Notes under the pieces: model-generated
Database searches by the model: none
Told to the model about the DNA's origin: nothing
The model's input: only the letters and a program-made list of their open reading frames with translations
Program-made: the position numbers and the translations under genes
In this document: piece by piece, positions 1 to 64,000 of the stretch
Numbering within the stretch: position 1 is the first letter of the stretch
Layout: every line of letters starts with the position of its first letter
Assembly: GCF_000275865.1 (NCBI RefSeq)
Contig: NZ_CM001555.1
Coordinates: forward strand, 1,762,967-1,826,966
Reading direction: 5' to 3'
Source: Methanofollis liminatans DSM 4140
GTDB lineage: Archaea; Halobacteriota; Methanomicrobia; Methanomicrobiales; Methanofollaceae
DNA: 64,000 bases

Positions 1-1296
1 CATCGCGTAGTAGACACGGGGCCGCGGTGCGTCTGCCGTTCGCTCCCTGATATAATCCAGCCGTTCCCGGATGTATCCACAGAGATCACGCCCGGCCTCC
101 TCGCGCCCGGTCTGGTGCGCGAAGTCCATGACAAGGTCAAGATACGCATCGATGTTGTTCATCCGGTCGTGCAGTTCCTTCCCGAGCATCCCGGTCCGGA
201 GCACCCTGGCCCAGATCCCGGCGAGGACTGATTGGTCCTGCACACCGAGGCAGTTCAGGATCGCCCAGACCATCTCCAGCCCCCGGGTGACCCGGTACCC
301 GCCCATCATCCCGGGTTCGTAGAAGATCTCAGGACTGATAGGGCCCTGGACAGGGAGGGCATGGCCGCACGAGCAGACCGTCCTGGCCTCTCCGGAGAGG
401 TGGGTGCCCATCGGACCGAAGAACTCCCGTTCGATACAGGATGTTCCGCAGGCCGGGCAGAAGGTCGTCAGATATCTCGTGCCCGGCGAGTTGAAGAGGT
501 AGACCCAGGGCAGGATCGCGCGGAGCCGGTCACAGAGTCCCTCGCTCGCGTAGATTGTCGGTTCCTCCCCAGGCCCCGCGTCGCCAAAGGGGACGAACCG
601 CATCACCTGCAGGGGGATATCGGGTGAGATCGCCGCAATCATCCGCGCCGCACCGAGCACCTCGTCTTCCCGGCCCCGCCGGTAAACAGCAGAGATCTCG
701 ACATGCACCCCACCCTCGTGGAGCAGCCTGATCGTGCGCAGGACCGGCTCAACGCTCCTGGCCCCGCAGGCGCGGTAACTCTCTTCGGTTACCCCCTTGA
801 GACCGACGTTGACAAAATCCACCAGCTCCCGGAGTCGCAGGGCGGACGCTTCGGTCATGTAGCCGTTCGTTGAGCACCCGACTGAGAGCCCCTCCTCCCG
901 TGCTCTCTCCGCGAGTCGGCAGAAGGTCGGGAAGGAAGCGATCGGGTCGTTCAGCGCGAAGGCGATCCCGTTGCAGGCGTGGGAAGCGGCGAGGCCGAGC
1001 AGATCGTCGATGGTGAGGGCCGTGCCTGAGGCTGCAAGCGACTCCGCGTGCCCGACGAGGATCTCCGAGACGCACCCGCCGCACGAGAGGTTGCACCCGA
1101 CCGTGCAGACCTGGAGGAATTTCGCGCCGGGGAAGAAGTGAAGCACCGGCAGCGTCTCGATTGCAACGGGGAAAGCGGCGAGGAAGGCGTCCGGAAAACG
1201 TTCAACGATCCCGTTGCCATCGTTTTTGTACATCCGGCACCTGCCAGTTCCTCCTGGTGGAATATCGCATCCGACCTCACAGATAGTGCAGCGCAT
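1..1296 (-). CDS. AmrS-like radical SAM protein with C-terminal binding-protein-like extension (partial, runs off the window)
   Basis: The frame is open from an ATG at 1296 to the window edge (432 codons seen; the 3' end is missing). Residues 3-20 hold four Cys (C3, C6, C10, C20), as at the N-terminus of AmrS/PflA-like proteins. The radical SAM motif is C68-x3-C72-x2-C75, followed by a CNG-type TIM-barrel pattern. A zinc-ribbon pair (CPAC ... CSCG) near residues 255-290 is the usual end of AmrS. About 120 further residues follow, ending in RERTADAP-RPRVYYAM. That closely resembles RERTADIPEDERVTVFLG in the binding protein of the same operon. It starts 7 bases after the methyltransferase stop, so it is the last visible gene of the transporter operon. 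Radical SAM chemistry is secure; substrate unknown. Confidence 0.85.
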   Translation of the reverse strand, partial: MRCTICEVGCDIPPGGTGRCRMYKNDGNGIVERFPDAFLAAFPVAIETLPVLHFFPGAKFLQVCTVGCNLSCGGCVSEILVGHAESLAASGTALTIDDLLGLAASHACNGIAFALNDPIASFPTFCRLAERAREEGLSVGCSTNGYMTEASALRLRELVDFVNVGLKGVTEESYRACGARSVEPVLRTIRLLHEGGVHVEISAVYRRGREDEVLGAARMIAAISPDIPLQVMRFVPFGDAGPGEEPTIYASEGLCDRLRAILPWVYLFNSPGTRYLTTFCPACGTSCIEREFFGPMGTHLSGEARTVCSCGHALPVQGPISPEIFYEPGMMGGYRVTRGLEMVWAILNCLGVQDQSVLAGIWARVLRTGMLGKELHDRMNNIDAYLDLVMDFAHQTGREEAGRDLCGYIRERLDYIRERTADAPRPRVYYAM

Positions 1297-1303
1297 CTCT
1301 CAA

Positions 1304-1945
1304 TCACTTCCGCATGATGATCCAGAACCCGGCCTCGTCCTCGCGGACCTCGCAGGCAGCGATACCGGCCTTCTCCAGGTCCTGCCTGACGGCGTCCAGG
1401 TTCCTCCGGGAGAGCCGTTCTGCGGCCTTCACCTCCCACTCGGGGTCGATCTCGCGCATCTTCGCCGTGATCTCCGCCTTCAGCGCGGAGGTGCCGAACC
1501 CGCCGCCCACAAACGTCCTCCCACCCGGCCTGAGCACCCGGTAGATCTCAGAGAACGCCCTGACCCGGTCGTCCCAGAAGAAGAGGGAGCCGCGACTCAC
1601 GACCAGGTCGATGGAGCCGTCATCGTAGGGCAGGTCGTGGACGTCGCCAGGGACCGGGTGTACCCGGTCGGTCAGTCCGGCCTCCCGAATATTCTGCTCT
1701 GCGATCGCGAGCATATCGCCCGATGCGTCGAGAGCGTCGATCTCAAGGCTGCTTGCAGCCCCGAGCGCCAGGGCAAGGTGACCGGGCCCGCACCCGATAT
1801 CGACACATCTACCCTCCCTGATCCCGGAGGTCTGGATGGCCTGCCTGGCGATGACCGGGTATATCGGTGCAAATGGTCCTTTCGCGATGGCATCCATCCT
1901 TCCCGCACCCTTGCCAAAAAACTGGTCATGTGGTTGCTCTGTCAT
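1304..1945 (-). CDS. Class I SAM-dependent methyltransferase
   Basis: 213 residues. The SAM-binding motif I (CVDIGCGPGHLAL) lies near residue 47, an acidic residue closes strand 2 (DALDASG), and the DLVVSRGSLFFWDD segment gives motifs II/III of a UbiE/Methyltransf_11-type Rossmann fold. It has no membrane segment and is cytoplasmic. The start ATG overlaps the end of the ABC ATPase gene by 4 bases, so the two are translationally coupled. Its position between a metal-chelate transporter and a radical SAM gene suggests modification of the imported compound or of a cofactor. The substrate cannot be read from the sequence. Confidence 0.85.
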   Translation of the reverse strand: MTEQPHDQFFGKGAGRMDAIAKGPFAPIYPVIARQAIQTSGIREGRCVDIGCGPGHLALALGAASSLEIDALDASGDMLAIAEQNIREAGLTDRVHPVPGDVHDLPYDDGSIDLVVSRGSLFFWDDRVRAFSEIYRVLRPGGRTFVGGGFGTSALKAEITAKMREIDPEWEVKAAERLSRRNLDAVRQDLEKAGIAACEVREDEAGFWIIMRK

Positions 1946-2757
1946 GGTGTTCCTCTTCTAAATGTCGCTGCCACGGGCACGCAGATCCGCCGGTTGATCG
2001 GGTCGCCGAGGTGCACGATCCGCACGTCAGCCCCATAGGCCTGGTGCATGGTATCCTCGCGGATCACCTCTTCCGGGGGCCCCATGGCAAGAATTCTCTG
2101 GTCTTTGAGGATTGCGACCCTGCTCGATGTCAGGAGTGCATGGTCAGGAAAATGGGTCGCAACAACAATGGTCATCCCGTCCTCTGCGAGTCCCCTGATG
2201 ACATCGAGCACCCGTATCTGGTTGCCGAGGTCCAGGTGCGACGTCGGTTCGTCGAGGAGGAGGATCCCCGGACGCTGCGCGATCGCCCGCGCGATCAGGA
2301 CCAGCTGCCACTCGCCGCCGCTGATCCCGGTGCACGGTCGTTCGGCGAGGTGGGAGATCCCGACCCTGTCCAGGGCATCGGCGGCGATGGCTTCGTCATC
2401 TCCCGATGGGGCCGCAAAGACGCTGAGGTGCGACGCTCTGCCCATCAGGACGATGTCCCTGACCAGGAACGGGAACGGTGAGACCTGTGTCTGCGGAACA
2501 AATCCGATCCGCCGGGCGATCTCGTGCGGCTGCATCTCTGAGATATCCCGCCCATCGAGGACGACCCGGCCGTGCGAGGGGGCGATGAGCCCGCCCATGC
2601 ACTTGAGGAGCGTGGACTTCCCGGTCCCGTTCGGGCCGAGGAGAGAGTATACGCCACCATCCTCCACCGTGAACGAGATCTCGGCAAAGACCGCTGAACC
2701 GCCAGGGTAGCTGAATGTGACGCCTTCCAGACCGATGCTGCTCCCCATGCCTACCAC
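1942..2757 (-). CDS. ABC transporter ATP-binding protein, FecE/BtuD type
   Basis: 271 residues. Walker A is GPNGTGKST near residue 38, the ABC signature is SGGEWQLVLIARA, Walker B is ILLLDEPTSHLD, and the H-loop is VVATHF. The length and the SHLDLGNQ sequence after Walker B are typical of importers for ferric siderophores, haem or cobalamin. The gene overlaps the permease by 7 bases and the methyltransferase by 4, so it is the middle gene of one operon. It should hydrolyse ATP on the cytoplasmic face to power the adjacent FecCD permease. Confidence 0.95.
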   Translation of the reverse strand: MVGMGSSIGLEGVTFSYPGGSAVFAEISFTVEDGGVYSLLGPNGTGKSTLLKCMGGLIAPSHGRVVLDGRDISEMQPHEIARRIGFVPQTQVSPFPFLVRDIVLMGRASHLSVFAAPSGDDEAIAADALDRVGISHLAERPCTGISGGEWQLVLIARAIAQRPGILLLDEPTSHLDLGNQIRVLDVIRGLAEDGMTIVVATHFPDHALLTSSRVAILKDQRILAMGPPEEVIREDTMHQAYGADVRIVHLGDPINRRICVPVAATFRRGTP

Positions 2758-3857
2758 CCCGGGTTGTTCCGCCTGAGCAGCACCGCAAAGATCGGCGCCC
2801 CGATGATCGCGGTCAGGATCCCGATCGGGATCTCAGAGGGGGCTGCCGTCCTCGCAACGGTGTCGACGGCGATCAGGAACGCTCCGCCCAGGAGAACCGA
2901 GACGGGCAGAAGGTAGCGGTTGTCCGGGCCGACGAGCATCCGCCCCATGTGCGGGATGACGAGCCCGATCCACCCGATGATCCCGCTCATGCAGACCGCT
3001 GCAGCGGTGATCACCGTCGAGAGGAGGATGATCACCAGCTTTAAATGCTCGGTGTTCACCCCGAGTGCCCGCGCCTCCTCATCGCCCATGGTAAGGACGT
3101 TTATCCGCCATCTGACCACGAGCAGCCCGGCGATCGAGACGGCGATGATCGGACCGAGGACCATCAGGTCAGGCGCCGAGACGTGGTTGAGCGACCCGAG
3201 CAGCCAGAAGACGATCGCCGGCATCTTGTTCATCGGGTCGGCCACATACTTCACCATCGAGGTGAGAGCCGAGAAGAGCGAGGCGATCACGATGCCCGAG
3301 AGGACGAGCATCAGGATCGGCGTTGTGCTCCTGACCCGGCTGAGGCCGTAGGCCGCCCCCACGGCGAGCAGGCCGAAGACGAACGAGAGGACCTGGACAA
3401 GCACGAGGCTGTCCGAGATGAGGATGCCGATCGCCGCCCCGAAACCAGCCCCGGCCGCCACACCCAGGATCTGCGAGGAGACCAGGGGGTTCCTGAACAT
3501 CCCCTGGAACGAGGCCCCGCTGACGGCGAGACCGGCCCCTACGAGAAGGCCTGCGATGATCCGCGGTATGCGGACGTTAACGACGGCTGAGGCCGCTGTG
3601 GGCGTCCAGGTCTCCTCGATCGGGAAGACCGAGCTCAGGACCACCGCAATCACCGTATCAGGCGGGACCATATACCGCCCGGCCATCAGGGCGATGAACG
3701 CGACAATGCCGAGGACGCCGAGCAGGAGCACCTGGACGGTGCCGGGGTGCTGCTCGCCCCAGCTCCTGCTCTGGACCTGTTTCGGCGTGGCCGTCCCGGT
3801 TGCCCGGGCGCCTTCACCGGCATGCACGCCCCGGCCGTCCGCAGGTTTCAGACTCAT
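2751..3857 (-). CDS. FecCD-family ABC transporter permease (iron chelate / cobalamin type)
   Basis: 368 residues with a polar N-terminal stretch of about 40 residues followed by roughly nine or ten hydrophobic helices. Family features are seen: VRIPRIIAGLLVGAGLAVSG near residue 95, the GIIGWIGLVIPHMGR coupling segment, and the C-terminal EIPIGILTAIIGAPIFAVLL. These are hallmarks of type II importer permeases such as BtuC and FhuB. It overlaps the binding-protein gene by a single base and the ATPase by 7. The ligand (siderophore, haem or corrinoid) is not determined; methanogens use this family for both iron and B12. Confidence 0.95.
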   Translation of the reverse strand: MSLKPADGRGVHAGEGARATGTATPKQVQSRSWGEQHPGTVQVLLLGVLGIVAFIALMAGRYMVPPDTVIAVVLSSVFPIEETWTPTAASAVVNVRIPRIIAGLLVGAGLAVSGASFQGMFRNPLVSSQILGVAAGAGFGAAIGILISDSLVLVQVLSFVFGLLAVGAAYGLSRVRSTTPILMLVLSGIVIASLFSALTSMVKYVADPMNKMPAIVFWLLGSLNHVSAPDLMVLGPIIAVSIAGLLVVRWRINVLTMGDEEARALGVNTEHLKLVIILLSTVITAAAVCMSGIIGWIGLVIPHMGRMLVGPDNRYLLPVSVLLGGAFLIAVDTVARTAAPSEIPIGILTAIIGAPIFAVLLRRNNPGW

Positions 3858-4969
3858 CAGGACTGCTTCACCTGGCCGAATGTCACACTTCCGTAGGTGC
3901 CGTCGATGACCTTCTGCGCCTGCTCATCGCTGATGGTGTACCCGAAGATCTCGGCGTAGAAATCCTTCACCCGGTCGGTGAGCGGCACATCGTCGAAGCG
4001 GTCGGGGTAGGCTGCGTAGGCAAGCCAGAGTGGGTAGAGAACGGCGGACTCGGCAGACGGGCGGCTCCAGAGGAAGAGTCCGGTCGGTTCTTTGTAGATT
4101 CTGCCTTCTTTGACGGCACGGAGTTCTTTCCAGCGGGCGTCAGCCGCAAGGTCGGCAGGACGGCCGGTATCGATGATGATGATATACGGGTCGACAGCGA
4201 GGACCTGCTCCATCGAGATCTCGTTGATGCCGGAGTGCATTCCCTCCTGCTGCCCCTGCGTAGTCTCGATGGCGGATACAGCGTTTGTGCAGCCTGCAGC
4301 ATCGGTCCACTCGGTGAAGAACGTGTCGCCTCCGAGCGTCTGGAGGTGGCTCACGCCCTCGCCGAGGAAGACGGTGACCCGCTCGTCTTCGGGGATATCT
4401 GCGGTGCGCTCACGGAGGAATGCAAGGGTGTCATCAAGGTAATTGATATAGGCCTGCGCTCGTTCGGGTTTCTGGAAGACCTCGCCCATGAAGACGATCT
4501 CCCGCCGCATCTCATCGAACCCATCGCTCATCGTTCCGGAGAGGTAGATGACCGGGATGTCGGTATGGGACTCCACGATCTCCCCGTCGACATCGAATGC
4601 GATGACGCAGCCGGGGTTCGTGACCAGGAGTTCTTCGATGTTCACGTTGCCGTTCGTCGTGCGCGGTGCCGGTTTATTGACGATGCCCGGGTCCATCTCC
4701 TGCATCATCTCCATCATCTGCGGCCCTTTCGTGACGGCAGTGACACTGGCGTTCGCACCGAGGAGGTAGGGCACCTGGCTGATGGGACCGCCAAAGACAC
4801 CGAACGTCGCCCCTTCAGAGGGGAGCACGATCTGGTTCCCCTCCATATCGGTGATCGTCCGGGTTCCGGGCGTAGCGCCCTGATCCCCCGATGTTGTCGT
4901 TGTGCAACCGCAACAGAGCAGACCTGCTGCGAGGATAAGCATACAGAAAACGAAACTCACTCTTCTCAT
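3857..4969 (-). CDS. ABC transporter substrate-binding lipoprotein (iron chelate / cobalamin class)
   Basis: 370 residues. A signal sequence ends in a lipobox-like run (GLLCCGC), so the mature protein is probably lipid-anchored outside the membrane. A class III binding protein fold is indicated by an N-lobe (TITDMEGNQIVLP ... VTNPGCVIAFD), the long linking helix (residues about 190-215, ending RERTADIPEDERVTVFLG) and a C-lobe with VDPYIIIIDTG. It is the first gene of the minus-strand operon and captures the ligand for the permease and ATPase that follow. The upstream region has three AGTTAA motifs that may be operator sites. Confidence 0.93.
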   Translation of the reverse strand: MRRVSFVFCMLILAAGLLCCGCTTTTSGDQGATPGTRTITDMEGNQIVLPSEGATFGVFGGPISQVPYLLGANASVTAVTKGPQMMEMMQEMDPGIVNKPAPRTTNGNVNIEELLVTNPGCVIAFDVDGEIVESHTDIPVIYLSGTMSDGFDEMRREIVFMGEVFQKPERAQAYINYLDDTLAFLRERTADIPEDERVTVFLGEGVSHLQTLGGDTFFTEWTDAAGCTNAVSAIETTQGQQEGMHSGINEISMEQVLAVDPYIIIIDTGRPADLAADARWKELRAVKEGRIYKEPTGLFLWSRPSAESAVLYPLWLAYAAYPDRFDDVPLTDRVKDFYAEIFGYTISDEQAQKVIDGTYGSVTFGQVKQS

Positions 4970-4994
4970 AAATTCACCTTCAATCTGGCATTTA

Positions 4995-5028
4995 GCGGGA
5001 AAAACTGGTTTTTATGGACACTCCCGCT
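4995..5028 (-). other. Possible leader hairpin of the transporter operon
   Basis: A 7-base arm (agcggga, starting at 4994) is complementary to tcccgct ending at 5028, with about 21 bases between. It lies between the likely promoter and the binding-protein start codon at 4969, so it would be in the 5' leader. No known riboswitch consensus was recognised. It may be chance. Confidence 0.25.
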
Positions 5029-5036
5029 GAATTTAT

Positions 5037-5103
5037 GAGAGTTAATTCTCGAATAATAAAAAAGTTATCTTTTTCATGAAGTTAATTTTATTTAGTTAAC
5101 TGA
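5037..5103 (-). promoter_or_regulatory. AT-rich promoter region with repeated AGTTAA motifs
   Basis: The core AGTTAA occurs at 5040-5045, 5080-5085 and 5094-5099. Two copies sit in near-palindromes: GAGAGTTAATTCTC (5037-5050, six of seven pairs) and TTAGTTAACTGA (5092-5103, five of six pairs). The region is far more AT-rich than its surroundings and precedes the iron/cobalamin transporter operon. Binding by a metal-dependent repressor (DtxR/MtsR-like) is an inference. Confidence 0.4.
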
Positions 5104-5392
5104 ACCGGAATTCTAGAGGGATCAGGGCGGAACACGCAGAAGATCCGTCCTCTGGTGCTCGATCCGCCCCTCCCGACCGGTCACAAACACCGCTTTCTGT
5201 GCTCACGCTCCTATTCCCGTGGAGAGGTGCAGATCGCGTGAGCCAGTGGTGTCCCTTCCCCCTTATCCCGTCAGGGAGGTCACCTGCCAGCCCTCAGGGG
5301 ACGAAGATCCGGAGAGCGCGCAAAAGAGATCCAGGCGTTGATTCATCGCAGGTGACGGAAAACAGGTTCAAAGCCAGAGAAAGACGAAGGAA

Positions 5393-6005
5393 AAACTGGC
5401 TTTGTAGAATCATCACTTTTCCGGATGCGAGCATGATTCATTCGCCTTTCCCTATCTTCGCGCTGGGGGCTCTGCCCCCGGACCCCCGCGCGCATGATTG
5501 CTCCTGACATGCGGGGAAGGGCCAGGCTGAGCATCTATCGATGAAAAATTATGGATAGGCGTGCTGGCGTGTTTTACCGTTCCCGCCCCCATCGCAGTTC
5601 TATGGGGCGGTAAGCCCCCCCGGCAGGGGCCTGCTCGATCTTCAGGAACCCTCACGTTCTCGGTGCGAAGATGCGATAATTACTCAGGGTGGAGAGGACA
5701 CCGCGCCGGGGGTTGCACCCCCGGACCCCTGCATACGATTGTCCCGAATATGCGGGGACGGGAGAGGCGGAGAATCTGTCGATGAAAACGGATGTACCGG
5801 CGAGCCGGCGTGGTTTTCCCATCCCTGCCCCAATCGCTGTTTTGCGGCGCACACATTTCCCATCTGCTCACGGAAACTGCCAGGGAGTGGCTTCGTCCAG
5901 ACCATCTCGTCGCCTGGTTCCACGATAAAGGGGAAGATCTATGACTAACCTCACCAGGGCAAATTCAAGCGATCTCGATCGTAGTTGGAGGGGATCTTTT
6001 CAACA
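5393..6005 (-). repeat. Long dispersed repeat, copy 1 (inverted relative to the copy at 54.9 kb)
   Basis: The complement of this stretch can be followed from end to end in 54872-55595. Clear blocks are the outer part (5868-5990 against 54889-55015), a block around 5636-5672 against 55311-55350, and the other end (5396-5460 against 55525-55591). Internally there are two tandem units of about 243 bases: GGACCCC recurs at 5480 and 5723. GC-rich hairpin modules recur in alternating orientation (5464-5500, 5586-5630, 5706-5741, 5823-5850). No convincing gene is present. It fills the gap between the transporter operon and tRNA-Phe. Confidence 0.85.
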
Positions 6006-6141
6006 GGGCCCCGAAAAAGTATATTTTCCGGTGGAAGATACTACCGTGTCAGGCAAAACGAGGATCTCAATTGTCAAAAAACTCACAGAAAATGAGAGCA
6101 CATAAACAGTACTTAAAAAACATTGATAAAATTGCTTGGAG

Positions 6142-6215
6142 TGCCCCAGCCCGGATTTGAACCGGGGACAACCAGATCTTCAGTCTGGCGCTCTCCCAGT
6201 CTGAGCTACTAGGGC
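6142..6215 (-). tRNA. tRNA-Phe (GAA)
   Basis: On the complement, the acceptor stem GCCCTAG pairs with CTGGGGC (one G-U), the anticodon stem CCAGA/TCTGG encloses loop CTGAAGA with anticodon GAA, and the T arm carries GGTTCAAATCC. The discriminator base is A and CCA is not encoded. There is no intron. An AT-rich box (about 6240-6248) upstream on the minus strand may be its promoter. Confidence 0.97.
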
Positions 6216-6302
6216 GACCTATACATGTTGTCATTTCAGATTAATAAACCGTGCGGTTCCCACCGCCGCCCTTATTATGCCACCGCCCCCAGAATGTAGG
6301 TA

Positions 6303-7268
6303 ATGGTAAGTGTCATTGACGGACGGAAGACCACCGACGAGGACCTCACCGGCGCCGTCACCGGAAGAAAGGCAGGAATCGTCCACCTCACCCACAACGA
6401 TCTCGACGCCGCCGGCGCCGACGCCATCCACCGGATGAAATACGGGACGATCACGACGATCTTCTCCTCGGTCGGCAGGTACTCTGCGATCTTCGCCCTG
6501 ATCGCCACCCTGCCCGGAAAAGGGGACATCCTCTCCATCTCCGACCTCGGCTACCAGAGCGCGATCGAGGAGACGGTGAAGGCGGCGGCAGAAAATGGGT
6601 GGCGGATCGAGTGGCGGGATCACCACCGCTGGACCGACGCCGAGGCAGACGGGGTCAGGCCGCACTGCGCTCTCCTCCACATCGACACCTCGGTCTGCGC
6701 CACCGCCGTCGCCGCCCGCGACCTGATGCCCGGCGACGCAAAGGCCGAAAAAGTCGCCCGCCTCGTCTGCGACTACGACCTCTGGAAAAAGGAGGATCCG
6801 CAGGCCGACGTCCTCGGACAGGTCACCCAGCGCCGCCAGCACCTCACCTATGTCAGGAACCTCCTCGCTCAGGGGAAGGTCACCGACCGGCGCGTGGAGG
6901 GGATCTACGCCGAGATCCGCGCGGGGATGGACGCCGATATCGGGGCGAGCATCAGGCAGGCAAAGATCTACGGAAAAAAATACCGGATCGCCTTCGCTCC
7001 GCTCCACGGCTACCCGAGCGAGACGGCACACGCGATCAGGGACGCCATGAAAACCGACATCGAGGTGATCGTCTCCGGGAACGGTCGGTTCTCGATCAGG
7101 TCGGTCCCGCCGGTCAGTCACCTCATCGCCCGCCACTACGGCGGCGGCGGCCACCCGAACGCCGCCGGCGGGACGTTCTCCTTCAACCTGATCGACCGCT
7201 TCCTCTTCTGGCTCCTCAAACGGAACCGCCACTTCAACGACCTGGCCAGGATCGCCGAAACTATCTGA
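6303..7268 (+). CDS. DHH/DHHA1 family phosphoesterase
   Basis: 321 residues. DHH-family motifs are in order: THNDLDAAG near residue 30 (motif I), an Asp in ISISDLGYQ (motif II), DHH in WRDHHRW near residue 102 (motif III), and a later Asp in VCDYDLW. The DHHA1 signature GGGGHPNAAGG is near residue 282. The family hydrolyses phosphodiester bonds in nanoRNA, pAp or cyclic dinucleotides, with bound metal; all metal ligands appear present, so the enzyme should be active. The substrate is unknown. The 3' end overlaps the convergent gene at 7261 by 8 bases. Confidence 0.9.
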   Translation: MVSVIDGRKTTDEDLTGAVTGRKAGIVHLTHNDLDAAGADAIHRMKYGTITTIFSSVGRYSAIFALIATLPGKGDILSISDLGYQSAIEETVKAAAENGWRIEWRDHHRWTDAEADGVRPHCALLHIDTSVCATAVAARDLMPGDAKAEKVARLVCDYDLWKKEDPQADVLGQVTQRRQHLTYVRNLLAQGKVTDRRVEGIYAEIRAGMDADIGASIRQAKIYGKKYRIAFAPLHGYPSETAHAIRDAMKTDIEVIVSGNGRFSIRSVPPVSHLIARHYGGGGHPNAAGGTFSFNLIDRFLFWLLKRNRHFNDLARIAETI

Positions 7269-8043
7269 GGATATACGCCCCGGCACGGAGAAGGGCCCAG
7301 CGGTCCTCCTCACCCTCCGCCGTATAACCCCCGGCCGTGATCTCCTCGGGGTCGAAATACGCTACGGCCGCCGCCAGGTCCTCAGGGGTCGGGTGCAGGA
7401 GGGAGAGTTCCCGCACCTCATACCGCTCTGCAAGCGCCTCCAGACGGGAGAGCGCCCCCGGGTCGAGGGGGAGGAGGCCCTGGTGTTCGAGGAGGGCTTC
7501 GAGACAGCGAACATCCCGCACCGTCGGGAAAAACACGACTTTTTTCCCGGCCAGACCTTCCAGTTCGGTATCGACGACCCTTCCAGCAATGAGCACATGG
7601 CCCCCGGCGCCGGCGTCCCGCATTTCCCGTATCAGCAGGCGGAAGGCCCGCATGACATCCTCTTCCATCTCGTCGGGATCGCCGTAGCAGGCGTCCTCGA
7701 GTTTGAGAAGGGACGGGGCGGGCAGGGCGAACCTGACGCCCTTCTGGCGCCGCACCAGAAACCGCACGTCCTCCAGCACGGCCGAGGGCTCGACGCCGAC
7801 CTCCCCGGTCACCCGCCGCCCCTCGACGCCGGCCAGGCATTCGAGCAGGCGTTCGCCATAGAAGAGCCCGCCGGCACAGGGCAGATCGATCCCCTCCTGA
7901 AGGGCGAGCGAGCGTTCCAGTTGAAACGACAGAATGTCGCCGCCGATACCGCGGCGGGCCGGGAGCATGCGGGCGAGGTCGCATGCCTCCGGCGCCCCGG
8001 CTTCTGCACCGAAGGCGCGGGTCCTGACCGGGATCTTTTTCAT
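7261..8043 (-). CDS. Conserved hypothetical protein, possibly methanogen-specific
   Basis: 260 residues, soluble, rich in Leu, Ala, Glu and Arg, with no signal or membrane segment. The codon pattern matches neighbouring real genes (strong third-position GC) and the frame is intact between the flanking genes. I do not recognise a family. Short Gly-rich turns (GAGGHVLIAGRVVD) and an alternating helix/strand pattern suggest an alpha/beta fold. It is convergent with the DHH gene (8-base overlap) and divergent from the acetyltransferase with a 77-base gap, suggesting a shared promoter zone near 8060-8075. Confidence 0.7.
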   Translation of the reverse strand: MKKIPVRTRAFGAEAGAPEACDLARMLPARRGIGGDILSFQLERSLALQEGIDLPCAGGLFYGERLLECLAGVEGRRVTGEVGVEPSAVLEDVRFLVRRQKGVRFALPAPSLLKLEDACYGDPDEMEEDVMRAFRLLIREMRDAGAGGHVLIAGRVVDTELEGLAGKKVVFFPTVRDVRCLEALLEHQGLLPLDPGALSRLEALAERYEVRELSLLHPTPEDLAAAVAYFDPEEITAGGYTAEGEEDRWALLRAGAYILR

Positions 8044-8120
8044 GACAAGAGAATAGCCCCTGGCCCATATAGACCTGATGAAGAGAAAGGCAGATGAAAG
8101 AGGCCGACCCAGGGGTGATC

Positions 8121-8966
8121 ATGGAAGATGACTTCTCGATCAGGAGAATGGAGCGCGAAGACGTCGATTTCGCCATCGGGCTTGCACGGAATGAAGGCTG
8201 GAACCCGGGCATCCACGACGCCGATGCCTTCTATGCCCAGGACCCGGACGGCTTTCTCATCGGCGAGGTCGACAGCGAACCCGTTGCCTGCGCCTCCATG
8301 GTGCGCTACAACAACACCTTCGCTTTCTGGGGCCTCCTGATCGTGAGGGAGGAACACCGCGGGCGCGGTTACGGGCTTGCCATCTCGAACGCCGCCCTCG
8401 ACCACGCCGGGGATCGGATCATCGGCGGCGACGGCGTCGTCGCCATGCAGCAGAAGTACCGCGACCGCCTCGGCTTTGAGATCCTCTACCGGAACATACG
8501 CTACCGGGGCATCGGCGGGGGTGAAGCACCAGAAGAACTCATCCAGGCATCTGAGATCCCCTTCAACGACCTCTGCGCCTACGACGCCACGATCTTCTCA
8601 GCGCCCCGGCCCCGTTTCCTCAGGCCATGGCTCTCCCAGGAAGACGCCACCGCCCTCGCCTCCACCGGCCCTGACGGCGAGGTCAGGGGCTACGGCGTCA
8701 TCAGACGATGCTTCGACGGGCACAAGATCGGCCCGATCTTCGCCGAAACCCCGGCAATCGCCGCCGCCCTCCTGGACGGCCTCACCGCCGCCGTTCCGGG
8801 CGAAACGTTCTTCTTCGATGTCCCCGAACCCAATGCCGCCGCCGTCGCCCTCGCACAGGAGCGAAAGATGGAGACGGTATTCGAGACCGCCAGGATCTAC
8901 CGGGGAGGAGCGCCCGCCGTCCCTCTGGAACAGGTGTTCGGCGTCACCACCTTCGAACTCGGGTGA
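8121..8966 (+). CDS. GNAT-family N-acetyltransferase, probably two-domain
   Basis: 281 residues from the ATG at 8121, preceded by GGGGTGATC. An in-frame ATG at 8094 would add nine residues and cannot be excluded. The N-terminal GNAT domain shows the acetyl-CoA pyrophosphate loop as VREEHRGRGYGLAISNAAL near residue 82. The second half (GYGVIRRC ... KIGPIFAETPAIAAALLDGL) resembles the C-terminal domain of the YitI/GNAT_acetyltr_18 type. It is cytoplasmic; the acceptor is unknown. MetRS follows on the same strand but has its own promoter. Confidence 0.85.
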   Translation: MEDDFSIRRMEREDVDFAIGLARNEGWNPGIHDADAFYAQDPDGFLIGEVDSEPVACASMVRYNNTFAFWGLLIVREEHRGRGYGLAISNAALDHAGDRIIGGDGVVAMQQKYRDRLGFEILYRNIRYRGIGGGEAPEELIQASEIPFNDLCAYDATIFSAPRPRFLRPWLSQEDATALASTGPDGEVRGYGVIRRCFDGHKIGPIFAETPAIAAALLDGLTAAVPGETFFFDVPEPNAAAVALAQERKMETVFETARIYRGGAPAVPLEQVFGVTTFELG

Positions 8967-8970
8967 ACCG

Positions 8971-8978
8971 TTTAAATA
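8971..8978 (+). promoter_or_regulatory. Box A (TATA) of the metG gene
   Basis: TTTAAATA lies about 27 bases before position 9000, where transcription should begin. This makes the ATG at 8983 unusable and supports the ATG at 9013 as the MetRS start. Confidence 0.65.
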
Positions 8979-9012
8979 ATCTATGTATATCTTCACCACC
9001 AAGAGGATACGA

Positions 9013-11013
9013 ATGAGTGGCAAACCGTTGCTGGTGACATGCGGCCTCCCCTATACAAACGGCCCCTGTCACCTCGGGCATCTGCGGACCTATGTCCCGG
9101 CCGATTTTTACGTCAGGTACCTCCGCCGCTGCGGCGAGGACGTGGTCTTCATCTGCGGGTCAGACAACCATGGGACGCCGATCGTGATCAGCGCCGAGCA
9201 GGAGGGAGTGAGCCCGCGGGACCTTGCCCTGCGCTACCACGACCACTTCGACCAGACCTTCAAACGGATGGAGATCGCCTTCGATCATTTCGGGATGACC
9301 GACGATCAGGCCAACCACCACCGCACGCAGTCGATGGTCAGGGCCCTCATCGACAACGGCTATGTCTACGCCGAGAAGATCCAGCAGAGTTACTGCCAGA
9401 AATGCAAGCGCTTCCTCCCCGACCGCTACGTCGAGGGGATCTGCCCGTACTGCGGGGCCAGTGCGCGGGGCGACGAGTGCGACCGCGGCTGCGGCCGCCA
9501 CCTCGAACCCGGCGAGATCAAAAACCCGGTCTGCAAGGTCTGCGGTTCTCCGGCCGAGATGCGCGAGCAGGAGCATTTCTTCTTCAAACTCGGCGAGTTC
9601 AGGCAGTACCTGCTGGACTACCTCGAAGGGCTCTCGGGCACCTCAAACGCCCGAAACTACGCCATCGGCTGGGTAAGAGACGAACTCCACGACTGGTGCA
9701 TCACCCGCACCCTCGACTGGGGCGTGAAGTTCCCGGGCAGGACCGATCTTGTGGTCTACGTCTGGGTGGACGCACCCATCGGCTACATCTCCTTCACCGA
9801 GGAGTGGGCGGAAAAGACCGGAAACGACTGGAAGCGCTACTGGTGCGGTGACGGCGAGATCACGCACTTCATCGGGAGCGACATCATCTACCACCACTGC
9901 ATCTTCTGGCCTGCCCTGCTCAAGGGAGCAGGATACGGCACGCCCCATGCGGTCGTCGCCTCGGGCATGGTGAAGATTGACGACCAGAAGTTCTCGAAGT
10001 CGAGGGGCTATGTCGTCTGGACAAATGACGACTACCTCGACCAGGGCCTCCCGGCAGACTACCTCCGCTACTACCTCCTCTCGTACACCAGCCACACCAA
10101 GGAGCTGAACTTCTCCTGGCAGGTCTTCCAGGAGCGGGCGAACGCCGAGATCGTCAACACCCTGGGCAACTTCCTGTACCGCACCCTGCACTTCGCCCAC
10201 AAGTTCTTCGACGGCGTGCCCGATGTACAGCCGGGCGAGGAAGCGATGGCGGCGATCGGCCGGTGCCTCGACGAGGTCGACGCCGCCGTCCGCGGCTACG
10301 AGTTCAAGAGCGCCGTCGAAGCGATCATGGCGCTTGCGGCCTACGGCAACACCTACATCCAGAACACCGCACCCTGGAAACTCGTCAAGACCGACCGGGC
10401 CGCCGCTGCGCAGGTGATCGCCGACGGCCTCCAGATCGCAAAGGCCCTCACCCTCCTCATCGAGCCGGTGATGCCCGACGCCGCCGGGCGGGCATGGGCG
10501 ATGCTCGGCCAGAGCGACGCCGTTTCCGCCCACTGCATCGGCGAGGCGACCGCACCTCTCACGGCAGGTCCCCTCCCAAAACCCGACCCCCTGTTTGCCA
10601 AACTCGAAGACGACCGCGTGGCGGTGCTCGAAGAACTCCTCCAGAAACGTGTGCGTGAAGCAAAAATGAGAGAAACACAACCCCAGGAAGAGACCGGCGA
10701 GGTCTCGATCGACGACTTTGCAACAATGGACCTCCGGGTCGCCCGCGTGATCAGCGCCGAGGCGGTAAAGGGCTCGAAGAAACTGCTGAGGATCATCGTC
10801 GACCTCGGCGGCGAAGAGCGCCAGGTCGTCTCCGGCATCGCCCAATTCTACACCCCGGAAGACCTCGTTGGTACCCTGGTCGTCATGATCGCAAACCTCA
10901 AGCCGGCAAAGATCTTCGGGATCGAGAGCCGGGGCATGATCCTGGCCGCCGGCGACGAGGCCTCCCTGCTGATCCCCCGCCGTGACGTGGCGCCCGGGAC
11001 AAAGATCAGATAA
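9013..11013 (+). CDS. metG: Methionyl-tRNA synthetase
   Basis: 666 residues from the ATG at 9013. The class I HIGH motif is HLGH (residues 21-24) and KMSKS appears as KFSKS near residue 325. Between them are two zinc-binding knuckles (CQKC/CPYC and CDRGC/CVC-type pairs) of the MetG1 group. The C-terminal 110 residues ([13 protein letters not shown] ...) form a fused EMAP/Trbp111 tRNA-binding domain. It charges initiator and elongator tRNA-Met in the cytoplasm. The box A at 8971 rules out the upstream ATG at 8983. A T8 run follows the stop. Confidence 0.98.
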
Positions 11014-11017
11014 CACT

Positions 11018-11025
11018 TTTTTTTG
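11018..11025 (+). terminator. Poly-T terminator after metG
   Basis: A run of eight T a few bases after the MetRS stop is typical of intrinsic archaeal termination, which needs no hairpin. Confidence 0.55.
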
Positions 11026-11071
11026 ATCTTCGCTCTTTCGCGTGGGTAGCCTGCCAAGGTCCGTTCCCTCT

Positions 11072-11276
11072 CCCCAATCGCAATGGGCCGGGGGTTTCGG
11101 GGGGCGGCCAGACTCCCCCCGTACAGGCCCAACGATCCTCCGTCCCGGGTAAGCAGACTAACCTGCCTTCTCCCCGCACGAGGAATGGACCGGGAAGGCA
11201 GGACAATAACCAGAAGGGACCACACACATCCCCCCAATCGTACCTGGCGGGGGCTCCGGGGCGGCATTCCCCAGGC
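11072..11276 (+). repeat. Two degenerate GC-rich modules of the dispersed repeat family
   Basis: Two modules in the same orientation (11072-11121 and 11231-11276) begin with CCCCAATCG, followed by a G-run, TTCGGGG or CTCCGGGG, GCGGC and a closing C-run able to fold into a hairpin. The same pattern recurs in both long repeats (for example on the complement of 55104-55149). The rest of 11026-11356 shows no gene. Confidence 0.55.
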
Positions 11277-11356
11277 ACAGAATATCTATGGCGTTCTCTT
11301 CATGAAGCGATCGCTCCTCCGAGAAGGTAATCCGACCGGATTCAGGTCGGCCCTTC

Positions 11357-11836
11357 CTACAGCGCCACGCTGAGTTCAGAGGCGACCGCATCGTCACGCA
11401 GGGGCACGATCTCGATCATCCATATGCCCCGCGGTTCAAAGGGTTCGACGCTCTCAATATATGTCCGGGTGAAGACCATCTCAGTATCGTCGGTGATCCA
11501 GTATTCCGGCACTCCGGCCTCGGGGCGGCGATAGTGAAAGATATACCATACCTCGCTCTCCGACGACCCGACAACCCCTCTCCCGACGGCGTGATACATG
11601 CCGTCGGGATCGACCAGATAGATCCGGGCGTTGCAGAGATCGCCCCCATCCGGGCAGGGGGCGGTGATCTGGATCACAGGTCCGCCCTGGATCCCGGTCG
11701 TGACGGCTACTGCCCCGAACCCCGATGCAACGGCGTCACAGGGCCTGGAGAGATCGACAAGGAGGGGATAGCCGAACAGAATCACTGCCGAGATGAGACA
11801 GAGAAGAAGGGTGATGCCCCGCGGAGATTTCACCAT
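11357..11836 (-). CDS. Hypothetical secreted or membrane-anchored protein
   Basis: 159 residues. One hydrophobic helix near the N-terminus (TLLLCLISAVILFGYPLLV, residues 9-28) is followed by a beta-rich domain of about 125 residues with a Cys pair (CPDGGDLC) that could form a disulphide. It contains VTTGIQGGPVIQITAP and IYLVDPDGMYHAVG, reminiscent of small immunoglobulin-like folds, but no family was recognised. It stands alone between the GC-rich repeat modules and tRNA-Arg. Expected location: outside the membrane, anchored by the N-terminus. Confidence 0.65.
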   Translation of the reverse strand: MVKSPRGITLLLCLISAVILFGYPLLVDLSRPCDAVASGFGAVAVTTGIQGGPVIQITAPCPDGGDLCNARIYLVDPDGMYHAVGRGVVGSSESEVWYIFHYRRPEAGVPEYWITDDTEMVFTRTYIESVEPFEPRGIWMIEIVPLRDDAVASELSVAL

Positions 11837-11877
11837 GATGCTCTGTCTATCAAAAATATATGCCTTACAGAATCGAA

Positions 11878-11952
11878 CGGGCCTGGAGGGATTCGAACCC
11901 TCGGCGTCCGGGTTAGAAGCCCGGCGCTATGTCCTGGCTAAGCCACAGGCCC
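11878..11952 (-). tRNA. tRNA-Arg (TCT)
   Basis: On the complement, acceptor arms GGGCCTG and CAGGCCC pair fully with discriminator G. The anticodon stem CCGGG/CCCGG encloses CTTCTAA, giving anticodon TCT. The T arm has GGTTCGAATCC. No intron. A box A-like TTTTATTATCC lies upstream at about 11980-11991. Confidence 0.97.
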
Positions 11953-12005
11953 AGCTGCCCAATACTTTTCGCACTCCAGGATAATAAAACTGTTGAAAAA
12001 ACAAT

Positions 12006-12404
12006 TCAGACGGCGCGATAATGCGCCGCCATAACAACATCGACCTCGGTCGGGTGGCAGAGAGAACCGGCGCTCACCGACTTCACCATCGAATTACCGC
12101 AGTATCTGACCTGTACTCTGGCTGAAAGCCGCTCGCGCTCCTCGTAATACACCGGGTGGATAATGTCGATCATCCGCTTCATCGTGATGTTGACCGAGAG
12201 CACCTTCACGATAATGCCCATATCGCCCGGCGAGATGTCCTCAAGATCGACGCTCGTGAGAAAGAGATGGGTGTCAGGCCCGGGTTCAAGGGAGGCGACG
12301 GCGACGACATTGTTTGCGCTCTGCAACTCGATGGTCCGGGGTTTTCCCATCTTCAGCTCCCCAATCACGGTACTGGAGATCCCTGTTAACGCAGTAATCT
12401 TCAT
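12006..12404 (-). CDS. DUF473-like conserved archaeal protein
   Basis: 132 residues starting MKITALTGISSTVIGELK with RTIELQSANNVV soon after, a pattern I associate with the DUF473 family of methanogens. The fold appears all-beta (LFLTSVDLEDISPGDMGIIVKV), perhaps OB- or PUA-like. It is cytoplasmic with no known function. It starts 6 bases after the PAC2-family gene stop on the same strand, so the two are probably co-transcribed. Confidence 0.7.
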   Translation of the reverse strand: MKITALTGISSTVIGELKMGKPRTIELQSANNVVAVASLEPGPDTHLFLTSVDLEDISPGDMGIIVKVLSVNITMKRMIDIIHPVYYEERERLSARVQVRYCGNSMVKSVSAGSLCHPTEVDVVMAAHYRAV

Positions 12405-12410
12405 CTCTGA

Positions 12411-13133
12411 TCACCCGTACATCGGCAGGTTCTCTTTCTTCTGCATCGGCTCCGCGCTCTGGACTTCCTCTGCGAGTTTGTGCATCGTCGCCTCGATCTC
12501 CTCAGCCTGTTCGAGCAGGGGATCGATATCGATCTCAAGTCCGTAGATGACCTTGAGCACATTCAGGGCGGCTGCCGCCGATCTGGGGTCAGGCGTGGCG
12601 ACCGTTTCGCCGAGGAAGCCGTAACCTGGAATATTCCGGATCTTGCACTCGGTGAGGACGCTCCCGGCGATCCCGGAGATGCTCCCCATCGGGAGTATGA
12701 CCGTATGATCAGTGATCCGCTCCAGCATCTCCTCCTGCGTGGCGACGCCGAAAACACGTTTTTCCGGCTCGTTGGTGACGATACCGGCGATGGTGGCTAC
12801 CTCTCGCACCGGAAAGGTGGAAAGCCAGTCGATGATGCCGTTTGCGACCTCATAGCAGATCATCGGGTGGATGGGAATATCGGCAACGATTGCCACGGTC
12901 TCTTCATTCTCATAGATCCTGACCGGGACGTTGATCACGCCCTTCGCCATCATGGCGACGGGCGGGAAATACTTGCTCGTGATATTCCCGATCTGGTTGA
13001 ACTCCATCTGCTCCACGAGGTACTGAAGAGCAATGCTCCCGACGAGGCCACTCCCGGGAAATCCCATCAGAACTATAGGATTTTCCCCGCTGAGCGGCTT
13101 AGATGTTATTTTTATCTCTGGCTCGACCGTCAT
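12411..13133 (-). CDS. PAC2-family protein (proteasome assembly chaperone homologue)
   Basis: 240 residues from the ATG at 13133. An earlier ATG at 13166 lies within the AT-rich promoter (TTTTTATTATA) and is unlikely to be used. Family features: IVLMGFPGSGLVGSIALQYL near residue 20, VAIVADIPIHP, and GYGFLGETVATPDPRSAAAALNVL near residue 185. The last 30 residues form an acidic helix. PAC2 homologues resemble eukaryotic proteasome assembly chaperones; the archaeal role is not settled. The DUF473-like gene follows in the same operon. Confidence 0.88.
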   Translation of the reverse strand: MTVEPEIKITSKPLSGENPIVLMGFPGSGLVGSIALQYLVEQMEFNQIGNITSKYFPPVAMMAKGVINVPVRIYENEETVAIVADIPIHPMICYEVANGIIDWLSTFPVREVATIAGIVTNEPEKRVFGVATQEEMLERITDHTVILPMGSISGIAGSVLTECKIRNIPGYGFLGETVATPDPRSAAAALNVLKVIYGLEIDIDPLLEQAEEIEATMHKLAEEVQSAEPMQKKENLPMYG

Positions 13134-13345
13134 TACGTTACCATAGACAGCGTATAATAAAAACATTCTTCACCGCCCGGCCTCTCCAGGAAAGCGTCCA
13201 CCCACCATCGGAGGGGGGGGCTCGGAAGAGGGCCTGCACAAAGCGCGGCCGATAAAAATGCGCTCATGAGTATATCAATGCGATCGGCGCACCAGGGAGG
13301 GAGTGAGCATGACAAATTTATGCAGGCGGATACAAAGAAGAAAGC

Positions 13346-13657
13346 ATGCAGGAGTACCAGATCAAGCGGGGATTTAAAGACGGACTGGAAGAGCGGATGA
13401 TCGCCTCCCTCACCGAATGTTTCGGGATTGAACCCGAGGAGCGGGACGGGCACCACATCATCTCGTTCGGTGCCCTCAAGCGCCTCAACGTCTGCCTCGG
13501 CCCGAAGGGAAACACCGTTCTCGTCGACACCGAGTCCGACCTCTCTGCCGACGACGAGACGATCCTGGATACAAACCGGCGGTTCAGGCGGTACCTCGAC
13601 GCCGTCACCGGCTACAACTCCAAAGAGCGGGCAAAAAAGATGCAGAAAGCCGACTGA
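13346..13657 (+). CDS. Small conserved euryarchaeal protein (DUF5611-like)
   Basis: 103 residues: MQEYQIKRGF at the start, an alpha/beta middle (HHIISFGALKRLNVCLGPKGNTVLVDTES) and a basic helical tail ending KERAKKMQKAD. I associate this with the DUF5611 family found in methanogens. No catalytic motif, signal or membrane segment. It is a monocistronic gene; an AT-rich box (tttatg) lies just upstream and a T6 run just downstream (13672-13677). Confidence 0.7.
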   Translation: MQEYQIKRGFKDGLEERMIASLTECFGIEPEERDGHHIISFGALKRLNVCLGPKGNTVLVDTESDLSADDETILDTNRRFRRYLDAVTGYNSKERAKKMQKAD

Positions 13658-13769
13658 AAACAGGATTCTTTTTTCCTGCCTTCGTTTTTCGAACGTCGCG
13701 ATCGGCCGTTCAGGCATTTATCGACGACACTTTCCCAAACCTTATCTTCTCCGCCCACAAGGTGCCATC

Positions 13770-14480
13770 ATGGATCCGGTGATCGCATCCATCCGCAAAG
13801 AACTACAGGAACAGGCCGACCCAGAGATTCAAAAGACCGCTCGACGGTTTTTTAAGGAAGAAATCATCTGTTACGGCCTGAAGACCGCAACAGTCACCGC
13901 CATCGCAAAAAAATACTGGAAGGAAGTGAAAGGGCGGGAAAAACCGGAGATCTTCGCCCTCTGCGAAGAACTCTATCGTTCAGGTCATATGGAAGAGGCG
14001 TTCATCGTCTCGACCTGGGCGCACCTGCTCAAAGACCGCTACGAGCGCGAAGACATCGCCGTCTTCAGGCGGTGGATCGACACGTATATTTCCAACTGGG
14101 CAGAGTGCGACGGCTTTTGCAACCATACGATGGGCGAGTTCATCGAACAATATCCCGAATATATCGAGGAACTCAAACGCTGGACGCATTCAGGAAACCG
14201 GTGGATGCGGAGAGCGGCGGCGGTCTCGTTGATCATCCCGGCAAAACACGGGCGGTTCCTCGACGAAGCCCTCGAGATCGCCGATCTTCTCCTTTTAGAT
14301 CAGGACGATCTGGTGCAGAAGGGCTATGGCTGGCTCCTCAAGGAGGCGAGCCGGAAGCACACGGACGAAGTCTTCTCCTATGTCATGCAAAACAGGAGGG
14401 CGATGCCGAGGACGGCGTTGCGTTACGCCATCGAAGTGATGCCGAAGGACCTGAAGGCAGAGGCGATGAGGAAGGACTGA
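13770..14480 (+). CDS. DNA alkylation repair protein, AlkD-like
   Basis: 236 residues from the ATG at 13770, preceded by AAGGTGCC; the frame stays open upstream but without a better start. HEAT-like helical repeats run throughout. AlkD family features are ICYGLKTATVTAIAKKYWKE near residue 30, the SNWAECDGFCNHTMGE segment near residue 105 (conserved Trp-Asp region), GNRWMRRAAAVSLI near residue 140 and QKGYGWLLKEA near 185. The family removes bulky or positively charged alkyl bases from DNA as a glycosylase. It is a single gene. Confidence 0.9.
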   Translation: MDPVIASIRKELQEQADPEIQKTARRFFKEEIICYGLKTATVTAIAKKYWKEVKGREKPEIFALCEELYRSGHMEEAFIVSTWAHLLKDRYEREDIAVFRRWIDTYISNWAECDGFCNHTMGEFIEQYPEYIEELKRWTHSGNRWMRRAAAVSLIIPAKHGRFLDEALEIADLLLLDQDDLVQKGYGWLLKEASRKHTDEVFSYVMQNRRAMPRTALRYAIEVMPKDLKAEAMRKD

Positions 14481-14825
14481 CAAAAATCTGATGAGAAATA
14501 GGTGGCTCTTCGCCGGTTCATGGGGATAACCCTCTCGCACCCCCCTATCGATCAACTGCCTCCCCACGCTGTCCGCCAGGGTTGCACCCCATTGGAGCGG
14601 ACTGAACCGGAAAGGCACACGGATAAACCGCTTTTCCTTCCGAAACACTCCCCGCCTCTCATCGCGGCCGATCTTGTAAGGTCAGCCCATCATCCCGGGT
14701 CGCCCGAGCAGCGTCAGAAGATGGTGTCATGGCTACCTGCACACGATAGAGAAGAGCCAAAAAAGATTATATCATTTTTCAGACTTCGACGGAAGTGAAA
14801 GGGAGGCTTCGTCGAACGCAGCAGG
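14481..14825. other. Intergenic stretch, no gene seen
   Basis: 345 bases between the AlkD-like gene and the convergent acetyltransferase. It is GC-rich until about 14750, then AT-rich. I see no RNA gene and no clear member of the repeat family. The only structure is the putative terminator at 14784-14816. Confidence 0.6.
14784..14816 (-). terminator. Possible stem-loop terminator of the acetyltransferase gene
   Basis: CTTCGACGGAAG and CTTCGTCGAA form a stem with one bulge. On the minus strand it is followed by T-runs (complement of 14774-14778 and 14758-14764), just past the acetyltransferase stop at 14826. Confidence 0.4.
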
Positions 14826-15326
14826 CTAGACGACCGTGCCCTCGATTCCTTCGAGCGCACCCTCCACCAGTTCGAGCGCCATGAAGGCCCGGTCGGACAC
14901 GGAAAACGGGGCAGTGATCCCGTAGCCTGACGCCGGCACACATCCGAACCCGGGATAATAATCAGGGTGGCCAAGGACGAACACGGCGCCGTAGCCGATG
15001 GACGCCGCCGCGGTGAGGGCCGCCCGTATAAGGGCCGAACCGATCCCCATCCGCTGGAAGGCAGACAGAACGGCGACAGGAGCAAGGGCAAGCGCAGGGA
15101 CGTCCCGGTCAGGGGCCTGGATCACGATGCGGGAGAGGACGATATGGCCGACAATCCTGCCCTCTGTTTCGGCAACCAGGGAGAGGCGGGGGTCGAACCC
15201 CTCAGAAGACCGGATCCGCCCGACCAGTCTGGCCTCTTCATCGCCGCCAAACGCCGCAACGTCCAGATCGAATACGGCCCCATAATCTGCCTGGACCTCG
15301 GGCCTGATACGGACTGATGTTCTCAT
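14826..15326 (-). CDS. GNAT-family N-acetyltransferase (YhbS-like)
   Basis: 166 residues from the ATG at 15326; an ATG two codons upstream is equally possible. Acetyl-CoA binding is indicated by LAPVAVLSAFQRMGIGSALIRAAL near residue 78, and the YhbS hallmark VLGHPDYYPGFGCVPASGYGI near 118. Cytoplasmic; acceptor unknown, often a small molecule or a protein N-terminus. It lies downstream of leuS on the same strand, 61 bases after the leuS stop, beyond a T7 run, so it probably has its own transcript. Confidence 0.9.
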   Translation of the reverse strand: MRTSVRIRPEVQADYGAVFDLDVAAFGGDEEARLVGRIRSSEGFDPRLSLVAETEGRIVGHIVLSRIVIQAPDRDVPALALAPVAVLSAFQRMGIGSALIRAALTAAASIGYGAVFVLGHPDYYPGFGCVPASGYGITAPFSVSDRAFMALELVEGALEGIEGTVV

Positions 15327-15374
15327 GCTCAAAGCACGGTTCGCTGCCCGAGCAGATACATCTTGCCCATCCTC

Positions 15375-15381
15375 AAAAAAA
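15375..15381 (-). terminator. Poly-T terminator after leuS
   Basis: Seven A on the plus strand read as T7 on the coding strand, 6 bases past the leuS stop. Confidence 0.5.
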
Positions 15382-15386
15382 GGGGG

Positions 15387-18179
15387 TTATTCGATCACAA
15401 TCGCGGGCTTGAACGGAAGGGCGGCGTCGGCCTTCGCCTCCATGCTCCCCTCGGCGTCCAGGATGTTCACCTGGACACCGAACTCGCGCTCCAGGAACTC
15501 GCGGGCGGCGGTAAAGACCGCCTTCTCGTCGACGTTGCCCGAGACGAGATCGGCGACGAACTGCGGTGGGAGGCGGTGGATGAACTTCGTGATCTGGCGG
15601 GCGGCGTTCACGGCCGCCTTGCCGCGGGCCTTCAGCCCCTCGTCTGCCATCACCAGACGGACGGCGTCGGTCCGGTCCTCGGCGGCGGCGACCATCTCGA
15701 AGATCTGCCGTTTCCACGCCGGCGCCACATAGAGATTGATCGCTTTCGGCTCCATCTGGATGAGCTTGATGATCGACTCGAGATCCTCGACCGTCCGGGC
15801 AAGGACCTCTTCGGCGATTTCGGCCGCCATATCGATCTTTGCAGCGTCCTGAGCCGGCCAGGGGGCAAAGGCCACAGAACCCTCGTTGCCCATCAGGTGC
15901 CAGAGTTCCTCACAGGTGTACGGAACGATCGGGGCGAGCAGACGCACCCATGCCGAGCAGAGTTCGCGGACTGCAGCCGAACCCGGCGCGATCGTCGGAA
16001 GGCGGCGACGGTACCACTTCAGATCGGCCTCGATCCCGAAGAAGCTCTCCTGCAGCGCCTGCCGTGTCTGGAAGTTCATCATCGCACTGGTGGCGTTCTC
16101 GATCCGGTGCTGCAGGCGCGAGATGAGCCAGCCGTCGATCTCGCGGCCGTCGTTCTCCTCGACGGCGATCCCCTCCGTGACTTCGTTCCAGAACCGCTCG
16201 ATCTGTTTCTTCGCCCCGATCACCAGTTCGTTCCGCCAATCGAAGTCCTGCCAGGGCTCGGCCGAGCCTATCAGGAACATCCGCACCGTGTCAGACCCGA
16301 ACTCGTTCAGGGCGTCTTCCAGCAGGACGACATTGCCCTTGGAAGAGGACATCTTCGCCCCGTTCAGGAGACCCATACCGAAGATCACCATGCCCTTCGG
16401 CTGCCTGTCCTCGGGCAGGACCGCAAGGTGGTGGAAGAGCTGGAAGGTGAGGTGGTTCGAGATGAGGTCCTTTGCCGAGAAGCGGTATTCATAGGGGTAC
16501 CAGTAGAGGCACTCCTGCCTGATCGCATCGAGGGTCTCTCTCGGAACGCTCGTCGGATTCCCGGTCCCGAAGACGATGTACTCGAAGACGTCGGGCGTGA
16601 GTTTCTCCGGCTCGATCTTCTTGATATGGTGGGCGATCGTGTAGAAGAGCATGTACAGGGTCGAGTCCGAGAGGGGCTCGATGATCCATGCCGGGTCCCA
16701 GGGGAGCTTCGTCCCCAGGCCGACCCGCCGGGTGCACGCCCAGTCCTTCAGCCAGTCCACCGTCCGGTCGAACTCGGCACGGGTCTCGGCCGGCACGATG
16801 CTCATCCGGTCGATCTGGCCGTGGACCTGCTCCTTCCAGACAGGGTCAGAGTACTGGAGGAACCACTGGTCATGGAGGATCTTCACATAGACGCGACCGC
16901 CGCAGCGGCAGATCACGGCGCGGGTATCGAAGTCGAACATCTCCTTCGAACCGTATTCTTCGATCATCAGGGCGGCAATCGTATCACGCCCTTCTTTGAC
17001 CGGCTTCCCTGAAACGACACCACAGGTATCGAGCAGCCTTCCCCTGAGCAGTTCTGCCCCGTATACCTCACGCGTGACCTCGTCCATTCTCGGATCGTTC
17101 TGGTTCAGGATGCCGGATTTTTCTACGGCATCCTTCGCCGGGAACTCCCCGTACCCCTCGGTCCTGATGATCGCCACCGGGGCGATCTCCCCATACCGCC
17201 CCTCCTTCTGGAGGTCGCGGAGGGCGATGTAGTCGAAGGGCGCATGGGCCGGGACGCTCATTACAAGACCCGAGCCCATATCGGGGTCGACGAAATCCGC
17301 GGGCAGCACCGGCACCTCGCCGCAGAGCGGGTGCGAAGCCTTCGACCCGACGAGTTCTGAGCCTTCAACCTCGCCGGTGACTTCGACGGTGTGGTCCTGC
17401 ATCTCAAGCTTGTAGGCCGCCTCGCGGGAGAGCACCCACTCTTCCCCGTCCACCTTCGCCCGCACATATGTGAGGCCCGGGTTCGCCCAGAGGTTCGTGA
17501 CGCCGTAGATCGTCTCGGGCCGCAGGGTGGCGCAGGGGATCTTCGCACCCTGCCAGTCGAATACCACCAGGGTGAACTTCATGATCTCGGCCTTATCGCC
17601 CTCGAGCAGGTCGTGGTCGCCGACCGGGTTGTCGCAGGAGGGACAGTACTTCACCGGGTGGACGCCCCTGACCACATGCTCCCCTTCGTGGAGGTGGTGA
17701 TACTGCCACTCGATGTACTTCGAGTACTGCGGGTCGACCGTGATGAACCGGCGCCGCCAGTCGATCGAGAGCCCGGCCCGGCGCATCAGCCTCTCGTACT
17801 CGCCGGCGAAATAGCGGACGATCGTCATCGGGTCGTCAAACCGGTCAAGCACATCCTGCGGCACACGATAGAGGTCGCGATAGAGCCGGATCGTCCCGGC
17901 ATCCCCTTTTGCGATCCGGCGCGATATCCCGATCACCGGCGTGCCGGTCACGTGGAAGCCCATTGGGAAGAGTACGTTTTTCCCCTGCATCCTCCAGAAA
18001 CGGGCGATCACATCGGGGACCATATAGGTGCGGCCGTGCCCCACATGCATCGCACCGCTCGGGTACGGAAAGGCAACGTTCAGGTAAAACTTCTCTCTTC
18101 CATCAGGATCTGCCTCGAATGCTGCAGGCCAGATATCCCGGTACTTCTCTTCCAGTTTCTGTATATCCCATTCAGCCAC
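15387..18179 (-). CDS. leuS: Leucyl-tRNA synthetase, archaeal type
   Basis: 930 residues. HIGH motif HVGHGR near residue 42 within FPYPSGAMHVGHGRTY; KMSKS motif KMSSSKGN near residue 625. The long CP1 editing insertion (residues about 170-420) contains the TLRPETIYGVTN region (T-rich peptide). The C-terminal anticodon-binding and archaeal tail domain ends at VNILDAEGSME... It attaches leucine to tRNA-Leu and hydrolyses mischarged tRNA. It starts 27 bases after the PIN-ATPase stop on the same strand. Confidence 0.98.
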   Translation of the reverse strand: MAEWDIQKLEEKYRDIWPAAFEADPDGREKFYLNVAFPYPSGAMHVGHGRTYMVPDVIARFWRMQGKNVLFPMGFHVTGTPVIGISRRIAKGDAGTIRLYRDLYRVPQDVLDRFDDPMTIVRYFAGEYERLMRRAGLSIDWRRRFITVDPQYSKYIEWQYHHLHEGEHVVRGVHPVKYCPSCDNPVGDHDLLEGDKAEIMKFTLVVFDWQGAKIPCATLRPETIYGVTNLWANPGLTYVRAKVDGEEWVLSREAAYKLEMQDHTVEVTGEVEGSELVGSKASHPLCGEVPVLPADFVDPDMGSGLVMSVPAHAPFDYIALRDLQKEGRYGEIAPVAIIRTEGYGEFPAKDAVEKSGILNQNDPRMDEVTREVYGAELLRGRLLDTCGVVSGKPVKEGRDTIAALMIEEYGSKEMFDFDTRAVICRCGGRVYVKILHDQWFLQYSDPVWKEQVHGQIDRMSIVPAETRAEFDRTVDWLKDWACTRRVGLGTKLPWDPAWIIEPLSDSTLYMLFYTIAHHIKKIEPEKLTPDVFEYIVFGTGNPTSVPRETLDAIRQECLYWYPYEYRFSAKDLISNHLTFQLFHHLAVLPEDRQPKGMVIFGMGLLNGAKMSSSKGNVVLLEDALNEFGSDTVRMFLIGSAEPWQDFDWRNELVIGAKKQIERFWNEVTEGIAVEENDGREIDGWLISRLQHRIENATSAMMNFQTRQALQESFFGIEADLKWYRRRLPTIAPGSAAVRELCSAWVRLLAPIVPYTCEELWHLMGNEGSVAFAPWPAQDAAKIDMAAEIAEEVLARTVEDLESIIKLIQMEPKAINLYVAPAWKRQIFEMVAAAEDRTDAVRLVMADEGLKARGKAAVNAARQITKFIHRLPPQFVADLVSGNVDEKAVFTAAREFLEREFGVQVNILDAEGSMEAKADAALPFKPAIVIE

Positions 18180-18206
18180 GCTTTGTCACTCCCAAGATCT
18201 TTCACG

Positions 18207-20156
18207 TCATACCGGTCTCAGTCTGATCGTCTCGTTGTCGTTGTATCTGCGTATCAATTCCTGTGCGATGCTGCTGCTTTTCGCAAGTTCAATCTCGCCT
18301 TTCTCATTCACCGTCGCCGTAAAGAGATACTCCTTGCCGGAGAACACATCGACGATCGCTTCCTTAAACTCAGGGGCGACCAGGGTGAGGTGTCTCTTCT
18401 CGATACGGATCTTCAACCCGCCGCTTGCAGGCACCTCTTCGACCTGGTTGATCTCAGGGGGCGGGAGTTCAGATCTCGGTCTGATATCGATCCCGATCCC
18501 GAGTTTGTTCACGATCCCTGCAATATTCTTGCCGCCGCGCCCGATAGCGGCCGGGACGTCCTTGTCCTCGATATAGGCGACGGCCTTGGTGTCGCTCTTC
18601 ATGAAGACGTCGACAGGGCCGTCGGTGAACCTGGAGAGTTCACGCTGAATATCGCGCTCTGATGCATGCCAAGGGGTATCTCCGGTTTCCTCCTCAGGCA
18701 GGGAGGCATACCGTTCTTCGGGTTCAGCCTGGACGGGTTCTTCGATCTGCGCCTCAAGAACAGGCGTTTTCTGAACAGGGGATGCCCGGGCAGGGGCCTC
18801 CTTCTGGAGACGGCGTGCCGGCATCACAATCGTCTCGCCCTCATATTTGAAGACCTCACAGGCGATTGCACCGGTTGAGGTTTCCCTGACCGTCGTCACC
18901 GGCCTCATATGCAGTTCGGGGTGCATTCCTTCAGGCACCTTGATCGAGAAATCAAGATCGTATACGCCAGTGATCTCGCCGCTATCCACAAAAACGATGG
19001 TACCGATGATCTGAGGCAGAACACCGGCTTCAATCCGCTCGATGACCCGCTGGACGGCGTCCTGCACCTGCATCGCGTGGACGACACCGATCATGCCCAC
19101 ACCGGCGAGACGCATATCGGCAAAGACCCTGAAGTCCTCGCTCTTCCGGAGTTCGTCAAAGATCACCGCATCGGGGCGGACCAGAAGCAGCACCTCGGCG
19201 GTGTTCGTCATGCTCCCCTCAAGGGCCGTGTACTGGGTGATGTTGTCGGGCACCTGAAGGTCCCGCGGCGCTTCCATGGTCTTGACGATAAAACCGCTCT
19301 CCGAAAGGAATGTGGCGATGCTCTGGGCAAGCGTGCTCTTGCCGGCACCGGGCGGCCCGGCGATCAACACACCGCAACGGTTGTCGGTGATCCGCTCCTT
19401 GATCAGATCTGCCATGGCATACTGTTCAAGGGCGACATCAACGATCGGGCGGACGGCGGTGATCTCCATCCCGTCCGAGAACGGACGGCGAGCGATGGAG
19501 ATTCTGATCGACCCGATCTGGACGACAGTTATCCCGCGGCGTTCGACCTCGATAAAGCCGTCGGGATCGCGTTTAGCTCGTTCGAGGATCTCCTGCGCCA
19601 TGGTGCGCAGTTCGTACTCGGTCATGGGAGCGTCCCTGATCTGCACAAGGTGCATCTCATGCATGGTGCCTTTCTTTGCCACGGGAGGAACGCGCTCTTT
19701 GAGGTGTACGGCGATCGTATTTTCGTCGAAGAAACCGTCAAGAATGAGCGGGGTCGATTCACCGATCTGGGGTTTGAGATAGATGACGTCGAGCCCTTTC
19801 GCCTTCGCCACCTCGGACTGCACAACATCGCTGGTGATGAAGGTGGCGTCATATTCAAGAGCGACGTTCCGGATCAGGGCGTCGATCTCCCCACCGCTCG
19901 CCAGCTTCACCTGATCAAGGCTTGGGCGCACGCCGACATATCTGAGTTCAACAGTTCCTTCGGCCGCCATCCGGGAAAGATTCTGAAGTTCTGTCAGTCC
20001 GGAAAAGCCGATCTCGCGCCCCTGGTTCGCCTGGGCTTCGAGCTCGGCAACCACTGCCTCCGGAACGATTATTGTGGATCCTGTATATTCCCCGGTTTTT
20101 ATCATTGAGGTGATGCGTCCGTCGATGACGACACTCGTATCAGGCACTATTTTCAT
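18207..20156 (-). CDS. PIN domain - ATPase - KH domain protein (PINA-like)
   Basis: 649 residues. N-terminal PIN nuclease-like domain (residues 1-135) with Asp/Glu ligands D6, E37, D92-region and D111-region. A VirB11/GspE-like ATPase core follows: Walker A GPPGAGKST near residue 266, and PDAVIFDELR as the Walker B equivalent. A KH domain with GRGGKNI lies near residue 535, then a basic C-terminal tail. In Sulfolobus the similar PINA is a hexameric ATPase that works with Holliday junction proteins; whether that applies here is inference. It sits between hisI and leuS, both on the same strand. Confidence 0.88.
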   Translation of the reverse strand: MKIVPDTSVVIDGRITSMIKTGEYTGSTIIVPEAVVAELEAQANQGREIGFSGLTELQNLSRMAAEGTVELRYVGVRPSLDQVKLASGGEIDALIRNVALEYDATFITSDVVQSEVAKAKGLDVIYLKPQIGESTPLILDGFFDENTIAVHLKERVPPVAKKGTMHEMHLVQIRDAPMTEYELRTMAQEILERAKRDPDGFIEVERRGITVVQIGSIRISIARRPFSDGMEITAVRPIVDVALEQYAMADLIKERITDNRCGVLIAGPPGAGKSTLAQSIATFLSESGFIVKTMEAPRDLQVPDNITQYTALEGSMTNTAEVLLLVRPDAVIFDELRKSEDFRVFADMRLAGVGMIGVVHAMQVQDAVQRVIERIEAGVLPQIIGTIVFVDSGEITGVYDLDFSIKVPEGMHPELHMRPVTTVRETSTGAIACEVFKYEGETIVMPARRLQKEAPARASPVQKTPVLEAQIEEPVQAEPEERYASLPEEETGDTPWHASERDIQRELSRFTDGPVDVFMKSDTKAVAYIEDKDVPAAIGRGGKNIAGIVNKLGIGIDIRPRSELPPPEINQVEEVPASGGLKIRIEKRHLTLVAPEFKEAIVDVFSGKEYLFTATVNEKGEIELAKSSSIAQELIRRYNDNETIRLRPV

Positions 20157-20183
20157 AAAAAATTCACCATATTTTACGTGTCT

Positions 20184-20546
20184 TTATTCCTTATTAGCAT
20201 ATACTTCTGATGGATCGATAAGAGGGCGGGCGAGTTCCCCACCGTCGATATCACGGTAAAAACAGGAGTAATGACCCGTGTGACAGGCGGCACCCTGCTG
20301 CTCGACGAGGTAGAGGAGTGTGTCCTCATCACAATCGACCCGAATCTCGCGCACAACCTGAAAATGTCCGCTCTCCTCGCCCTTTTTCCAGAGCCGTTTC
20401 CGGCTGCGCGACCAGTAGTGGGCATACCCGGTCTCCCGCGTCAGCCGCACTGCTTCCTCATCAGCCCATGCAAGCATCAGCACCTCGCGGCTCGCCTGAT
20501 CCTGCACAATCACCGGGACAAGCCCGCCGGTATAGTTCAGTTCCAT
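20184..20546 (-). CDS. hisI: Phosphoribosyl-AMP cyclohydrolase
   Basis: 120 residues from the ATG at 20546, which has AGGAG 9 bases upstream; an ATG at 20564 would overlap the upstream gene. Conserved features: [33 protein letters not shown], and the metal-binding [13 protein letters not shown] with [10 protein letters not shown]. It opens the ring of phosphoribosyl-AMP in the third step of histidine synthesis, as a stand-alone HisI rather than a HisIE fusion. It follows the prepilin peptidase gene by four bases and may be co-transcribed; no other his gene is nearby. Confidence 0.95.
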
Positions 20547-20550
20547 TGTT

Positions 20551-21348
20551 CTAGACTCCTGCAAGCATCTTCATGATCATAAAGACGATATCGCCAATAA
20601 AGAGTGTCCAGAGGAAGCCTGCGGTGATCGGAATGATGAAGGGGACGGCATAGGAGATCCAGACCGTTCCTGCCCGTCGGTACAGGGCGAGCTCCTTCCG
20701 GTAGCGCTCGGGGTGCTCGCGCAGGTCTTTTGTGTACATCCGCCGCTCGCCCCCGCGCACCGTCCGTTTCAGCATCTCTCGAAGACGCATAAACCTGCGG
20801 ACGAGCGTTCCGTTCTCGTCCTCCCCGATCTCCTCCATCACAAAGCCGAAGTGGCGCTGGATCTCACCGCCCTCCACCGGGTAGCCAAGGAACATAAAGG
20901 GGAACGGAGCCCTGTTGCCCCGAAGGAGATTGTAGCAGAAGAGGATGAGCGGCGCCGCAAGGTTGAGCAGAAGAGCATTGACCAGCACGGAGAACGGGAA
21001 AAATCCCGTCGGCGGGACGCCCCACAACGGTTCGAGGGGGAATGCCGGGACAGTGATGCAGAGGAAGATGAGCGCCCAGGCGTCGGCCCCGCCGAAGAGG
21101 TGGAAGACCCCAAAGGCGTAGAAGAGAGCAGAAATGAGCAGGGAGAGGGCGATCAGGTACAGGGCCGTCCCGCCATTTCCTCCCATGACCAGACCGGCAT
21201 AGAAGAGGCAGACAGACGGCACGGCGACGGCGAGCATCGGATACCAGGTCACAAACGGGACCCGGCGATCGCGGTGGTCGAGGACCGATGCATACAGCAG
21301 CGTCAGGCCCACTGCAGCCGAGGCAATGGCAAGCGGAAGCGATATCAT
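20551..21348 (-). CDS. A24-family prepilin / prearchaellin peptidase
   Basis: 265 residues with about six hydrophobic helices. The two catalytic aspartates of aspartic prepilin peptidases are seen: D in [10 protein letters not shown] near residue 24, and the GxGD-like FGGADAW near residue 91. A cytoplasmic loop of about 70 residues (residues 165-235) lies before the last helix pair. Such enzymes cut class III signal peptides of pilins and archaellins. It is divergent (108-base gap) from the ferredoxin gene that opens the hydrogenase/pilus cluster, so it probably serves that filament system. Confidence 0.88.
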
Positions 21349-21456
21349 CTCGATTTCTCCATTTTTGTCATGTTATAGGAGCAAACAATTATCAATAATT
21401 ATTAATACTGGTGAATAGGACAGTTGATGTATCCTGTACTGTATCTGGTGGTGTGA
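21349..21456. promoter_or_regulatory. Divergent promoter region between the prepilin peptidase and ferredoxin genes
   Basis: AT-rich DNA (for example AATTATCAATAATTATTAATA at about 21388-21408) in a GC-rich neighbourhood; it could hold box A elements for both directions. The sequence is close to a palindrome of ATTAATAATT elements. Confidence 0.5.
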
Positions 21457-21702
21457 GTGATAGAGATATCTGTCGATGCTGCTGCCTGCAACGGCTGCGG
21501 CCTCTGTGTAAAAGACTGTCCGATGCGGGTTTACGAGCTCAAAGATGGTGTCAGCGTCCCGGTAAGGCCTGAAAACTGTATGGGCTGCCTCTCCTGTCAC
21601 GAGATCTGCCCGGCCCAGGCGCTCGAGCATCGCGGCGTCTACCCCTCGAAACGTCATTATATCGATATACGCGTCTGCGAAATGATCAACCGGGTGTTAT
21701 GA
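21457..21702 (+). CDS. Small 2x[4Fe-4S] ferredoxin-like protein
   Basis: 81 residues from a GTG start at 21457 with GGTGGTGTGA before it. Two cluster motifs: C11-x2-C14-x2-C17-x3-C21-P, and CMGCLSCHEICP near residues 46-57. These bind two [4Fe-4S] clusters and carry low-potential electrons. The stop overlaps the next start (ATGA at 21699), so it is coupled to the V4R gene and leads the hydrogenase operon. It may be the electron acceptor or donor of the hydrogenase encoded two genes downstream. Confidence 0.93.
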   Translation: MIEISVDAAACNGCGLCVKDCPMRVYELKDGVSVPVRPENCMGCLSCHEICPAQALEHRGVYPSKRHYIDIRVCEMINRVL

Positions 21703-22265
21703 TGACAGAAATGACCGTTGACGAAATGAACCGTCAGTTCAAGACCGGCACGGTCTTCCGTGCCGAAGACGTCCCGATGTCCTGCTCTCCGAGCGCAAAG
21801 GACATGGAGCAGACCCTCCACGGCGTCATGAAGATGAACGGACTGATCATCAAGTCCCTCGAAGAGATTGCCGGACGGGGCGCGAACGCCGTCACCTACC
21901 GGGCGGGAAAGAAGTTCGGTCATGAGGTGGCGAAATATTTCCGGAAGAACGAGGACATCGAAGAAGCACTGCGCGAACTCTCCTACATCCTCCACGGCCA
22001 GTACACCTTCGAACTCTGGAAACCAGAGGACAAAGAAAACTACGTCGTCACCGAGAACGGCGAGACCTTCATCTATCTCGTCTTCCACGACTGCATCGTC
22101 CGCCAGACCCTCCGCCGCAACGGGATGGAGCAGGGCGGCCCCCTCTGCCAGACACTGTACGGCTATGTGGTCGGAGCGATCGAGGAGATCACCGGTCGGC
22201 GGGCGAAACTGGAGATCGTGCACACCGGCCCGAACGCCTGCCTGAAAAAACTGATCCTGAAGTGA
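21699..22265 (+). CDS. V4R-domain protein
   Basis: 188 residues. The second half has the V4R (4-vinyl reductase/hydrocarbon-binding) pattern: GKKFGHEVAKYF near residue 72, a mixed alpha/beta middle, a conserved HDCIVRQTLR near 130, then GGPLCQTLYGYVVGAIEEITG and CLKKL at the end. The V4R fold binds small hydrophobic ligands and is related to BchJ and NO-sensor domains; its Cys/His residues could hold a metal. Start overlaps the ferredoxin stop. An alternative start codon sits one codon later. Its role in this operon is unknown; a sensor for the hydrogenase locus is a guess. Confidence 0.85.
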   Translation: MMTEMTVDEMNRQFKTGTVFRAEDVPMSCSPSAKDMEQTLHGVMKMNGLIIKSLEEIAGRGANAVTYRAGKKFGHEVAKYFRKNEDIEEALRELSYILHGQYTFELWKPEDKENYVVTENGETFIYLVFHDCIVRQTLRRNGMEQGGPLCQTLYGYVVGAIEEITGRRAKLEIVHTGPNACLKKLILK

Positions 22266-22271
22266 TTGGCC

Positions 22272-23189
22272 ATGAAAATCGCAATCGAAGAACTGGCCGG
22301 GTGCTCGGGCTGCACCATCTCCATCCTCGACCTCCATGAAGCCCTGCTCGACGTGGTCGCTCAGGCCGATATCGTCTACTCGCCCGTGATCATGGACGCC
22401 AAAGAACCCCCCGAAGGGATCGACATCGCCTTCGTCACCGGGGCGGTGAGGAACGAAGAGAATGAAGAGCGCCTGAAACTGCTCAGAAAACGCTCGAAGA
22501 AGCTCATCGCCTTCGGCACCTGTGCATGTTACGGCGGAGTGTCAGGCCTCTCCATGCTCGGGAAAGCGGAAGATCTTTTTGCCTGCGTCTACCAGGGCGT
22601 GGAGACCGCAGAGAAGGGGAATATCATACCAAAAGACGTCCCCGCATTCCTGTACCGGGCGTTTGCGGTCGGAGACCTTGTCAAGGTGGACTACTATATC
22701 ACCGGATGCCCGCCAAAGGAGAAGTTCCTCAGGACGATCCTCCCGGCCCTTATTGCCGGGGACCATATCGAGCTCTCCAAGAAATCGGTCTGCTCGGAAT
22801 GCGACCGGAAGATGGGGGACGTCAAAAACTGGCACCTGAAACGGCGCTACGAGGAAACGCCCGATCGAGAACACTGCCTCCTCGGGCAGGGCTATCTCTG
22901 TCTCGGCCCGGTCACCTTCGGCAGGTGCGGGGCCGCCTGCCCGCACAACAACATCCCCTGCCACGGCTGCAACGGCCCGTCCCTCGATATCCTCAGGGAG
23001 CCCTGCCGGGACATCCATAACATGATGGTCAGGCGGATCGCCGACCTCACCGATATCCCTGAAAAAGAGATCGAAAAACAGCTCTACGACGTGGCGCACA
23101 CGATGTATCCCTTCACCATCGGGAGCCTGATCATGGAAGACAAGGAGATATCAAAGATACGCGACCTCGTCAAGGGGGGTGGCGCATGA
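22272..23189 (+). CDS. [NiFe] hydrogenase small subunit, MvhG-like
   Basis: 305 residues from the ATG at 22272 (GTGATTGGCC just before). The proximal cluster motif starts at C11-S-G-C14, continued by GTCACYGG near residue 82 and GCPP near residue 148. The C-terminal half has further Cys sets (CSEC, CLLGQGYLCLGP, CGAACPHNNIPCHGC) for medial and distal iron-sulphur clusters. This matches F420-non-reducing (Mvh/Vhu) small subunits. There is no Tat signal, so it is cytoplasmic. It overlaps the large-subunit gene (ATGA at 23186). Confidence 0.93.
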   Translation: MKIAIEELAGCSGCTISILDLHEALLDVVAQADIVYSPVIMDAKEPPEGIDIAFVTGAVRNEENEERLKLLRKRSKKLIAFGTCACYGGVSGLSMLGKAEDLFACVYQGVETAEKGNIIPKDVPAFLYRAFAVGDLVKVDYYITGCPPKEKFLRTILPALIAGDHIELSKKSVCSECDRKMGDVKNWHLKRRYEETPDREHCLLGQGYLCLGPVTFGRCGAACPHNNIPCHGCNGPSLDILREPCRDIHNMMVRRIADLTDIPEKEIEKQLYDVAHTMYPFTIGSLIMEDKEISKIRDLVKGGGA

Positions 23190-24589
23190 CCCGCCTGACC
23201 ATCGCGCCGGTGACCAGGATCGAAGGGCACGCGCAGGTGCGCATCGACCTCGACGAGAAAGGCGAGGTCTCGTCCGCTCACTTCAACGTCGTCGAACTCC
23301 GGGGGTTTGAGAAGTTCCTGATCGGTGCGGCCATCGAGGAGGCGCCCCGGATTACCCCTCGGATCTGCGGCATCTGCCCAACCTCCCACCACGTAGCAGC
23401 GGCACGGGCGACCGATCAGATATTTGGCGCCCAACCCCCGCAGACCGGCAGGATGTTGAGAGAACTCCTGATGGCCGGGCAGTTCATCCACTCGCACGCC
23501 CTCCACTTCTTCATGCTCGCCGCCCCGGACTTTCTCCTCGGCGACGCCGCACCAGAAGAGCGCAACGTCATCGGGCTTGCGAAACGCTCTCCTGAGATCG
23601 CGAAGAAAGCGATCGAGGTGAGAAAACTCGGCCAGCGCATCACCGAGGCCGTCGGCGGCAAACCGATCCACCCTTCAAACGCCATTCCCGGCGGGATGTC
23701 CCGTCCCCTCACCACCGATCAGCAGCAGACGCTCCTCCAGTCTGCAAAGGCAGGCCTTATGATCGCCGAAGAGGGATGGGAGATTGCAAAAGGCATGATG
23801 GACGGCTTCGACCCCTCCTTCGGGGCCGTCGAGACCGCCTTCATGGGCATGAGCGAGAACGGAACCCATGCGATCAGCGGCGGCGAGGTGCAGATCGTCG
23901 GGAAAGACGGCAAACCGCTTGGATCTTTCACCGGCGAGGACTACCTGCACCACGTCAGGGAGTACTCTGAGGACTGGTCATACCTGAAATTCTGCAAACT
24001 CGCATCAGGGGAGTACTACCGGGTCGGCCCCCTGGCGCGGCTGAACATCGTGGAGAGGATGGGCACGCCGAAGGCCGACGCAGCCCTTGCCGAATACCGG
24101 AAGGTGTTCGAGCGTTTCTCCCAGGCAGCTCTCGCCTACAACGTCGCCCGCTACGTCGAGTTCCTCTCCGCATGCGAGCGGACGGTCGAACTCCTCGAAG
24201 ACCCCGGCATCACCGGCACCGATGTCCGCACCCGGACAGGCGGCGTGGTGCAACGGCGGGGTGTCGGGATCATCGAGGCACCCCGCGGCACCCTCATCCA
24301 CGATTATTCGGTCGATGAGAACGGAATCATCGAGCGGTGCAACCTGATCGTCGCCACCTGCCAGAACAATTATGCCATGGACCGGGGCGTCGAAGACGTT
24401 GCCAGAAAAGTGATTAAAAATGGCGAGCTCACGGAAGAGGCATCAAACCGGATCGAAACTGTCATCCGTGCCTATGATCCATGCATCTCCTGTGCGACCC
24501 ATGCGATCGGCCGGATGCCCATGCGGATCGAAGTGTGCCGTCCAGACGGCAGAGGGGGTACAAAAGTCATGATAAGAGAGGTGAACTGA
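23186..24589 (+). CDS. [NiFe] hydrogenase large subunit, MvhA-like
   Basis: 467 residues. Nickel ligands: RICGIC (C61, C64) and DPCISCATH (C433, C436, H439). TIAPVTRIEGHAQV at the N-terminus is a group 3 hallmark. A 28-residue tail follows H439 and should be cut off by a maturation endopeptidase, so a functional enzyme is expected; no such peptidase gene is in the window. It activates H2 together with the small subunit. No MvhD gene, the usual link to heterodisulfide reductase, is next to it; the adjacent ferredoxin and Roadblock genes are different partners. Confidence 0.95.
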   Translation: MTRLTIAPVTRIEGHAQVRIDLDEKGEVSSAHFNVVELRGFEKFLIGAAIEEAPRITPRICGICPTSHHVAAARATDQIFGAQPPQTGRMLRELLMAGQFIHSHALHFFMLAAPDFLLGDAAPEERNVIGLAKRSPEIAKKAIEVRKLGQRITEAVGGKPIHPSNAIPGGMSRPLTTDQQQTLLQSAKAGLMIAEEGWEIAKGMMDGFDPSFGAVETAFMGMSENGTHAISGGEVQIVGKDGKPLGSFTGEDYLHHVREYSEDWSYLKFCKLASGEYYRVGPLARLNIVERMGTPKADAALAEYRKVFERFSQAALAYNVARYVEFLSACERTVELLEDPGITGTDVRTRTGGVVQRRGVGIIEAPRGTLIHDYSVDENGIIERCNLIVATCQNNYAMDRGVEDVARKVIKNGELTEEASNRIETVIRAYDPCISCATHAIGRMPMRIEVCRPDGRGGTKVMIREVN

Positions 24590-24592
24590 GGA

Positions 24593-24946
24593 ATGGAGAT
24601 ACTCAAACAGATACTGATGGAATTTCTCAGGCTGGATGGCGTAACAGCTGCCGTCGTCGTCGGCCGTGACGGTTTCGTGATCGAAGACGCCATTTCGGGC
24701 GATATCGACACCGACGCCCTGGGCGCCATGGCATCCACCGGCATGGGCACGTCAGAGGCGATGGGTGCCGAACTCGGCAAGGGACAGCTGAACCAGATGC
24801 TCGTCGAGCTGGAAAACGGCCCCATCCTCCTCTCACCCCTCTCAGAGGACGAGATGATCGCGATCGTCGCAAATGACGGCGTGAACATCGGCAGGATCAG
24901 GTACGAACTCAAAAAGAACAGGGAAAGGATAATTGCAGCACTCTAA
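24593..24946 (+). CDS. Roadblock/LC7 domain protein
   Basis: 117 residues forming a single Roadblock domain: LDGVTAAVVVGRDGFVIED near residue 14, a Gly/Met-rich helix (ALGAMASTGMGTSEAMGAELG), then PILLSPLSEDEMIAIVAN and a basic C-terminal helix. Such proteins form dimers and in prokaryotes regulate small Ras-like GTPases or P-loop ATPases such as MglA. It starts 3 bases after the hydrogenase large-subunit stop, with GTGAACTGAGG ahead, so it is in the same operon. No GTPase gene is in the cluster; the MinD-like ATPase downstream is the nearest candidate partner. Confidence 0.9.
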   Translation: MEILKQILMEFLRLDGVTAAVVVGRDGFVIEDAISGDIDTDALGAMASTGMGTSEAMGAELGKGQLNQMLVELENGPILLSPLSEDEMIAIVANDGVNIGRIRYELKKNRERIIAAL

Positions 24947-24947
24947 C

Positions 24948-25631
24948 ATGACTCTGCCTGAAGGAAAGAATTTCGGGAGCATGAAAGCACCGATCGATGA
25001 GGTGCTGCCCTTCACCGAAGCGTTCTATGCAATCGTGCGGATCCAGAGCGGAGGAGGGGAGGGATTTATCCTCTCAGAGAGAGGCAACCCTGTTGCCGCC
25101 GGATTTAAAGACAGAACACGCGATCTTGCCGCAGACCGTGCGATCTCGTTCCTTGCCGATGAAAAGTCCCCGGCATGCATGCTCTTCAGGTACGACGAGA
25201 ACGAGTACCGGGAAGCGCTCCAGCTGTGCAGAGAGAGCGGGCATGCCCTCATAAAAGAGTCCGAGGCCCCGCCCTGCGCCGTCCCTGAAGAGAGATCTGC
25301 CCCGTCCCTGACCGACGGAGCCCTCGACCTGATCCTCTCGCAGCCCGGCGTGATCGCCGTCTCAGCGTTTTTTGAGGGGTTCGCAGTCCAGTCTGCCGGG
25401 GCCGCAGACTTCGATCGGATCGCCGCCGTCGCTGAGGATCTGCTCAGGGCAGGGTCGAAGATCGCCAGGGACCTGGAAACCGGAGATCTTGACCAGATCA
25501 TTCTTGAAACGCCCGGCGGAAAGCTGATCATCGCCCCGTTCGGCGACCTCTCTATCTGCATCCTCACCGCCTCGAATGCAAACCTCGGGCTGGTCAGGCT
25601 TGCTCTCAGGAGCATACGATGGGGTGAATAA
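24948..25631 (+). CDS. Protein with unknown N-terminal domain and C-terminal Roadblock/LC7 domain
   Basis: 227 residues from the ATG at 24948. Residues 1-105 are an unrecognised alpha/beta domain (FTEAFYAIVRIQ ... GEGFILSERGNPVAAGF) that resembles the ligand-free PATAN/DUF4388 pattern. Residues 125-227 look like a Roadblock domain (LILSQPGVIAVSAFFEGFAVQS ... GGKLIIAPFGDLSICILTASNANLGL). It begins one base after the stop of the single-domain Roadblock gene, so the two products may pair. Cytoplasmic. Confidence 0.75.
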   Translation: MTLPEGKNFGSMKAPIDEVLPFTEAFYAIVRIQSGGGEGFILSERGNPVAAGFKDRTRDLAADRAISFLADEKSPACMLFRYDENEYREALQLCRESGHALIKESEAPPCAVPEERSAPSLTDGALDLILSQPGVIAVSAFFEGFAVQSAGAADFDRIAAVAEDLLRAGSKIARDLETGDLDQIILETPGGKLIIAPFGDLSICILTASNANLGLVRLALRSIRWGE

Positions 25632-26225
25632 GTGCGCCTCCCAATATCCGGCCAGCCTGCCCATTCCCTGAGGCTTCCTCTAAAAGAGATCATCTCACGG
25701 TGCCGGAGCAACGGCTTCACAGGAGCGCTGGCCTTTGGCGCCGGCGATCTCAGGGGCGCGGTGCTGTTTAAAGCCGGCGTTCCGGTCTGTGCAGAAACGG
25801 GCGCCCTTGCAGGCCGGCAGGCACTCAGGGAGATCGAGACCTCGACCGTCGTCGTCAGGGCCGGTCTCCATGCGTTTCCAGCACATGACATCGATACGCT
25901 CATCCTGTTCAATGAAGGCATGAAGATTGAGGAGGAGGAGAATGGTCCCGGGGGAATGACCACCATAAAAGCGGTCAGAATAGGTCACAACACACGGAAC
26001 GCCACCATACGGATCATAAAAGCAGATGAAGCCGAGAAAAATACTGAAAACCGGGTACAAAAACACGATATCTGCCATGAACCCGATAAAAAACAGGTCC
26101 TGAATACATCGTCCATAGAAGCCCTCAAAAAACTCTCTGAAAATTTCGAGGCCGACGCATCTGACCTGCTCAGGGAGATGCATATGGAGCACCTCATCTC
26201 CCGGGAGAGAAAAGAGGACCCCTGA
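25632..26225 (+). CDS. PATAN/DUF4388-like protein
   Basis: 197 residues from a GTG directly after the preceding TAA, with GGGGTGA as ribosome site. Residues 18-80 (CRSNGFTGALAFGAGDLRGAVLFKAGVPVCAE, shown in part) match the strand-turn-strand pattern of PATAN/DUF4388 domains, which accompany Roadblock and GTPase signalling genes in bacteria. The last 70 residues are charged and helical (SSIEALKKLSENFEADASDLLREM), likely a coiled coil for binding a partner. The domain assignment is by pattern and is tentative; the last gene of the first block before a new promoter. Confidence 0.6.
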   Translation: MRLPISGQPAHSLRLPLKEIISRCRSNGFTGALAFGAGDLRGAVLFKAGVPVCAETGALAGRQALREIETSTVVVRAGLHAFPAHDIDTLILFNEGMKIEEEENGPGGMTTIKAVRIGHNTRNATIRIIKADEAEKNTENRVQKHDICHEPDKKQVLNTSSIEALKKLSENFEADASDLLREMHMEHLISRERKEDP

Positions 26226-26302
26226 CCCTTAACCCCTCATTCTAAAGTTCTTTGCTCTAATGTTAGATTAATGGACAGTAGCGGCCAGCGACAATTTAAA
26301 AA

Positions 26303-26314
26303 TTTTTAAATACC
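26303..26314 (+). promoter_or_regulatory. Box A of the MinD-like gene
   Basis: TTTTTAAATACC lies 35 to 46 bases upstream of the TTG start at 26349, placing transcription start near 26337. It makes the second half of the cluster a separate transcript. Confidence 0.6.
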
Positions 26315-26348
26315 ATAGTTCACAATCAATGGAGTAGAAGGTGTCGGA

Positions 26349-27134
26349 TTGATCAGGGCATTTACCATCGCATCCGGGAAAGGGGGGACCGGGAAGACAA
26401 CCGTAACCGTCAATCTCGGGACTTCTCTTGCCCAGCTCGGCAAAGAGACCTATATTCTTGACGCTGATATCGGAATGGCAAACCTGGGGCTGGTCCTCGG
26501 GCTGGAAGATGCACCGGTGACGCTGCATGAGGTTCTCGCCGGCAAAGCAAAGGTTGAGGACGCCATCTACGAAGGCCCGAACGGAGTAAAGGTTGTGCCG
26601 AGCGGAATCTCTCTCCAGGGCTTCCAGAACGCCGACCCGGATCACCTGCGCGACGTCATGCGTGACCTTGTCGACCGGTGCGATTATCTTCTCGTGGACG
26701 CCGCCGCCGGTATCAGCAAGGACGGCGTCGTGGCGCTGGCCATCTGCGACGAGGTGATCCTTGTCGTGAACCCGGAGCTCTCCTCGATGGCAGACGCGCT
26801 CAAGACGAAGATCCTCACCGAAATGGTGGGAGGAAAAGTCTACGGCGCCATCATCAACAGGTCGGGAATGGAAAACACCGAGATCAGGAGACACTCTGTT
26901 GAAGACGTGCTTGGCGTGCGGGTCATCGATATGATCCCCGAAGACCCCAATGTCAGACGTTCGGCCGCGTACAAGACACCCGTTGTCGTCAAATATCCAG
27001 CATCGGAATCCTCACGGGCCTTCAGGCGCATTGCCGCAGATATTGCAGGCGTGGAGTATGCCGAGGAGACCGAGGAGAGAAAACAGAACTTCATCGACAG
27101 GCTTGCCCACACCCTCTTCGGAGGGGGCCATTAA
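26349..27134 (+). CDS. MinD/ParA-type ATPase
   Basis: 261 residues, starting with TTG at 26349 (AAGGTG upstream; no ATG or GTG fits). Deviant Walker A KGGTGKT at residues 11-17, Walker A' DADIGMANLG near 39, and DYLLVDAAAGIS as Walker B/switch II. It ends in ERKQNFIDRLAHTLFGG, a helix that could serve as a membrane-targeting sequence like that of MinD. Such ATPases position proteins at membranes or poles, for instance FlhG/FleN for flagella and MinD4 for archaella. Placed between the Roadblock genes and the secretion ATPase, it may site the filament machine. Confidence 0.93.
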   Translation: MIRAFTIASGKGGTGKTTVTVNLGTSLAQLGKETYILDADIGMANLGLVLGLEDAPVTLHEVLAGKAKVEDAIYEGPNGVKVVPSGISLQGFQNADPDHLRDVMRDLVDRCDYLLVDAAAGISKDGVVALAICDEVILVVNPELSSMADALKTKILTEMVGGKVYGAIINRSGMENTEIRRHSVEDVLGVRVIDMIPEDPNVRRSAAYKTPVVVKYPASESSRAFRRIAADIAGVEYAEETEERKQNFIDRLAHTLFGGGH

Positions 27135-27249
27135 AGGGCCCGGCCGAATCTCCGTTTTTCCGCAGGAGCGGGCACACGTAAAGCCTCTGCCAGGAGCAGG
27201 TCGGCGATAACGGAGTGGTCGGGTATGATCCAGAACAGGGGAATGGACC

Positions 27250-27876
27250 ATGGAGATCATGGACGTTATCAATGAAATCCTCGGCCAGTCGCGTTATCTG
27301 GGGTCATACCCCTATTTTGCCACGGTCAAGCAGGGAAGGAGCGAGGGCGGTGCAATTGCGATCGTCGTCGACGGCGACAGGAGCGCCGTGATCCTCTTTT
27401 CCCGCGGTGAACCGACCGGCGCGATCTATAAGGACAAACTGGGAGCGCTTTATGGAGATTCGGCAGTATTGAAAATATCAGACCAGGACGACTACGAACT
27501 CTACGCGGTCGACAGAAAGGCCGTCGAGATCGTGGTCGCACACTGCCGGGTATTCAACCGCGGCCATTTCCCTCACCAGTTATCCGCAGATATACCGGAG
27601 ATCGGCGCGAAGAGAAGAATGCCCGGCGTGCTCTCACTTTTCATCGTCCGAAACGATCTTCAGCAGTCAGGGGTTCGGGTATCGATCAGAAAAGGCCGGC
27701 AGGTCATCGCGAGCGACGTGACCACCGGGGACGGGAAGGTCTCGTTCAGGCTTATTAACGGCCCTTATGACGTCGTGGTCGCCAGCAGGACAGGGGAGAC
27801 GTATTCGTTCCTTGTCGATTTCAACGGAAAGAGGAGTGAACTCATCATAGAACTGGACGGTATGACCGATGACTAA
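27250..27876 (+). CDS. Two-domain protein of unknown function, upstream of the secretion ATPase
   Basis: 208 residues. Residues 1-110 (VKQGRSEGGAIAIVVDGDRSAVILFSRGEPTG) have the same strand pattern as the PATAN-like proteins of this cluster. Residues 120-205 (LSLFIVRNDLQQSGVRVSIRKG ... KVSFRLINGPYDVVVASRTGE) look like a small transthyretin/CarboxypepD-regulatory-like beta sandwich. No signal peptide, so it should be cytoplasmic despite the beta domain, which is unusual. The stop overlaps the ATPase start by 8 bases, so it is coupled to it. Confidence 0.7.
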   Translation: MEIMDVINEILGQSRYLGSYPYFATVKQGRSEGGAIAIVVDGDRSAVILFSRGEPTGAIYKDKLGALYGDSAVLKISDQDDYELYAVDRKAVEIVVAHCRVFNRGHFPHQLSADIPEIGAKRRMPGVLSLFIVRNDLQQSGVRVSIRKGRQVIASDVTTGDGKVSFRLINGPYDVVVASRTGETYSFLVDFNGKRSELIIELDGMTDD

Positions 27877-30232
27877 GAACACAGGCTCAAGAAAACGGTT
27901 GCACGACATCCTGACAAAGATAAACCGGACTGAGGAGGACAAAGCGGCACCTGCCGATACCCCGGAGCAGAAACCTGCTGTGGGCGGAGGGGATGATTTT
28001 GATGTGCTCAAATCCATGGTCGGGAGAAAAGATCAGTTAAAGATCACCGACCTGATCAGAGACCCGCGCGAGATGGGCCCCATATCGGACAAAGGGCCAG
28101 AAGAGAGAGAGGCCCAGCAATACCAGGACATCTCCCATGAAGATGCCGGAGAAGAGCCTGAAAGCCTGGAAACTCCCGTGGGCGCCCCGGTGATCGATCC
28201 TGAAAACCTTGAGGCGCTGAAATCGGTCGTCGACGCCCTCTTCAGAGAAGAAAAAACCGCGGAGATCCCGGCCGCTGAGGAGGGGGGAATTGATCCGATG
28301 CCGGCGTTGTCAGGCGAGGCCCTCAAAAGCGTATGTGCCGCCCTTCCCGGAGCCACCGCACCCCGCTCCCGCACCACCAGGTGGTCAAAAGGGTCGGCAG
28401 ATCTGCCGGCCGATGCCGTACCCGGGATCGCCGATGCAGATGACATCGACTCCCTCTCCGAACTCATCCTGCCCAGAGCGGCGACCTTCGACGTCGAAGA
28501 ACTCGCCCTTGACTTTGAGACACGGACCCATACCCCGGGCGTGAGCGGCGTTCCGCCCGAGATCGATAGCCTCTGGAACAAAAATTTCTCGAATATTACC
28601 GATGAGGCCAGAAACGTCGTCATCGGCAGGGACGACGAAGATACCGGCGGTCTTCTCAAGAAGTTCAATCTGTTCACCAAACTCCGCCACAGCGTCGAGG
28701 AGTACAACCCCCGTCTCCACGGCCCCCTCGTCGACCTCACCTTCACCCCGGCGCCGGGGATCGAGGAGATCGAACTCTATCCGGTCAACGAGCCCTACGC
28801 CTACGTCAGGATCGTCTACGACAACACGTCGCATGAATACACCTACGAAGTGATCGAGCCCGAGATCACAGAGGCCGAGAAGGAGTTGCTCGGCGAGATC
28901 AAGGACCGCCTCTTCGAACGCCTCGACGTCAACACCAAAGAGGTTTCTCGTACCGAAGCGCAGAACCTGCTCCGCACTTATTCGGACGAGATCATCTCGG
29001 ATTACGGCATCAATCTCACGCCAGTCTCCAGAGAGAAGATACTATACGCAATCGATCGTGATTTCCTCGGCGATGGACTCATCGATGCCGTCATGCACGA
29101 CAAGTATATCGAGGACATCTCATGCGACGGTCTGGACAACCCGATCTTCATCTACCACTCGGGCTATGAGTCGATCAAGACGAACCTGATGTACACCGAC
29201 GCCCTTGATCTCGACTCGTTCGTCACCAAACTCGCCCAGCGGGCCGGCAAATACATCTCGATCGCAGAACCGATGCTCGACGCCACGATGTCAGACGGGT
29301 CGCGTATCCAGATGACCCTCGGCAAGGAGGTCACCGCCCACGGTTCGACCTTCACGATCAGGAAGTTCAAGGACGAACCGATCTCGCCGACCGACCTGAT
29401 CGAGTGGGGCACCTTCTCGCCGCTCTCCATCGCATTCCTCTGGCTTGCCGTGGAGTCGGGGAACTCCGCAATCTTCGCGGGCGGCACGGCGTCAGGTAAA
29501 ACGACGTCTCTCAACGCCATATCGCTCTTCATCCCGCCGCAGGCAAAGATCGTCTCTCTCGAAGACACCAGGGAACTCAAACTCCCGCACCCGAACTGGA
29601 TCCCCTCGGTGACGCGGGACTCCTTCGACACCGGCGGCAAGGGCGAGATCGACATGTACGAACTCCTCCGTGCCGCTCTCCGTCAGCGTCCCGAGTATAT
29701 CGTGGTCGGTGAGGTGCGCGGCAAAGAGGCCCAGACCCTCTTCCAGGCGATGTCAACCGGCCACGTCACCTATGCTACGATGCACGCCGATTCGGTCGCC
29801 TCTGTCGTCCACCGGCTTGAAAACCCGCCCCTGAATGTCCCCAGGAACATGCTCAACGCCCTGAACCTCGTCTGCGTCCAGGTGCAGGCGCGCGTCGGCG
29901 GTCAGCGGATCAGACGGAACAAACACATGATCGAGATCCTGGACATCGACCCGAGGACAAACGAACTCATCACGAACGAGGTCTTCTCCTGGCACCAGGC
30001 GACGGACGAGATCAGGTACTCGGGCAAATCGTATGTGCTTGAGGCGATCATGGAGACGCGGGGATGGAGCGAGGCGAGGATGCGAGAGGAACTGAAACGG
30101 CGGCAGGAAATCCTCGAATGGATGCGCATGAAAAAGATCAGGCACTACCGCGACGTCTCGAAGATGCTCATCTCCTACTTCCGCGACCCGGACGCAGTGA
30201 TGAAGATCGTCAGGGGTGATCTCTATGAATAG
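27869..30232 (+). CDS. Type II/IV secretion system ATPase (GspE/ArlI/TadA family)
   Basis: 787 residues. The first 230 or so are acidic and low-complexity, probably disordered. The core from about residue 260 has an N-terminal domain, then Walker A GGTASGKTTS near residue 538, the Asp box (VSLEDTRELKLPH), Walker B with YIVVGEVRGKEA, and the His box (STGHVTYATMHADS). It is closest in layout to archaeal pilus/archaellum assembly ATPases. It should form a cytoplasmic hexamer driving the two membrane proteins encoded next. It overlaps both neighbours (8 bases each). Confidence 0.95.
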   Translation: MTKNTGSRKRLHDILTKINRTEEDKAAPADTPEQKPAVGGGDDFDVLKSMVGRKDQLKITDLIRDPREMGPISDKGPEEREAQQYQDISHEDAGEEPESLETPVGAPVIDPENLEALKSVVDALFREEKTAEIPAAEEGGIDPMPALSGEALKSVCAALPGATAPRSRTTRWSKGSADLPADAVPGIADADDIDSLSELILPRAATFDVEELALDFETRTHTPGVSGVPPEIDSLWNKNFSNITDEARNVVIGRDDEDTGGLLKKFNLFTKLRHSVEEYNPRLHGPLVDLTFTPAPGIEEIELYPVNEPYAYVRIVYDNTSHEYTYEVIEPEITEAEKELLGEIKDRLFERLDVNTKEVSRTEAQNLLRTYSDEIISDYGINLTPVSREKILYAIDRDFLGDGLIDAVMHDKYIEDISCDGLDNPIFIYHSGYESIKTNLMYTDALDLDSFVTKLAQRAGKYISIAEPMLDATMSDGSRIQMTLGKEVTAHGSTFTIRKFKDEPISPTDLIEWGTFSPLSIAFLWLAVESGNSAIFAGGTASGKTTSLNAISLFIPPQAKIVSLEDTRELKLPHPNWIPSVTRDSFDTGGKGEIDMYELLRAALRQRPEYIVVGEVRGKEAQTLFQAMSTGHVTYATMHADSVASVVHRLENPPLNVPRNMLNALNLVCVQVQARVGGQRIRRNKHMIEILDIDPRTNELITNEVFSWHQATDEIRYSGKSYVLEAIMETRGWSEARMREELKRRQEILEWMRMKKIRHYRDVSKMLISYFRDPDAVMKIVRGDLYE

Positions 30233-31148
30233 CTTTGAACGGTTCAGTTTCAACCTTCTGGGAGCGCGGGCGAAGAGCAGAAGGGACGATTTCGTGGAAC
30301 TCAGGAGCGACCTGATGCAGGCGCGGATAAAAACGCCCTTCGAGGCATATCTCTCCACAGCCTACCTCTCGTCACTCATCGCGGGGCTGGGGATGGCCCT
30401 CCTCATCGGCACCATCACTTTCCTGCTCAACATCCCGTCGATGATCACCTACCGGGGAGCGGTGCCCGGCTTTCTAACCGGCCTCTCTGATTTCAGGCTC
30501 CTGATCGGGACATCGATCGCCGTCGCCCTCTCCCTGCTGATCTTCGGCGGGGTCACCTATCTCTCCTTCATGATGTACCCGAAGGTGGTGGCCGGAAACC
30601 GGCGGCGCAACATCAACGCCACCCTTCCCTATGCGATCAACTATGTCACCGCCATGTCCACGGCCGGTATCACGCCGGCCGAGGTCTTCAGGCTGCTGGG
30701 CGAGAGCCCGATCTACGGTGAAACCGCTGTCGAGGCGCGCTTTATCACGCGCGAGATCGACATGTTCGGCAAGGACCTCATCGAAGCGATGAGGATCGTA
30801 TCGACCTTTACCCCGAGTCCGCGGATGAAGGAGTTTTTGCAGGGGGCGATGGCGACGATATCCTCAGGTGCGAACCTCACCAATTACTTCAGGAACAAGG
30901 CGACCCAGTACACCCAGGAGAACCACCAGGAGCAGAAAGGTTTCCTTGAAACCCTCGGGCTTATCGCCGAGTCCTATGTCACGGCGATGGTGGCGGGCAC
31001 CCTTTTCCTGATCATCCTCCAGTCGATCATGTCGATCATCGGAGGGGACGCAAGCCCGATCTTTCTGATCATCATCATCTACCTGATCGTCCCGTTCGGG
31101 AGCATCATGTTCGTCATCCTGATCAGTTCCATGACCCCGGAGGTGTGA
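30225..31148 (+). CDS. TadC/ArlJ-like type II secretion F-family membrane protein (first)
   Basis: 307 residues from the ATG at 30225 (GGTGATCTCT before it). Two hydrophobic helices lie near residues 45-70 and 85-120, then the T2SSF cytoplasmic domain (NATLPYAINYVTAMSTAGITPAEVFRLL near residue 130), and two to three helices at the C-terminus. It forms the membrane platform of the filament or secretion machine, driven by the adjacent ATPase. It overlaps the ATPase stop by 8 bases, with one base to the next gene. Confidence 0.92.
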   Translation: MNSFERFSFNLLGARAKSRRDDFVELRSDLMQARIKTPFEAYLSTAYLSSLIAGLGMALLIGTITFLLNIPSMITYRGAVPGFLTGLSDFRLLIGTSIAVALSLLIFGGVTYLSFMMYPKVVAGNRRRNINATLPYAINYVTAMSTAGITPAEVFRLLGESPIYGETAVEARFITREIDMFGKDLIEAMRIVSTFTPSPRMKEFLQGAMATISSGANLTNYFRNKATQYTQENHQEQKGFLETLGLIAESYVTAMVAGTLFLIILQSIMSIIGGDASPIFLIIIIYLIVPFGSIMFVILISSMTPEV

Positions 31149-31149
31149 T

Positions 31150-32187
31150 ATGAGTTTTCGGACGCTGGTAAACGACCTTTTTAACCGCGGGGAGAGAGGC
31201 AACGCCCCGGTGCAGCCATCTGAACTCGACCGCTACGAGCGGCAGGAACAGGAGATCATTGCCAGGATCGATACACGGCGGAAGATGCAGAGCGGTATCG
31301 GCCGGTTCCTGAAACACCCCTTCGAGGTGCTCACCGAGACCCCGACAAACAGCCTGATCGCCACGCTCCCCCTGGCCTTCCTCGTCTTCATCGTGGGCTT
31401 CTCCTTCATCATCGTGGATTACGGCTGGTGGGCCCTCTTCAACACCACGATGATCGACGATGTGATCGTGATCACCGTGCTGATCCCGGTCGTTCCGCTT
31501 GCAGCTCTCGATTTTATCGAGGCAAAACGGGAGAAAAGCCTGGAAAACGCCCTGCCAAACTTTTTCAGGGACGTCGCGGGTATGAACGATTCCGGGATGA
31601 CGCTCCCGAACGCCGTCCATATCGTCGCCAGGGGCGAGTACGGAACGCTGACGCCGTACATCAGAAAACTTGACGTGGACATGTCGTGGAGCATCCCGTT
31701 CGTCGATGCGATTTACACCTTCGGCAAACGGCTCGGAACCCCTCTCGCCGAGCGTTCAGTCGACCTGATCGCAAAAGCGAGCAAGGCCGGCGGCGACGTT
31801 TCTGAGGTGCTGAGGGCAGCCGCTGTAGACAGTTACGAGTTCATCAACCTCAAGACCGAGCGGGCAAACAACATGATCATCTATGAGGTGATCATCCTCG
31901 TTTCCTTCTTTGTCTTCCTCTTCGTGATCCTGGTCCTGGAGTCTACCTTCCTGACCACCATGGCAGAGGCCGGCGCCGCATCGGCGGCGTCGGGAGCGGG
32001 ATCCACCTTCATGGGCAACGTAAACATAGACCTCTACAAACGCCTGTTCTCCCATGCGGCAATGATCATGGGGTTCTTCTCCGGTCTGGTCGCAGGCCAG
32101 ATGGGCGAGGCCAGGGCGACCGCAGGGCTGAAGTTTTCGGCGATCATGCTCATCATCGCATGGGTGACCTTCAGGTTCATGGCCTGA
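31150..32187 (+). CDS. TadC/ArlJ-like type II secretion F-family membrane protein (second)
   Basis: 345 residues. After a charged N-terminus of about 55 residues come two helices (residues 70-125), the T2SSF domain (LENALPNFFRDVAGMNDSGMTLPNAVHIV near residue 132) and more helices at 240-345. A Gly/Ala/Ser-rich external loop (GAASAASGAGS) is seen. The pair with the previous gene probably forms a heteromeric platform, as TadB/TadC do. It is the last gene of the cluster; a T7 run follows the stop. No pilin-like small gene follows. Confidence 0.92.
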   Translation: MSFRTLVNDLFNRGERGNAPVQPSELDRYERQEQEIIARIDTRRKMQSGIGRFLKHPFEVLTETPTNSLIATLPLAFLVFIVGFSFIIVDYGWWALFNTTMIDDVIVITVLIPVVPLAALDFIEAKREKSLENALPNFFRDVAGMNDSGMTLPNAVHIVARGEYGTLTPYIRKLDVDMSWSIPFVDAIYTFGKRLGTPLAERSVDLIAKASKAGGDVSEVLRAAAVDSYEFINLKTERANNMIIYEVIILVSFFVFLFVILVLESTFLTTMAEAGAASAASGAGSTFMGNVNIDLYKRLFSHAAMIMGFFSGLVAGQMGEARATAGLKFSAIMLIIAWVTFRFMA

Positions 32188-32535
32188 AGAGAGACGAACT
32201 TTTTTTGCTCTTCTCTCTTTCGTCTGACTGCACTCAGGCAAATCGAGATGAGGGGATGACCTCCCCCGCGATAGGGTGCAAAGATGTTGAGAGCGTTTAA
32301 GGGCTTTTGCGTCCATAGCACGAACAGAGGGAGTGCCGCGGATGGCAGGCGATCTCTCCTTCGCTTCTATTATTTCCCGTTCACGCCACAACAATGAGGC
32401 GAGATCCCCGGCGCGTGAGTCTTGGGGAAAGTAACAGTAATAAAAAGAAGGCATTCCAGCACCGGGCCGATCGAGAAAATCAGAAGCAGATCGATGACGC
32501 CAGATACAGAAAAATAGCAAAAATGGGGGAGGAGA
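32188..32535. other. Intergenic stretch between the cluster and aIF1; terminator only
   Basis: 348 bases. A T7 run at 32200-32206 just after the stop is a likely terminator for the plus-strand cluster. The remainder shows no RNA gene or repeat I recognise. Confidence 0.6.
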
Positions 32536-32841
32536 TTAGTTTATCTGCTCCAATTTATACCCCTTTTTGGCAAGCAGTTCCTTAACACGCTCTTTGTGAT
32601 TGCCCTGAAGTTCGATGGACGTGTCCTTCACCGTCCCGCCACAGGCAAGTTTTGCTTTAAGGAATTTGGTGAGGTCGACAAGGTCGATATCATAGGGATC
32701 AAGGCCTTCGATGACGGTGACTTCTTTGCCGTACCGACGTTTATTGATCTTCACCTGGATCCTCTGCTGTTCTTTCGCGACCTCCTCACAGATGCACAGT
32801 TCCTTTGGTAGTCCGCATTTGGGACAGATACCACCATTCAT
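32536..32841 (-). CDS. Translation initiation factor aIF1 (SUI1 family)
   Basis: 101 residues. An N-terminal zinc-ribbon-like segment ([13 protein letters not shown], residues 6-18) is followed by the SUI1 domain: [21 protein letters not shown], then [13 protein letters not shown] and [14 protein letters not shown]. aIF1 binds the small ribosomal subunit and checks start codon pairing. The gene is alone, facing the secretion cluster. Confidence 0.96.
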
Positions 32842-32992
32842 TGATTATACCTTCAAGTTCTCGTTATATATTTCTTGGCATGAATTATCGCGTCCATCAG
32901 ATGGGCCGAAGCCTCTTCGAGGGCGATCGGTGCTGGATCCTTCCTGACCGATCGCACTCGTTATCCGTCTTGACGCTCAAACTCTCACCCTG

Positions 32993-34474
32993 ATGTCGCT
33001 GATGGTACTCGGGACAGCATCGCATGTCGGAAAAAGTACGGTCGTTGCCGGCCTCTGCCGCGCCCTCAAAAACCGGGGGATCACAAACGCACCCTTCAAA
33101 TCGCAGAACATGAGCCTCAACTCATGGGTGACGGAAGACGGCGCGGAGATCGGCATCGCCCAGGCAGTTCAGGCAAAGGCGGCAAAAGTCGAACCGACAG
33201 CCGAGATGAACCCCGTCCTCTTAAAACCCAGAGGGGACGCCAGTTCCCAGATCGTGCTCCTCGGCAGGCCGTACCGGGACGTGCACATTAAAGACTACTA
33301 TTCTGAGACCGACACCCTGCTTGAAGAGGCCCTGAAGGCCTTCAGAAACCTTGAAGAGCGCTACGGCACCGTCGTCGTTGAGGGAGCAGGCGGGGCGGCC
33401 GAGGTGAACCTCTATGACCGCGACATCGCAAATATCAGGCTCGCCAGGGCACTACGCCTCCCGATCATCCTGGTCGCCGACATCGAGCGCGGCGGGGTGT
33501 TTGCCCAGGCCTACGGCACCGTCAGCCTCCTCCCTGAGGATATCCGACCTCTCGTCGCCGGCATCATCGTGAACAAATTCAGAGGGGATCCCGACCTCTT
33601 CTCTTCAGGCGTCGGCCTGCTGGAAAAACTCTGCGGTGTCCCGGTCCTTGGCATCCTCCCGTACGCCGACCTCGCGATCGCCTCAGAAGACTCCCTCTCC
33701 ATCGGCGACAAGCAGGCTGGCGGGAGCCCGATCAGGATCGCCGTCATCAGGCTTCCCCGCATCTCGAACTTCACCGACTTCGAACTCCTTGAACGCCACG
33801 CCTCTGTCTCCTACGTAACGCCCGGCAAACCCCTTTCAGGCTACGACTGCATCATCATTCCCGGGACCAAAAACACCATAGAAGACCTCAAAGTGCTCCG
33901 CAGTTCAGGGATGGCAGACGAAATCTGCCGGATGCGGGCGGCGGGCGTGCCGGTGATCGGGATCTGCGGGGGGTTCCAGATGCTCGGGCAGCGCCTTACC
34001 GACGCCGGCTATGAGTCAGGGGAAGCGGAGGAGGCCGATGGGCTCGGTCTCCTCGACGTCAGGACCACCTTCTCCGCCTACAAAAAAACCACGCGCCAGG
34101 TCCGGAACCGGGCGGCAGACGCCCCGCCCATCCTCTCGCGGTTCGGGGAGGTGGAGGGCTACGAGATCCATATGGGCGAGACAGAGAACAGGGGGTGCAC
34201 TCCGGCTTTCGGAAACGATGGAGCGGTCAGCGCCGACGGTCTGGTCTTCGGCACCTACCTGCACGGACTCTTCGCCAACCCTCAGGCCACAGACGGGCTG
34301 CTCTCGTACCTTGCAGGAAAAAAAGGTCTCCCCTATACCGGCGCCGCCGGCGAGGGCGACCCCTATGACCGCCTTGCCACACTGCTGGAGGCGCACCTGG
34401 ACATGGATGCGATCGCCGCCCTTTCCCGGCAGGACGGCACTGCCAGCTTTAAGACGGCAGGGGGCCCACCATGA
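32993..34474 (+). CDS. cobQ: Adenosylcobyric acid synthase (CobQ/CbiP)
   Basis: 493 residues. N-terminal ATPase domain with [10 protein letters not shown] (residues 7-16) and [10 protein letters not shown]-terminal glutamine amidotransferase domain with the nucleophile Cys in [13 protein letters not shown] near residue 325 and the catalytic His in YLHGLFANP near 425. It amidates four carboxylates of the corrin ring in cobalamin synthesis. A methanogen needs corrinoids for methyl transfer (Mtr), which fits. An RHH-type gene follows on the same strand after 38 bases; its link to cobalamin is not clear. Confidence 0.96.
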
Positions 34475-34511
34475 TCAGAATGCCGGCAGGCAACGCATGG
34501 AGTGAGACCGC

Positions 34512-34853
34512 ATGGTGATGAGATGCTCCTTCACCCTTGACCCGGAAATGCTTGACAGCATTGACACCTTTGCAAAGAAGCACAATATCGAGAGAAACGA
34601 GGCGATTCTCGAACTTATCGAGGCGGGATTCGCACGCTTCCAGGAAAACGGCGAGGTGGAAATAAAAACGCAGCGTACGTTCGAGGAGTTCGCCACCATC
34701 AGGAAAGACCTGGATGACCTCAGGGCCCTGGTACAGAATATGCGGGACGAGGTCCGCCTCGTCCACCACACCCTCGAGTCAGATTACGAAAAGGAGGCCC
34801 GTTGCGTGCCTTACCAGAGCCGCTATCCCTGGGAGTTCTGGAAACGCGATTAA
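34512..34853 (+). CDS. Ribbon-helix-helix (CopG-like) DNA-binding protein
   Basis: 113 residues. Start at 34512 with GGAGTGAGACC upstream; an ATG two codons later is possible. An RHH motif lies near the N-terminus (RCSFTLDPEMLDSIDTFAKKH then NRNEAILELIEAGFARF-type helix). A coiled-coil helix (residues 55-90) and a Trp-rich tail (YPWEFWKRD) follow. RHH proteins dimerise and insert their beta strand into the DNA groove. It follows cobQ in the same direction, so it may autoregulate or control cobalamin genes; unproven. It ends 4 bases inside the convergent gene. Confidence 0.8.
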   Translation: MVMRCSFTLDPEMLDSIDTFAKKHNIERNEAILELIEAGFARFQENGEVEIKTQRTFEEFATIRKDLDDLRALVQNMRDEVRLVHHTLESDYEKEARCVPYQSRYPWEFWKRD

Positions 34854-35101
34854 CTGATGATCGACATCATGCTCCTGAACCCCTCGCTCCCGTCGTCGTC
34901 GCACTCGACGGCGGTCACCTTCGCAAGATCGACCTCGTCGGTCGATCGCGAACGCATGCAGTAGGCTCGGGCAGGGGAGGCCACCCATCGCCCTTTTTCA
35001 AAGAACTGTCTGGAATGGACACAAAACCGGCAGTTCTCCAGGCTGCGGGGCACACCCTCCTGGCAGGAAACGCGCCCCTCTTCTACCTTCAGCACCCTCA
35101 T
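34850..35101 (-). CDS. Small Cys-rich hypothetical protein
   Basis: 83 residues with five Cys (C13, then CRFC near 24-27, YCM near 48, ECDD near 68), a possible metal or redox site. It lies 3 bases after the stop of the YkgJ-type gene on the same strand, and base composition fits coding DNA, so the pair is probably an operon. No family was recognised. It overlaps the convergent RHH gene by 4 bases. Confidence 0.6.
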   Translation of the reverse strand: MRVLKVEEGRVSCQEGVPRSLENCRFCVHSRQFFEKGRWVASPARAYCMRSRSTDEVDLAKVTAVECDDDGSEGFRSMMSIIS

Positions 35102-35104
35102 CGA

Positions 35105-35626
35105 TCATGATGGCGGCGCCGTTCCGGTTAAATCCTCTGCCTCGACGTACCAGACAGGATCATAGCCCGCCCCCTCAAGAATCCGGGCCGCTTCGGCACG
35201 CCCTTCCCGATCCTGCAGGTCGAGGTGGGCGATCCGCCCCTCCCACAGGGCCAAGAGGGCAGCGTCTTTGGTCTTCAGGCCTGTCTTCCCCCGGAGTTCT
35301 CCGACGGCGGCGGCGCCCTTCTCCACGCGCATCCGCACGCAACGGTACTCCCGGCAGAACGGCGGGCGGGAGGCACGGATCGTGCAGAGATAAGTCACCC
35401 CGTCCTGCCTGAGAAACGGGCACGCCGCCGGATGCGTCCACTGCACTGACGGCCGCGCAAAGAGGGAGAGATGGCGGTCCTCGACCCGTGCGGTGAACTC
35501 CCGGCGGGTGATCGTCTCCCTGCACCTGTACTCCCGCGGGCCGGTCTGCTTCAGAACGGCGATGTAACGGCCAGACCCCATGCAGCACCGGCCGCAGAGT
35601 GTGCAGGAGAAGGGTTCCTCTCTCAT
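35105..35626 (-). CDS. YkgJ-family cysteine cluster protein
   Basis: 173 residues from the ATG at 35626 (GAGGATC before it); the frame stays open upstream without conserved sequence. The family pattern is present: CTLCGRCCMGSGRY near residue 8, CPFLRQDGVTYLCTIRASRPPFCREYRC near residues 66-95. Eight or so Cys suggest a bound Fe-S cluster or zinc (UPF0153). The function of the family is not established. The small Cys-rich gene follows three bases later. Confidence 0.85.
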   Translation of the reverse strand: MREEPFSCTLCGRCCMGSGRYIAVLKQTGPREYRCRETITRREFTARVEDRHLSLFARPSVQWTHPAACPFLRQDGVTYLCTIRASRPPFCREYRCVRMRVEKGAAAVGELRGKTGLKTKDAALLALWEGRIAHLDLQDREGRAEAARILEGAGYDPVWYVEAEDLTGTAPPS

Positions 35627-35742
35627 GGCATGATCCTCGCCCGGTGCATACATAGCCTTTGTGCCCGTCGCTCCTCCGGCAGGATACGCTCTGCCCCACA
35701 CGCCCCCACAAGTTAAAATCCCAACGCACGCCACTATTCTCT

Positions 35743-36921
35743 ATGAAGGTCTGCATCATGTGCGGCGGCGAGGGCACGCGCCTGCGCCCCCTCACCTTTG
35801 AACGCCCGAAACCCTGCATTCCAATCGTGAACCGGCCGTCGATCACCCACCTCGTCACCCACCTCGCCGACCTCGGCTTCACCGAGATGGTGGTCACCCT
35901 CGGCTATAAGGGGGACGACATCGAGCAGGCCCTCGGCGACGGATCGCTCTTCGGCGCCGAGATCACCTACGTCCACGAGGACGTCAAACTCGGCACCGCC
36001 GGCAGCGTCAAAAATGCACAGCAGTTCCTCAACGGCACACCCTTCCTGGTCGTCGGGGGCGACCACGTGGCAGACTTAAACCTCCTCGAATTCTATCGTG
36101 AACACTTAAAAAGCGACGCAATCGCCACCATCGGACTCATCTCCATCGACGACCCCTCGGAGTACGGCATCGCCGAGATCGACGTCACCTACGCGATCAA
36201 GCGCTTCAAGGAAAAGCCCGGCCCCGGCGAGATCTTCTCGAACCTCGCCTCGACCGGGATGTACGTCTGCAACCCCGAGATCTTCGACTATATACCGGCC
36301 GGAGAGAAGGTGGACTTTGCACGGGACGTCTTTCCCCGCCTCCTCGCCGAAGGGAGAACAATCAAGGGCTGGCTTGCCCGCGGTAACTGGACCGACGTCG
36401 GCAGCCCGCGCTCCCTGCGGCAGGCCGAGCGCTGGAAGCTGCAGGAGATCACGACGACGAACATCGCCGGCGACCTTCATGTCAAGGGAGCAAAGATCAT
36501 CGGCCCGGTCTCCCTCGGCGGCTCCCTCTCCCTGGGCACCAACTCCCAGATCATCGGCCCGGTCTCGATCGGGCGCGGCACCACCATCGAGAGCAACGTC
36601 CTGATCGGCCCGTACACGAGCATCGGCGAAGACTGCGTGATCAAGAGCAATGCAAAGATCTTCTCCTCCTCGATCTACAACCAGGTGGTCATCGGCAACC
36701 GCACCACGGTCTCAGGGGCGATCATCGACAACGACACGATCATCGGGGATAACGGCTCCATCGAGAACGATACGGTTATCGGTCCGAGAGTGGTCATCCA
36801 GAACAACGTCACCATCCACTCGGGGACGCGGCTGTGGCCCGAGGTGATCGTGCCTGACGGTTCCGTGGTCAAGGAGCACGTCCTCAACGAAAAATATGAT
36901 CTGCGGTGTGAAGGATCCTAG
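35743..36921 (+). CDS. Sugar-phosphate nucleotidyltransferase with left-handed beta-helix domain
   Basis: 392 residues from the ATG at 35743. Nucleotidyltransferase signature GGEGTRLRPLTFERPKPC at residues 8-25, with VGGDHVADL as the metal/nucleotide Asp region near 108. From about residue 250, hexapeptide repeats (IIGPVSIGRGTTIES, VIGPRVVIQNNVTI) form a left-handed beta-helix. Family members make NDP-mannose, NDP-glucose or UDP-GlcNAc for surface glycans; the exact sugar is unresolved. A box A (AGTTAAAATCC) ends about 20 bases upstream, so the leader is very short. It overlaps the convergent gene by 4 bases. Confidence 0.92.
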   Translation: MKVCIMCGGEGTRLRPLTFERPKPCIPIVNRPSITHLVTHLADLGFTEMVVTLGYKGDDIEQALGDGSLFGAEITYVHEDVKLGTAGSVKNAQQFLNGTPFLVVGGDHVADLNLLEFYREHLKSDAIATIGLISIDDPSEYGIAEIDVTYAIKRFKEKPGPGEIFSNLASTGMYVCNPEIFDYIPAGEKVDFARDVFPRLLAEGRTIKGWLARGNWTDVGSPRSLRQAERWKLQEITTTNIAGDLHVKGAKIIGPVSLGGSLSLGTNSQIIGPVSIGRGTTIESNVLIGPYTSIGEDCVIKSNAKIFSSSIYNQVVIGNRTTVSGAIIDNDTIIGDNGSIENDTVIGPRVVIQNNVTIHSGTRLWPEVIVPDGSVVKEHVLNEKYDLRCEGS

Positions 36922-37712
36922 TTCTGCCGCACAAGCCTGTGGGTGATGGCAACGAGCGGGTGGCGGGCATAATCCATCACCTTGATGTCATCGAGGGTCC
37001 TGAGGTTCTGCGCCTGCGCCGTCCGTTCCATGCCGAGCTCCAGGTTCTCCGCGATCAGGATGATATAGGCGTCGAGCGTTTTGTATCCAAGCCGTTTCGC
37101 CGCGATCGCCCGGTGGTGACCGTCGACCAGGATATACCGCCCCGGGCGCTTCACCACGATCAGCGGTTCGGCGAGCCCCTTCTTGATCTCGTAGATCCTG
37201 CCCTCGAGTTCGTCCTCGTAGATCCGCGCCTGCGTGGGGAGGAGTTCGTCGATCGGGACATAGCCGCGTTTGACCGTCGGCTCGATCCCGTGGAGGCGGC
37301 GGAGGGTGTCCATGAAGTTGTACACCTTTTCAGGGGAGACATGCTCGATCTGCGACCTGATCACGTCGGCATTCGAGATGATCCCGATAAGACGGTTGTT
37401 CTCGTCCACCACCGGCAGCTTCTGGATGCCCGACCTGAAGATCACCCGTGCGGCGTCGTTGATGCTCATCTCAGGATCGGCAACGATGAGGTGACGGCTC
37501 ATGATCCGCTCGACCGGCGTTCCCGGATGGACTGCAAGGAGGTCCCGTGCCGCAATATATCCTACAACCTCTTTCTGGTCATTCACCACCGGAAAACCGT
37601 CGTGCTTGGTCTTCTGGATCTTCTCAATGACATCGCGCCCGGTCGCCTGCACACCCACCGTGACGACATCGTAGGTCATGTAATCTTTGACCCGTTTTTT
37701 GTCCATCATCAT
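36918..37712 (-). CDS. Two CBS domains fused to a ParB-like domain
   Basis: 264 residues. Paired CBS domains fill residues 6-125 (VKDYMTYDVVTVGVQATGRDVIEKI and VERIMSRHLIVADPEMSINDAARVIF). A ParB/sulfiredoxin-like domain follows (residues 145-235), with VPIDELLPTQARIYEDEL, EPLIVVKRPGRYILVDGHHRAIAAKRLG. CBS pairs bind adenosine nucleotides; ParB N-domains bind CTP or ATP. The fusion suggests a nucleotide-gated switch, seen in methanogens but without a known role. Two extra Met codons make the start uncertain by 3 residues. Confidence 0.88.
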   Translation of the reverse strand: MMMDKKRVKDYMTYDVVTVGVQATGRDVIEKIQKTKHDGFPVVNDQKEVVGYIAARDLLAVHPGTPVERIMSRHLIVADPEMSINDAARVIFRSGIQKLPVVDENNRLIGIISNADVIRSQIEHVSPEKVYNFMDTLRRLHGIEPTVKRGYVPIDELLPTQARIYEDELEGRIYEIKKGLAEPLIVVKRPGRYILVDGHHRAIAAKRLGYKTLDAYIILIAENLELGMERTAQAQNLRTLDDIKVMDYARHPLVAITHRLVRQN

Positions 37713-37834
37713 CTGTTTTGACCAACGCTACTTGAAGGATTCGATATATATATACTTTTGGAGAAAAGCAACGCCCGCCCGGCCGGAGAAATAGCGAGGG
37801 GGCGGGCAGCCCTGAAGAAAAAAGAGGAGTACCC

Positions 37835-38299
37835 TCACTCGATAGAGATGACCGATCCCTTCTGAGCCTCAGCCTTCTTCAAGCGGACTTCTAAAACACC
37901 GTTCTTGAAGCTGGCATGGGCCTCTTCCTCTTTCACGTCCACCGGCAGGGCGATCATCCGCTTCATCCGGCCGTACACCCGCTCTCGGACATAATAGCCC
38001 TCTTCAGAGTCTTCCTTCTCTCCTTTCTGCACGGCGGAGATCTCAAGCATCCGCGGTGTGACAAGCCGCAGAGAAATGTCTTCTTTCTCGGCGCCCGGCA
38101 GGTCAGCGACCACGACCACCTCGTCTTCATGGGCACAGACGTCCACCCTCGGCCCCTCGGTGCGGAGCGCAGGAAGGTACTTGCCTGCCCCGGTATCGGT
38201 CAGCATGGACTGGAACCGGCCTTCCATCTCGGCCCGCATCTCGTTCATCATCTCGTCGAAATCGCTCCAGAACGAATGAAATCCACCTCTCCGTACCAT
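37835..38299 (-). CDS. Hsp20 / alpha-crystallin small heat shock protein
   Basis: 154 residues from the ATG at 38299, with GGGAGATGAG upstream; the longer frame starts inside the promoter. N-terminal helix rich in Met (SFWSDFDEMMNEMRAEMEGRF), then the alpha-crystallin domain (GPRVDVCAHEDEVVVVADLPGAEKEDISLRL), the RVYGRMKRMIALPVDV region, and the C-terminal GVLEVRLKKAEAQ (V-L-V type motif region). It should form large oligomers that hold unfolding proteins. Its promoter region contains a perfect 8-base inverted repeat around the TATA box, a good candidate for heat-shock control. Confidence 0.93.
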   Translation of the reverse strand: MVRRGGFHSFWSDFDEMMNEMRAEMEGRFQSMLTDTGAGKYLPALRTEGPRVDVCAHEDEVVVVADLPGAEKEDISLRLVTPRMLEISAVQKGEKEDSEEGYYVRERVYGRMKRMIALPVDVKEEEAHASFKNGVLEVRLKKAEAQKGSVISIE

Positions 38300-38347
38300 T
38301 TCAGTCTCATCTCCCGGTGCCCGGAACCGGACACTAACAGAGAGTAA

Positions 38348-38379
38348 ACATATCCACAATATAAAAATTTCGGATATGT
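38348..38379. promoter_or_regulatory. Inverted repeat flanking the shared TATA box of hsp20 and the FKBP-like gene
   Basis: ACATATCC (38348-38355) and its exact complement GGATATGT (38372-38379) enclose 16 bases containing ATATAAAAATTT, an AT box usable in both directions. A regulator bound here would block both promoters. Confidence 0.6.
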
Positions 38380-38422
38380 CGAACCAGAGTCCTTATGGGT
38401 TCAGGATGCCATTGAGTACATA

Positions 38423-39127
38423 ATGGTTGCAAAGCCTCAGAAACGCACCCCCGAAACAAAGAGTTCGGGAAAGAGGACGAGGACCCAGCTTGCCATGCTG
38501 GTCTTCGGCGTCCTCTTTGCCATCGCCATGGTGGGCTCGTATCTCGCCCCGGCGATGGGCATATTCAAGAGCGTAAAGCCAGGAGATTCCGCCATCATCG
38601 ACTACACGATCAGGGACGCCGCCGGTGTTGCGGTGCTCACCACAAGCCAGACCATCCTTGTCGACACCTACAACAGCGGCGACGTGAGCTTTCTGACCTC
38701 ACAGATGAGTCTCGTCGGCGGGGCAAACGCCTCCTCCCGCGTAACGGCCGTACCCATCTACCTGCCGGACGGCACAACCGCAGATTTCGCCCTCCTCGAG
38801 TCTGACGTGACCGACCTCACGAACGGCATCCTCGGGATGCATGAACAGGAGTCGAAGACGATCCCGCTCACCCTCTCAGATCTCCCCCAGCAGATGAGCG
38901 CCACCGGCGCCGACCAGATGGGCATCAACTTCACAGAGTCGCAGGTCGGCGACCGCTTTACCATCGCCATGACGATCACCGACGATCCGACGATCTTCAC
39001 CGACCCGGAGAACGAGATCTCCTATGTCCGCGTCGGCACGATTACCGGAAAGACGAACGACACGCTTTTGGTCAACTTCGGGTATTCAACAGCCGAAGTG
39101 AAGGTCCTGAGCATCGCGCAGGCGTAA
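38423..39127 (+). CDS. Membrane-anchored FKBP-like protein
   Basis: 234 residues. A basic N-terminus (to residue 22) is followed by one membrane helix (LAMLVFGVLFAIAMVGSYLAP). The exterior domain begins SVKPGDSAIIDYTIRDAAGVAVLTT, the characteristic opening of FKBP/SlyD-type peptidyl-prolyl isomerases, with a large insertion (residues 90-190) in the flap position. Later sections (YVRVGTITGKTNDTLLVNFGYST) fit the closing strands. Key aromatic isomerase residues are not evident, so it may be only a chaperone. Divergent from hsp20, with which it shares the operator-like repeat. Confidence 0.65.
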   Translation: MVAKPQKRTPETKSSGKRTRTQLAMLVFGVLFAIAMVGSYLAPAMGIFKSVKPGDSAIIDYTIRDAAGVAVLTTSQTILVDTYNSGDVSFLTSQMSLVGGANASSRVTAVPIYLPDGTTADFALLESDVTDLTNGILGMHEQESKTIPLTLSDLPQQMSATGADQMGINFTESQVGDRFTIAMTITDDPTIFTDPENEISYVRVGTITGKTNDTLLVNFGYSTAEVKVLSIAQA

Positions 39128-39167
39128 ACCCGGTGGGTATTTATACCGCCCCTCCTTCTTTTTACCC

Positions 39168-39428
39168 ATGCCAGTACGGATCCTCTGCTATTACCAGGAA
39201 GGCTGCATGGGGTGCATGGAGCAGGAGCCCATCAACCGGCAGGTGGAAAATGAACTCGGGGTTACCATCGAGGAAAAAGACGCCCTCGAACACCCCGACG
39301 ATATCGCCGCCTACGGCCTGAAGGTGACGCCGACCATCCTCGTCATCGTCGACGGTGCGGTCAGAGAGCGCTTCGAGGGGGTCATGCACCGGGAAACACT
39401 GGAGAATGCGATAAAAAAGTATCTATAA
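39168..39428 (+). CDS. Small thioredoxin-like protein
   Basis: 86 residues, single thioredoxin fold: strand RILCYYQ, active site CMGC (C13, C16), helix, then VTPTILVIVDGAV with the cis-Pro (TPT) near residue 53. It is cytoplasmic and probably carries out thiol-disulphide exchange; methanogens have several small glutaredoxin/thioredoxin-like proteins. It starts 40 bases after the FKBP-like gene and could be co-transcribed. The tail overlaps the convergent zinc-ribbon gene by 6 bases. Confidence 0.88.
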   Translation: MPVRILCYYQEGCMGCMEQEPINRQVENELGVTIEEKDALEHPDDIAAYGLKVTPTILVIVDGAVRERFEGVMHRETLENAIKKYL

Positions 39429-39995
39429 GCGGGCTCCGTAGATCCGCTTGATTTTTTTTGCCACGGTCTTCCACCCTTCCTTCCTGAGCACCTGCCCCTC
39501 CCGCATCTTGATATGGGAAATCCTGAAACGGACGTTGCCGAAGGTGTACACGCCGTCCACGGCGAAGGGTTCCTCACCGTCGCAGAGCTTGTACAGCGGA
39601 TAGGTCTTCCAGCCCTTATGGACCGAGGCGCGGACGACGACCTCCTCGATCACCCGTGTCCAGAGGGCCGAGATCTCGGGTGCGGAGGCCCTCTCAACCC
39701 TTTTGTCCCCGGACTCGATCGAGGTCACCTCGACCGACAGCCCTTCGTCGCCGCAGTCTGCCACCATATAGTCGCCCACCGAGACGACGTCCTCCTCGAG
39801 GAGTTCAACGGTGCAGACCTCAGACGAGGCTTCGCGGCTCACGATCGCCTTGACGGTAAGGAGATTTTCCTTCGGTATCGGGATATGATGGACTGCCCCG
39901 CACGCGGTGCAGCGGACCAGGAGGTCCCCGCTCTCCTTGAGCACCTCATGATCGCTCTCTTCGCCGCACTGCGGGCAGATGGTGGTGATGTACAT
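39423..39995 (-). CDS. Zinc-ribbon protein, HVO_0476-like
   Basis: 190 residues from the ATG at 39995; the upstream open frame is not supported. An N-terminal zinc ribbon (CPQC ... CTAC, residues 8-33) is followed by a beta-rich domain (VELLEEDVVSVGDYMVADCGDEGLS) and a basic C-terminal tail (KEGWKTVAKKIKRIYG). Members are conserved in Euryarchaeota with no known role; the basic tail suggests RNA or DNA binding. An AT-rich promoter (TTAAATATC, complement of about 40015-40024) is shared with the divergent DUF371 gene. Confidence 0.8.
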   Translation of the reverse strand: MYITTICPQCGEESDHEVLKESGDLLVRCTACGAVHHIPIPKENLLTVKAIVSREASSEVCTVELLEEDVVSVGDYMVADCGDEGLSVEVTSIESGDKRVERASAPEISALWTRVIEEVVVRASVHKGWKTYPLYKLCDGEEPFAVDGVYTFGNVRFRISHIKMREGQVLRKEGWKTVAKKIKRIYGARL

Positions 39996-40025
39996 TGTAT
40001 AGAATAGCGTACATAGATATTTAAG

Positions 40026-40454
40026 ATGAAGGCACGGGATGTCATCCACTGTTCTGGTCATCCAAATGTGAGAGCCCTCCACCCCACCACCTTTGAGGTG
40101 ACGACGGAGCCCTCGCTCTCTCCTGCCGGCGACTGCATCATCGGGGTCTGCGCGGACCGGGGGGCTGCCGACCTCGATCCCGACCTGAAAGCCCTGCTCG
40201 CCGACGATCGTGCGATCGTCACCACGCGCCTGAGCGTAGACGGGGTCGAAACGGTCGTCATATCCCGGGGCAGCGCCGGTCTCACCCTCGACCACCCCAC
40301 CGACCTGGTCTGGCGGCGGAGCGCCTTCGTATGCGGGAGAACGGTCGCCGTCGGATCGGACACCGTGGCGCGGACCATCGACCGCCGCCTGATCGAGCTC
40401 CTCGCCGGAGGGGCCGAGCTTGTCGTCGAGATCGAGGCCTCTATTCCTGAGTGA
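40026..40454 (+). CDS. DUF371 family protein
   Basis: 142 residues starting with the family hallmark: GHPNVRALHPTTFEVTTEPSLSPAGDCIIGV (seen here in parts at residues 11-42). The pattern of strands suggests a small beta-barrel-type fold. DUF371 proteins occur in many archaea; function unknown. Divergent from the zinc-ribbon gene with a gap of 30 bases, and overlapping the convergent exonuclease subunit gene by 14 bases. Confidence 0.85.
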   Translation: MKARDVIHCSGHPNVRALHPTTFEVTTEPSLSPAGDCIIGVCADRGAADLDPDLKALLADDRAIVTTRLSVDGVETVVISRGSAGLTLDHPTDLVWRRSAFVCGRTVAVGSDTVARTIDRRLIELLAGGAELVVEIEASIPE

Positions 40455-40626
40455 GGGTGGCGATCGTCAGCTCGGCCTCAGCGAGGAGGCGTTCGCATTC
40501 CCGGATCAGGGCTTCGCCCCTCTTGAAGAGGGCGATGCTCTCCTCAAGTCCGGTGTCGTTGTCCTCGATCGTCCGCAGGATCTCTTTTAATTCGGTTATC
40601 AGTTCCTCATAGGTCTTCTGCATCAT
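40441..40626 (-). CDS. xseB: Exodeoxyribonuclease VII small subunit
   Basis: 61 residues from the ATG at 40626 (GGAGG six bases before); ATGs at 40632 and 40623 are possible. The XseB pattern is seen: YEELITELKEILRTIEDNDTGLEESIALFKRG followed by a second helix (RECERLLAEAE). It binds XseA as an elongated helical partner. Overlaps the xseA end by 20 bases, so the subunits are coupled. It is a mostly bacterial enzyme, probably acquired by an ancestor of this lineage. Confidence 0.9.
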   Translation of the reverse strand: MMQKTYEELITELKEILRTIEDNDTGLEESIALFKRGEALIRECERLLAEAELTIATLTQE

Positions 40627-41848
40627 ACACATCCTCCACAACAACCGTGCACCCGCCGTCGGCAAGCCGCAGGGCGATCTGGTCGCCGGGCAGGAGGCCG
40701 CGCACCGACCTGACCACCGCCCCGCCCTTTGTGGCGAGAGCGTAGCCGCGCTGCAGCGGGGCAAAGGGATCGTCTGCCCTGAGCCTTGCCTTCATCTCAG
40801 AGAGGGCAAGGCCGCGGCGCTCGACACCCTGCATACATCCCCTCACGATCCGCTCCTCAAGGTCGGAAAGACCCTGCCGCTGCTCGGCAATCCGCCGCCG
40901 GTATCGATCAGGCCTCAGGCGCAGACGGAGATTTTCGAGTTCATCCCGTCGACGCTCGGTCTGCCTGAACATGCCATCGGAAAGCCGCATCCTGTCTCGC
41001 CCCAGCCCCGCAAGAAGGTCGACGCGGTCGGGGACGGCGAGTTCAGCCGCGGCAGAGGGTGTCGGCGCCCGCAGGTCGGCGGCGAGGTCGGCAAGGGTGG
41101 TGTCCACCTCGTGGCCGACGGCGCTGATCACCGGCGTCGTGCAGGCTGCGATCGCCCGCACCACTTCCGGCCGGTTGAACGGGAAGAGGTCCTCGAAACT
41201 CCCCCCGCCGCGTCCGACGATCATCACGTCGGCCCTCCCGTCGGCGCGCCCGATCGCCGCCGCGATCTCGATATGGGCGAGATCGCCCTGCACCGCCGTC
41301 GGCGAGAGGATGACCTCCACCGGGTAGCGGCGGGAGAGGATATTGGTGATGTCGTGCAACACGGCGCCCGTCGCCGAGGTGACCACGGCAATCCGCCGCG
41401 GGAAGGCGGGCACGCTCTTTTTTCTGCCGGGATCGAAGAACCCCTCGGCGGCGAGTTCCTTCTTCCAGCGCTCGACGAGGAGGTGCTTCTCGCCCTCGCC
41501 GGCGCGGCGCAGGTCCTCGACGTAGAGCTGGCACTTCCCCTGCGCCTCAAAGAAGTCCACCGTCCCGAACGCCAGCACATCCATGCCGTCGGCAGGGTCG
41601 AACGGGAGTGCGGCAGCGTTCCCCCTGAACATCACCGCCGGGATGACCGCACTCTTCCCGCCCCTGGTTTCGGAGAGGGAAAAGAAAAAATGGCCGGCTG
41701 CGCTCCGTTTGCAGCCGGTGACCTCCCCGCGCACCCAGCAGCCCACAAGAGCCGGAATGTCGAGCGCACCCCTGATGATCCCGGTCACCTCGGCGACCGT
41801 GAGGACCGCCGCCTGCCCGTCGACCGGCAGGCCCGGGAACAGACCCAT
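40607..41848 (-). CDS. xseA: Exodeoxyribonuclease VII large subunit
   Basis: 413 residues from the ATG at 41848. An N-terminal OB domain (VLTVAEVTGIIRGALDIPALVGCWVRGEV) is followed by the catalytic core: RRIAVVTSATGAVLHDI near residue 140, the DVMIVGRGGGSFEDL motif near residue 200, and VISAVGHEVDTTLADLAADLRAPTPSAAAE. A long helical region and small C-terminal barrel (RGYALATKGG) end it. It degrades single-stranded DNA from both ends with XseB. Presence in an archaeon is less usual. Confidence 0.94.
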   Translation of the reverse strand: MGLFPGLPVDGQAAVLTVAEVTGIIRGALDIPALVGCWVRGEVTGCKRSAAGHFFFSLSETRGGKSAVIPAVMFRGNAAALPFDPADGMDVLAFGTVDFFEAQGKCQLYVEDLRRAGEGEKHLLVERWKKELAAEGFFDPGRKKSVPAFPRRIAVVTSATGAVLHDITNILSRRYPVEVILSPTAVQGDLAHIEIAAAIGRADGRADVMIVGRGGGSFEDLFPFNRPEVVRAIAACTTPVISAVGHEVDTTLADLAADLRAPTPSAAAELAVPDRVDLLAGLGRDRMRLSDGMFRQTERRRDELENLRLRLRPDRYRRRIAEQRQGLSDLEERIVRGCMQGVERRGLALSEMKARLRADDPFAPLQRGYALATKGGAVVRSVRGLLPGDQIALRLADGGCTVVVEDVYDAEDL

Positions 41849-41889
41849 TGAATTTATCGTGCGTCGGCGTCCTATATCAACCTGATACC

Positions 41890-42711
41890 ATGGTCCGTCT
41901 CGCCGTATCGAGCATGTTCTTTCATGAATATCCCATCGACGAAATATTTGCATCAGTCGACGAAGCAGGCCTCACCGGCATCGAGTTCTGGATAGAGACA
42001 CCCCATTTCTGGCTCCGCGACCTCCCGACAGGCGACCTCACCGCCGCCGTCCACGCCCACCCCTCCCTCGCCCCGATCACCGTCCATGCGCCGGTCCTCG
42101 ATCTCAACCCCTGCTCCATCAACCCACGGGTGGCCGCCGCTTCTCAGCAGTACGCCGTCGAGGCCGTCGCCCTCGCCGAAGAAGCAGGCGCAGAGGTATT
42201 GACTGTGCACCCGGGCCGGAGGACGGCAAAAAGAACCCCGAGCGCCTACGACTATGAACGCTTCGAGGCCTACCTTGCCAGGCTCCATGAGGCCGCAAAA
42301 GGAAGGCGGGTGCGGGTGGCGATCGAGAACATGGAACCGAAGGTGAACTCCCTCCTCTGCACGCCCGAAGGAGTGCGAGAGGTGCTCGACGCCAACCCCT
42401 GGCTCGATTTCACCCTCGACGTCGCCCATGCCATGAGCGTCTCCGCAGGAGAGGTATGCCGGTACATCGATCTCTGCATCGACCGCATTGTAAACGTCCA
42501 CCTGAGCGCGGTTGAAAACGGAAAAATGCACCTCCAGGTCAGGGGAAGCCAGGAGGCCGCCGCTGTCGTCCGCGCTCTTACCCGTGCAGGCTACGACGGC
42601 TGCCTCACCCTCGAAATCGAGGACAGGAATTTCACGCACCCTCTCTCCCTGGAGGAGAAGATCACCCTGCTCCAGGGGGAGCGTACCTTCCTCGAAGGCT
42701 GCCTTTCCTGA
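41890..42711 (+). CDS. Sugar phosphate isomerase/epimerase family (TIM barrel)
   Basis: 273 residues from the ATG at 41890. AP_endonuc_2/xylose isomerase-like barrel: VSSMFFHEYPIDEIFASVDEAGLTGIEFW in parts at residues 5-35, ITVHAPVLDLNP near 62, VAIENMEPK with the metal Glu near 143, LDFTLDVAHAM near 180, and VNVHLSAVENGK near 208. Metal-binding residues are present, so it is probably an isomerase/epimerase or Endo IV-like hydrolase; the substrate is not known. Divergent from xseA with about 40 bases between. Confidence 0.85.
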   Translation: MVRLAVSSMFFHEYPIDEIFASVDEAGLTGIEFWIETPHFWLRDLPTGDLTAAVHAHPSLAPITVHAPVLDLNPCSINPRVAAASQQYAVEAVALAEEAGAEVLTVHPGRRTAKRTPSAYDYERFEAYLARLHEAAKGRRVRVAIENMEPKVNSLLCTPEGVREVLDANPWLDFTLDVAHAMSVSAGEVCRYIDLCIDRIVNVHLSAVENGKMHLQVRGSQEAAAVVRALTRAGYDGCLTLEIEDRNFTHPLSLEEKITLLQGERTFLEGCLS

Positions 42712-42803
42712 ACGCTGGATTTAATACCTCTCAACACAAACGCCAATTAACAAACATTTATGAACGATAGTTGGAATACAAGCCGGAGCCCGGCGTGGCG
42801 GCG

Positions 42804-44057
42804 ATGACACCAGACGAGATCTTTCTTATTGGCCTGTTCGTCGTCTGTCTGATCCTCTCAGGTTTTTTCTCCAGTTCTGAAGTGGCCCTCATATCGATCA
42901 CCAAGGCCAAGGTCAGGACTCTTGTCAACGAGGGAAGAAAAGGAGCCGAAGCGCTGGCGAAACTGAAAGAATATCCAGAACATATCCTGATCACCATTCT
43001 CATCGGCAACAACGTCGTCAATGTCGCGGCGGCGTCGATCGCCACCGCAATCGCCATCGAACGGTTCGGCGACGCGGGGGTCGGGATCGCCACCGGCCTG
43101 GTCGTGATCCTGATGCTGGTCTTCGGCGAGATCGGGCCCAAGACCTATGCCTCGCGCTACACCGACCGCCTCGCCCTCTTCACCGCCCCGGTGATTCTCA
43201 TACTGGCACGGGCGCTCATGCCGATCCTCTGGGTCTACGACCGCCTCGGCGAGCGCTTCTCCCTCAGGACCGGCGTTGCCGAGCCCTCTATCACCGAGGA
43301 GGAGATCAAGGAGTGGATCGATGTCGGCGAAGAAGAGGGAACGATCGAGGAAGAAGAGCGGCAGATGCTCTATTCGGTCTTCAAGTTCGGCGACACCACT
43401 GCACGGGAGATCATGACACCCCGCGTGGATGTGGTGCTGATCGAGGACACCAGTTCACTGGAAAATTCAATCACCCTCTTCAACGAGACCGGCCTCTCCC
43501 GCATCCCGGTCTATCACGACCAGATCGACAACATCGTCGGCGTCCTCAACATAAAAGATGTCTTCGCTGCGGAGTTCTCGAAGAGGGATGCCACGATCAG
43601 GGAGATGATGCATGACGCCTATTTCATCCCCGAGTCCAAGATGATCGACGAACTCCTCAAGGAGATGCAGGTGCGCAAGGTGCATATGGTCATCGTCCTC
43701 GACGAGTACGGCGGGTTTGCCGGTGTGGTCACCGTCGAGGATATCCTGGAGGAACTGGTCGGCGAGATCCTGGACGAGTTCGACGAGGAGGAGCCCACCA
43801 TCCAGAAACTTGGCGAGGGAGTGTACATGGTCGATGCACAGGTCTGGGTCGAGCACCTCAATGAAGAACTCGGGACCGCGCTCCCTATCGGTGAGTCCTA
43901 CGAGACTGTCGGGGGCCTGCTCTTCACCATGCTCGGTCACATCCCGCTCAGGGGGGAGGTCGTCAAACTCGATGGCGGCATTACCCTTGCCGTCGTGCAG
44001 ATGCGAGGCAGGAGGATCATCAAGGTGAAACTGATCCTGCCGCAGGCCCAGGACTGA
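42804..44057 (+). CDS. CNNM/CorC (HlyC) family transporter-associated protein
   Basis: 417 residues from the ATG at 42804; a TTG at 42771 would add 11 residues. DUF21/CNNM membrane domain (residues 1-170) with helices near 5-28, 65-90, 95-115 and 130-150, and FFSSSEVALISITKAKVR. Then a CBS pair (REIMTPRVDVVLIEDTSSLE and VHMVIVLDEYGGFAGVVTVEDILEELVGEI) and the CorC_HlyC domain (VYMVDAQVWVEHLNEEL). The family is linked to Mg2+/Co2+ or Na+ transport and membrane stability. It is an independent gene upstream of purN. Confidence 0.92.
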   Translation: MTPDEIFLIGLFVVCLILSGFFSSSEVALISITKAKVRTLVNEGRKGAEALAKLKEYPEHILITILIGNNVVNVAAASIATAIAIERFGDAGVGIATGLVVILMLVFGEIGPKTYASRYTDRLALFTAPVILILARALMPILWVYDRLGERFSLRTGVAEPSITEEEIKEWIDVGEEEGTIEEEERQMLYSVFKFGDTTAREIMTPRVDVVLIEDTSSLENSITLFNETGLSRIPVYHDQIDNIVGVLNIKDVFAAEFSKRDATIREMMHDAYFIPESKMIDELLKEMQVRKVHMVIVLDEYGGFAGVVTVEDILEELVGEILDEFDEEEPTIQKLGEGVYMVDAQVWVEHLNEELGTALPIGESYETVGGLLFTMLGHIPLRGEVVKLDGGITLAVVQMRGRRIIKVKLILPQAQD

Positions 44058-44100
44058 AGATGAGAGAACCGTTAATACTGTGCCGGACCGACGTGTGAAC

Positions 44101-44715
44101 ATGAAGCGCATCGCAGTGCTGGCATCGGGCAGGGGATCGAACTTTCAGGCAATTATCGATGCCATTTCGGCCGGTACGCTCAGGGCCGAGTGCGTCCGCC
44201 TGATCACCGACAACCCCGGGGCCTATGCAATCACGCGGGCAAAAGGTGCGGGGGTGCCGGTGACGGCCCTGGACTACCGATCGTACGCCACCAAGGGGGC
44301 ATACGAGGCCGACCTGCTTGCGGCGATGAAGGACTGCCGCGCCGACCTGTTTGTGCTCGCAGGCTACATGCGGATCATCGGACAGGCAATCACCGACACC
44401 TTTGCCGGAAAGATGATCAACATCCACCCGGCCCTTCTCCCGGCCTTTGCCGGCCTTCATGCCCAGCGACAGGCGATCGAGTACGGCGTGAAGGTGGCCG
44501 GGTGCACCGTCCACCTCGTTGACGGCGGCATGGACAGCGGCCCGATCATCCTTCAGGTCTGCGTCCCGGTGCTCGAGGACGACGACGAGGATAGCCTTGC
44601 AGAACGTATCCTTGCCGAAGAACACCAGGCCCTGCCGGCGGCCGCCGCCCTCTTCTGCGAAGGGCGGCTTTCTGTCGAAGGGCGGCGCGTACGGATCCTT
44701 CCGCCAAGGGACTGA
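44101..44715 (+). CDS. purN: Phosphoribosylglycinamide formyltransferase
   Basis: 204 residues from the ATG at 44101. VLASGRGSNFQAIIDAI at residues 6-22 binds phosphate; AGYMRIIG near 85; NIHPALLPAFAGLHAQ near 105 with the catalytic Asn and His; GGMDSGPII with the catalytic Asp near 142. It transfers a formyl group from formyl-tetrahydrofolate (or the archaeal pterin counterpart) to GAR in purine synthesis. The RNase P gene follows after one base. Confidence 0.95.
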   Translation: MKRIAVLASGRGSNFQAIIDAISAGTLRAECVRLITDNPGAYAITRAKGAGVPVTALDYRSYATKGAYEADLLAAMKDCRADLFVLAGYMRIIGQAITDTFAGKMINIHPALLPAFAGLHAQRQAIEYGVKVAGCTVHLVDGGMDSGPIILQVCVPVLEDDDEDSLAERILAEEHQALPAAAALFCEGRLSVEGRRVRILPPRD

Positions 44716-44716
44716 C

Positions 44717-45055
44717 ATGACAAAGACGACGCGACGGGGGAGTTCACGCACGCCCGACACGAACAGGATCGCAAAAGAACGGATCGAGTGCCTTTTCGCC
44801 CTCGCAGAGGAGGTTTCCGGGACGGATCCGGCCCGTTCAAAGCGATATGTGGCGCTTGCCCGCCGTATCGGAATGCGCCAGCGCGTCCGCATCCCCGCGG
44901 ATCTGCGGTTCCGGTTTTGCCGGCGCTGCTCGGCATATCTCGTGCCGGGCGCCAGCGCCAGGGTGAGGGTGCAGCACGGGAAGGTGATCGTCACCTGCCT
45001 GGTCTGCGGTCATCAAAAACGATATCCGGTGGTGAAAAAACATCGAAAAGAATGA
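44717..45055 (+). CDS. rnp4: Ribonuclease P protein component 4 (Rpr2/Rpp21 family)
   Basis: 112 residues from the ATG at 44717, one base after purN. Two helices (RIAKERIECLFALAEEV and PARSKRYVALARRIGMRQRVRIP) lead to a zinc ribbon: CRRC near residue 70-73 and CLVCG near 96-100. This is the Rpp21-like subunit of archaeal RNase P, which trims the 5' ends of tRNA precursors together with Rnp1. It ends in a basic tail overlapping the start region of the CRM-domain gene. Confidence 0.92.
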   Translation: MTKTTRRGSSRTPDTNRIAKERIECLFALAEEVSGTDPARSKRYVALARRIGMRQRVRIPADLRFRFCRRCSAYLVPGASARVRVQHGKVIVTCLVCGHQKRYPVVKKHRKE

Positions 45056-45290
45056 GTTATTCCAGGAGATCAAACCGACTATCTGGATCGGGAAACGGGG
45101 CTATTCAGAGACGCTGATCGATGAAATCAGGGCCCAGTTGAAGGTGCGCAAATACGTGAAGATCAAATGGCTTCGCACCGCCGAGATCGATCCCGAAGAG
45201 ATCGCACGCCGTGCCGGCGCCGACCTTGTGGGCGTGCGCGGACGGACGATGGTGCTTGCCGAACGAAGCAGCGGCGGCCGGAAGGCCTGA
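45042..45290 (+). CDS. YhbY/CRM-domain RNA-binding protein with no standard start codon
   Basis: About 82 residues. The translated stretch contains IKPTIWIGKRGYSETLIDEI, KVRKYVKIKWLR and GADLVGVRGRTMVLAE, a complete CRM fold with its GxxG loop (GKRG). The frame opens right after a TGA at 45033-45035 and has no ATG, GTG or TTG before the domain core: the family usually has about ten residues before KPTIWIG, so translation should begin near an ATC at 45042 or by a +1 shift from the RNase P gene. YhbY-like proteins bind pre-ribosomal particles. The real start is unresolved. Confidence 0.75.
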   Translation: MEKNELFQEIKPTIWIGKRGYSETLIDEIRAQLKVRKYVKIKWLRTAEIDPEEIARRAGADLVGVRGRTMVLAERSSGGRKA

Positions 45291-45361
45291 TCCCTCCCTT
45301 TCTTTTGCTATTGGATTTCCGGCCAGATTGCCGGAAAAACGGCAGGATTCGTTGCTCGAAA

Positions 45362-45370
45362 TATATAAAA
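45362..45370 (+). promoter_or_regulatory. Box A of the S19e translation operon
   Basis: TATATAAAA at 45362-45370, with an adenine-rich element just before it, predicts transcription start near 45392, leaving a leader of about 38 bases. Confidence 0.7.
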
Positions 45371-45396
45371 ACTGCCATGTCAAATAGATACAGACT

Positions 45397-45416
45397 GGTA
45401 ACAATCGATCGTTACC
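45397..45416 (+). promoter_or_regulatory. Palindrome in the S19e leader
   Basis: GGTAACAATCGATCGTTACC is self-complementary in nine of ten pairs and sits between the predicted transcript start and the S19e ATG at 45430; GGTTAACC follows at 45421-45428 over the ribosome binding site. It could be an operator or an RNA hairpin for feedback control. Confidence 0.55.
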
Positions 45417-45429
45417 GTGAGGTTAACCA

Positions 45430-45879
45430 ATGACAACTGTATATGACATCCCGGCAGAGATGCTGATCCCGCAGGTAGCCCGCGAATTAAAGGAGCTCCC
45501 TGCCATCCGGCCTCCAGAATGGGCGGCTTTTGCCAAGACCGGGATCCACAAGGAGATGCCCCCTGAAGATCCCGACTGGTGGTATGTCAGGGCCGCGTCC
45601 ATCCTCCGCCGCATCTATATCGACGGCCCGGTTGGCGTGGAGAGACTGAGGACTGCATACGGCGGAAACCGCGACCGCGGCTCGAACCCGAATCAGTTCA
45701 GGAAGGGGAGCGGCTCAATCCTGAGAAAGGCGCTCCAGCAGCTCGAAGCCGAAGGCTTTGTCGAAAAGGTCAAGGGCGGCAGACAGGTCTCTGCAAAGGG
45801 GCAGTCTTTCATCGACGGCGTGGCGCACAGCCTCAGAGAGGCAGCGACAAAGGCCACCCCTGCGCTCGCGCAGTACTGA
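45430..45879 (+). CDS. rps19e: 30S ribosomal protein S19e
   Basis: 149 residues. VYDIPAEMLIPQVARELKE at the start, then PPEWAAFAKTGIHKEMPPEDPDWWYVRAASILRRIYIDGPVGV in parts, GGNRDRGSNPNQFRKGSGSILRKALQQLE, and GRQVSAKGQSFIDG: the winged-helix S19e fold. It assembles in the small subunit near the tRNA path. First gene of the long translation operon; the leader palindrome may control it. Confidence 0.97.
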   Translation: MTTVYDIPAEMLIPQVARELKELPAIRPPEWAAFAKTGIHKEMPPEDPDWWYVRAASILRRIYIDGPVGVERLRTAYGGNRDRGSNPNQFRKGSGSILRKALQQLEAEGFVEKVKGGRQVSAKGQSFIDGVAHSLREAATKATPALAQY

Positions 45880-45897
45880 TGCATGTGAGGGATACTG

Positions 45898-46239
45898 ATG
45901 GGTGACGACGAACTTTCTGATATCAGACGGAAGAGAATGGAGCAGCTCCAGCGGCAGGCGGCCGAACAACAGGCGATGCAGGACGATATGGAGCAGCAGA
46001 GAAAACGTGCTGAGTCAGAGTTGCAGCTTGCGCTCATGCAGATCCTGGAACCCGAGGCGCGGGAGCGACTGAATACGATCAAACTCACAAAGCCGGAATT
46101 TGCCCGGGCAATCGAGCAGCAGCTTGTGCAGCTCGCCCACAGCGGCAGGATCCGGCAGAAGATCACAGACGAGCAGTTGAAGGCTCTACTCCTGCAGATC
46201 GCCCCGCAGAAAAAAGAGTTTCGCATAACACGGAAATAG
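45898..46239 (+). CDS. PDCD5-family DNA-binding protein
   Basis: 113 residues. A long charged N-terminal helix (DELSDIRRKRMEQLQRQAAEQQAMQ) and a three-helix core (LEPEARERLNTIKLTKPEFARAIEQQLVQLAHSGRI) match the PDCD5/TFAR19 family. Conserved immediately after S19e in archaea, which fits here (18-base gap). It binds DNA weakly and may work near the ribosome; the role is not settled. Confidence 0.95.
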   Translation: MGDDELSDIRRKRMEQLQRQAAEQQAMQDDMEQQRKRAESELQLALMQILEPEARERLNTIKLTKPEFARAIEQQLVQLAHSGRIRQKITDEQLKALLLQIAPQKKEFRITRK

Positions 46240-46830
46240 ATGAAGGCCGGTCTTCTGTTCAGCGGAGGAAAGGACAGCGCACTTGCAGCGGTGATGCTCG
46301 CCCGCGACTATGAGGTCGAACTCAATACCTTTGTATTCGACCCCGCGCGGGAGGTTCCTTCGGTCAGGGCGGCAGCTGAGGTGTTGGGGCTCCCCTGGCA
46401 GAAACGGTCGTTCGGCCCTGACCTCCTCGAGGAGGCGGTCCAGATGGTGATCGCCTCGGGCTACCCGAACGACGCCATCACCATGGTCCACCGTCAGGCA
46501 GTGCGCCTGCTGGCGCAGGAGTATCGCGTGGTCGGCGACGGAACACGGTTCAACGACCGCGTCCCGATGCTGACCAGGAGCGACGTGCTGAGCCTTGCCG
46601 ACCGCTATGGCTGTTCATATGTCCGGCCCCTCCTGGGATACGGAAAAACCGAGGTGGAACGGCTGGCAAAGCGGCACCTCCTCGTCGCCTACGGCGAGAC
46701 CGGTACCATCGAAAACGGTGATTATGAGTATGAGATCAGGGCCGCCGTCGAGCGCGCCGGGAAGAAGTGCGCAGACCTCTTTCCGATGCACCACGAGCAA
46801 TCCCTGGTCACAGGTGCAACCGGCACCTGA
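46240..46830 (+). CDS. PP-loop ATP pyrophosphatase-like protein
   Basis: 196 residues. The PP-loop SGGKDSALAAVML at residues 8-20 is clear, followed by FVFDPAREVPSVRAAAEVLG and VVGDGTRFNDRVPMLTRSDVLSLAD. It ends in a Cys/His stretch (KKCADLFPMHHEQSL). PP-loop enzymes activate substrates by adenylation, often for tRNA thiolation or amide formation; the C-terminal Cys and His may take part. It follows PDCD5 without a gap and precedes L39e, so it is part of the translation operon. Confidence 0.85.
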   Translation: MKAGLLFSGGKDSALAAVMLARDYEVELNTFVFDPAREVPSVRAAAEVLGLPWQKRSFGPDLLEEAVQMVIASGYPNDAITMVHRQAVRLLAQEYRVVGDGTRFNDRVPMLTRSDVLSLADRYGCSYVRPLLGYGKTEVERLAKRHLLVAYGETGTIENGDYEYEIRAAVERAGKKCADLFPMHHEQSLVTGATGT

Positions 46831-46851
46831 GAAGAACCCACGGTGATAATC

Positions 46852-47004
46852 ATGAGCAAGCTGACAAAGGGCCGGAAGATCCGGCTGGCAAAGGCATGCA
46901 TGCAGAACCGCCGCGTGCCTGGATGGGTAATGATTCGGACGAAGCGCCAGGTGGTATCCCACCCGAAGAGGCGCATGTGGAGAAGAAGCACGCTGAAGGT
47001 GTAG
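46852..47004 (+). CDS. rpl39e: 50S ribosomal protein L39e
   Basis: 50 residues, highly basic: [20 protein letters not shown] at the start, then [13 protein letters not shown] and [14 protein letters not shown]. It lines the peptide exit tunnel. The start ATG at 46852 has CGGTGATAATC upstream. L31e starts four bases after its stop, the usual archaeal gene order. It is short, so it is easily missed by length-filtered gene finding. Confidence 0.97.
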
Positions 47005-47008
47005 AGCA

Positions 47009-47272
47009 ATGGTAGAGGTACTCAAAGAGCAGATCTATAACGTCCCCCTCCGCAACACAAAGCGCGCTCCCCGGTGGAAGCGCTGCAACGTTGCGGTCAA
47101 GGACATCAGAGCATATCTGGTCCGTCACATGAAGAGCGAGAACATCAAACTCGACAGCAGCATCAACGAGAAGGTCTGGGAGCGCGGCAGTCAGAAGCCC
47201 CCGGCGCAGATCAGGATCCGCGCCATGAAGTTCGAGGACGGGCAGGTCCAGGCCGAACTCGCAGAGGAATGA
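47009..47272 (+). CDS. rpl31e: 50S ribosomal protein L31e
   Basis: 87 residues. [19 protein letters not shown] at the start, [35 protein letters not shown] in the middle: the L31e family pattern. It sits at the tunnel exit of the large subunit. It is followed after 1 base by aIF6. Confidence 0.97.
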
Positions 47273-47273
47273 G

Positions 47274-47939
47274 ATGAAAAGAACGATCGACTTTGCCGCA
47301 GACCCGCACATCGGCGTTTTTGCCCGCGCCTTTGAAGAGTTTGCCGTCGTCCCCCCTACCGCGTCCGAAGAATTCACTACAGCCATCGCCGAAGCACTGG
47401 ATGTCGAGGTGGTGAAGACGACGATCCAGGGTTCATCGATCATCGGCTCGCTCCTTGCCGGCAACTCGAACGGTATGGTGGTGAGCGGCCTTGTTACGGA
47501 GGATGAACGCGCCGTGCTCGCGGAGTACGGCGAGGTAATGACCCTCGGGACCTCGATGAATGCAGCCGGGAACGTGATCCTCGCAAACAATACCTTTGCA
47601 GGGGTGCACCCTGAGATGCCGATCGATGTGGCAGAGGAGATCGGGACATTTCTCGGGGTGCCGGTCAGGCGCCTCACCTTCGGCGGGATCAAGACCGTCG
47701 GCATGGCGGCGGTGGCGACGGACCGCGGCGTGTTCATTCACGCGCGGAGCAGCGACACTGAAATCGAGCGCCTTGCCGGGTGCACGGACGACCTCCAGAT
47801 CGGGGCCGGGACCGTGAACATGGGCAGCGGGCTCGTCGGTACCGGCGTGCTCGCAAACAGCAAAGGATATATCGCCGGGATCAGGACCACCGGTTTTGAA
47901 CTCGGGCGGATTGAAGAAGTATTCGGTTTTCTGGAGTGA
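47274..47939 (+). CDS. eif6: Translation initiation factor aIF6
   Basis: 221 residues with five-fold pseudo-symmetry repeats: [23 protein letters not shown] at the start, [67 protein letters not shown] and [23 protein letters not shown]. It binds the large subunit and prevents premature joining with the small subunit. It is part of the operon between L31e and L18Ae. Confidence 0.97.
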
Positions 47940-47944
47940 GTGGA

Positions 47945-48133
47945 ATGGAGAATCAGCAGTATGAAGTAACGGGCGCCTGCCAGATCGGCGGCGTGTGGCA
48001 GCCCTTCACGAAGGTCGTCGAGGCCCAGAATGAGAGGATTGCAAGAGAGCACGTCTACACCGACATCGGCAGCAAACACCGCCTTAAGAGAAATTATATC
48101 ACAATCAAGGGCGTTACCGTAGTAGGTGAGTAA
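47945..48133 (+). CDS. rplX: 50S ribosomal protein L18Ae (LX)
   Basis: 62 residues from the ATG at 47945. YEVTGACQIGGVWQPFTKVVEAQNERIAREHVYT in parts, then GSKHRLKRNYITIKGVTVV: the short archaeal LX form of L18a/L20a. It follows aIF6 by 5 bases and prefoldin follows by 5, all within the operon. Confidence 0.95.
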   Translation: MENQQYEVTGACQIGGVWQPFTKVVEAQNERIAREHVYTDIGSKHRLKRNYITIKGVTVVGE

Positions 48134-48138
48134 AGTCC

Positions 48139-48573
48139 ATGAGTGAGGCCGACCCGAGGGAGCTGCAGTCGCTCCAGTATTATTTGAACGAATACGGACA
48201 GCAGGCAGAGATCTTCGCCCGGCAGCTGGAGATGCTGGAGCAGCAGAGGGTCGAGTCGATAGCAGCGATCGAAACGCTCCAGGCTCTCGGTTCTGCACAG
48301 GACGGGACGGTCCTCCTCCCCCTCGGCGGCGGGGTCAGCGTCCGGGCCACGATCCCGGATCCCGAACACGTTCTTGTCGCCATCGGGGCAGATGTCACCG
48401 TCGGGCGGGACAATGCCGGCGCCGTCTCGTACCTCGAAGACCGGGCACGGGAACTTGAGGCCTCGGAAAAGAAAATCTCTGAGATGATCGAGAACATCCG
48501 GGCCCAGATGAACGATATCGCCGCCCGGCTCGATGCGGCCTACCGCGGGCAGCAGCAGGTTCCGGGCAGGTAA
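48139..48573 (+). CDS. pfdA: Prefoldin alpha subunit
   Basis: 144 residues. Two long coiled-coil helices (residues 5-50 and 98-140) flank a beta hairpin (GTVLLPLGGGVSVRATIPDPEHVLVAIGADVTV in parts). The hexamer with the beta subunit takes nascent chains and hands them to the thermosome. The beta subunit gene is not in this window. It precedes ftsY by 5 bases. Confidence 0.96.
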   Translation: MSEADPRELQSLQYYLNEYGQQAEIFARQLEMLEQQRVESIAAIETLQALGSAQDGTVLLPLGGGVSVRATIPDPEHVLVAIGADVTVGRDNAGAVSYLEDRARELEASEKKISEMIENIRAQMNDIAARLDAAYRGQQQVPGR

Positions 48574-48578
48574 TCCTC

Positions 48579-49658
48579 ATGTTCGAGGGCCTCAAGAGCA
48601 AACTGCAGAATATTCAGAAGAAGTTCGGGCGCTCGATCGAGGAGGCGGCAGGCCCTGATGTGGTGGTCGAGGCGCCTTCACCGGTGCCGCAGCCTGAGGC
48701 CGGCAGGCCCGCCGTCGTACCGGACACCCTCTCCTCCGCAACCGTTCCGAAGCCTGAGAAGAAGGCCGAAGGATTCGTCGCGAAGGTGAGAAGCCTTATC
48801 ATCGAGCGCGAGCTGATCATCTCAGAAAAAGACATCGTAGAACCTCTTGAGGAACTCGAGATGGCGCTTCTGGAAAACGATGTCGCCCTTGACGTCTCGG
48901 ACGCCATCATCGGCTACATGAAAGAGGATCTCGTCGGGAGTCACCGGAAGATCGGCACCTCGGTCGATACCGTCGTCACCGCCGCCCTCAGGGGCGCGCT
49001 GCTCCGGGTTCTCGGCGAAGGCTTCGACCCGATCGACTACGTCCGCTCCCACGAGCGCCCGGTGAAGATCCTGATCACCGGGGTGAACGGCACCGGAAAG
49101 ACGACGTCCATCGCCAAAATGGCGCATTATTTTAAGAAAAATGGTTTTTCCGTGGTGCTCGGCGCAGGGGACACCTTCAGGGCCGGTGCGATCGATCAGA
49201 TCGCAGAACATGCCACAAGGCTGGGCGTGAAGGTGATCCAGCACCAGGAGGGGTCCGATCCCGCGGCGGTCCTCTACGACACGGTGGAGTATGCAAAAGC
49301 CCACGAAATCGACGTGGTGCTCGCAGACACCGCCGGGCGGTTCCACAACAGGAAAAATCTGATGAGCCAGCTCGACAAGATCAGGCGGGTAATGAAGCCA
49401 GACCTCGTCGTCTATGTCGATGAGGCGGTGGCCGGCAACGACGCCGTCGTGCGTGCGAAAGATTTCAACGACCTCGTCGGGACCGACGCCGTCATGCTGA
49501 CGAAAGCGGACATGGACCCGAGGGGCGGAGCCGCCATATCCATCGCCCAGACGATCGGCAAACCGATCCTCTTCCTGGGCACCGGGCAGGGCTATGACGA
49601 CATCGTGCCGTTTTGCCCTGAAAGAGTCGTCGATGAACTCGTCGGCGCGGAGGGATAA
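48579..49658 (+). CDS. ftsY: Signal recognition particle receptor FtsY
   Basis: 359 residues. An acidic/Pro-rich A domain (residues 1-75) is followed by the N domain helical bundle (LEELEMALLENDVALDVSDAI) and the G domain: GVNGTGKTTS near residue 168 (G1), DTFRAGAIDQI (G2 region), DTAGRF (G3), TKADMD (G4). It docks the SRP-ribosome complex at the membrane. SRP54 follows 3 bases later, so receptor and particle are co-expressed. Confidence 0.97.
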   Translation: MFEGLKSKLQNIQKKFGRSIEEAAGPDVVVEAPSPVPQPEAGRPAVVPDTLSSATVPKPEKKAEGFVAKVRSLIIERELIISEKDIVEPLEELEMALLENDVALDVSDAIIGYMKEDLVGSHRKIGTSVDTVVTAALRGALLRVLGEGFDPIDYVRSHERPVKILITGVNGTGKTTSIAKMAHYFKKNGFSVVLGAGDTFRAGAIDQIAEHATRLGVKVIQHQEGSDPAAVLYDTVEYAKAHEIDVVLADTAGRFHNRKNLMSQLDKIRRVMKPDLVVYVDEAVAGNDAVVRAKDFNDLVGTDAVMLTKADMDPRGGAAISIAQTIGKPILFLGTGQGYDDIVPFCPERVVDELVGAEG

Positions 49659-49661
49659 GAC

Positions 49662-50978
49662 ATGCTCGATTCGCTCAGTTCATCGCTCAAGGACGCGCTC
49701 AAGAAGATTGCAGGCAAGACGGTCGTCGACCGCGCGGCGGTGGAGGAACTCGTGCGGAGCCTGCAGCGCGCTCTTTTGCAGGCCGACGTGAACGTCAAAC
49801 TCGTCATGCAACTCTCCCAGTCCATCAAGAGGCGGGCCCTCGAGGAGGAACCACCAAAAGGGATGAACCTGCGGGAGCACGTCCTGCGGATCGTCTACCA
49901 GGAACTTGTCGCCCTGATGGGCGGCGCGGGAAAGGTGGACCTCTCGCAGCAGACGATCCTGATGGCCGGGCTGCAGGGGAGCGGCAAGACGACGACGACG
50001 GCGAAGCTTGCCCGATACTTCCAGCGGAAGGGGCTGAAAGTCGGCGTGATCTGTGCCGACACCTTCAGGCCCGGGGCGTATAAGCAGCTTTCGACGCTCT
50101 GTGCAAAAGTCAACGTCCCCATCTTCGGCGATCCCGCAGAAAAAGATGCCCTTTTGATCGTGCGCGAAGGGATCAAACGGTTTGCCGAGACCGAGGTTGT
50201 CATCATCGACACGCAGGGGCGCCACGCCCTTGAAGACGATCTGATCCAGGAGATCATCGACATCAACGAGATTGCAAAGCCCGAGCACCGCTGGCTTGTC
50301 ATCGACGCCGCTCTCGGGCAGCAGGCGGCCGAACAGGCCCGCAGGTTCAACGAAGCGATCGAGATCGACGGCGTGCTGATCACCAAGATGGACGGCACGG
50401 CAAAAGGCGGCGGCGCTCTTTCCGCAGTATCCGAGACGAAGAGCGGGATCGTGTTCATCGGTGCCGGTGAGACGATCGACGACCTCGAACGCTTCGATCC
50501 CGACGGCTTCATCTCCCGTCTCCTCGGTATGGGCGACCTCAAGGCCCTGGCCGAGCGGGCCGAAGAGGTGATGGCCGATGAAGAGATGGACGTCAACGCC
50601 ATGCTGCGGGGGAAGTTCACCCTCAGGGACATGTACAAACAACTTGAAACGGTGAACAAGATGGGGCCGCTCAAGCAGGTGATGTCCATGCTCCCGCTCG
50701 GCGGCATGCAGATCCCCGACGACGCCTACGACGTCACCTCCACCAAAATGGAGCGTTACAAGGTGGTCATGGACTCGATGACAAGCGCCGAGCTCGACGA
50801 CCCGCAGATCATCTCGGGATCACGGGTGCACCGCATCTCGCGGGGCGCCGGCGTCTCCCCCGAGGACGTGCGCGAGCTCCTGAAGTATTACCGGGTCATG
50901 CAGCGGGCGCTGAAGGGCATGCGGGGAAGCAAATTCTCCATGCAGCGGATGATGAAGCGGTTCGGGAAGACTCAGTAG
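49662..50978 (+). CDS. srp54: Signal recognition particle 54 kDa protein
   Basis: 438 residues. N domain helices, then the GTPase domain with [15 protein letters not shown] near residue 103, [17 protein letters not shown] (DTxGR, with Gln instead of the usual Ala) and [14 protein letters not shown]. The Met-rich M domain (residues 310-438) ends in [14 protein letters not shown], binding signal peptides and 7S RNA. The stop is immediately followed by the TrmY start. Confidence 0.97.
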
Positions 50979-51554
50979 ATGAAACGTTTTGTCGTGGTCG
51001 GCCACCTGGGGAGCACCGATCCTGATTTTTCCCTGAACAATCTCCCGGGCGCCGGCAGGATGGACGAGCTCTGCCGGTGCGTCGCCGCATCTCTCTGTCT
51101 CTCGCACGGGATTCGCCGGGACGCCGAGTGTCTGCTCGTCCTCCTCGGCGGACCGAAGGCCCCGAAGACCATACGTTTTTCAGGCGAGAGCGTGCGCAGC
51201 CTCGGCCCGGACGAGAGAAATGTTGCCGGGCTGATCAAAAAGGCGCTCGCCCTCCCCTGCGGCACCGTCTTCAGGGAATCGAGCCCGGGCGTCTCGGTGC
51301 GGAAGGGGGGACTTGCAGAGGTGCTCGCCGAATGCGGGTGTGCTGTTCTGGATGAAGGAGGGGAAGACATCAGGGGCGTTGAGACCGTCCCGGAGACCTT
51401 CGTCCTCTCAGACCACCAGAACTTTTCAGAGGAGGAGCGCGGGCTGATGCAGGACCTGCCTGCCTGCTCCCTCGGCCCCTGCATCCTGCACGCCGACATG
51501 GCAATTGTAGTCCTGCACAATGAACTTGACAGGAGAGAGAGCGGATGGATCTGA
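50979..51554 (+). CDS. trmY: tRNA (pseudouridine54-N1)-methyltransferase TrmY
   Basis: 191 residues. SPOUT fold; GHLGSTDPDFSLNNLPGAGRMDELCR near the start, LLVLLGGPKAPKTIRFSGE near 57, and the knot with FVLSDHQNFSEEERGLM near residue 148 (SAM-binding trefoil knot), ending with SLGPCILHADMAIVVLHNELD. It methylates N1 of pseudouridine 54 in the T loop of archaeal tRNA. The 3' end overlaps pus10 by 10 bases. Confidence 0.96.
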   Translation: MKRFVVVGHLGSTDPDFSLNNLPGAGRMDELCRCVAASLCLSHGIRRDAECLLVLLGGPKAPKTIRFSGESVRSLGPDERNVAGLIKKALALPCGTVFRESSPGVSVRKGGLAEVLAECGCAVLDEGGEDIRGVETVPETFVLSDHQNFSEEERGLMQDLPACSLGPCILHADMAIVVLHNELDRRESGWI

Positions 51555-52777
51555 TTGAAACGATCGGGGCGATTCTGGACTATGGCCCGATATGCGACCA
51601 TTGCCTCGGACGCTTCTTTGGAAAGCGCTCGTTCGGACTGACCAATGCCGAGCGGGGCCGTGCCCTCAGGATAGCCCATGCCCTTGCGAACAATGAACCC
51701 TATACCGGCGAGCCCGATGAATGCTGGGTCTGCAACCGTCTCTTCGACGGGATCGATCTCTGGGCCAGGCGGGTCGTGGAGGCGCTGGAAGGGACAGAAC
51801 ACGCCACCTTTCTGGTGGGGACACGGGTGCCGCCTCTCATCGCCGAGAGCGAGGAGATGGTGTGGAGCGATCTCTCCCTGACCGATCCCGAACCGATCAA
51901 ATCCGAGATGAACCGCGAGACCGGCAAGGCGGTCTCGGCCCTGACCGGGAAGGTGGTGGACTTCAAGCGCCCCGACGTCGTCGCTGTAATCAACCTTGCC
52001 GAAGACCGGGTGGAGATCGAGATCAATCCGGTGTATTTCAAGGGGCGCTATATGAAGTACGAGCGGGGCATTCCCCAGACGCACTGGGACTGCCGGGTCT
52101 GCCATGGAAAGGGGTGCGAACGCTGCAATTACACCGGCAAGATGTACGCCGACTCGGTCGAGGAGCTGATCGGGGGGCCGGCGATCGAGATCTTCGATGC
52201 AAAAAACGCCGTTCTCCATGGTTCTGGCCGGGAGGACATCGATGCACGGATGCTCGGAACCGGCCGCCCCTTTGTCATGGAGATGATGCATCCCCTGCGG
52301 CGGGATATCGACCTTGCCAGACTGGAAGAGGCGATCAACGCCAGTGCCGATGGCAGGGTAGGGGTGAAAATCACCGGGTGGAGTTCGCACGCCGAGGTGG
52401 AAACCCTTAAATCGAACAAAGCGCATAAAAAATACAGGATTCTCGTTGAGGTCGACGGTACGATCTCTCTGGACGAACTCAAATCCGCTCTCGCCTCGCT
52501 GAACGGCGTGGTGATCCATCAGCGCACACCGCAGAGGGTCGCACACCGCAGAGCCGACCGGATCAGAGAACGCAGGGTGATCGATATACAGTCACCCGGG
52601 ATGCAGGACGGGAAGTTCGTCATTGATGTCGTCGGCGAAGCCGGCCTCTATATCAAGGAACTGGTCTCGGGCGACAACGGGCGAACAAAACCGAGTCTTG
52701 CAGAAATCCTGGGTAAAGACGCTCATGTCACCAGCCTCGATGTAGTGCTGGTGGAGGAACCAGGGAGTGGTGAATGA
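51545..52777 (+). CDS. pus10: tRNA pseudouridine synthase Pus10
   Basis: 410 residues. N-terminal THUMP-like region with CDHCLGRFFGKRSFGLTN (a zinc site, with CWVC near residue 60). The catalytic domain has GSGREDIDARMLGTGRPFVMEM in parts near residue 225, where the Asp is the catalytic residue, and ends with VDVVGEAGLYIKELVSGDNGRTKPSLAEILG. It makes pseudouridine at positions 54 and 55, so it supplies the substrate for TrmY encoded just upstream. Confidence 0.97.
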   Translation: MDLIETIGAILDYGPICDHCLGRFFGKRSFGLTNAERGRALRIAHALANNEPYTGEPDECWVCNRLFDGIDLWARRVVEALEGTEHATFLVGTRVPPLIAESEEMVWSDLSLTDPEPIKSEMNRETGKAVSALTGKVVDFKRPDVVAVINLAEDRVEIEINPVYFKGRYMKYERGIPQTHWDCRVCHGKGCERCNYTGKMYADSVEELIGGPAIEIFDAKNAVLHGSGREDIDARMLGTGRPFVMEMMHPLRRDIDLARLEEAINASADGRVGVKITGWSSHAEVETLKSNKAHKKYRILVEVDGTISLDELKSALASLNGVVIHQRTPQRVAHRRADRIRERRVIDIQSPGMQDGKFVIDVVGEAGLYIKELVSGDNGRTKPSLAEILGKDAHVTSLDVVLVEEPGSGE

Positions 52778-52778
52778 G

Positions 52779-53072
52779 ATGGCTCATCATAACGGTCCAC
52801 GGAAGAAAACACGCTATAAGTTCAAGAAAGATCTCAGACGCCGCGGCATCCTGCCGGTTACCGCCGCGATCAGGAACTTTGAGATGGGACAGAAGGTTCA
52901 CATTGTCTGCGAGCCGAGCATCCAGAAGGGTATGCCGCACAGGCGGTTCCACGGGAAGACCGGCACCGTTGTCGGGCAGCGCGGCCGCGCCTGGCTTGTC
53001 GAGATCCCGGACGGAAATGCCACAAAACTCGTCATATCCAGAACGCAACATCTAAAACCTCAGAAAGTATAA
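52779..53072 (+). CDS. rpl21e: 50S ribosomal protein L21e
   Basis: 97 residues from the ATG at 52779 (GTGGTGAATGAG upstream). MAHHNGPRKKTRYKFKKDLR in the basic N-terminus, then SH3-like barrel (QKVHIVCEPSIQKGMPHRRFHGKTG) and closing strands (GRAWLVEIPDGN). Starts 1 base after the pus10 stop. Next is RpoF, the common archaeal order. Confidence 0.97.
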   Translation: MAHHNGPRKKTRYKFKKDLRRRGILPVTAAIRNFEMGQKVHIVCEPSIQKGMPHRRFHGKTGTVVGQRGRAWLVEIPDGNATKLVISRTQHLKPQKV

Positions 53073-53091
53073 TGTCCACCGCGTGATTGGC

Positions 53092-53442
53092 ATGAAGGTA
53101 AAAGGATTAATCAGCGATGAGCGAATTACTCTCCCGGAAATGAGAGAGCAGCTCGCGCAGGTCGAAGCACAGCGCCATGAGGCCGGGCAGGAAATGTCCT
53201 ATGAACTCCGCCAGAGCATTGAGCATGCCAATCACCTCTCCAAGACCACTGCCGAGAAGGCCCGCGCCCTTGTAAACGAGCTCCTCGCACTGGAAAAGAT
53301 GAAACCTGACATCGCGTTCAGGATCGCCAATATCATGCCCCAGTCGAGGGACGAACTCAGGGCGATCTACGCCAAGGAGCGTTACACGCTCACCGGCGAG
53401 GAACTCGATGTGATTCTCGAGATGGTGATTACCCACCTCTGA
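53092..53442 (+). CDS. rpoF: DNA-directed RNA polymerase subunit F (Rpb4)
   Basis: 116 residues from the ATG at 53092 with GTGATTGGC upstream. Small helical protein: ISDERITLPEMREQLAQVEAQ, HANHLSKTTAEKARALVNELL and the HRDC-like C-terminal part (MPQSRDELRAIYAKERYTLTGEELDVILEMV). It forms the stalk of RNA polymerase with subunit E (Rpb7). Followed after 9 bases by the DUF655 gene. Confidence 0.95.
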   Translation: MKVKGLISDERITLPEMREQLAQVEAQRHEAGQEMSYELRQSIEHANHLSKTTAEKARALVNELLALEKMKPDIAFRIANIMPQSRDELRAIYAKERYTLTGEELDVILEMVITHL

Positions 53443-53451
53443 GGGGTTGCG

Positions 53452-54015
53452 ATGAAGACGGAGAAAAAGGAGATCTACGCAGTAGTTGTGGATGTGCTCC
53501 TCCAGGGACGTGCAGATGACCCGAAGCCGGTCTTCAAGCGCGAACCTATCGTTCAGGCAGTCGGGAAAGATCAGTTCAAACTCCTTGAACTGATCCCGAA
53601 GAAGGGTGCCGACATCCGGATCTATGATACGGTCTACATCGGCGATGAAGAACGCAAGCAGATCGAACGGGTGAAAAGGCGGATCGGATACGGCGAACTG
53701 ACGAACACCGGGCGGGTCGAACTCCCCTTTGCGATCGAGGCGATCGTGAAGGAGAACGAAGCCAGGTACGTGGAGTTCTTCAATAAAGCCGTCCCGATCA
53801 CCTCGAAACTCCACACCTTCCACCTCCTCCCGGGCATCGGGAAGAAACTGATGTGGGAGCTGCTGGAAGAACGGGAGAAAAAGTCGTTCGAGAGTTTCGA
53901 GGACATCGCCCTGCGCATCAAGTCTCTGCCGAGTCCGGTGAAGCTGATCGTCGGGCGGGTGCTCGAAGAGCTTCAGGACCCCGAGATCAAGTATCGTCTG
54001 TTCACGGCACGATGA
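53452..54015 (+). CDS. DUF655 protein with helix-hairpin-helix
   Basis: 187 residues. An OB-like N-terminal half (YAVVVDVLLQGRADDPKPVFKREPIVQAVGKDQFKLLEL in parts) is followed by HhH motifs (LHTFHLLPGIGKKLMWELLEEREKKSFESFEDIALRI in parts, residues 120-160). Conserved between rpoF and ksgA in archaea; HhH domains bind nucleic acids. Function not established. Overlaps ksgA by 4 bases. Confidence 0.9.
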   Translation: MKTEKKEIYAVVVDVLLQGRADDPKPVFKREPIVQAVGKDQFKLLELIPKKGADIRIYDTVYIGDEERKQIERVKRRIGYGELTNTGRVELPFAIEAIVKENEARYVEFFNKAVPITSKLHTFHLLPGIGKKLMWELLEEREKKSFESFEDIALRIKSLPSPVKLIVGRVLEELQDPEIKYRLFTAR

Positions 54016-54788
54016 AGGCACGACACGACCAGCACTTCCTCAGAGACCGCCGGGCGATCGAGCGGATCGTTGCTCTTTCGGAGGTTTCAGGGCGAAACGT
54101 CCTCGAGATCGGGCCCGGAGAAGGGGTGCTGACCGCAGCTCTCCTCCAGGCGGGTGCGAAGGTCACGGCGATCGAACTCGATCCCTCCCTTGTCGAAGGG
54201 CTTGAAGAGCGGTTCGCCGGCGAGATCAGGGCCGGAACGTTCACGCTCATCCACGGCGATGCGGTGAGGGTTCCTTACCCCGCCTTCGATATCGTCGTCG
54301 CAAATCTTCCCTATTCTGCGTCTTCACCGATCACATTCAGGCTCCTCGACGCCGGGTTCGAGCGCGCCGTATTGATGTACCAGCGCGAGTTTGCCGAACG
54401 GATGGCGGCACCGGTGGGAACACCGGAATGCGGGCGGCTCTCGGTGATGGTCCAGACCTATGCAGAGGTGAAACTCTGCTTCAACCTCCCGCCCGGCGCA
54501 TTTTCACCGCCGCCGCAGGTCGCCTCGACGGTGGTCCGCCTCACCCCGCACGAACCTCCCCACTATATTGCGGACCGCGAGGTGTATGCGGCGGTGGTCA
54601 GGGAACTCTTCTCCCACCGGCGAAAGACGGTGCGAAACGGTCTGCGCGGGGGGCGGGGCGCTCTCGGGGCTGAGAACGTGGAGCGAGCGATCGCCGGGCT
54701 CCCCGAGGAGATTCTCTCGATGCGGCCGGAGGAGCTCTCCCTGATGGTGTTTGCGCTGATCGCAAACCTGTGTACGGCGTCAGCCTGA
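54012..54788 (+). CDS. ksgA: 16S rRNA (adenine-dimethylating) methyltransferase KsgA/Dim1
   Basis: 258 residues from the ATG at 54012. QHFLRDRRAIERIVAL at the start, SAM motif I LEIGPGEGVLTAALL near residue 37, catalytic NLPYSASSPITFRLL near 98, LMYQREFAERMAA, and a C-terminal helical domain (FSHRRKTVRNGLRG). It dimethylates two adenines at the 3' end of 16S rRNA as a late check of small-subunit assembly. The protein-methylation gene usually beside it (MTQ2) lies 2.5 kb away, after the repeat element. Confidence 0.97.
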   Translation: MKARHDQHFLRDRRAIERIVALSEVSGRNVLEIGPGEGVLTAALLQAGAKVTAIELDPSLVEGLEERFAGEIRAGTFTLIHGDAVRVPYPAFDIVVANLPYSASSPITFRLLDAGFERAVLMYQREFAERMAAPVGTPECGRLSVMVQTYAEVKLCFNLPPGAFSPPPQVASTVVRLTPHEPPHYIADREVYAAVVRELFSHRRKTVRNGLRGGRGALGAENVERAIAGLPEEILSMRPEELSLMVFALIANLCTASA

Positions 54789-54871
54789 TATCCTGCCGTG
54801 GATCCGGCACCGCAGGGCTCTGTTTCAGGCATGTCGCCTGCGTTCAGGATCTCAATTTTCCCTGACAGCGG

Positions 54872-55595
54872 CTGGTATGAAAACCCCTCTACAACAACAA
54901 TCGAGATCGCTTGAAGGTGCCCTGGTGAAGGTATGATAGATCTTCCCTTTATCGTGGAACCGGGCTACGAGATGGTCTGGACGAAGCCACTCGCCCGGCC
55001 GTTTCCGGGAGCAGAGCCTCCGGGGGGAGATTGTACCTCGCCATTCGTTGTATTTTCTCTTCATATCGAGAACGTGAGGGTTCCAGAAGATCACGCAACT
55101 CCCTCCCGGGGGCCTGCTGCCCCCAGACCCCCCCTGCACATGCGATTGGGGCAGGGGCGGGCAACCACGCCGGCACGCCCACCCATCATATTCCATCGAG
55201 AACCGTTCCGTCCTGCCCGTCCCCGCATATCCACAGCAATCGCATGCGGGGGGTCCGGGGGTGCAACCCCCGGGCAGAGGCGGACTTCGCTATTCGTTCG
55301 ATCGTCTCTTCGCATCGAGAACGTGAGGGCTCCTGAAGATCGAGCAGGCCCCTGCCGGGGGGCCTGCTGCCCCCCGATCCCCCCGCACATCTGATTGGGG
55401 CGGGGACAACCAAACCGCTCCAGCACGCCCACTCATCATTTTCCTATCCACAGATACTCCACCCCCGTCCTCGCATATCCACGAGCAATCGCACGCGCTG
55501 GATCCAGGGCAATCGCCCCCGGCGCGAAGATAGAGGAAGACAAATGAATCACGCTTGTATCTGGAAAAGTGATGATATTTACAAAGCCCTGACAG
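54872..55595 (+). repeat. Long dispersed repeat, copy 2 (inverted relative to the copy at 5.4 kb)
   Basis: Matches the complement of 5393-6005 from end to end with gaps. Two tandem units of about 249 bases are recognised by CGAGAACGTGAGGG at 55067 and 55316. GC-rich hairpin modules in alternating orientation lie at 55104-55149, 55237-55274, 55356-55400 and 55486-55521. An open frame from 54933 (MIDLPFIVEPGYEMVWTKPL at its start, with GGTGAAGGT before it) runs into hairpin sequence and is disrupted in copy 1 by an extra C, so it is not taken as a gene. The rest of 54789-55855 shows no gene. Confidence 0.85.
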
Positions 55596-55855
55596 CAGTT
55601 CCCCTTTAGATCCAGGATCGAATTACTTTCGGAGCCTTCGACGATCGTATCGATTCATATCAAGGGTCGAACCCGGGGATGGAAGGGAACGGCGTCCATA
55701 TCACAACATGGAGGAGGGACTCGACAACCGGCACGAATAAGTGTTCCGAATCTAAAAGGCGTCACTACAGGGCGACAGGTATCCATGCAGATTGAAAACC
55801 TGGCAGCAAACAGGGGGAGACCTTTCAATGGCGATCCCGGAGAACGAAGATTGTC

Positions 55856-56368
55856 ATGATAGCTTATCCCATCGCCATGGCGGCCTGGTTCATTCTCCTG
55901 CCAGTCATCTGCATCGGAGGTCTTGCCCTCCTGACCTACTATGCGGCAACAAAGATCCGACCGGCGGCGGGCAGAGTCCTTCCGATTGCAATTGGCCTAT
56001 TCCTCTCTGTTCTGGCGCCGGTTGTCGGCCACTTATCCTTATCGGTCGATCTCGGCGTTATGGCGATGGGTGCCCTGACGCCGTTCATGACCGTCGAGAG
56101 GTATTTCCCCGAACGGCATCGATACACGATTCTCTTCGTCGGCTCCATCTTCGCGGGATCCATACGCTTCATAAACGGGCTTGCAATGGCCTCTGACGGT
56201 GGTTCGCCGATCTTCCACCTGCTCACTTCTATGACCTCATCCGATGCAGGCTTTCTGATCATGAACTCAGTCGCCCTGTACCTGGAGATGGCAATCTGTT
56301 CAGCACTGATATTCGGCGTTGTTCTCGTGGCTGTCGCTGCATGGAGAAAAATGTCAGGGAAATTCTGA
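55856..56368 (+). CDS. Hypothetical integral membrane protein
   Basis: 170 residues with about five hydrophobic helices (near residues 5-30, 40-60, 65-80, 92-108 and 134-163) and short loops, no signal peptide. Codon use is less GC-rich than in neighbouring genes, hinting at a later arrival. I recognise no family; helix 2-3 carries GHLSLSVDLGVMAMGALTPFMTV in parts. Located in the insertion between ksgA and MTQ2, right after the repeat. Start at 55856; a frame open further upstream has no better start. Confidence 0.6.
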   Translation: MIAYPIAMAAWFILLPVICIGGLALLTYYAATKIRPAAGRVLPIAIGLFLSVLAPVVGHLSLSVDLGVMAMGALTPFMTVERYFPERHRYTILFVGSIFAGSIRFINGLAMASDGGSPIFHLLTSMTSSDAGFLIMNSVALYLEMAICSALIFGVVLVAVAAWRKMSGKF

Positions 56369-56431
56369 CCGGCGCGGAAAAGATCGTCCGGCACTTCTAC
56401 GCCCGCACGCCGGGACAGCCGGGAGCGGCCC

Positions 56432-57247
56432 CTAATACCCGCTCGCATAATACCACCCTCCCTCCTCCCTGATATGCACCGGGACATCGAAGAGGCCGCC
56501 GATGATTGTGTCGGTCAGGATCTCCTCCTTCGGGCCGTCGGCGCAGATCCGCCCCTCCTTCACCAAGACCACCCGCGAGATCTCCGGGATGATGTCGTGG
56601 AGATTGTGGGTGACCATGATCACGCCGGTGCCCGAGCGGGCAATCTTCTGGAGTGTCGAGCGGAAGTGGTGAAGGGCGTGGAGGTCCATGCTGTTCGTGG
56701 GCTCGTCCAGGATGAGTGCAGCGGGGTCGTGGACGAGCGCCCGCCCGATCAGGAAGCGCCTGCCCTCGCCGCTGGACATCTCCCTCATGGAACGATCTGC
56801 GAGGTGCTCGATCTCCAGGAACCTGAGGATCTCGTCGGTCTTCTCCTCCATCGTCGCAGTGACCTCGTGCCTGAAGAGCCCGACGCTGGAGAAGAAACCG
56901 GAGAGGACTGCCTCGCGCCCGGTGATCTCCCGGGTGAAGGTGAACTGCAGTTCGTTCGAGACGATGCCGAGCATTGAGCGCAGGGCGCCCACCTCCCAGA
57001 CCTCCTTTCCCATGATCAAAAACCTGCGATCGGCGTGCGCCAGCGGGTAGTGCTCGCGGGTGATCGTCTTGATCAGGGACGACTTCCCCGCACCGTTCGG
57101 CCCGAGGAGGGCGAGGTGCTCGCCGGCACCGACGGTGAGGGAGAGGGAGTCGAGGACTTTTTTGTCGCCCCTCATCACGGTGATATTGGCGAAGTCCAGC
57201 AGCGGGGGAGAGGGAGTCGTTGCATCAGGGGGTACCTGCTCGTTCAT
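56432..57247 (-). CDS. ABC transporter ATP-binding protein (ModF-like, no permease beside it)
   Basis: 271 residues. Walker A GPNGAGKSS near residue 49, signature MSSGEGRRFLIGRALV near 160, Walker B ALILDEPTNSMD near 182, H-loop VTHNLHDI near 217. The Ser-Ser-Gly-Glu signature and the ITGREAVLSGFFSSVGLF insertion before it resemble ModF/YlmA-type soluble ABC proteins. No permease or binding protein is encoded next to it, so its transport partner, if any, is elsewhere. It lies in the 2.5 kb insertion between ksgA and MTQ2. Confidence 0.88.
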   Translation of the reverse strand: MNEQVPPDATTPSPPLLDFANITVMRGDKKVLDSLSLTVGAGEHLALLGPNGAGKSSLIKTITREHYPLAHADRRFLIMGKEVWEVGALRSMLGIVSNELQFTFTREITGREAVLSGFFSSVGLFRHEVTATMEEKTDEILRFLEIEHLADRSMREMSSGEGRRFLIGRALVHDPAALILDEPTNSMDLHALHHFRSTLQKIARSGTGVIMVTHNLHDIIPEISRVVLVKEGRICADGPKEEILTDTIIGGLFDVPVHIREEGGWYYASGY

Positions 57248-57333
57248 CGTGCAGGTACCTCAGATCTGCCTGCAGATACGGGTTGCGGCGACGACCGCAG
57301 GACTGAAAACCGGCGGCGACCCATGATACGATC

Positions 57334-57918
57334 ATGCAGATCCCCACCCCTTCCCCGGACGACCAGGTCTATGCACCGGCGGAGGACACCTTCCTCATCA
57401 GGGACGCAGCGCTCGCCGAGGTCAGGCCGGACGACCGGGTGCTCGAGGTCGGGTGTGGGAGCGGTGCAGTCTCGGCGGCCCTTCTCGGCAGGGCAGGATC
57501 GGTCGCGGCGACCGATATCAACCCCCATGCGGTGCGGGCCGCGCGCGCCCTCGGCGTCGAGACGGTGCGGACCGACCTGATGGCCGGGGTCCGCGGCCCC
57601 TTCGACCTTGTCCTCTTCAACCCCCCGTACCTGCCGACGGCGCCGGAGGAGCGCCTCGACGACTGGCTCGAATACGCGCTGGACGGCGGGCCGACGGGCC
57701 GGGAGACGATCGAGCGTTTCGCCGCCGACGTCGGGCGGGTGCTCGCCCCTTTCGGCCGGATCCTCCTGCTTGTCTCATCCCTCACCGGCCCTGAGGAGGT
57801 GCGAAAACTCTTCGCCGGTCTCGGGTATATCGTTCTCCTCGCTGCAAAGGAGCGGGTGGAGGGCGAGGACCTTCTGGTGCTGCGGATCAGCCGCGACCTC
57901 TGCTGTTTTTCAGGGTGA
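57334..57918 (+). CDS. HemK2/MTQ2-family protein methyltransferase
   Basis: 194 residues. YAPAEDTFLIRDAALAEV at residues 13-30, SAM motif VLEVGCGSGAVSAALL near 40, and the hallmark NPPY in LFNPPYLPTAPEE near residue 93. It methylates the Gln of the GGQ motif in release factor aRF1, and related enzymes also modify lysines. In many archaea it directly follows ksgA; here 2.5 kb of repeat and extra genes lie between. It overlaps the convergent kinase fragment by 9 bases. Confidence 0.92.
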   Translation: MQIPTPSPDDQVYAPAEDTFLIRDAALAEVRPDDRVLEVGCGSGAVSAALLGRAGSVAATDINPHAVRAARALGVETVRTDLMAGVRGPFDLVLFNPPYLPTAPEERLDDWLEYALDGGPTGRETIERFAADVGRVLAPFGRILLLVSSLTGPEEVRKLFAGLGYIVLLAAKERVEGEDLLVLRISRDLCCFSG

Positions 57919-58374
57919 CGGCGACCTGCCGGCGGGCGTGGTCCTGAAACCGCCGTGAGGCACCGTGATCGCAAAGCGTGCACCTGATCCTGCCGTCCCG
58001 GTCTCCTGGATTGTCATGCCGGTGATCCCCAGGATTTCCCTGACCATAAAGAGCCCGAGGCCGGTGTGCTTTCCAACGCCGCGCTCGAATATCCTTTCCT
58101 TCTCACCGTCGGGAATGCCGACGCCGTTGTCTTCCACGACGATGACCAGGTTCTCCCCCTCGGGTGCGCACGAGATCCGGAACTCCGTCGCTGTCACGCT
58201 GTGGACAACGGCGTTGTTTGCCAGATTGAAGAGGGCGCGTTCGATGAGAGGGTCGGCATAGACCTGTATGCCCGCACAGGAGATCCCGGCCTGCAGCCCG
58301 TTCTGTCCGGCATAAATATCCTCTCCTTCGAGTATCCTCCGCAATGCGCATTGCTTATCACACGAAGAATGCAT
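57910..58374 (-). CDS. Orphan HATPase domain of a histidine kinase (probable remnant)
   Basis: 154 residues holding only a GHKL ATPase: N-box RALFNLANNAVVHS near residue 46, G1 box VVEDNGVGIPDGE near 78, and G2 HTGLGLFMVREILG near 103. There is no sensor, DHp or phospho-accepting His domain, and upstream DNA within 150 bases does not continue a kinase. So it is either a truncated kinase or a stand-alone ATPase such as an anti-sigma-like protein. The nucleotide-binding motifs are intact. Confidence 0.7.
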   Translation of the reverse strand: MHSSCDKQCALRRILEGEDIYAGQNGLQAGISCAGIQVYADPLIERALFNLANNAVVHSVTATEFRISCAPEGENLVIVVEDNGVGIPDGEKERIFERGVGKHTGLGLFMVREILGITGMTIQETGTAGSGARFAITVPHGGFRTTPAGRSPSP

Positions 58375-58411
58375 GGATTATCGCCTCCCAAAAATATCGC
58401 CGAAAACAAAA

Positions 58412-58427
58412 GGGCTCTCAAGAGCCC
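58412..58427. other. Perfect hairpin upstream of the kinase fragment
   Basis: GGGCTCT-CA-AGAGCCC, a seven-pair stem with a two-base loop, sits between the kinase fragment and the AT-rich promoter at 58430-58462. It could be a terminator or leader element or an operator. Confidence 0.45.
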
Positions 58428-58465
58428 ACATTATTAAAGTAATTTAATTAATTAATTTAATATGT
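58428..58465. promoter_or_regulatory. AT-rich divergent promoter region
   Basis: TAATTTAATTAATTAATTTAA (part of 58438-58462) is almost self-complementary and unlike the GC-rich surroundings; it likely drives the surface-protein gene to the right and possibly the fragment to the left. Confidence 0.45.
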
Positions 58466-58560
58466 AAAGCCAAATTATTTCATCCATCATGCCAAGATCA
58501 GGATAGACCATGTACTGCCCCCCTACCAAGGCGGTTGGTCACTAGAGAATAGTGATCCCC

Positions 58561-61065
58561 ATGAATCGAAGAAAAACAATATTTTATGAGTATCTAAAGG
58601 GTACCGGATCGAGAATATGGAGTAAAACCGGCATTGCCGTATTGGTTCTTCTCTTCTTCTGCGGTCTCCTGATCGCGCCGGCATCAGCAGGAATGACCAC
58701 ACAGGAAGTGACCGTCATAAAACTCGCAGCCGATGGATCGACGGTGCTCAACCAGACGACGGTCGACTGGCAGTGGATGATGGAGAACCTGCCGGTGGTC
58801 GGCGATGGAGAAACGATCTATTATAACCAGGGGCCGATCTTCGAGGATGCGTGGAACGAGGTCCACCCCGGCGAGACCTATGATCCCTGGAACCCGACCG
58901 AGGACGTGAACCTGGTCTACAAGGACCACGGGGAGTTCATGGGCACCAATGTTTCGGATCTGATCGACCTTGTCGGCGGTGCCGAACCAACCGACAGGGT
59001 GAAATTCACGTCATCAGACGGGTTGACGAAGACGTGGCCCGCGGACTATATCATAAACCCCAACCCCAGGCAGGGGCCGTTCTGCCTCGCCTGGTATCAC
59101 GGGAAGGACACGGGATACGTGAACCAGAGTTTTTCCGATGGGATGCGCCTGTATTTCCTTGCCGAGACGACCAACACCGACGGTATGCATGTCTGGGGCA
59201 ACTATGACATGCACGAGTCGTGGGCTGAAGACTACTGGTATTATTATTCCGGGATCTACCCTTCGGCAAGCGGGGTCTCGGTCAAGTACGTCAAAACCGT
59301 TACGATCTACAGCAACGAAACGGCCGACGCCCCGGTAGCCGGGTTCACAGTCGACCCGCTCGGCGGTGAGGCCCCGTTGACGGTGCAGTTCACCGATACC
59401 TCAACGAACGCACCGACAACGTGGGAGTGGAACTTTGGCGACGGCGCGATATCCGATGAGCAGCACCCGGCACACACGTACCAGGATGAAGGCACCTATA
59501 CCGTGAGCCTGACCGTCTCGAACGAGTGGGGGAGCGACACCTGCACCGGCGAGAGCCCGATCACCGTCGATGCGGCCGGGCCGCACGAGCCGCGGATGTA
59601 CGTCGTCGACGGCGGCGGCGGCGCGGACTTCACCACCATCCAGGCGGCAGTGGACGCCGCCCGCGCGGGAGATACCGTCGTCGTGCGGGACGGGACCTAC
59701 CGGGAGAACGTGGCTATCGAAAAGGGCATTAAGGTCAGGTCGGAGAACGGACCGGAGAAGACGGTCATCCGCGTGGCGAGAACCGGGTCGAAGGACGATC
59801 ACGTGATCTCCGTGACGGCCGACGGCGTTGTTGTCAGCGGGTTTACCCTGCGGGATGCCGAGACGGGGGGCGCCGGCCTGGCGGTGCTCAATGCGACGGG
59901 AGGCACCTTCTCGGACCTGATCTGCACGAATAACAGCCACGGGATCTCCCTGCACGCATCGCCGGGCAACGAGATCCTGAACAGCGCCTGCAACAACTGT
60001 TACCGCGGCGTCGATCTCTATGAGGGGTCGGGCGATACGCTGGTGACCGGATGCAACCTGAGTTATAACGCCGATTATGGAATCTGGGCCGAAAATTCGA
60101 ATGGGAACCGGTTTACCTGGAACACCCTCCTCGGTGCGGAAGGCGGAGGGGCGATCAATCTCAGGACATCGTGCGACAACCTCGTCGCGTATAACGTCCT
60201 CGACTGCTTCAACCCGCAGGGAGCCCACTGTCTTGTGGTCGAATGGAGTGCGGTGAACAACACCATTTATATGAACGATTTCTTAAGCAGCGTGCTCCTC
60301 GCGACTGTCGATGCCGGGCCGAACACCTGGAACTCGACTGAACCGGTCTCCTATGTGTACGGGAACCGGACATATTCGGGGTATGTCGGGAACTACTGGG
60401 AGAACGTGAGCGGCCGCGGGTATACGGGCGAGGACGCGGACGGCGACGGGATCGGGGACACGATATATTCGTTGCGGGTCCATTCGCCGGAGTTCTCCCC
60501 CGCGTATGACCACCATCCCTTGATGGAGCGGTTCGAGAACTACGTGGGAGAGGGCGACGTGATCCCGCTTTCGAAGGGCTGGAATTTCATCTCAGTGCCG
60601 CGAATGCTTGCACCGGGATCGGATACGGCGTCGATCTTCTCCGGCGTCGATATGGGCGGCCACTCGATCTTCCGGTACGATCCGGCAACCGGGTGGGATG
60701 CGCTCAGTGCGGGTGATCCGATCGAACCCCTTGAGGCCTACTGGGTGTATGCGGAGATTTCTTCCAGCGTGCCGCTCGCCTTCGACACCGATCCAGTGAG
60801 CGTTCCCCCGGAGCGGACCCTTGGTACGGGATGGAACGCCGTTGGGTTTACCGATCCTGTCCCGACGTCGGCCAGAAACACCTTCCTCTCGGTGGAGGAC
60901 GACTGGAGCTGCGCCATTGGATTCGACGCCGCCGCACAGCGCTACGAGGTATCAATCATCAACGGGGCCGACGGGGACCACAGGGATGAGCGCAACCTGG
61001 AGCCGATGAACGGTTACTGGCTCTTTATGCGGTCTGCAGGGCATCTCTGCGCGATCAGTGGGTGA
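58561..61065 (+). CDS. Large secreted surface protein: N-terminal domain, PKD domain, right-handed beta-helix and C-terminal repeats
   Basis: 834 residues from the ATG at 58561 with GTGATC before it. Signal peptide to about residue 44 (ASA). Residues 45-255: a domain shared with the 62.5 kb protein (IYYNQGPIFEDAW, MRLYFLAE, SGVSVKYVKTVTIYS). Residues 260-340: PKD domain (GEAPLTVQFTDTSTNAPTTWEWNFGDG). Residues 345-660: beta-helix with NosD-like turns (TIQAAVDAARAGDTVVVRDGTY). Residues 670-834: two repeats around GWNFISVP and GWNAVGFT. It is probably an S-layer-associated adhesin or sensor on the cell surface. Confidence 0.9.
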   Translation: MNRRKTIFYEYLKGTGSRIWSKTGIAVLVLLFFCGLLIAPASAGMTTQEVTVIKLAADGSTVLNQTTVDWQWMMENLPVVGDGETIYYNQGPIFEDAWNEVHPGETYDPWNPTEDVNLVYKDHGEFMGTNVSDLIDLVGGAEPTDRVKFTSSDGLTKTWPADYIINPNPRQGPFCLAWYHGKDTGYVNQSFSDGMRLYFLAETTNTDGMHVWGNYDMHESWAEDYWYYYSGIYPSASGVSVKYVKTVTIYSNETADAPVAGFTVDPLGGEAPLTVQFTDTSTNAPTTWEWNFGDGAISDEQHPAHTYQDEGTYTVSLTVSNEWGSDTCTGESPITVDAAGPHEPRMYVVDGGGGADFTTIQAAVDAARAGDTVVVRDGTYRENVAIEKGIKVRSENGPEKTVIRVARTGSKDDHVISVTADGVVVSGFTLRDAETGGAGLAVLNATGGTFSDLICTNNSHGISLHASPGNEILNSACNNCYRGVDLYEGSGDTLVTGCNLSYNADYGIWAENSNGNRFTWNTLLGAEGGGAINLRTSCDNLVAYNVLDCFNPQGAHCLVVEWSAVNNTIYMNDFLSSVLLATVDAGPNTWNSTEPVSYVYGNRTYSGYVGNYWENVSGRGYTGEDADGDGIGDTIYSLRVHSPEFSPAYDHHPLMERFENYVGEGDVIPLSKGWNFISVPRMLAPGSDTASIFSGVDMGGHSIFRYDPATGWDALSAGDPIEPLEAYWVYAEISSSVPLAFDTDPVSVPPERTLGTGWNAVGFTDPVPTSARNTFLSVEDDWSCAIGFDAAAQRYEVSIINGADGDHRDERNLEPMNGYWLFMRSAGHLCAISG

Positions 61066-61070
61066 AATAG

Positions 61071-62162
61071 ATGAAACGAACAGGAACGACTGTATTGACA
61101 CTCATTCTTCTCTGTGCCCTGGTGACGGGGGCATGGGCGGTGCCCATCCTCCCCTGTGATTTCTGGGGCGACGTGACGATCAACGGACAACCGGCAGCGG
61201 CAGGGACAACGATCACCGCCCTGATCGACGGGGAGGTGTGCGGCGAGATCACGATGACGGAGGCCGGGAAATACGGTACCTATGCGGAGCTCGGGGAGAA
61301 ATTGGTGGTCCAGGGTAAGGACGGCGACGCGGGCAAGACGATCCGCTTCACCGTGGCCGGGACTGCGGCCGGACAGACGGCGACGTTTGTTGCTGGAGAC
61401 GCCCGGCGTCTCGACCTGAGTGTTTCGACGGGCGGCACCGGGGGTCCTTCTTCCGGCGGTGATTCAGGCGGTCCGTCCACCCCGGTGCAGAGCGGCACGC
61501 CGGTGTCGGCAGCCGCGGCGTCGTCGGCGGTGGGGACCGGAGTGCTCCAGACGACCTCGACGGGTGCGGTGACGGCGGCGCTGGCCGTGACAACGCAGGA
61601 CCGCACCTGCACGGTGAAGATAGCGCCGGGCGTGGTCGCCACCGGTGCCGACGGGGCGCCCCTCCAGGAGGTGACGGTGACGGCGTTGAGCGGGAGCGGC
61701 GTGCCGCCGGTGCCTGAGGGCACGACCTATGCATTTGCAGGCCGCGCCGTGACGTGCGGGCCTGCTGGGGCGACGTTCGATCCCGCGGTCACCCTCTCGT
61801 TCACGCTCAGCGAGGAGGAGTGGTCGCAGCTCTCGGCGGCGGATCTCTCCATCAAATGGTATGACGAGGAGACAGGGGCATGGGTCGACCTGCCGGTGGA
61901 GGTGGACGCGGCGACGCGGACGGTGACGGCGCGGGTCTCGCACTTCTCGGTCTTCGCCCTGTTCTCCCCGGAGAAGGAGGTAACGATGCCTTCACAGACG
62001 GTGGCGACACCGCAGACCACTGGCCAGGCCGGAGCGACCGCCGCACCGGCCGGTGATGCGGGCACGGGCGCATTTCCTTGGGCGGGACTGGCCGGTATCG
62101 CCGTGCTGATCGTCGCCGTCGGGGCGGTATATTCCTGGCGGAACAAAAAGCAGCAGCCGTGA
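61071..62162 (+). CDS. Secreted protein with Ig-like domains and C-terminal membrane anchor
   Basis: 363 residues. Signal peptide to about residue 23 (AWA). Residues 25-120: a beta domain with WGDVTINGQPAAAGTTITA and two Cys. A Gly/Ser/Thr/Ala-rich linker (120-160), then a ZU5-like domain (VTLSFTLSEEEWSQLSAADLSIKWYDEETGAW in parts, about 245-310). A Thr/Ala-rich stalk leads to one membrane helix (AGLAGIAVLIVAVGAVYSW) and a basic tail, an anchor typical of methanogen surface proteins. It follows the large surface protein by 5 bases and is co-transcribed. Confidence 0.88.
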   Translation: MKRTGTTVLTLILLCALVTGAWAVPILPCDFWGDVTINGQPAAAGTTITALIDGEVCGEITMTEAGKYGTYAELGEKLVVQGKDGDAGKTIRFTVAGTAAGQTATFVAGDARRLDLSVSTGGTGGPSSGGDSGGPSTPVQSGTPVSAAAASSAVGTGVLQTTSTGAVTAALAVTTQDRTCTVKIAPGVVATGADGAPLQEVTVTALSGSGVPPVPEGTTYAFAGRAVTCGPAGATFDPAVTLSFTLSEEEWSQLSAADLSIKWYDEETGAWVDLPVEVDAATRTVTARVSHFSVFALFSPEKEVTMPSQTVATPQTTGQAGATAAPAGDAGTGAFPWAGLAGIAVLIVAVGAVYSWRNKKQQP

Positions 62163-62502
62163 TCGGGTTTGCGCGCGGGGGAGGGGGGCCCCGCACCCCT
62201 GTACCCACGCCCTCTTTTTTTCCCGTGTATCGAGTTATTCAGGATTCATCCCGGTTTATGCGGCGGCGCCGGGGAACGGGGGATGTTTGAACGAAGGATC
62301 AGCGAGAAATTAATATAATATTTATATGAATCCATTTGATTTTGATAAAATACAGGCATTTTTTGCCCGTATGTGGACTGGGGAGGATTATTGCGGGATT
62401 TGGAGAGAATTAACCATATAAATTTAATATAACTCATTTATTAAACCCATCGATTATATTGTTGGACATTTAATGCTCAATTAATAAACGGAGAATTAAA
62501 AA
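62163..62502. other. Intergenic stretch: terminator and AT-rich promoter, no gene
   Basis: 340 bases. A G/C-rich foldback (GGGGGGCCCCGCACCCC near 62184) is followed by T7 at 62215-62221, a likely terminator. From 62300 on the DNA is strongly AT-rich, with box A candidates (AATATTTATATG at about 62319, TTTAATATAAC at about 62423). Confidence 0.6.
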
Positions 62503-63678
62503 ATGCTGTTCAGGAAGATGTCATCTTCGTACAGGACCATACTCATCGCGGCCCTGATACTGAGCGTCGCACTGGTTTTACCGGTCGCGGCAGTGACGAC
62601 AAGCATAACTGTGACGAAATACGCGGACAACAACTACTCGCAGAGCGTCGACGCCGAGACCTTCAATCTCTCACAGCTGCGGACGCTCTCGTCGGTCTAC
62701 AGCAACGGCCCGGTCTATATGCAGGGTCCGACCTTCGATTCGAACGACCCCTGGGGCGACGGCGGCCAGAACATGATCAACTTCTATGGTCACAACGGCT
62801 CGCGGGTCAGCAACATCACCGATGAAGTCGGTGGCATGAGCGACGGTGACGAACTCAAGGTCCAGTCAAGCGACGGGTTCTCCCTCTACTTCGGCTACGA
62901 CAACGTCTACGCACCGGACAGCAGTCAGGGCGACATGATCGTCGCCTGGTGGGACTCGGATTACGGTTTCGTCCCCGATTACACCTACGGCATGAGGCTC
63001 TTCTTCTACACCCCGCCCTCCTCCTACGGCGTCGACGATTCGCTCAACCTGACACTCCGCGATATGGAGGCGTCGTTCGATCCCTGGTACCGTCACAACT
63101 ACAGCCTGACCTGGCCTTCGGCAAAGGGCCTCTCGTCAAAGTACGTCCAGTACCTGAAGATCTACCCCCCGCACCGCTACGACTTCAACACCACCGGCGA
63201 CACCGTCGAGTACGCGTACGAGGGCGATGTGGACGGAGTGCCAGGCACCAGCACCGTGCCAAGCACCGCGTTCAGCAGCACCGCAAACATCGCCGCCGAT
63301 GACAGCGTCTCGTATCAGACCGATAGCGAGAACGAGGGGGAGTACGCCGCCCAGCGTTTCGTCTTCAATGTCGCCGAGAGTGCGGGCAACATCGAGAAAA
63401 TTGCCGTCACCTGGGTCGGGACCGGTACAAATGCCGGTGACACCGACGGCGCCGACCTCTACATCTGGAATGGCAGTAACTATGAACTCCTGCAGAGCAG
63501 TACCAGCAGCAGCGAGGTCACACTCTCAGGAGAGAAGACCTCAAGCATCAGCGACTACATCAACGACGGCAACGTCACGGTGCTTGTGAAGCAGAAGAGT
63601 GCATCAAATGGAGATGATGCATCGACTCTTGCAACCGACTACGTAAAGTTCGTGGTGACTCATCACCACGCCAACTAA
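62503..63678 (+). CDS. Secreted surface protein with the same N-terminal domain as the 58.5 kb protein
   Basis: 391 residues, GGAGA upstream of the ATG. Signal peptide to about residue 29 (VAA). Residues 30-230 match the N-terminal domain of the 834-residue protein: NGPVYMQGPTFDSNDPW against NQGPIFEDAWNEV, then DDGDELKVQSSDGFSLYFG-like, TYGMRLFFYTP and GLSSKYVQYLKIYPP. Residues 235-391 form a beta-sandwich with repeats of NIEKIAVTWVGTGTN and LYIWNGSNYELLQSS, like a BNR/lectin-type or DUF-type wall domain. No C-terminal membrane anchor was found. Unknown function; cell surface. Confidence 0.85.
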   Translation: MLFRKMSSSYRTILIAALILSVALVLPVAAVTTSITVTKYADNNYSQSVDAETFNLSQLRTLSSVYSNGPVYMQGPTFDSNDPWGDGGQNMINFYGHNGSRVSNITDEVGGMSDGDELKVQSSDGFSLYFGYDNVYAPDSSQGDMIVAWWDSDYGFVPDYTYGMRLFFYTPPSSYGVDDSLNLTLRDMEASFDPWYRHNYSLTWPSAKGLSSKYVQYLKIYPPHRYDFNTTGDTVEYAYEGDVDGVPGTSTVPSTAFSSTANIAADDSVSYQTDSENEGEYAAQRFVFNVAESAGNIEKIAVTWVGTGTNAGDTDGADLYIWNGSNYELLQSSTSSSEVTLSGEKTSSISDYINDGNVTVLVKQKSASNGDDASTLATDYVKFVVTHHHAN

Positions 63679-63680
63679 CC

Positions 63681-63695
63681 TTTTTTCTTTTCTTT
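63681..63695 (+). terminator. T-rich run after the surface protein gene
   Basis: TTTTTTCTTTTCTTT directly follows the stop codon at 63676-63678 and lies upstream of the next start, so it may act as a partial terminator. Confidence 0.45.
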
Positions 63696-63707
63696 ATGGT
63701 GATTACG

Positions 63708-64000
63708 ATGAAAAAATCGATTGGAACATTTTGCCTTATCCTACTTGCTCTCCTCGTCGCACCGACAGCGGCGACAACCCTCTACGTCGACGACGACGGT
63801 GGAGATGGGATCTACACCACCATCCAGGCTGCTCATGACGCCGCCTCGTCAGGCGATACGATCTGTATCCTGCCCGGCACGTACCCAAGATTTGCGATCA
63901 GAATACCTCACCTGACATTCCAGAGCAGAGATGGAGTAGATTCTGTCATCATAGACTGTCAGGATGGTGAGGGACTCAGGATCCCAGAAGGAAGCACTAA
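63708..64000 (+). CDS. Secreted beta-helix protein, NosD-like (partial, runs off the window)
   Basis: 97 complete codons and 2 bases seen, beginning at the ATG at 63708 with GGTGATTACG before it. A signal peptide to about residue 23 (TAA) is followed by TLYVDDDGGDGIYTTIQAAHDAASSG in parts and DTICILPGTY, the standard start of NosD-type beta-helix proteins, as in the central part of the 58.5 kb protein. The product is likely exported to the cell surface; the C-terminal part is unknown. Confidence 0.85.
   Translation, partial: MKKSIGTFCLILLALLVAPTAATTLYVDDDGGDGIYTTIQAAHDAASSGDTICILPGTYPRFAIRIPHLTFQSRDGVDSVIIDCQDGEGLRIPEGST

Follow-up and report, generated by a model that had tools for sequence, protein, structure and literature searches.

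Two inverted repeats 49 kb apart in Methanofollis liminatans are probably old copies of a composite MITE

Two similar stretches of DNA lie about 49 kb apart, in opposite orientation, in the chromosome of Methanofollis liminatans DSM 4140, within the 64,000-nucleotide stretch that we analysed (here called the window; NZ_CM001555.1, positions 1,762,967 to 1,826,966). An earlier note, made from the sequence alone, placed them at 5393-6005 and 54872-55595 of the window and suggested that they form a pair able to invert the DNA between them. What kind of repeat is this, and does it form such a pair? We consider it very probable that the two stretches are old copies of a composite MITE, which would have spread by means of an IS5-family transposase acting in trans. 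The modular build of this element and its spread through the genus are mildly interesting; a 49-kb inversion is not supported, and the idea of a chromosome-inversion switch does not stand.

The repeat pair and its family

Window positions 5398-6010 on the forward strand (copy 1) and 54870-55588 on the reverse strand (copy 2) are copies of the same repeat, with an identity of approximately 75%, which is far above chance. When the window was compared with itself by BLAST, 5398-5840 matched 55588-55138 in inverted orientation (74.6%, E=4e-43), and 5863-5993 matched 55015-54884 in the same manner (87%, E=6e-36). Local alignment of the two copies gave a score of 308, compared with a mean of 21.8 and a maximum of 31 for dinucleotide shuffles (n=200), and the longest stretches of unbroken identity measure 32, 26 and 24 bases. 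These results confirm the dispersed, inverted repeats of the earlier note, whose coordinates were only 2-7 bases off, and dispose of the concern that the identity might be no better than for shuffled sequence. With their sizes set from the inverted-repeat ends, copy 1 is 613 bp long and copy 2 719 bp. The gap of 106 bp mostly corresponds to part of one internal unit of ~245 bp that is missing in copy 1, which is also why the shared blocks had at first appeared scattered. Both copies are intergenic, and four of the open reading frames (ORFs) overlapping them matched no family when searched against Pfam; the earlier remark that no gene accounts for the repeat thus holds.

A search of the whole genome (G000; 2,475,100 bp in one contig) revealed that the pair is not unique. 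The 64 matches to copy 1 cluster into at least 39 loci, 21 on the forward and 18 on the reverse strand, a lower bound obtained by scoring 40 of 72 candidates. Matches are also present in all 12 Methanofollis genomes searched, several of which have more than 40. Copy 1 has closer relatives in the family than copy 2, one being the copy at 441015 (84% identity over 547 bp), and reaches 87% identity with the single-unit copy L004. Judging by sequence divergence, both window copies look old, since they are 71-79% identical to most of the other copies. Five copies elsewhere in G000 (L005, L006, L009, L010 and L011) are 86-93% identical to one another, four of them being ~585-590 bp and one 788 bp long. 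Altogether, the family accounts for at least 22 kb (~0.9%) of repeated, gene-less sequence in G000, and it offers the genus Methanofollis an insertion marker for strain comparison.

Ends, target duplications and orthologous sites

Many copies, including copies in relatives, carry the terminal inverted repeats (TIRs) GGCTYTGTWGAAW at both ends. Copy 1 starts with the left TIR GGCTTTGTAGAAT (the A end; 5398-5410, forward strand) and finishes with TTTTCAACAGGGCC at its right end, and the A end of copy 2 is a decayed TIR, GGCTTTGTAAATA (55576-55588, reverse strand). Scanning the fetched loci of the genus for left and right ends 60-1500 bp apart, we found 37 end pairs flanked by direct repeats of 8-9 bp with at most one mismatch, a few of which are other ISs or chance cases (e.g. 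L086, L089, L166); random pairing would be expected to produce ~1.4 (1883 pairs x 0.00072). Perfect 8-bp duplications account for 30 of the 37, a count that takes in ISs and related elements too. Copy 2 has a perfect 8-bp duplication, CTGACAGC, on both its left (54862-54869) and its right (55589-55596), though it is too decayed for the end-pair scan. The flanks of copy 1 show no clean 8-bp duplication (GAAAAACT vs CCGAAAAA). Recent copies in G000 at 618166 and 823072 are flanked by the target site duplications GGATAATC and GAAAAAAT, respectively. Moreover, in this genome target duplications surround entire composites of 371, 585, 590, 788 and 1062 bp; therefore, the composite moved as a unit.

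In G000, copy 2 is situated between an rRNA dimethylase gene on the left and an ABC transporter gene on the right. These two genes are 1657 bp apart in G000 and approximately 20 bp apart in the sister genome G011, where genes of this region are 94-96% identical; in G003, the neighbours at this locus are separated by 314 bp instead of ~940 bp, with no match to the MITE. Copy 2 is absent from the orthologous site in both relatives. For neither copy 1 nor copy 2 did we find a clean empty site, in which the target would stand once and uninterrupted; in G011 and G003 the reason is that the spacers have diverged and that the small ORF at 55939-56487 is missing from G011 as well. Lying between the ABC transporter gene and copy 2, this ORF matched nothing in Pfam; part of it has a similar counterpart in the DNA of G003.

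That the repeats are instead kept for a host function, as a regulatory RNA, a terminator or a G-rich structural element in the manner of REP/BIME, with their mobility incidental or ancient, seems unlikely to us: insertion is shown by the target duplications and by the lack of the repeat at orthologous sites, the sequence is poorly conserved among copies and no Rfam family was matched (the Rfam search recovered two tRNAs and no other known structured RNA). GC-rich hairpins in every unit and the intergenic position of both window copies would suit such a role. As to folding, the canonical 231-bp copy found in relatives has a slightly more stable fold than its shuffles (z -2.5), whereas a window copy does no better than shuffles (z -0.4), and we rejected a strong single-strand fold for it.

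Insertion of a mobile element is also preferred over homologous recombination within the inverted pair, flipping the 49-kb segment between the copies, which we regard as less likely still. Two inverted copies that are identical over stretches of 32 and 26 bp have enough in common for rare recombination, yet they are only ~75% identical overall and form just one of 378 inverted pairs within the family in G000, 15 of which are closer (counted from the at least 39 loci). Additionally, in G011 and G003 the flanks of copy 2 adjoin each other and remain collinear, with the same order and strand, and therefore no inversion at copy 2 separates G000 from these relatives. Of the original proposal, dispersed, inverted and gene-less repeats remain, whereas the special pair and its inversion do not.

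Copy 1 adjoins tRNA-Phe (6141-6215, reverse strand). Nothing orthologous to its left flank (1-5350) lies beside tRNA-Phe in relatives, and the flank varies in every relative examined. We considered a rearrangement caused by the repeat and discarded it, since a flank that differs each time is more simply explained by a variable region next to the tRNA; the DNA to the left of tRNA-Phe is likely a variable region or an integration hotspot. In G000, this side (window 1-6215) holds FecCD and periplasmic-binding-protein transporter genes (2751-4969).

Composite anatomy and the IS5-family partner

The repeat family has the attributes of a MITE, its members being short, without a transposase gene, bounded by TIRs, associated with a target duplication, multicopy and dispersed, and related to an autonomous element. 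The element is laid out as an A end (GGCTTTGTAGAAATCATCAC), followed by one or more tandem GC-rich hairpin units of ~245 bp and then by a C module of ~120 bp. Its middle consists of the ~245-bp GC-rich unit in tandem, which extends over 5459-5841 in copy 1 (forward strand; ~1.6 copies, 5459-5599 being repeated at 5702-5841) and over 55038-55497 in copy 2 (reverse strand; period 249, 1.8 copies). The C module, at the right end, aligns to the left end of a G011 IS directly joined to its right end, with scores of 78-94 compared with at most 47 for shuffles. Such an alignment is the signature of an internal deletion, and the module is thus a relic of an IS5-family IS that has lost its interior. 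In copy 1 the relic occupies 5889-6010 (forward strand; score 78, shuffles at most 39), with the right IS end GGCTTCGTCC at 5889 and the left IS end at 6010, and in copy 2 it occupies 54870-54988 (reverse strand; score 81, shuffles at most 36). Apart from a ~13-bp terminal repeat, neither the A end nor the tandem units have anything in common with the IS.

G002, G004 and G011 contain ISs of 954-1008 bp that have the same ends as the MITE and are flanked by perfect 8-bp duplications. Their transposases in G011 and G004 match the NCBIfam IS5 family model NF033579 with 233, 237 and 223 bits (cut-off 140 bits) and also match PF01609, a combination that identifies IS5-family DDE transposases. All intact copies of the IS that we found are in sister genomes, and G000 only has a 52%-identical homologue with diverged ends. 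With 8-bp duplications observed, the ISH1 group of the IS5 family may be the group of this partner. Partners of the IS1595 and IS6 families were considered as well, and no such transposases were found in a search of the genus. DDE_Tnp_1 matches number 48 in G011 vs 2 in G000, despite the 94-96% gene identity in the window, indicating a large recent difference in IS load between the two; the G011 loci include L091, L113, L116 and L119.

The composite MITE would have spread through Methanofollis in trans, with an IS5-family transposase recognising its outermost inverted repeats, inserting the entire block and duplicating 8 bp of the target. Both this mobilisation in trans and the succession of steps that built the composite are inferred. 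The element would represent an archaeal example of a composite MITE carrying the relic of its own parent IS.

Known systems and related modules

MITEs derived from IS5-family elements are known in methanogens, e.g. Methanosarcina (Kamoun et al. 2013, PMC3852290), where those listed measure 140-252 bp, reach 24 copies at most and have 0-3-bp target duplications. The Methanofollis element resembles them in being non-coding and multicopy, with short TIRs, an IS5-family autonomous partner and a methanogen host; it differs in its length (~370-1060 bp), modular and internally tandem build and 8-bp duplications. In layout it is comparable to BrickBuilt of Porphyromonas gingivalis (PMC4596501), an intergenic MITE in which a leader and a tail enclose an internal tandem array, with small inverted repeats at the ends. 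Unlike the 23-nt units of BrickBuilt, the Methanofollis unit is ~245 bp long (period 249) and occurs ~1-2 times or more; further differences are the IS relic that serves as the tail and the archaeal host. Finally, we find it hardly credible that the repeat is identical with rPQS, the recurrent G-quadruplex element reported for Methanomicrobiaceae (PMC8044849), which is likewise intergenic and multicopy with a similar layout of G-run, hairpin and C-run, but differs in sequence: its pattern of four G-runs with a 3' C-rich tract occurs neither in any of the 12 genus genomes nor in the fetched loci, and in Methanoculleus genomes it has different flanks, without these TIRs around it. The MITE family appears to be undescribed, as no earlier description for Methanofollis was found in a search of the open-access literature.

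Elsewhere in the genus, the A end forms part of a ~231-bp element with its own right end and 8-bp duplications (L045, L046, L133, L157 and others), and it is also joined to a third type of end, the D end (e.g. L047, L050). A broader reading, to which we would give a little short of an even chance, is that of a modular, genus-specific MITE family, in which a common left end and an expandable tandem hairpin unit are combined with varying right ends (the IS5 relic, the D end or the 231-bp end), each composite having moved as a block and new elements arising through shuffling of modules. The D end GGCTYTGTWGAATCRGGCATGARYC bounds a 1488-bp element (L111:1398-2885) that contains a short DDE_Tnp_1 ORF and is flanked by the 8-bp duplication GATAATAT; this end occurs at L047, L050, L054 and L057 as well, and forms composites with the A end. 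Elements of only 95-96 bp with GGCTCTGTWGAAA ends and perfect 8-bp duplications (L075:1501-1595, L076:1501-1596 and L084:1424-1519) might be a minimal MITE belonging to the same group of ISs.
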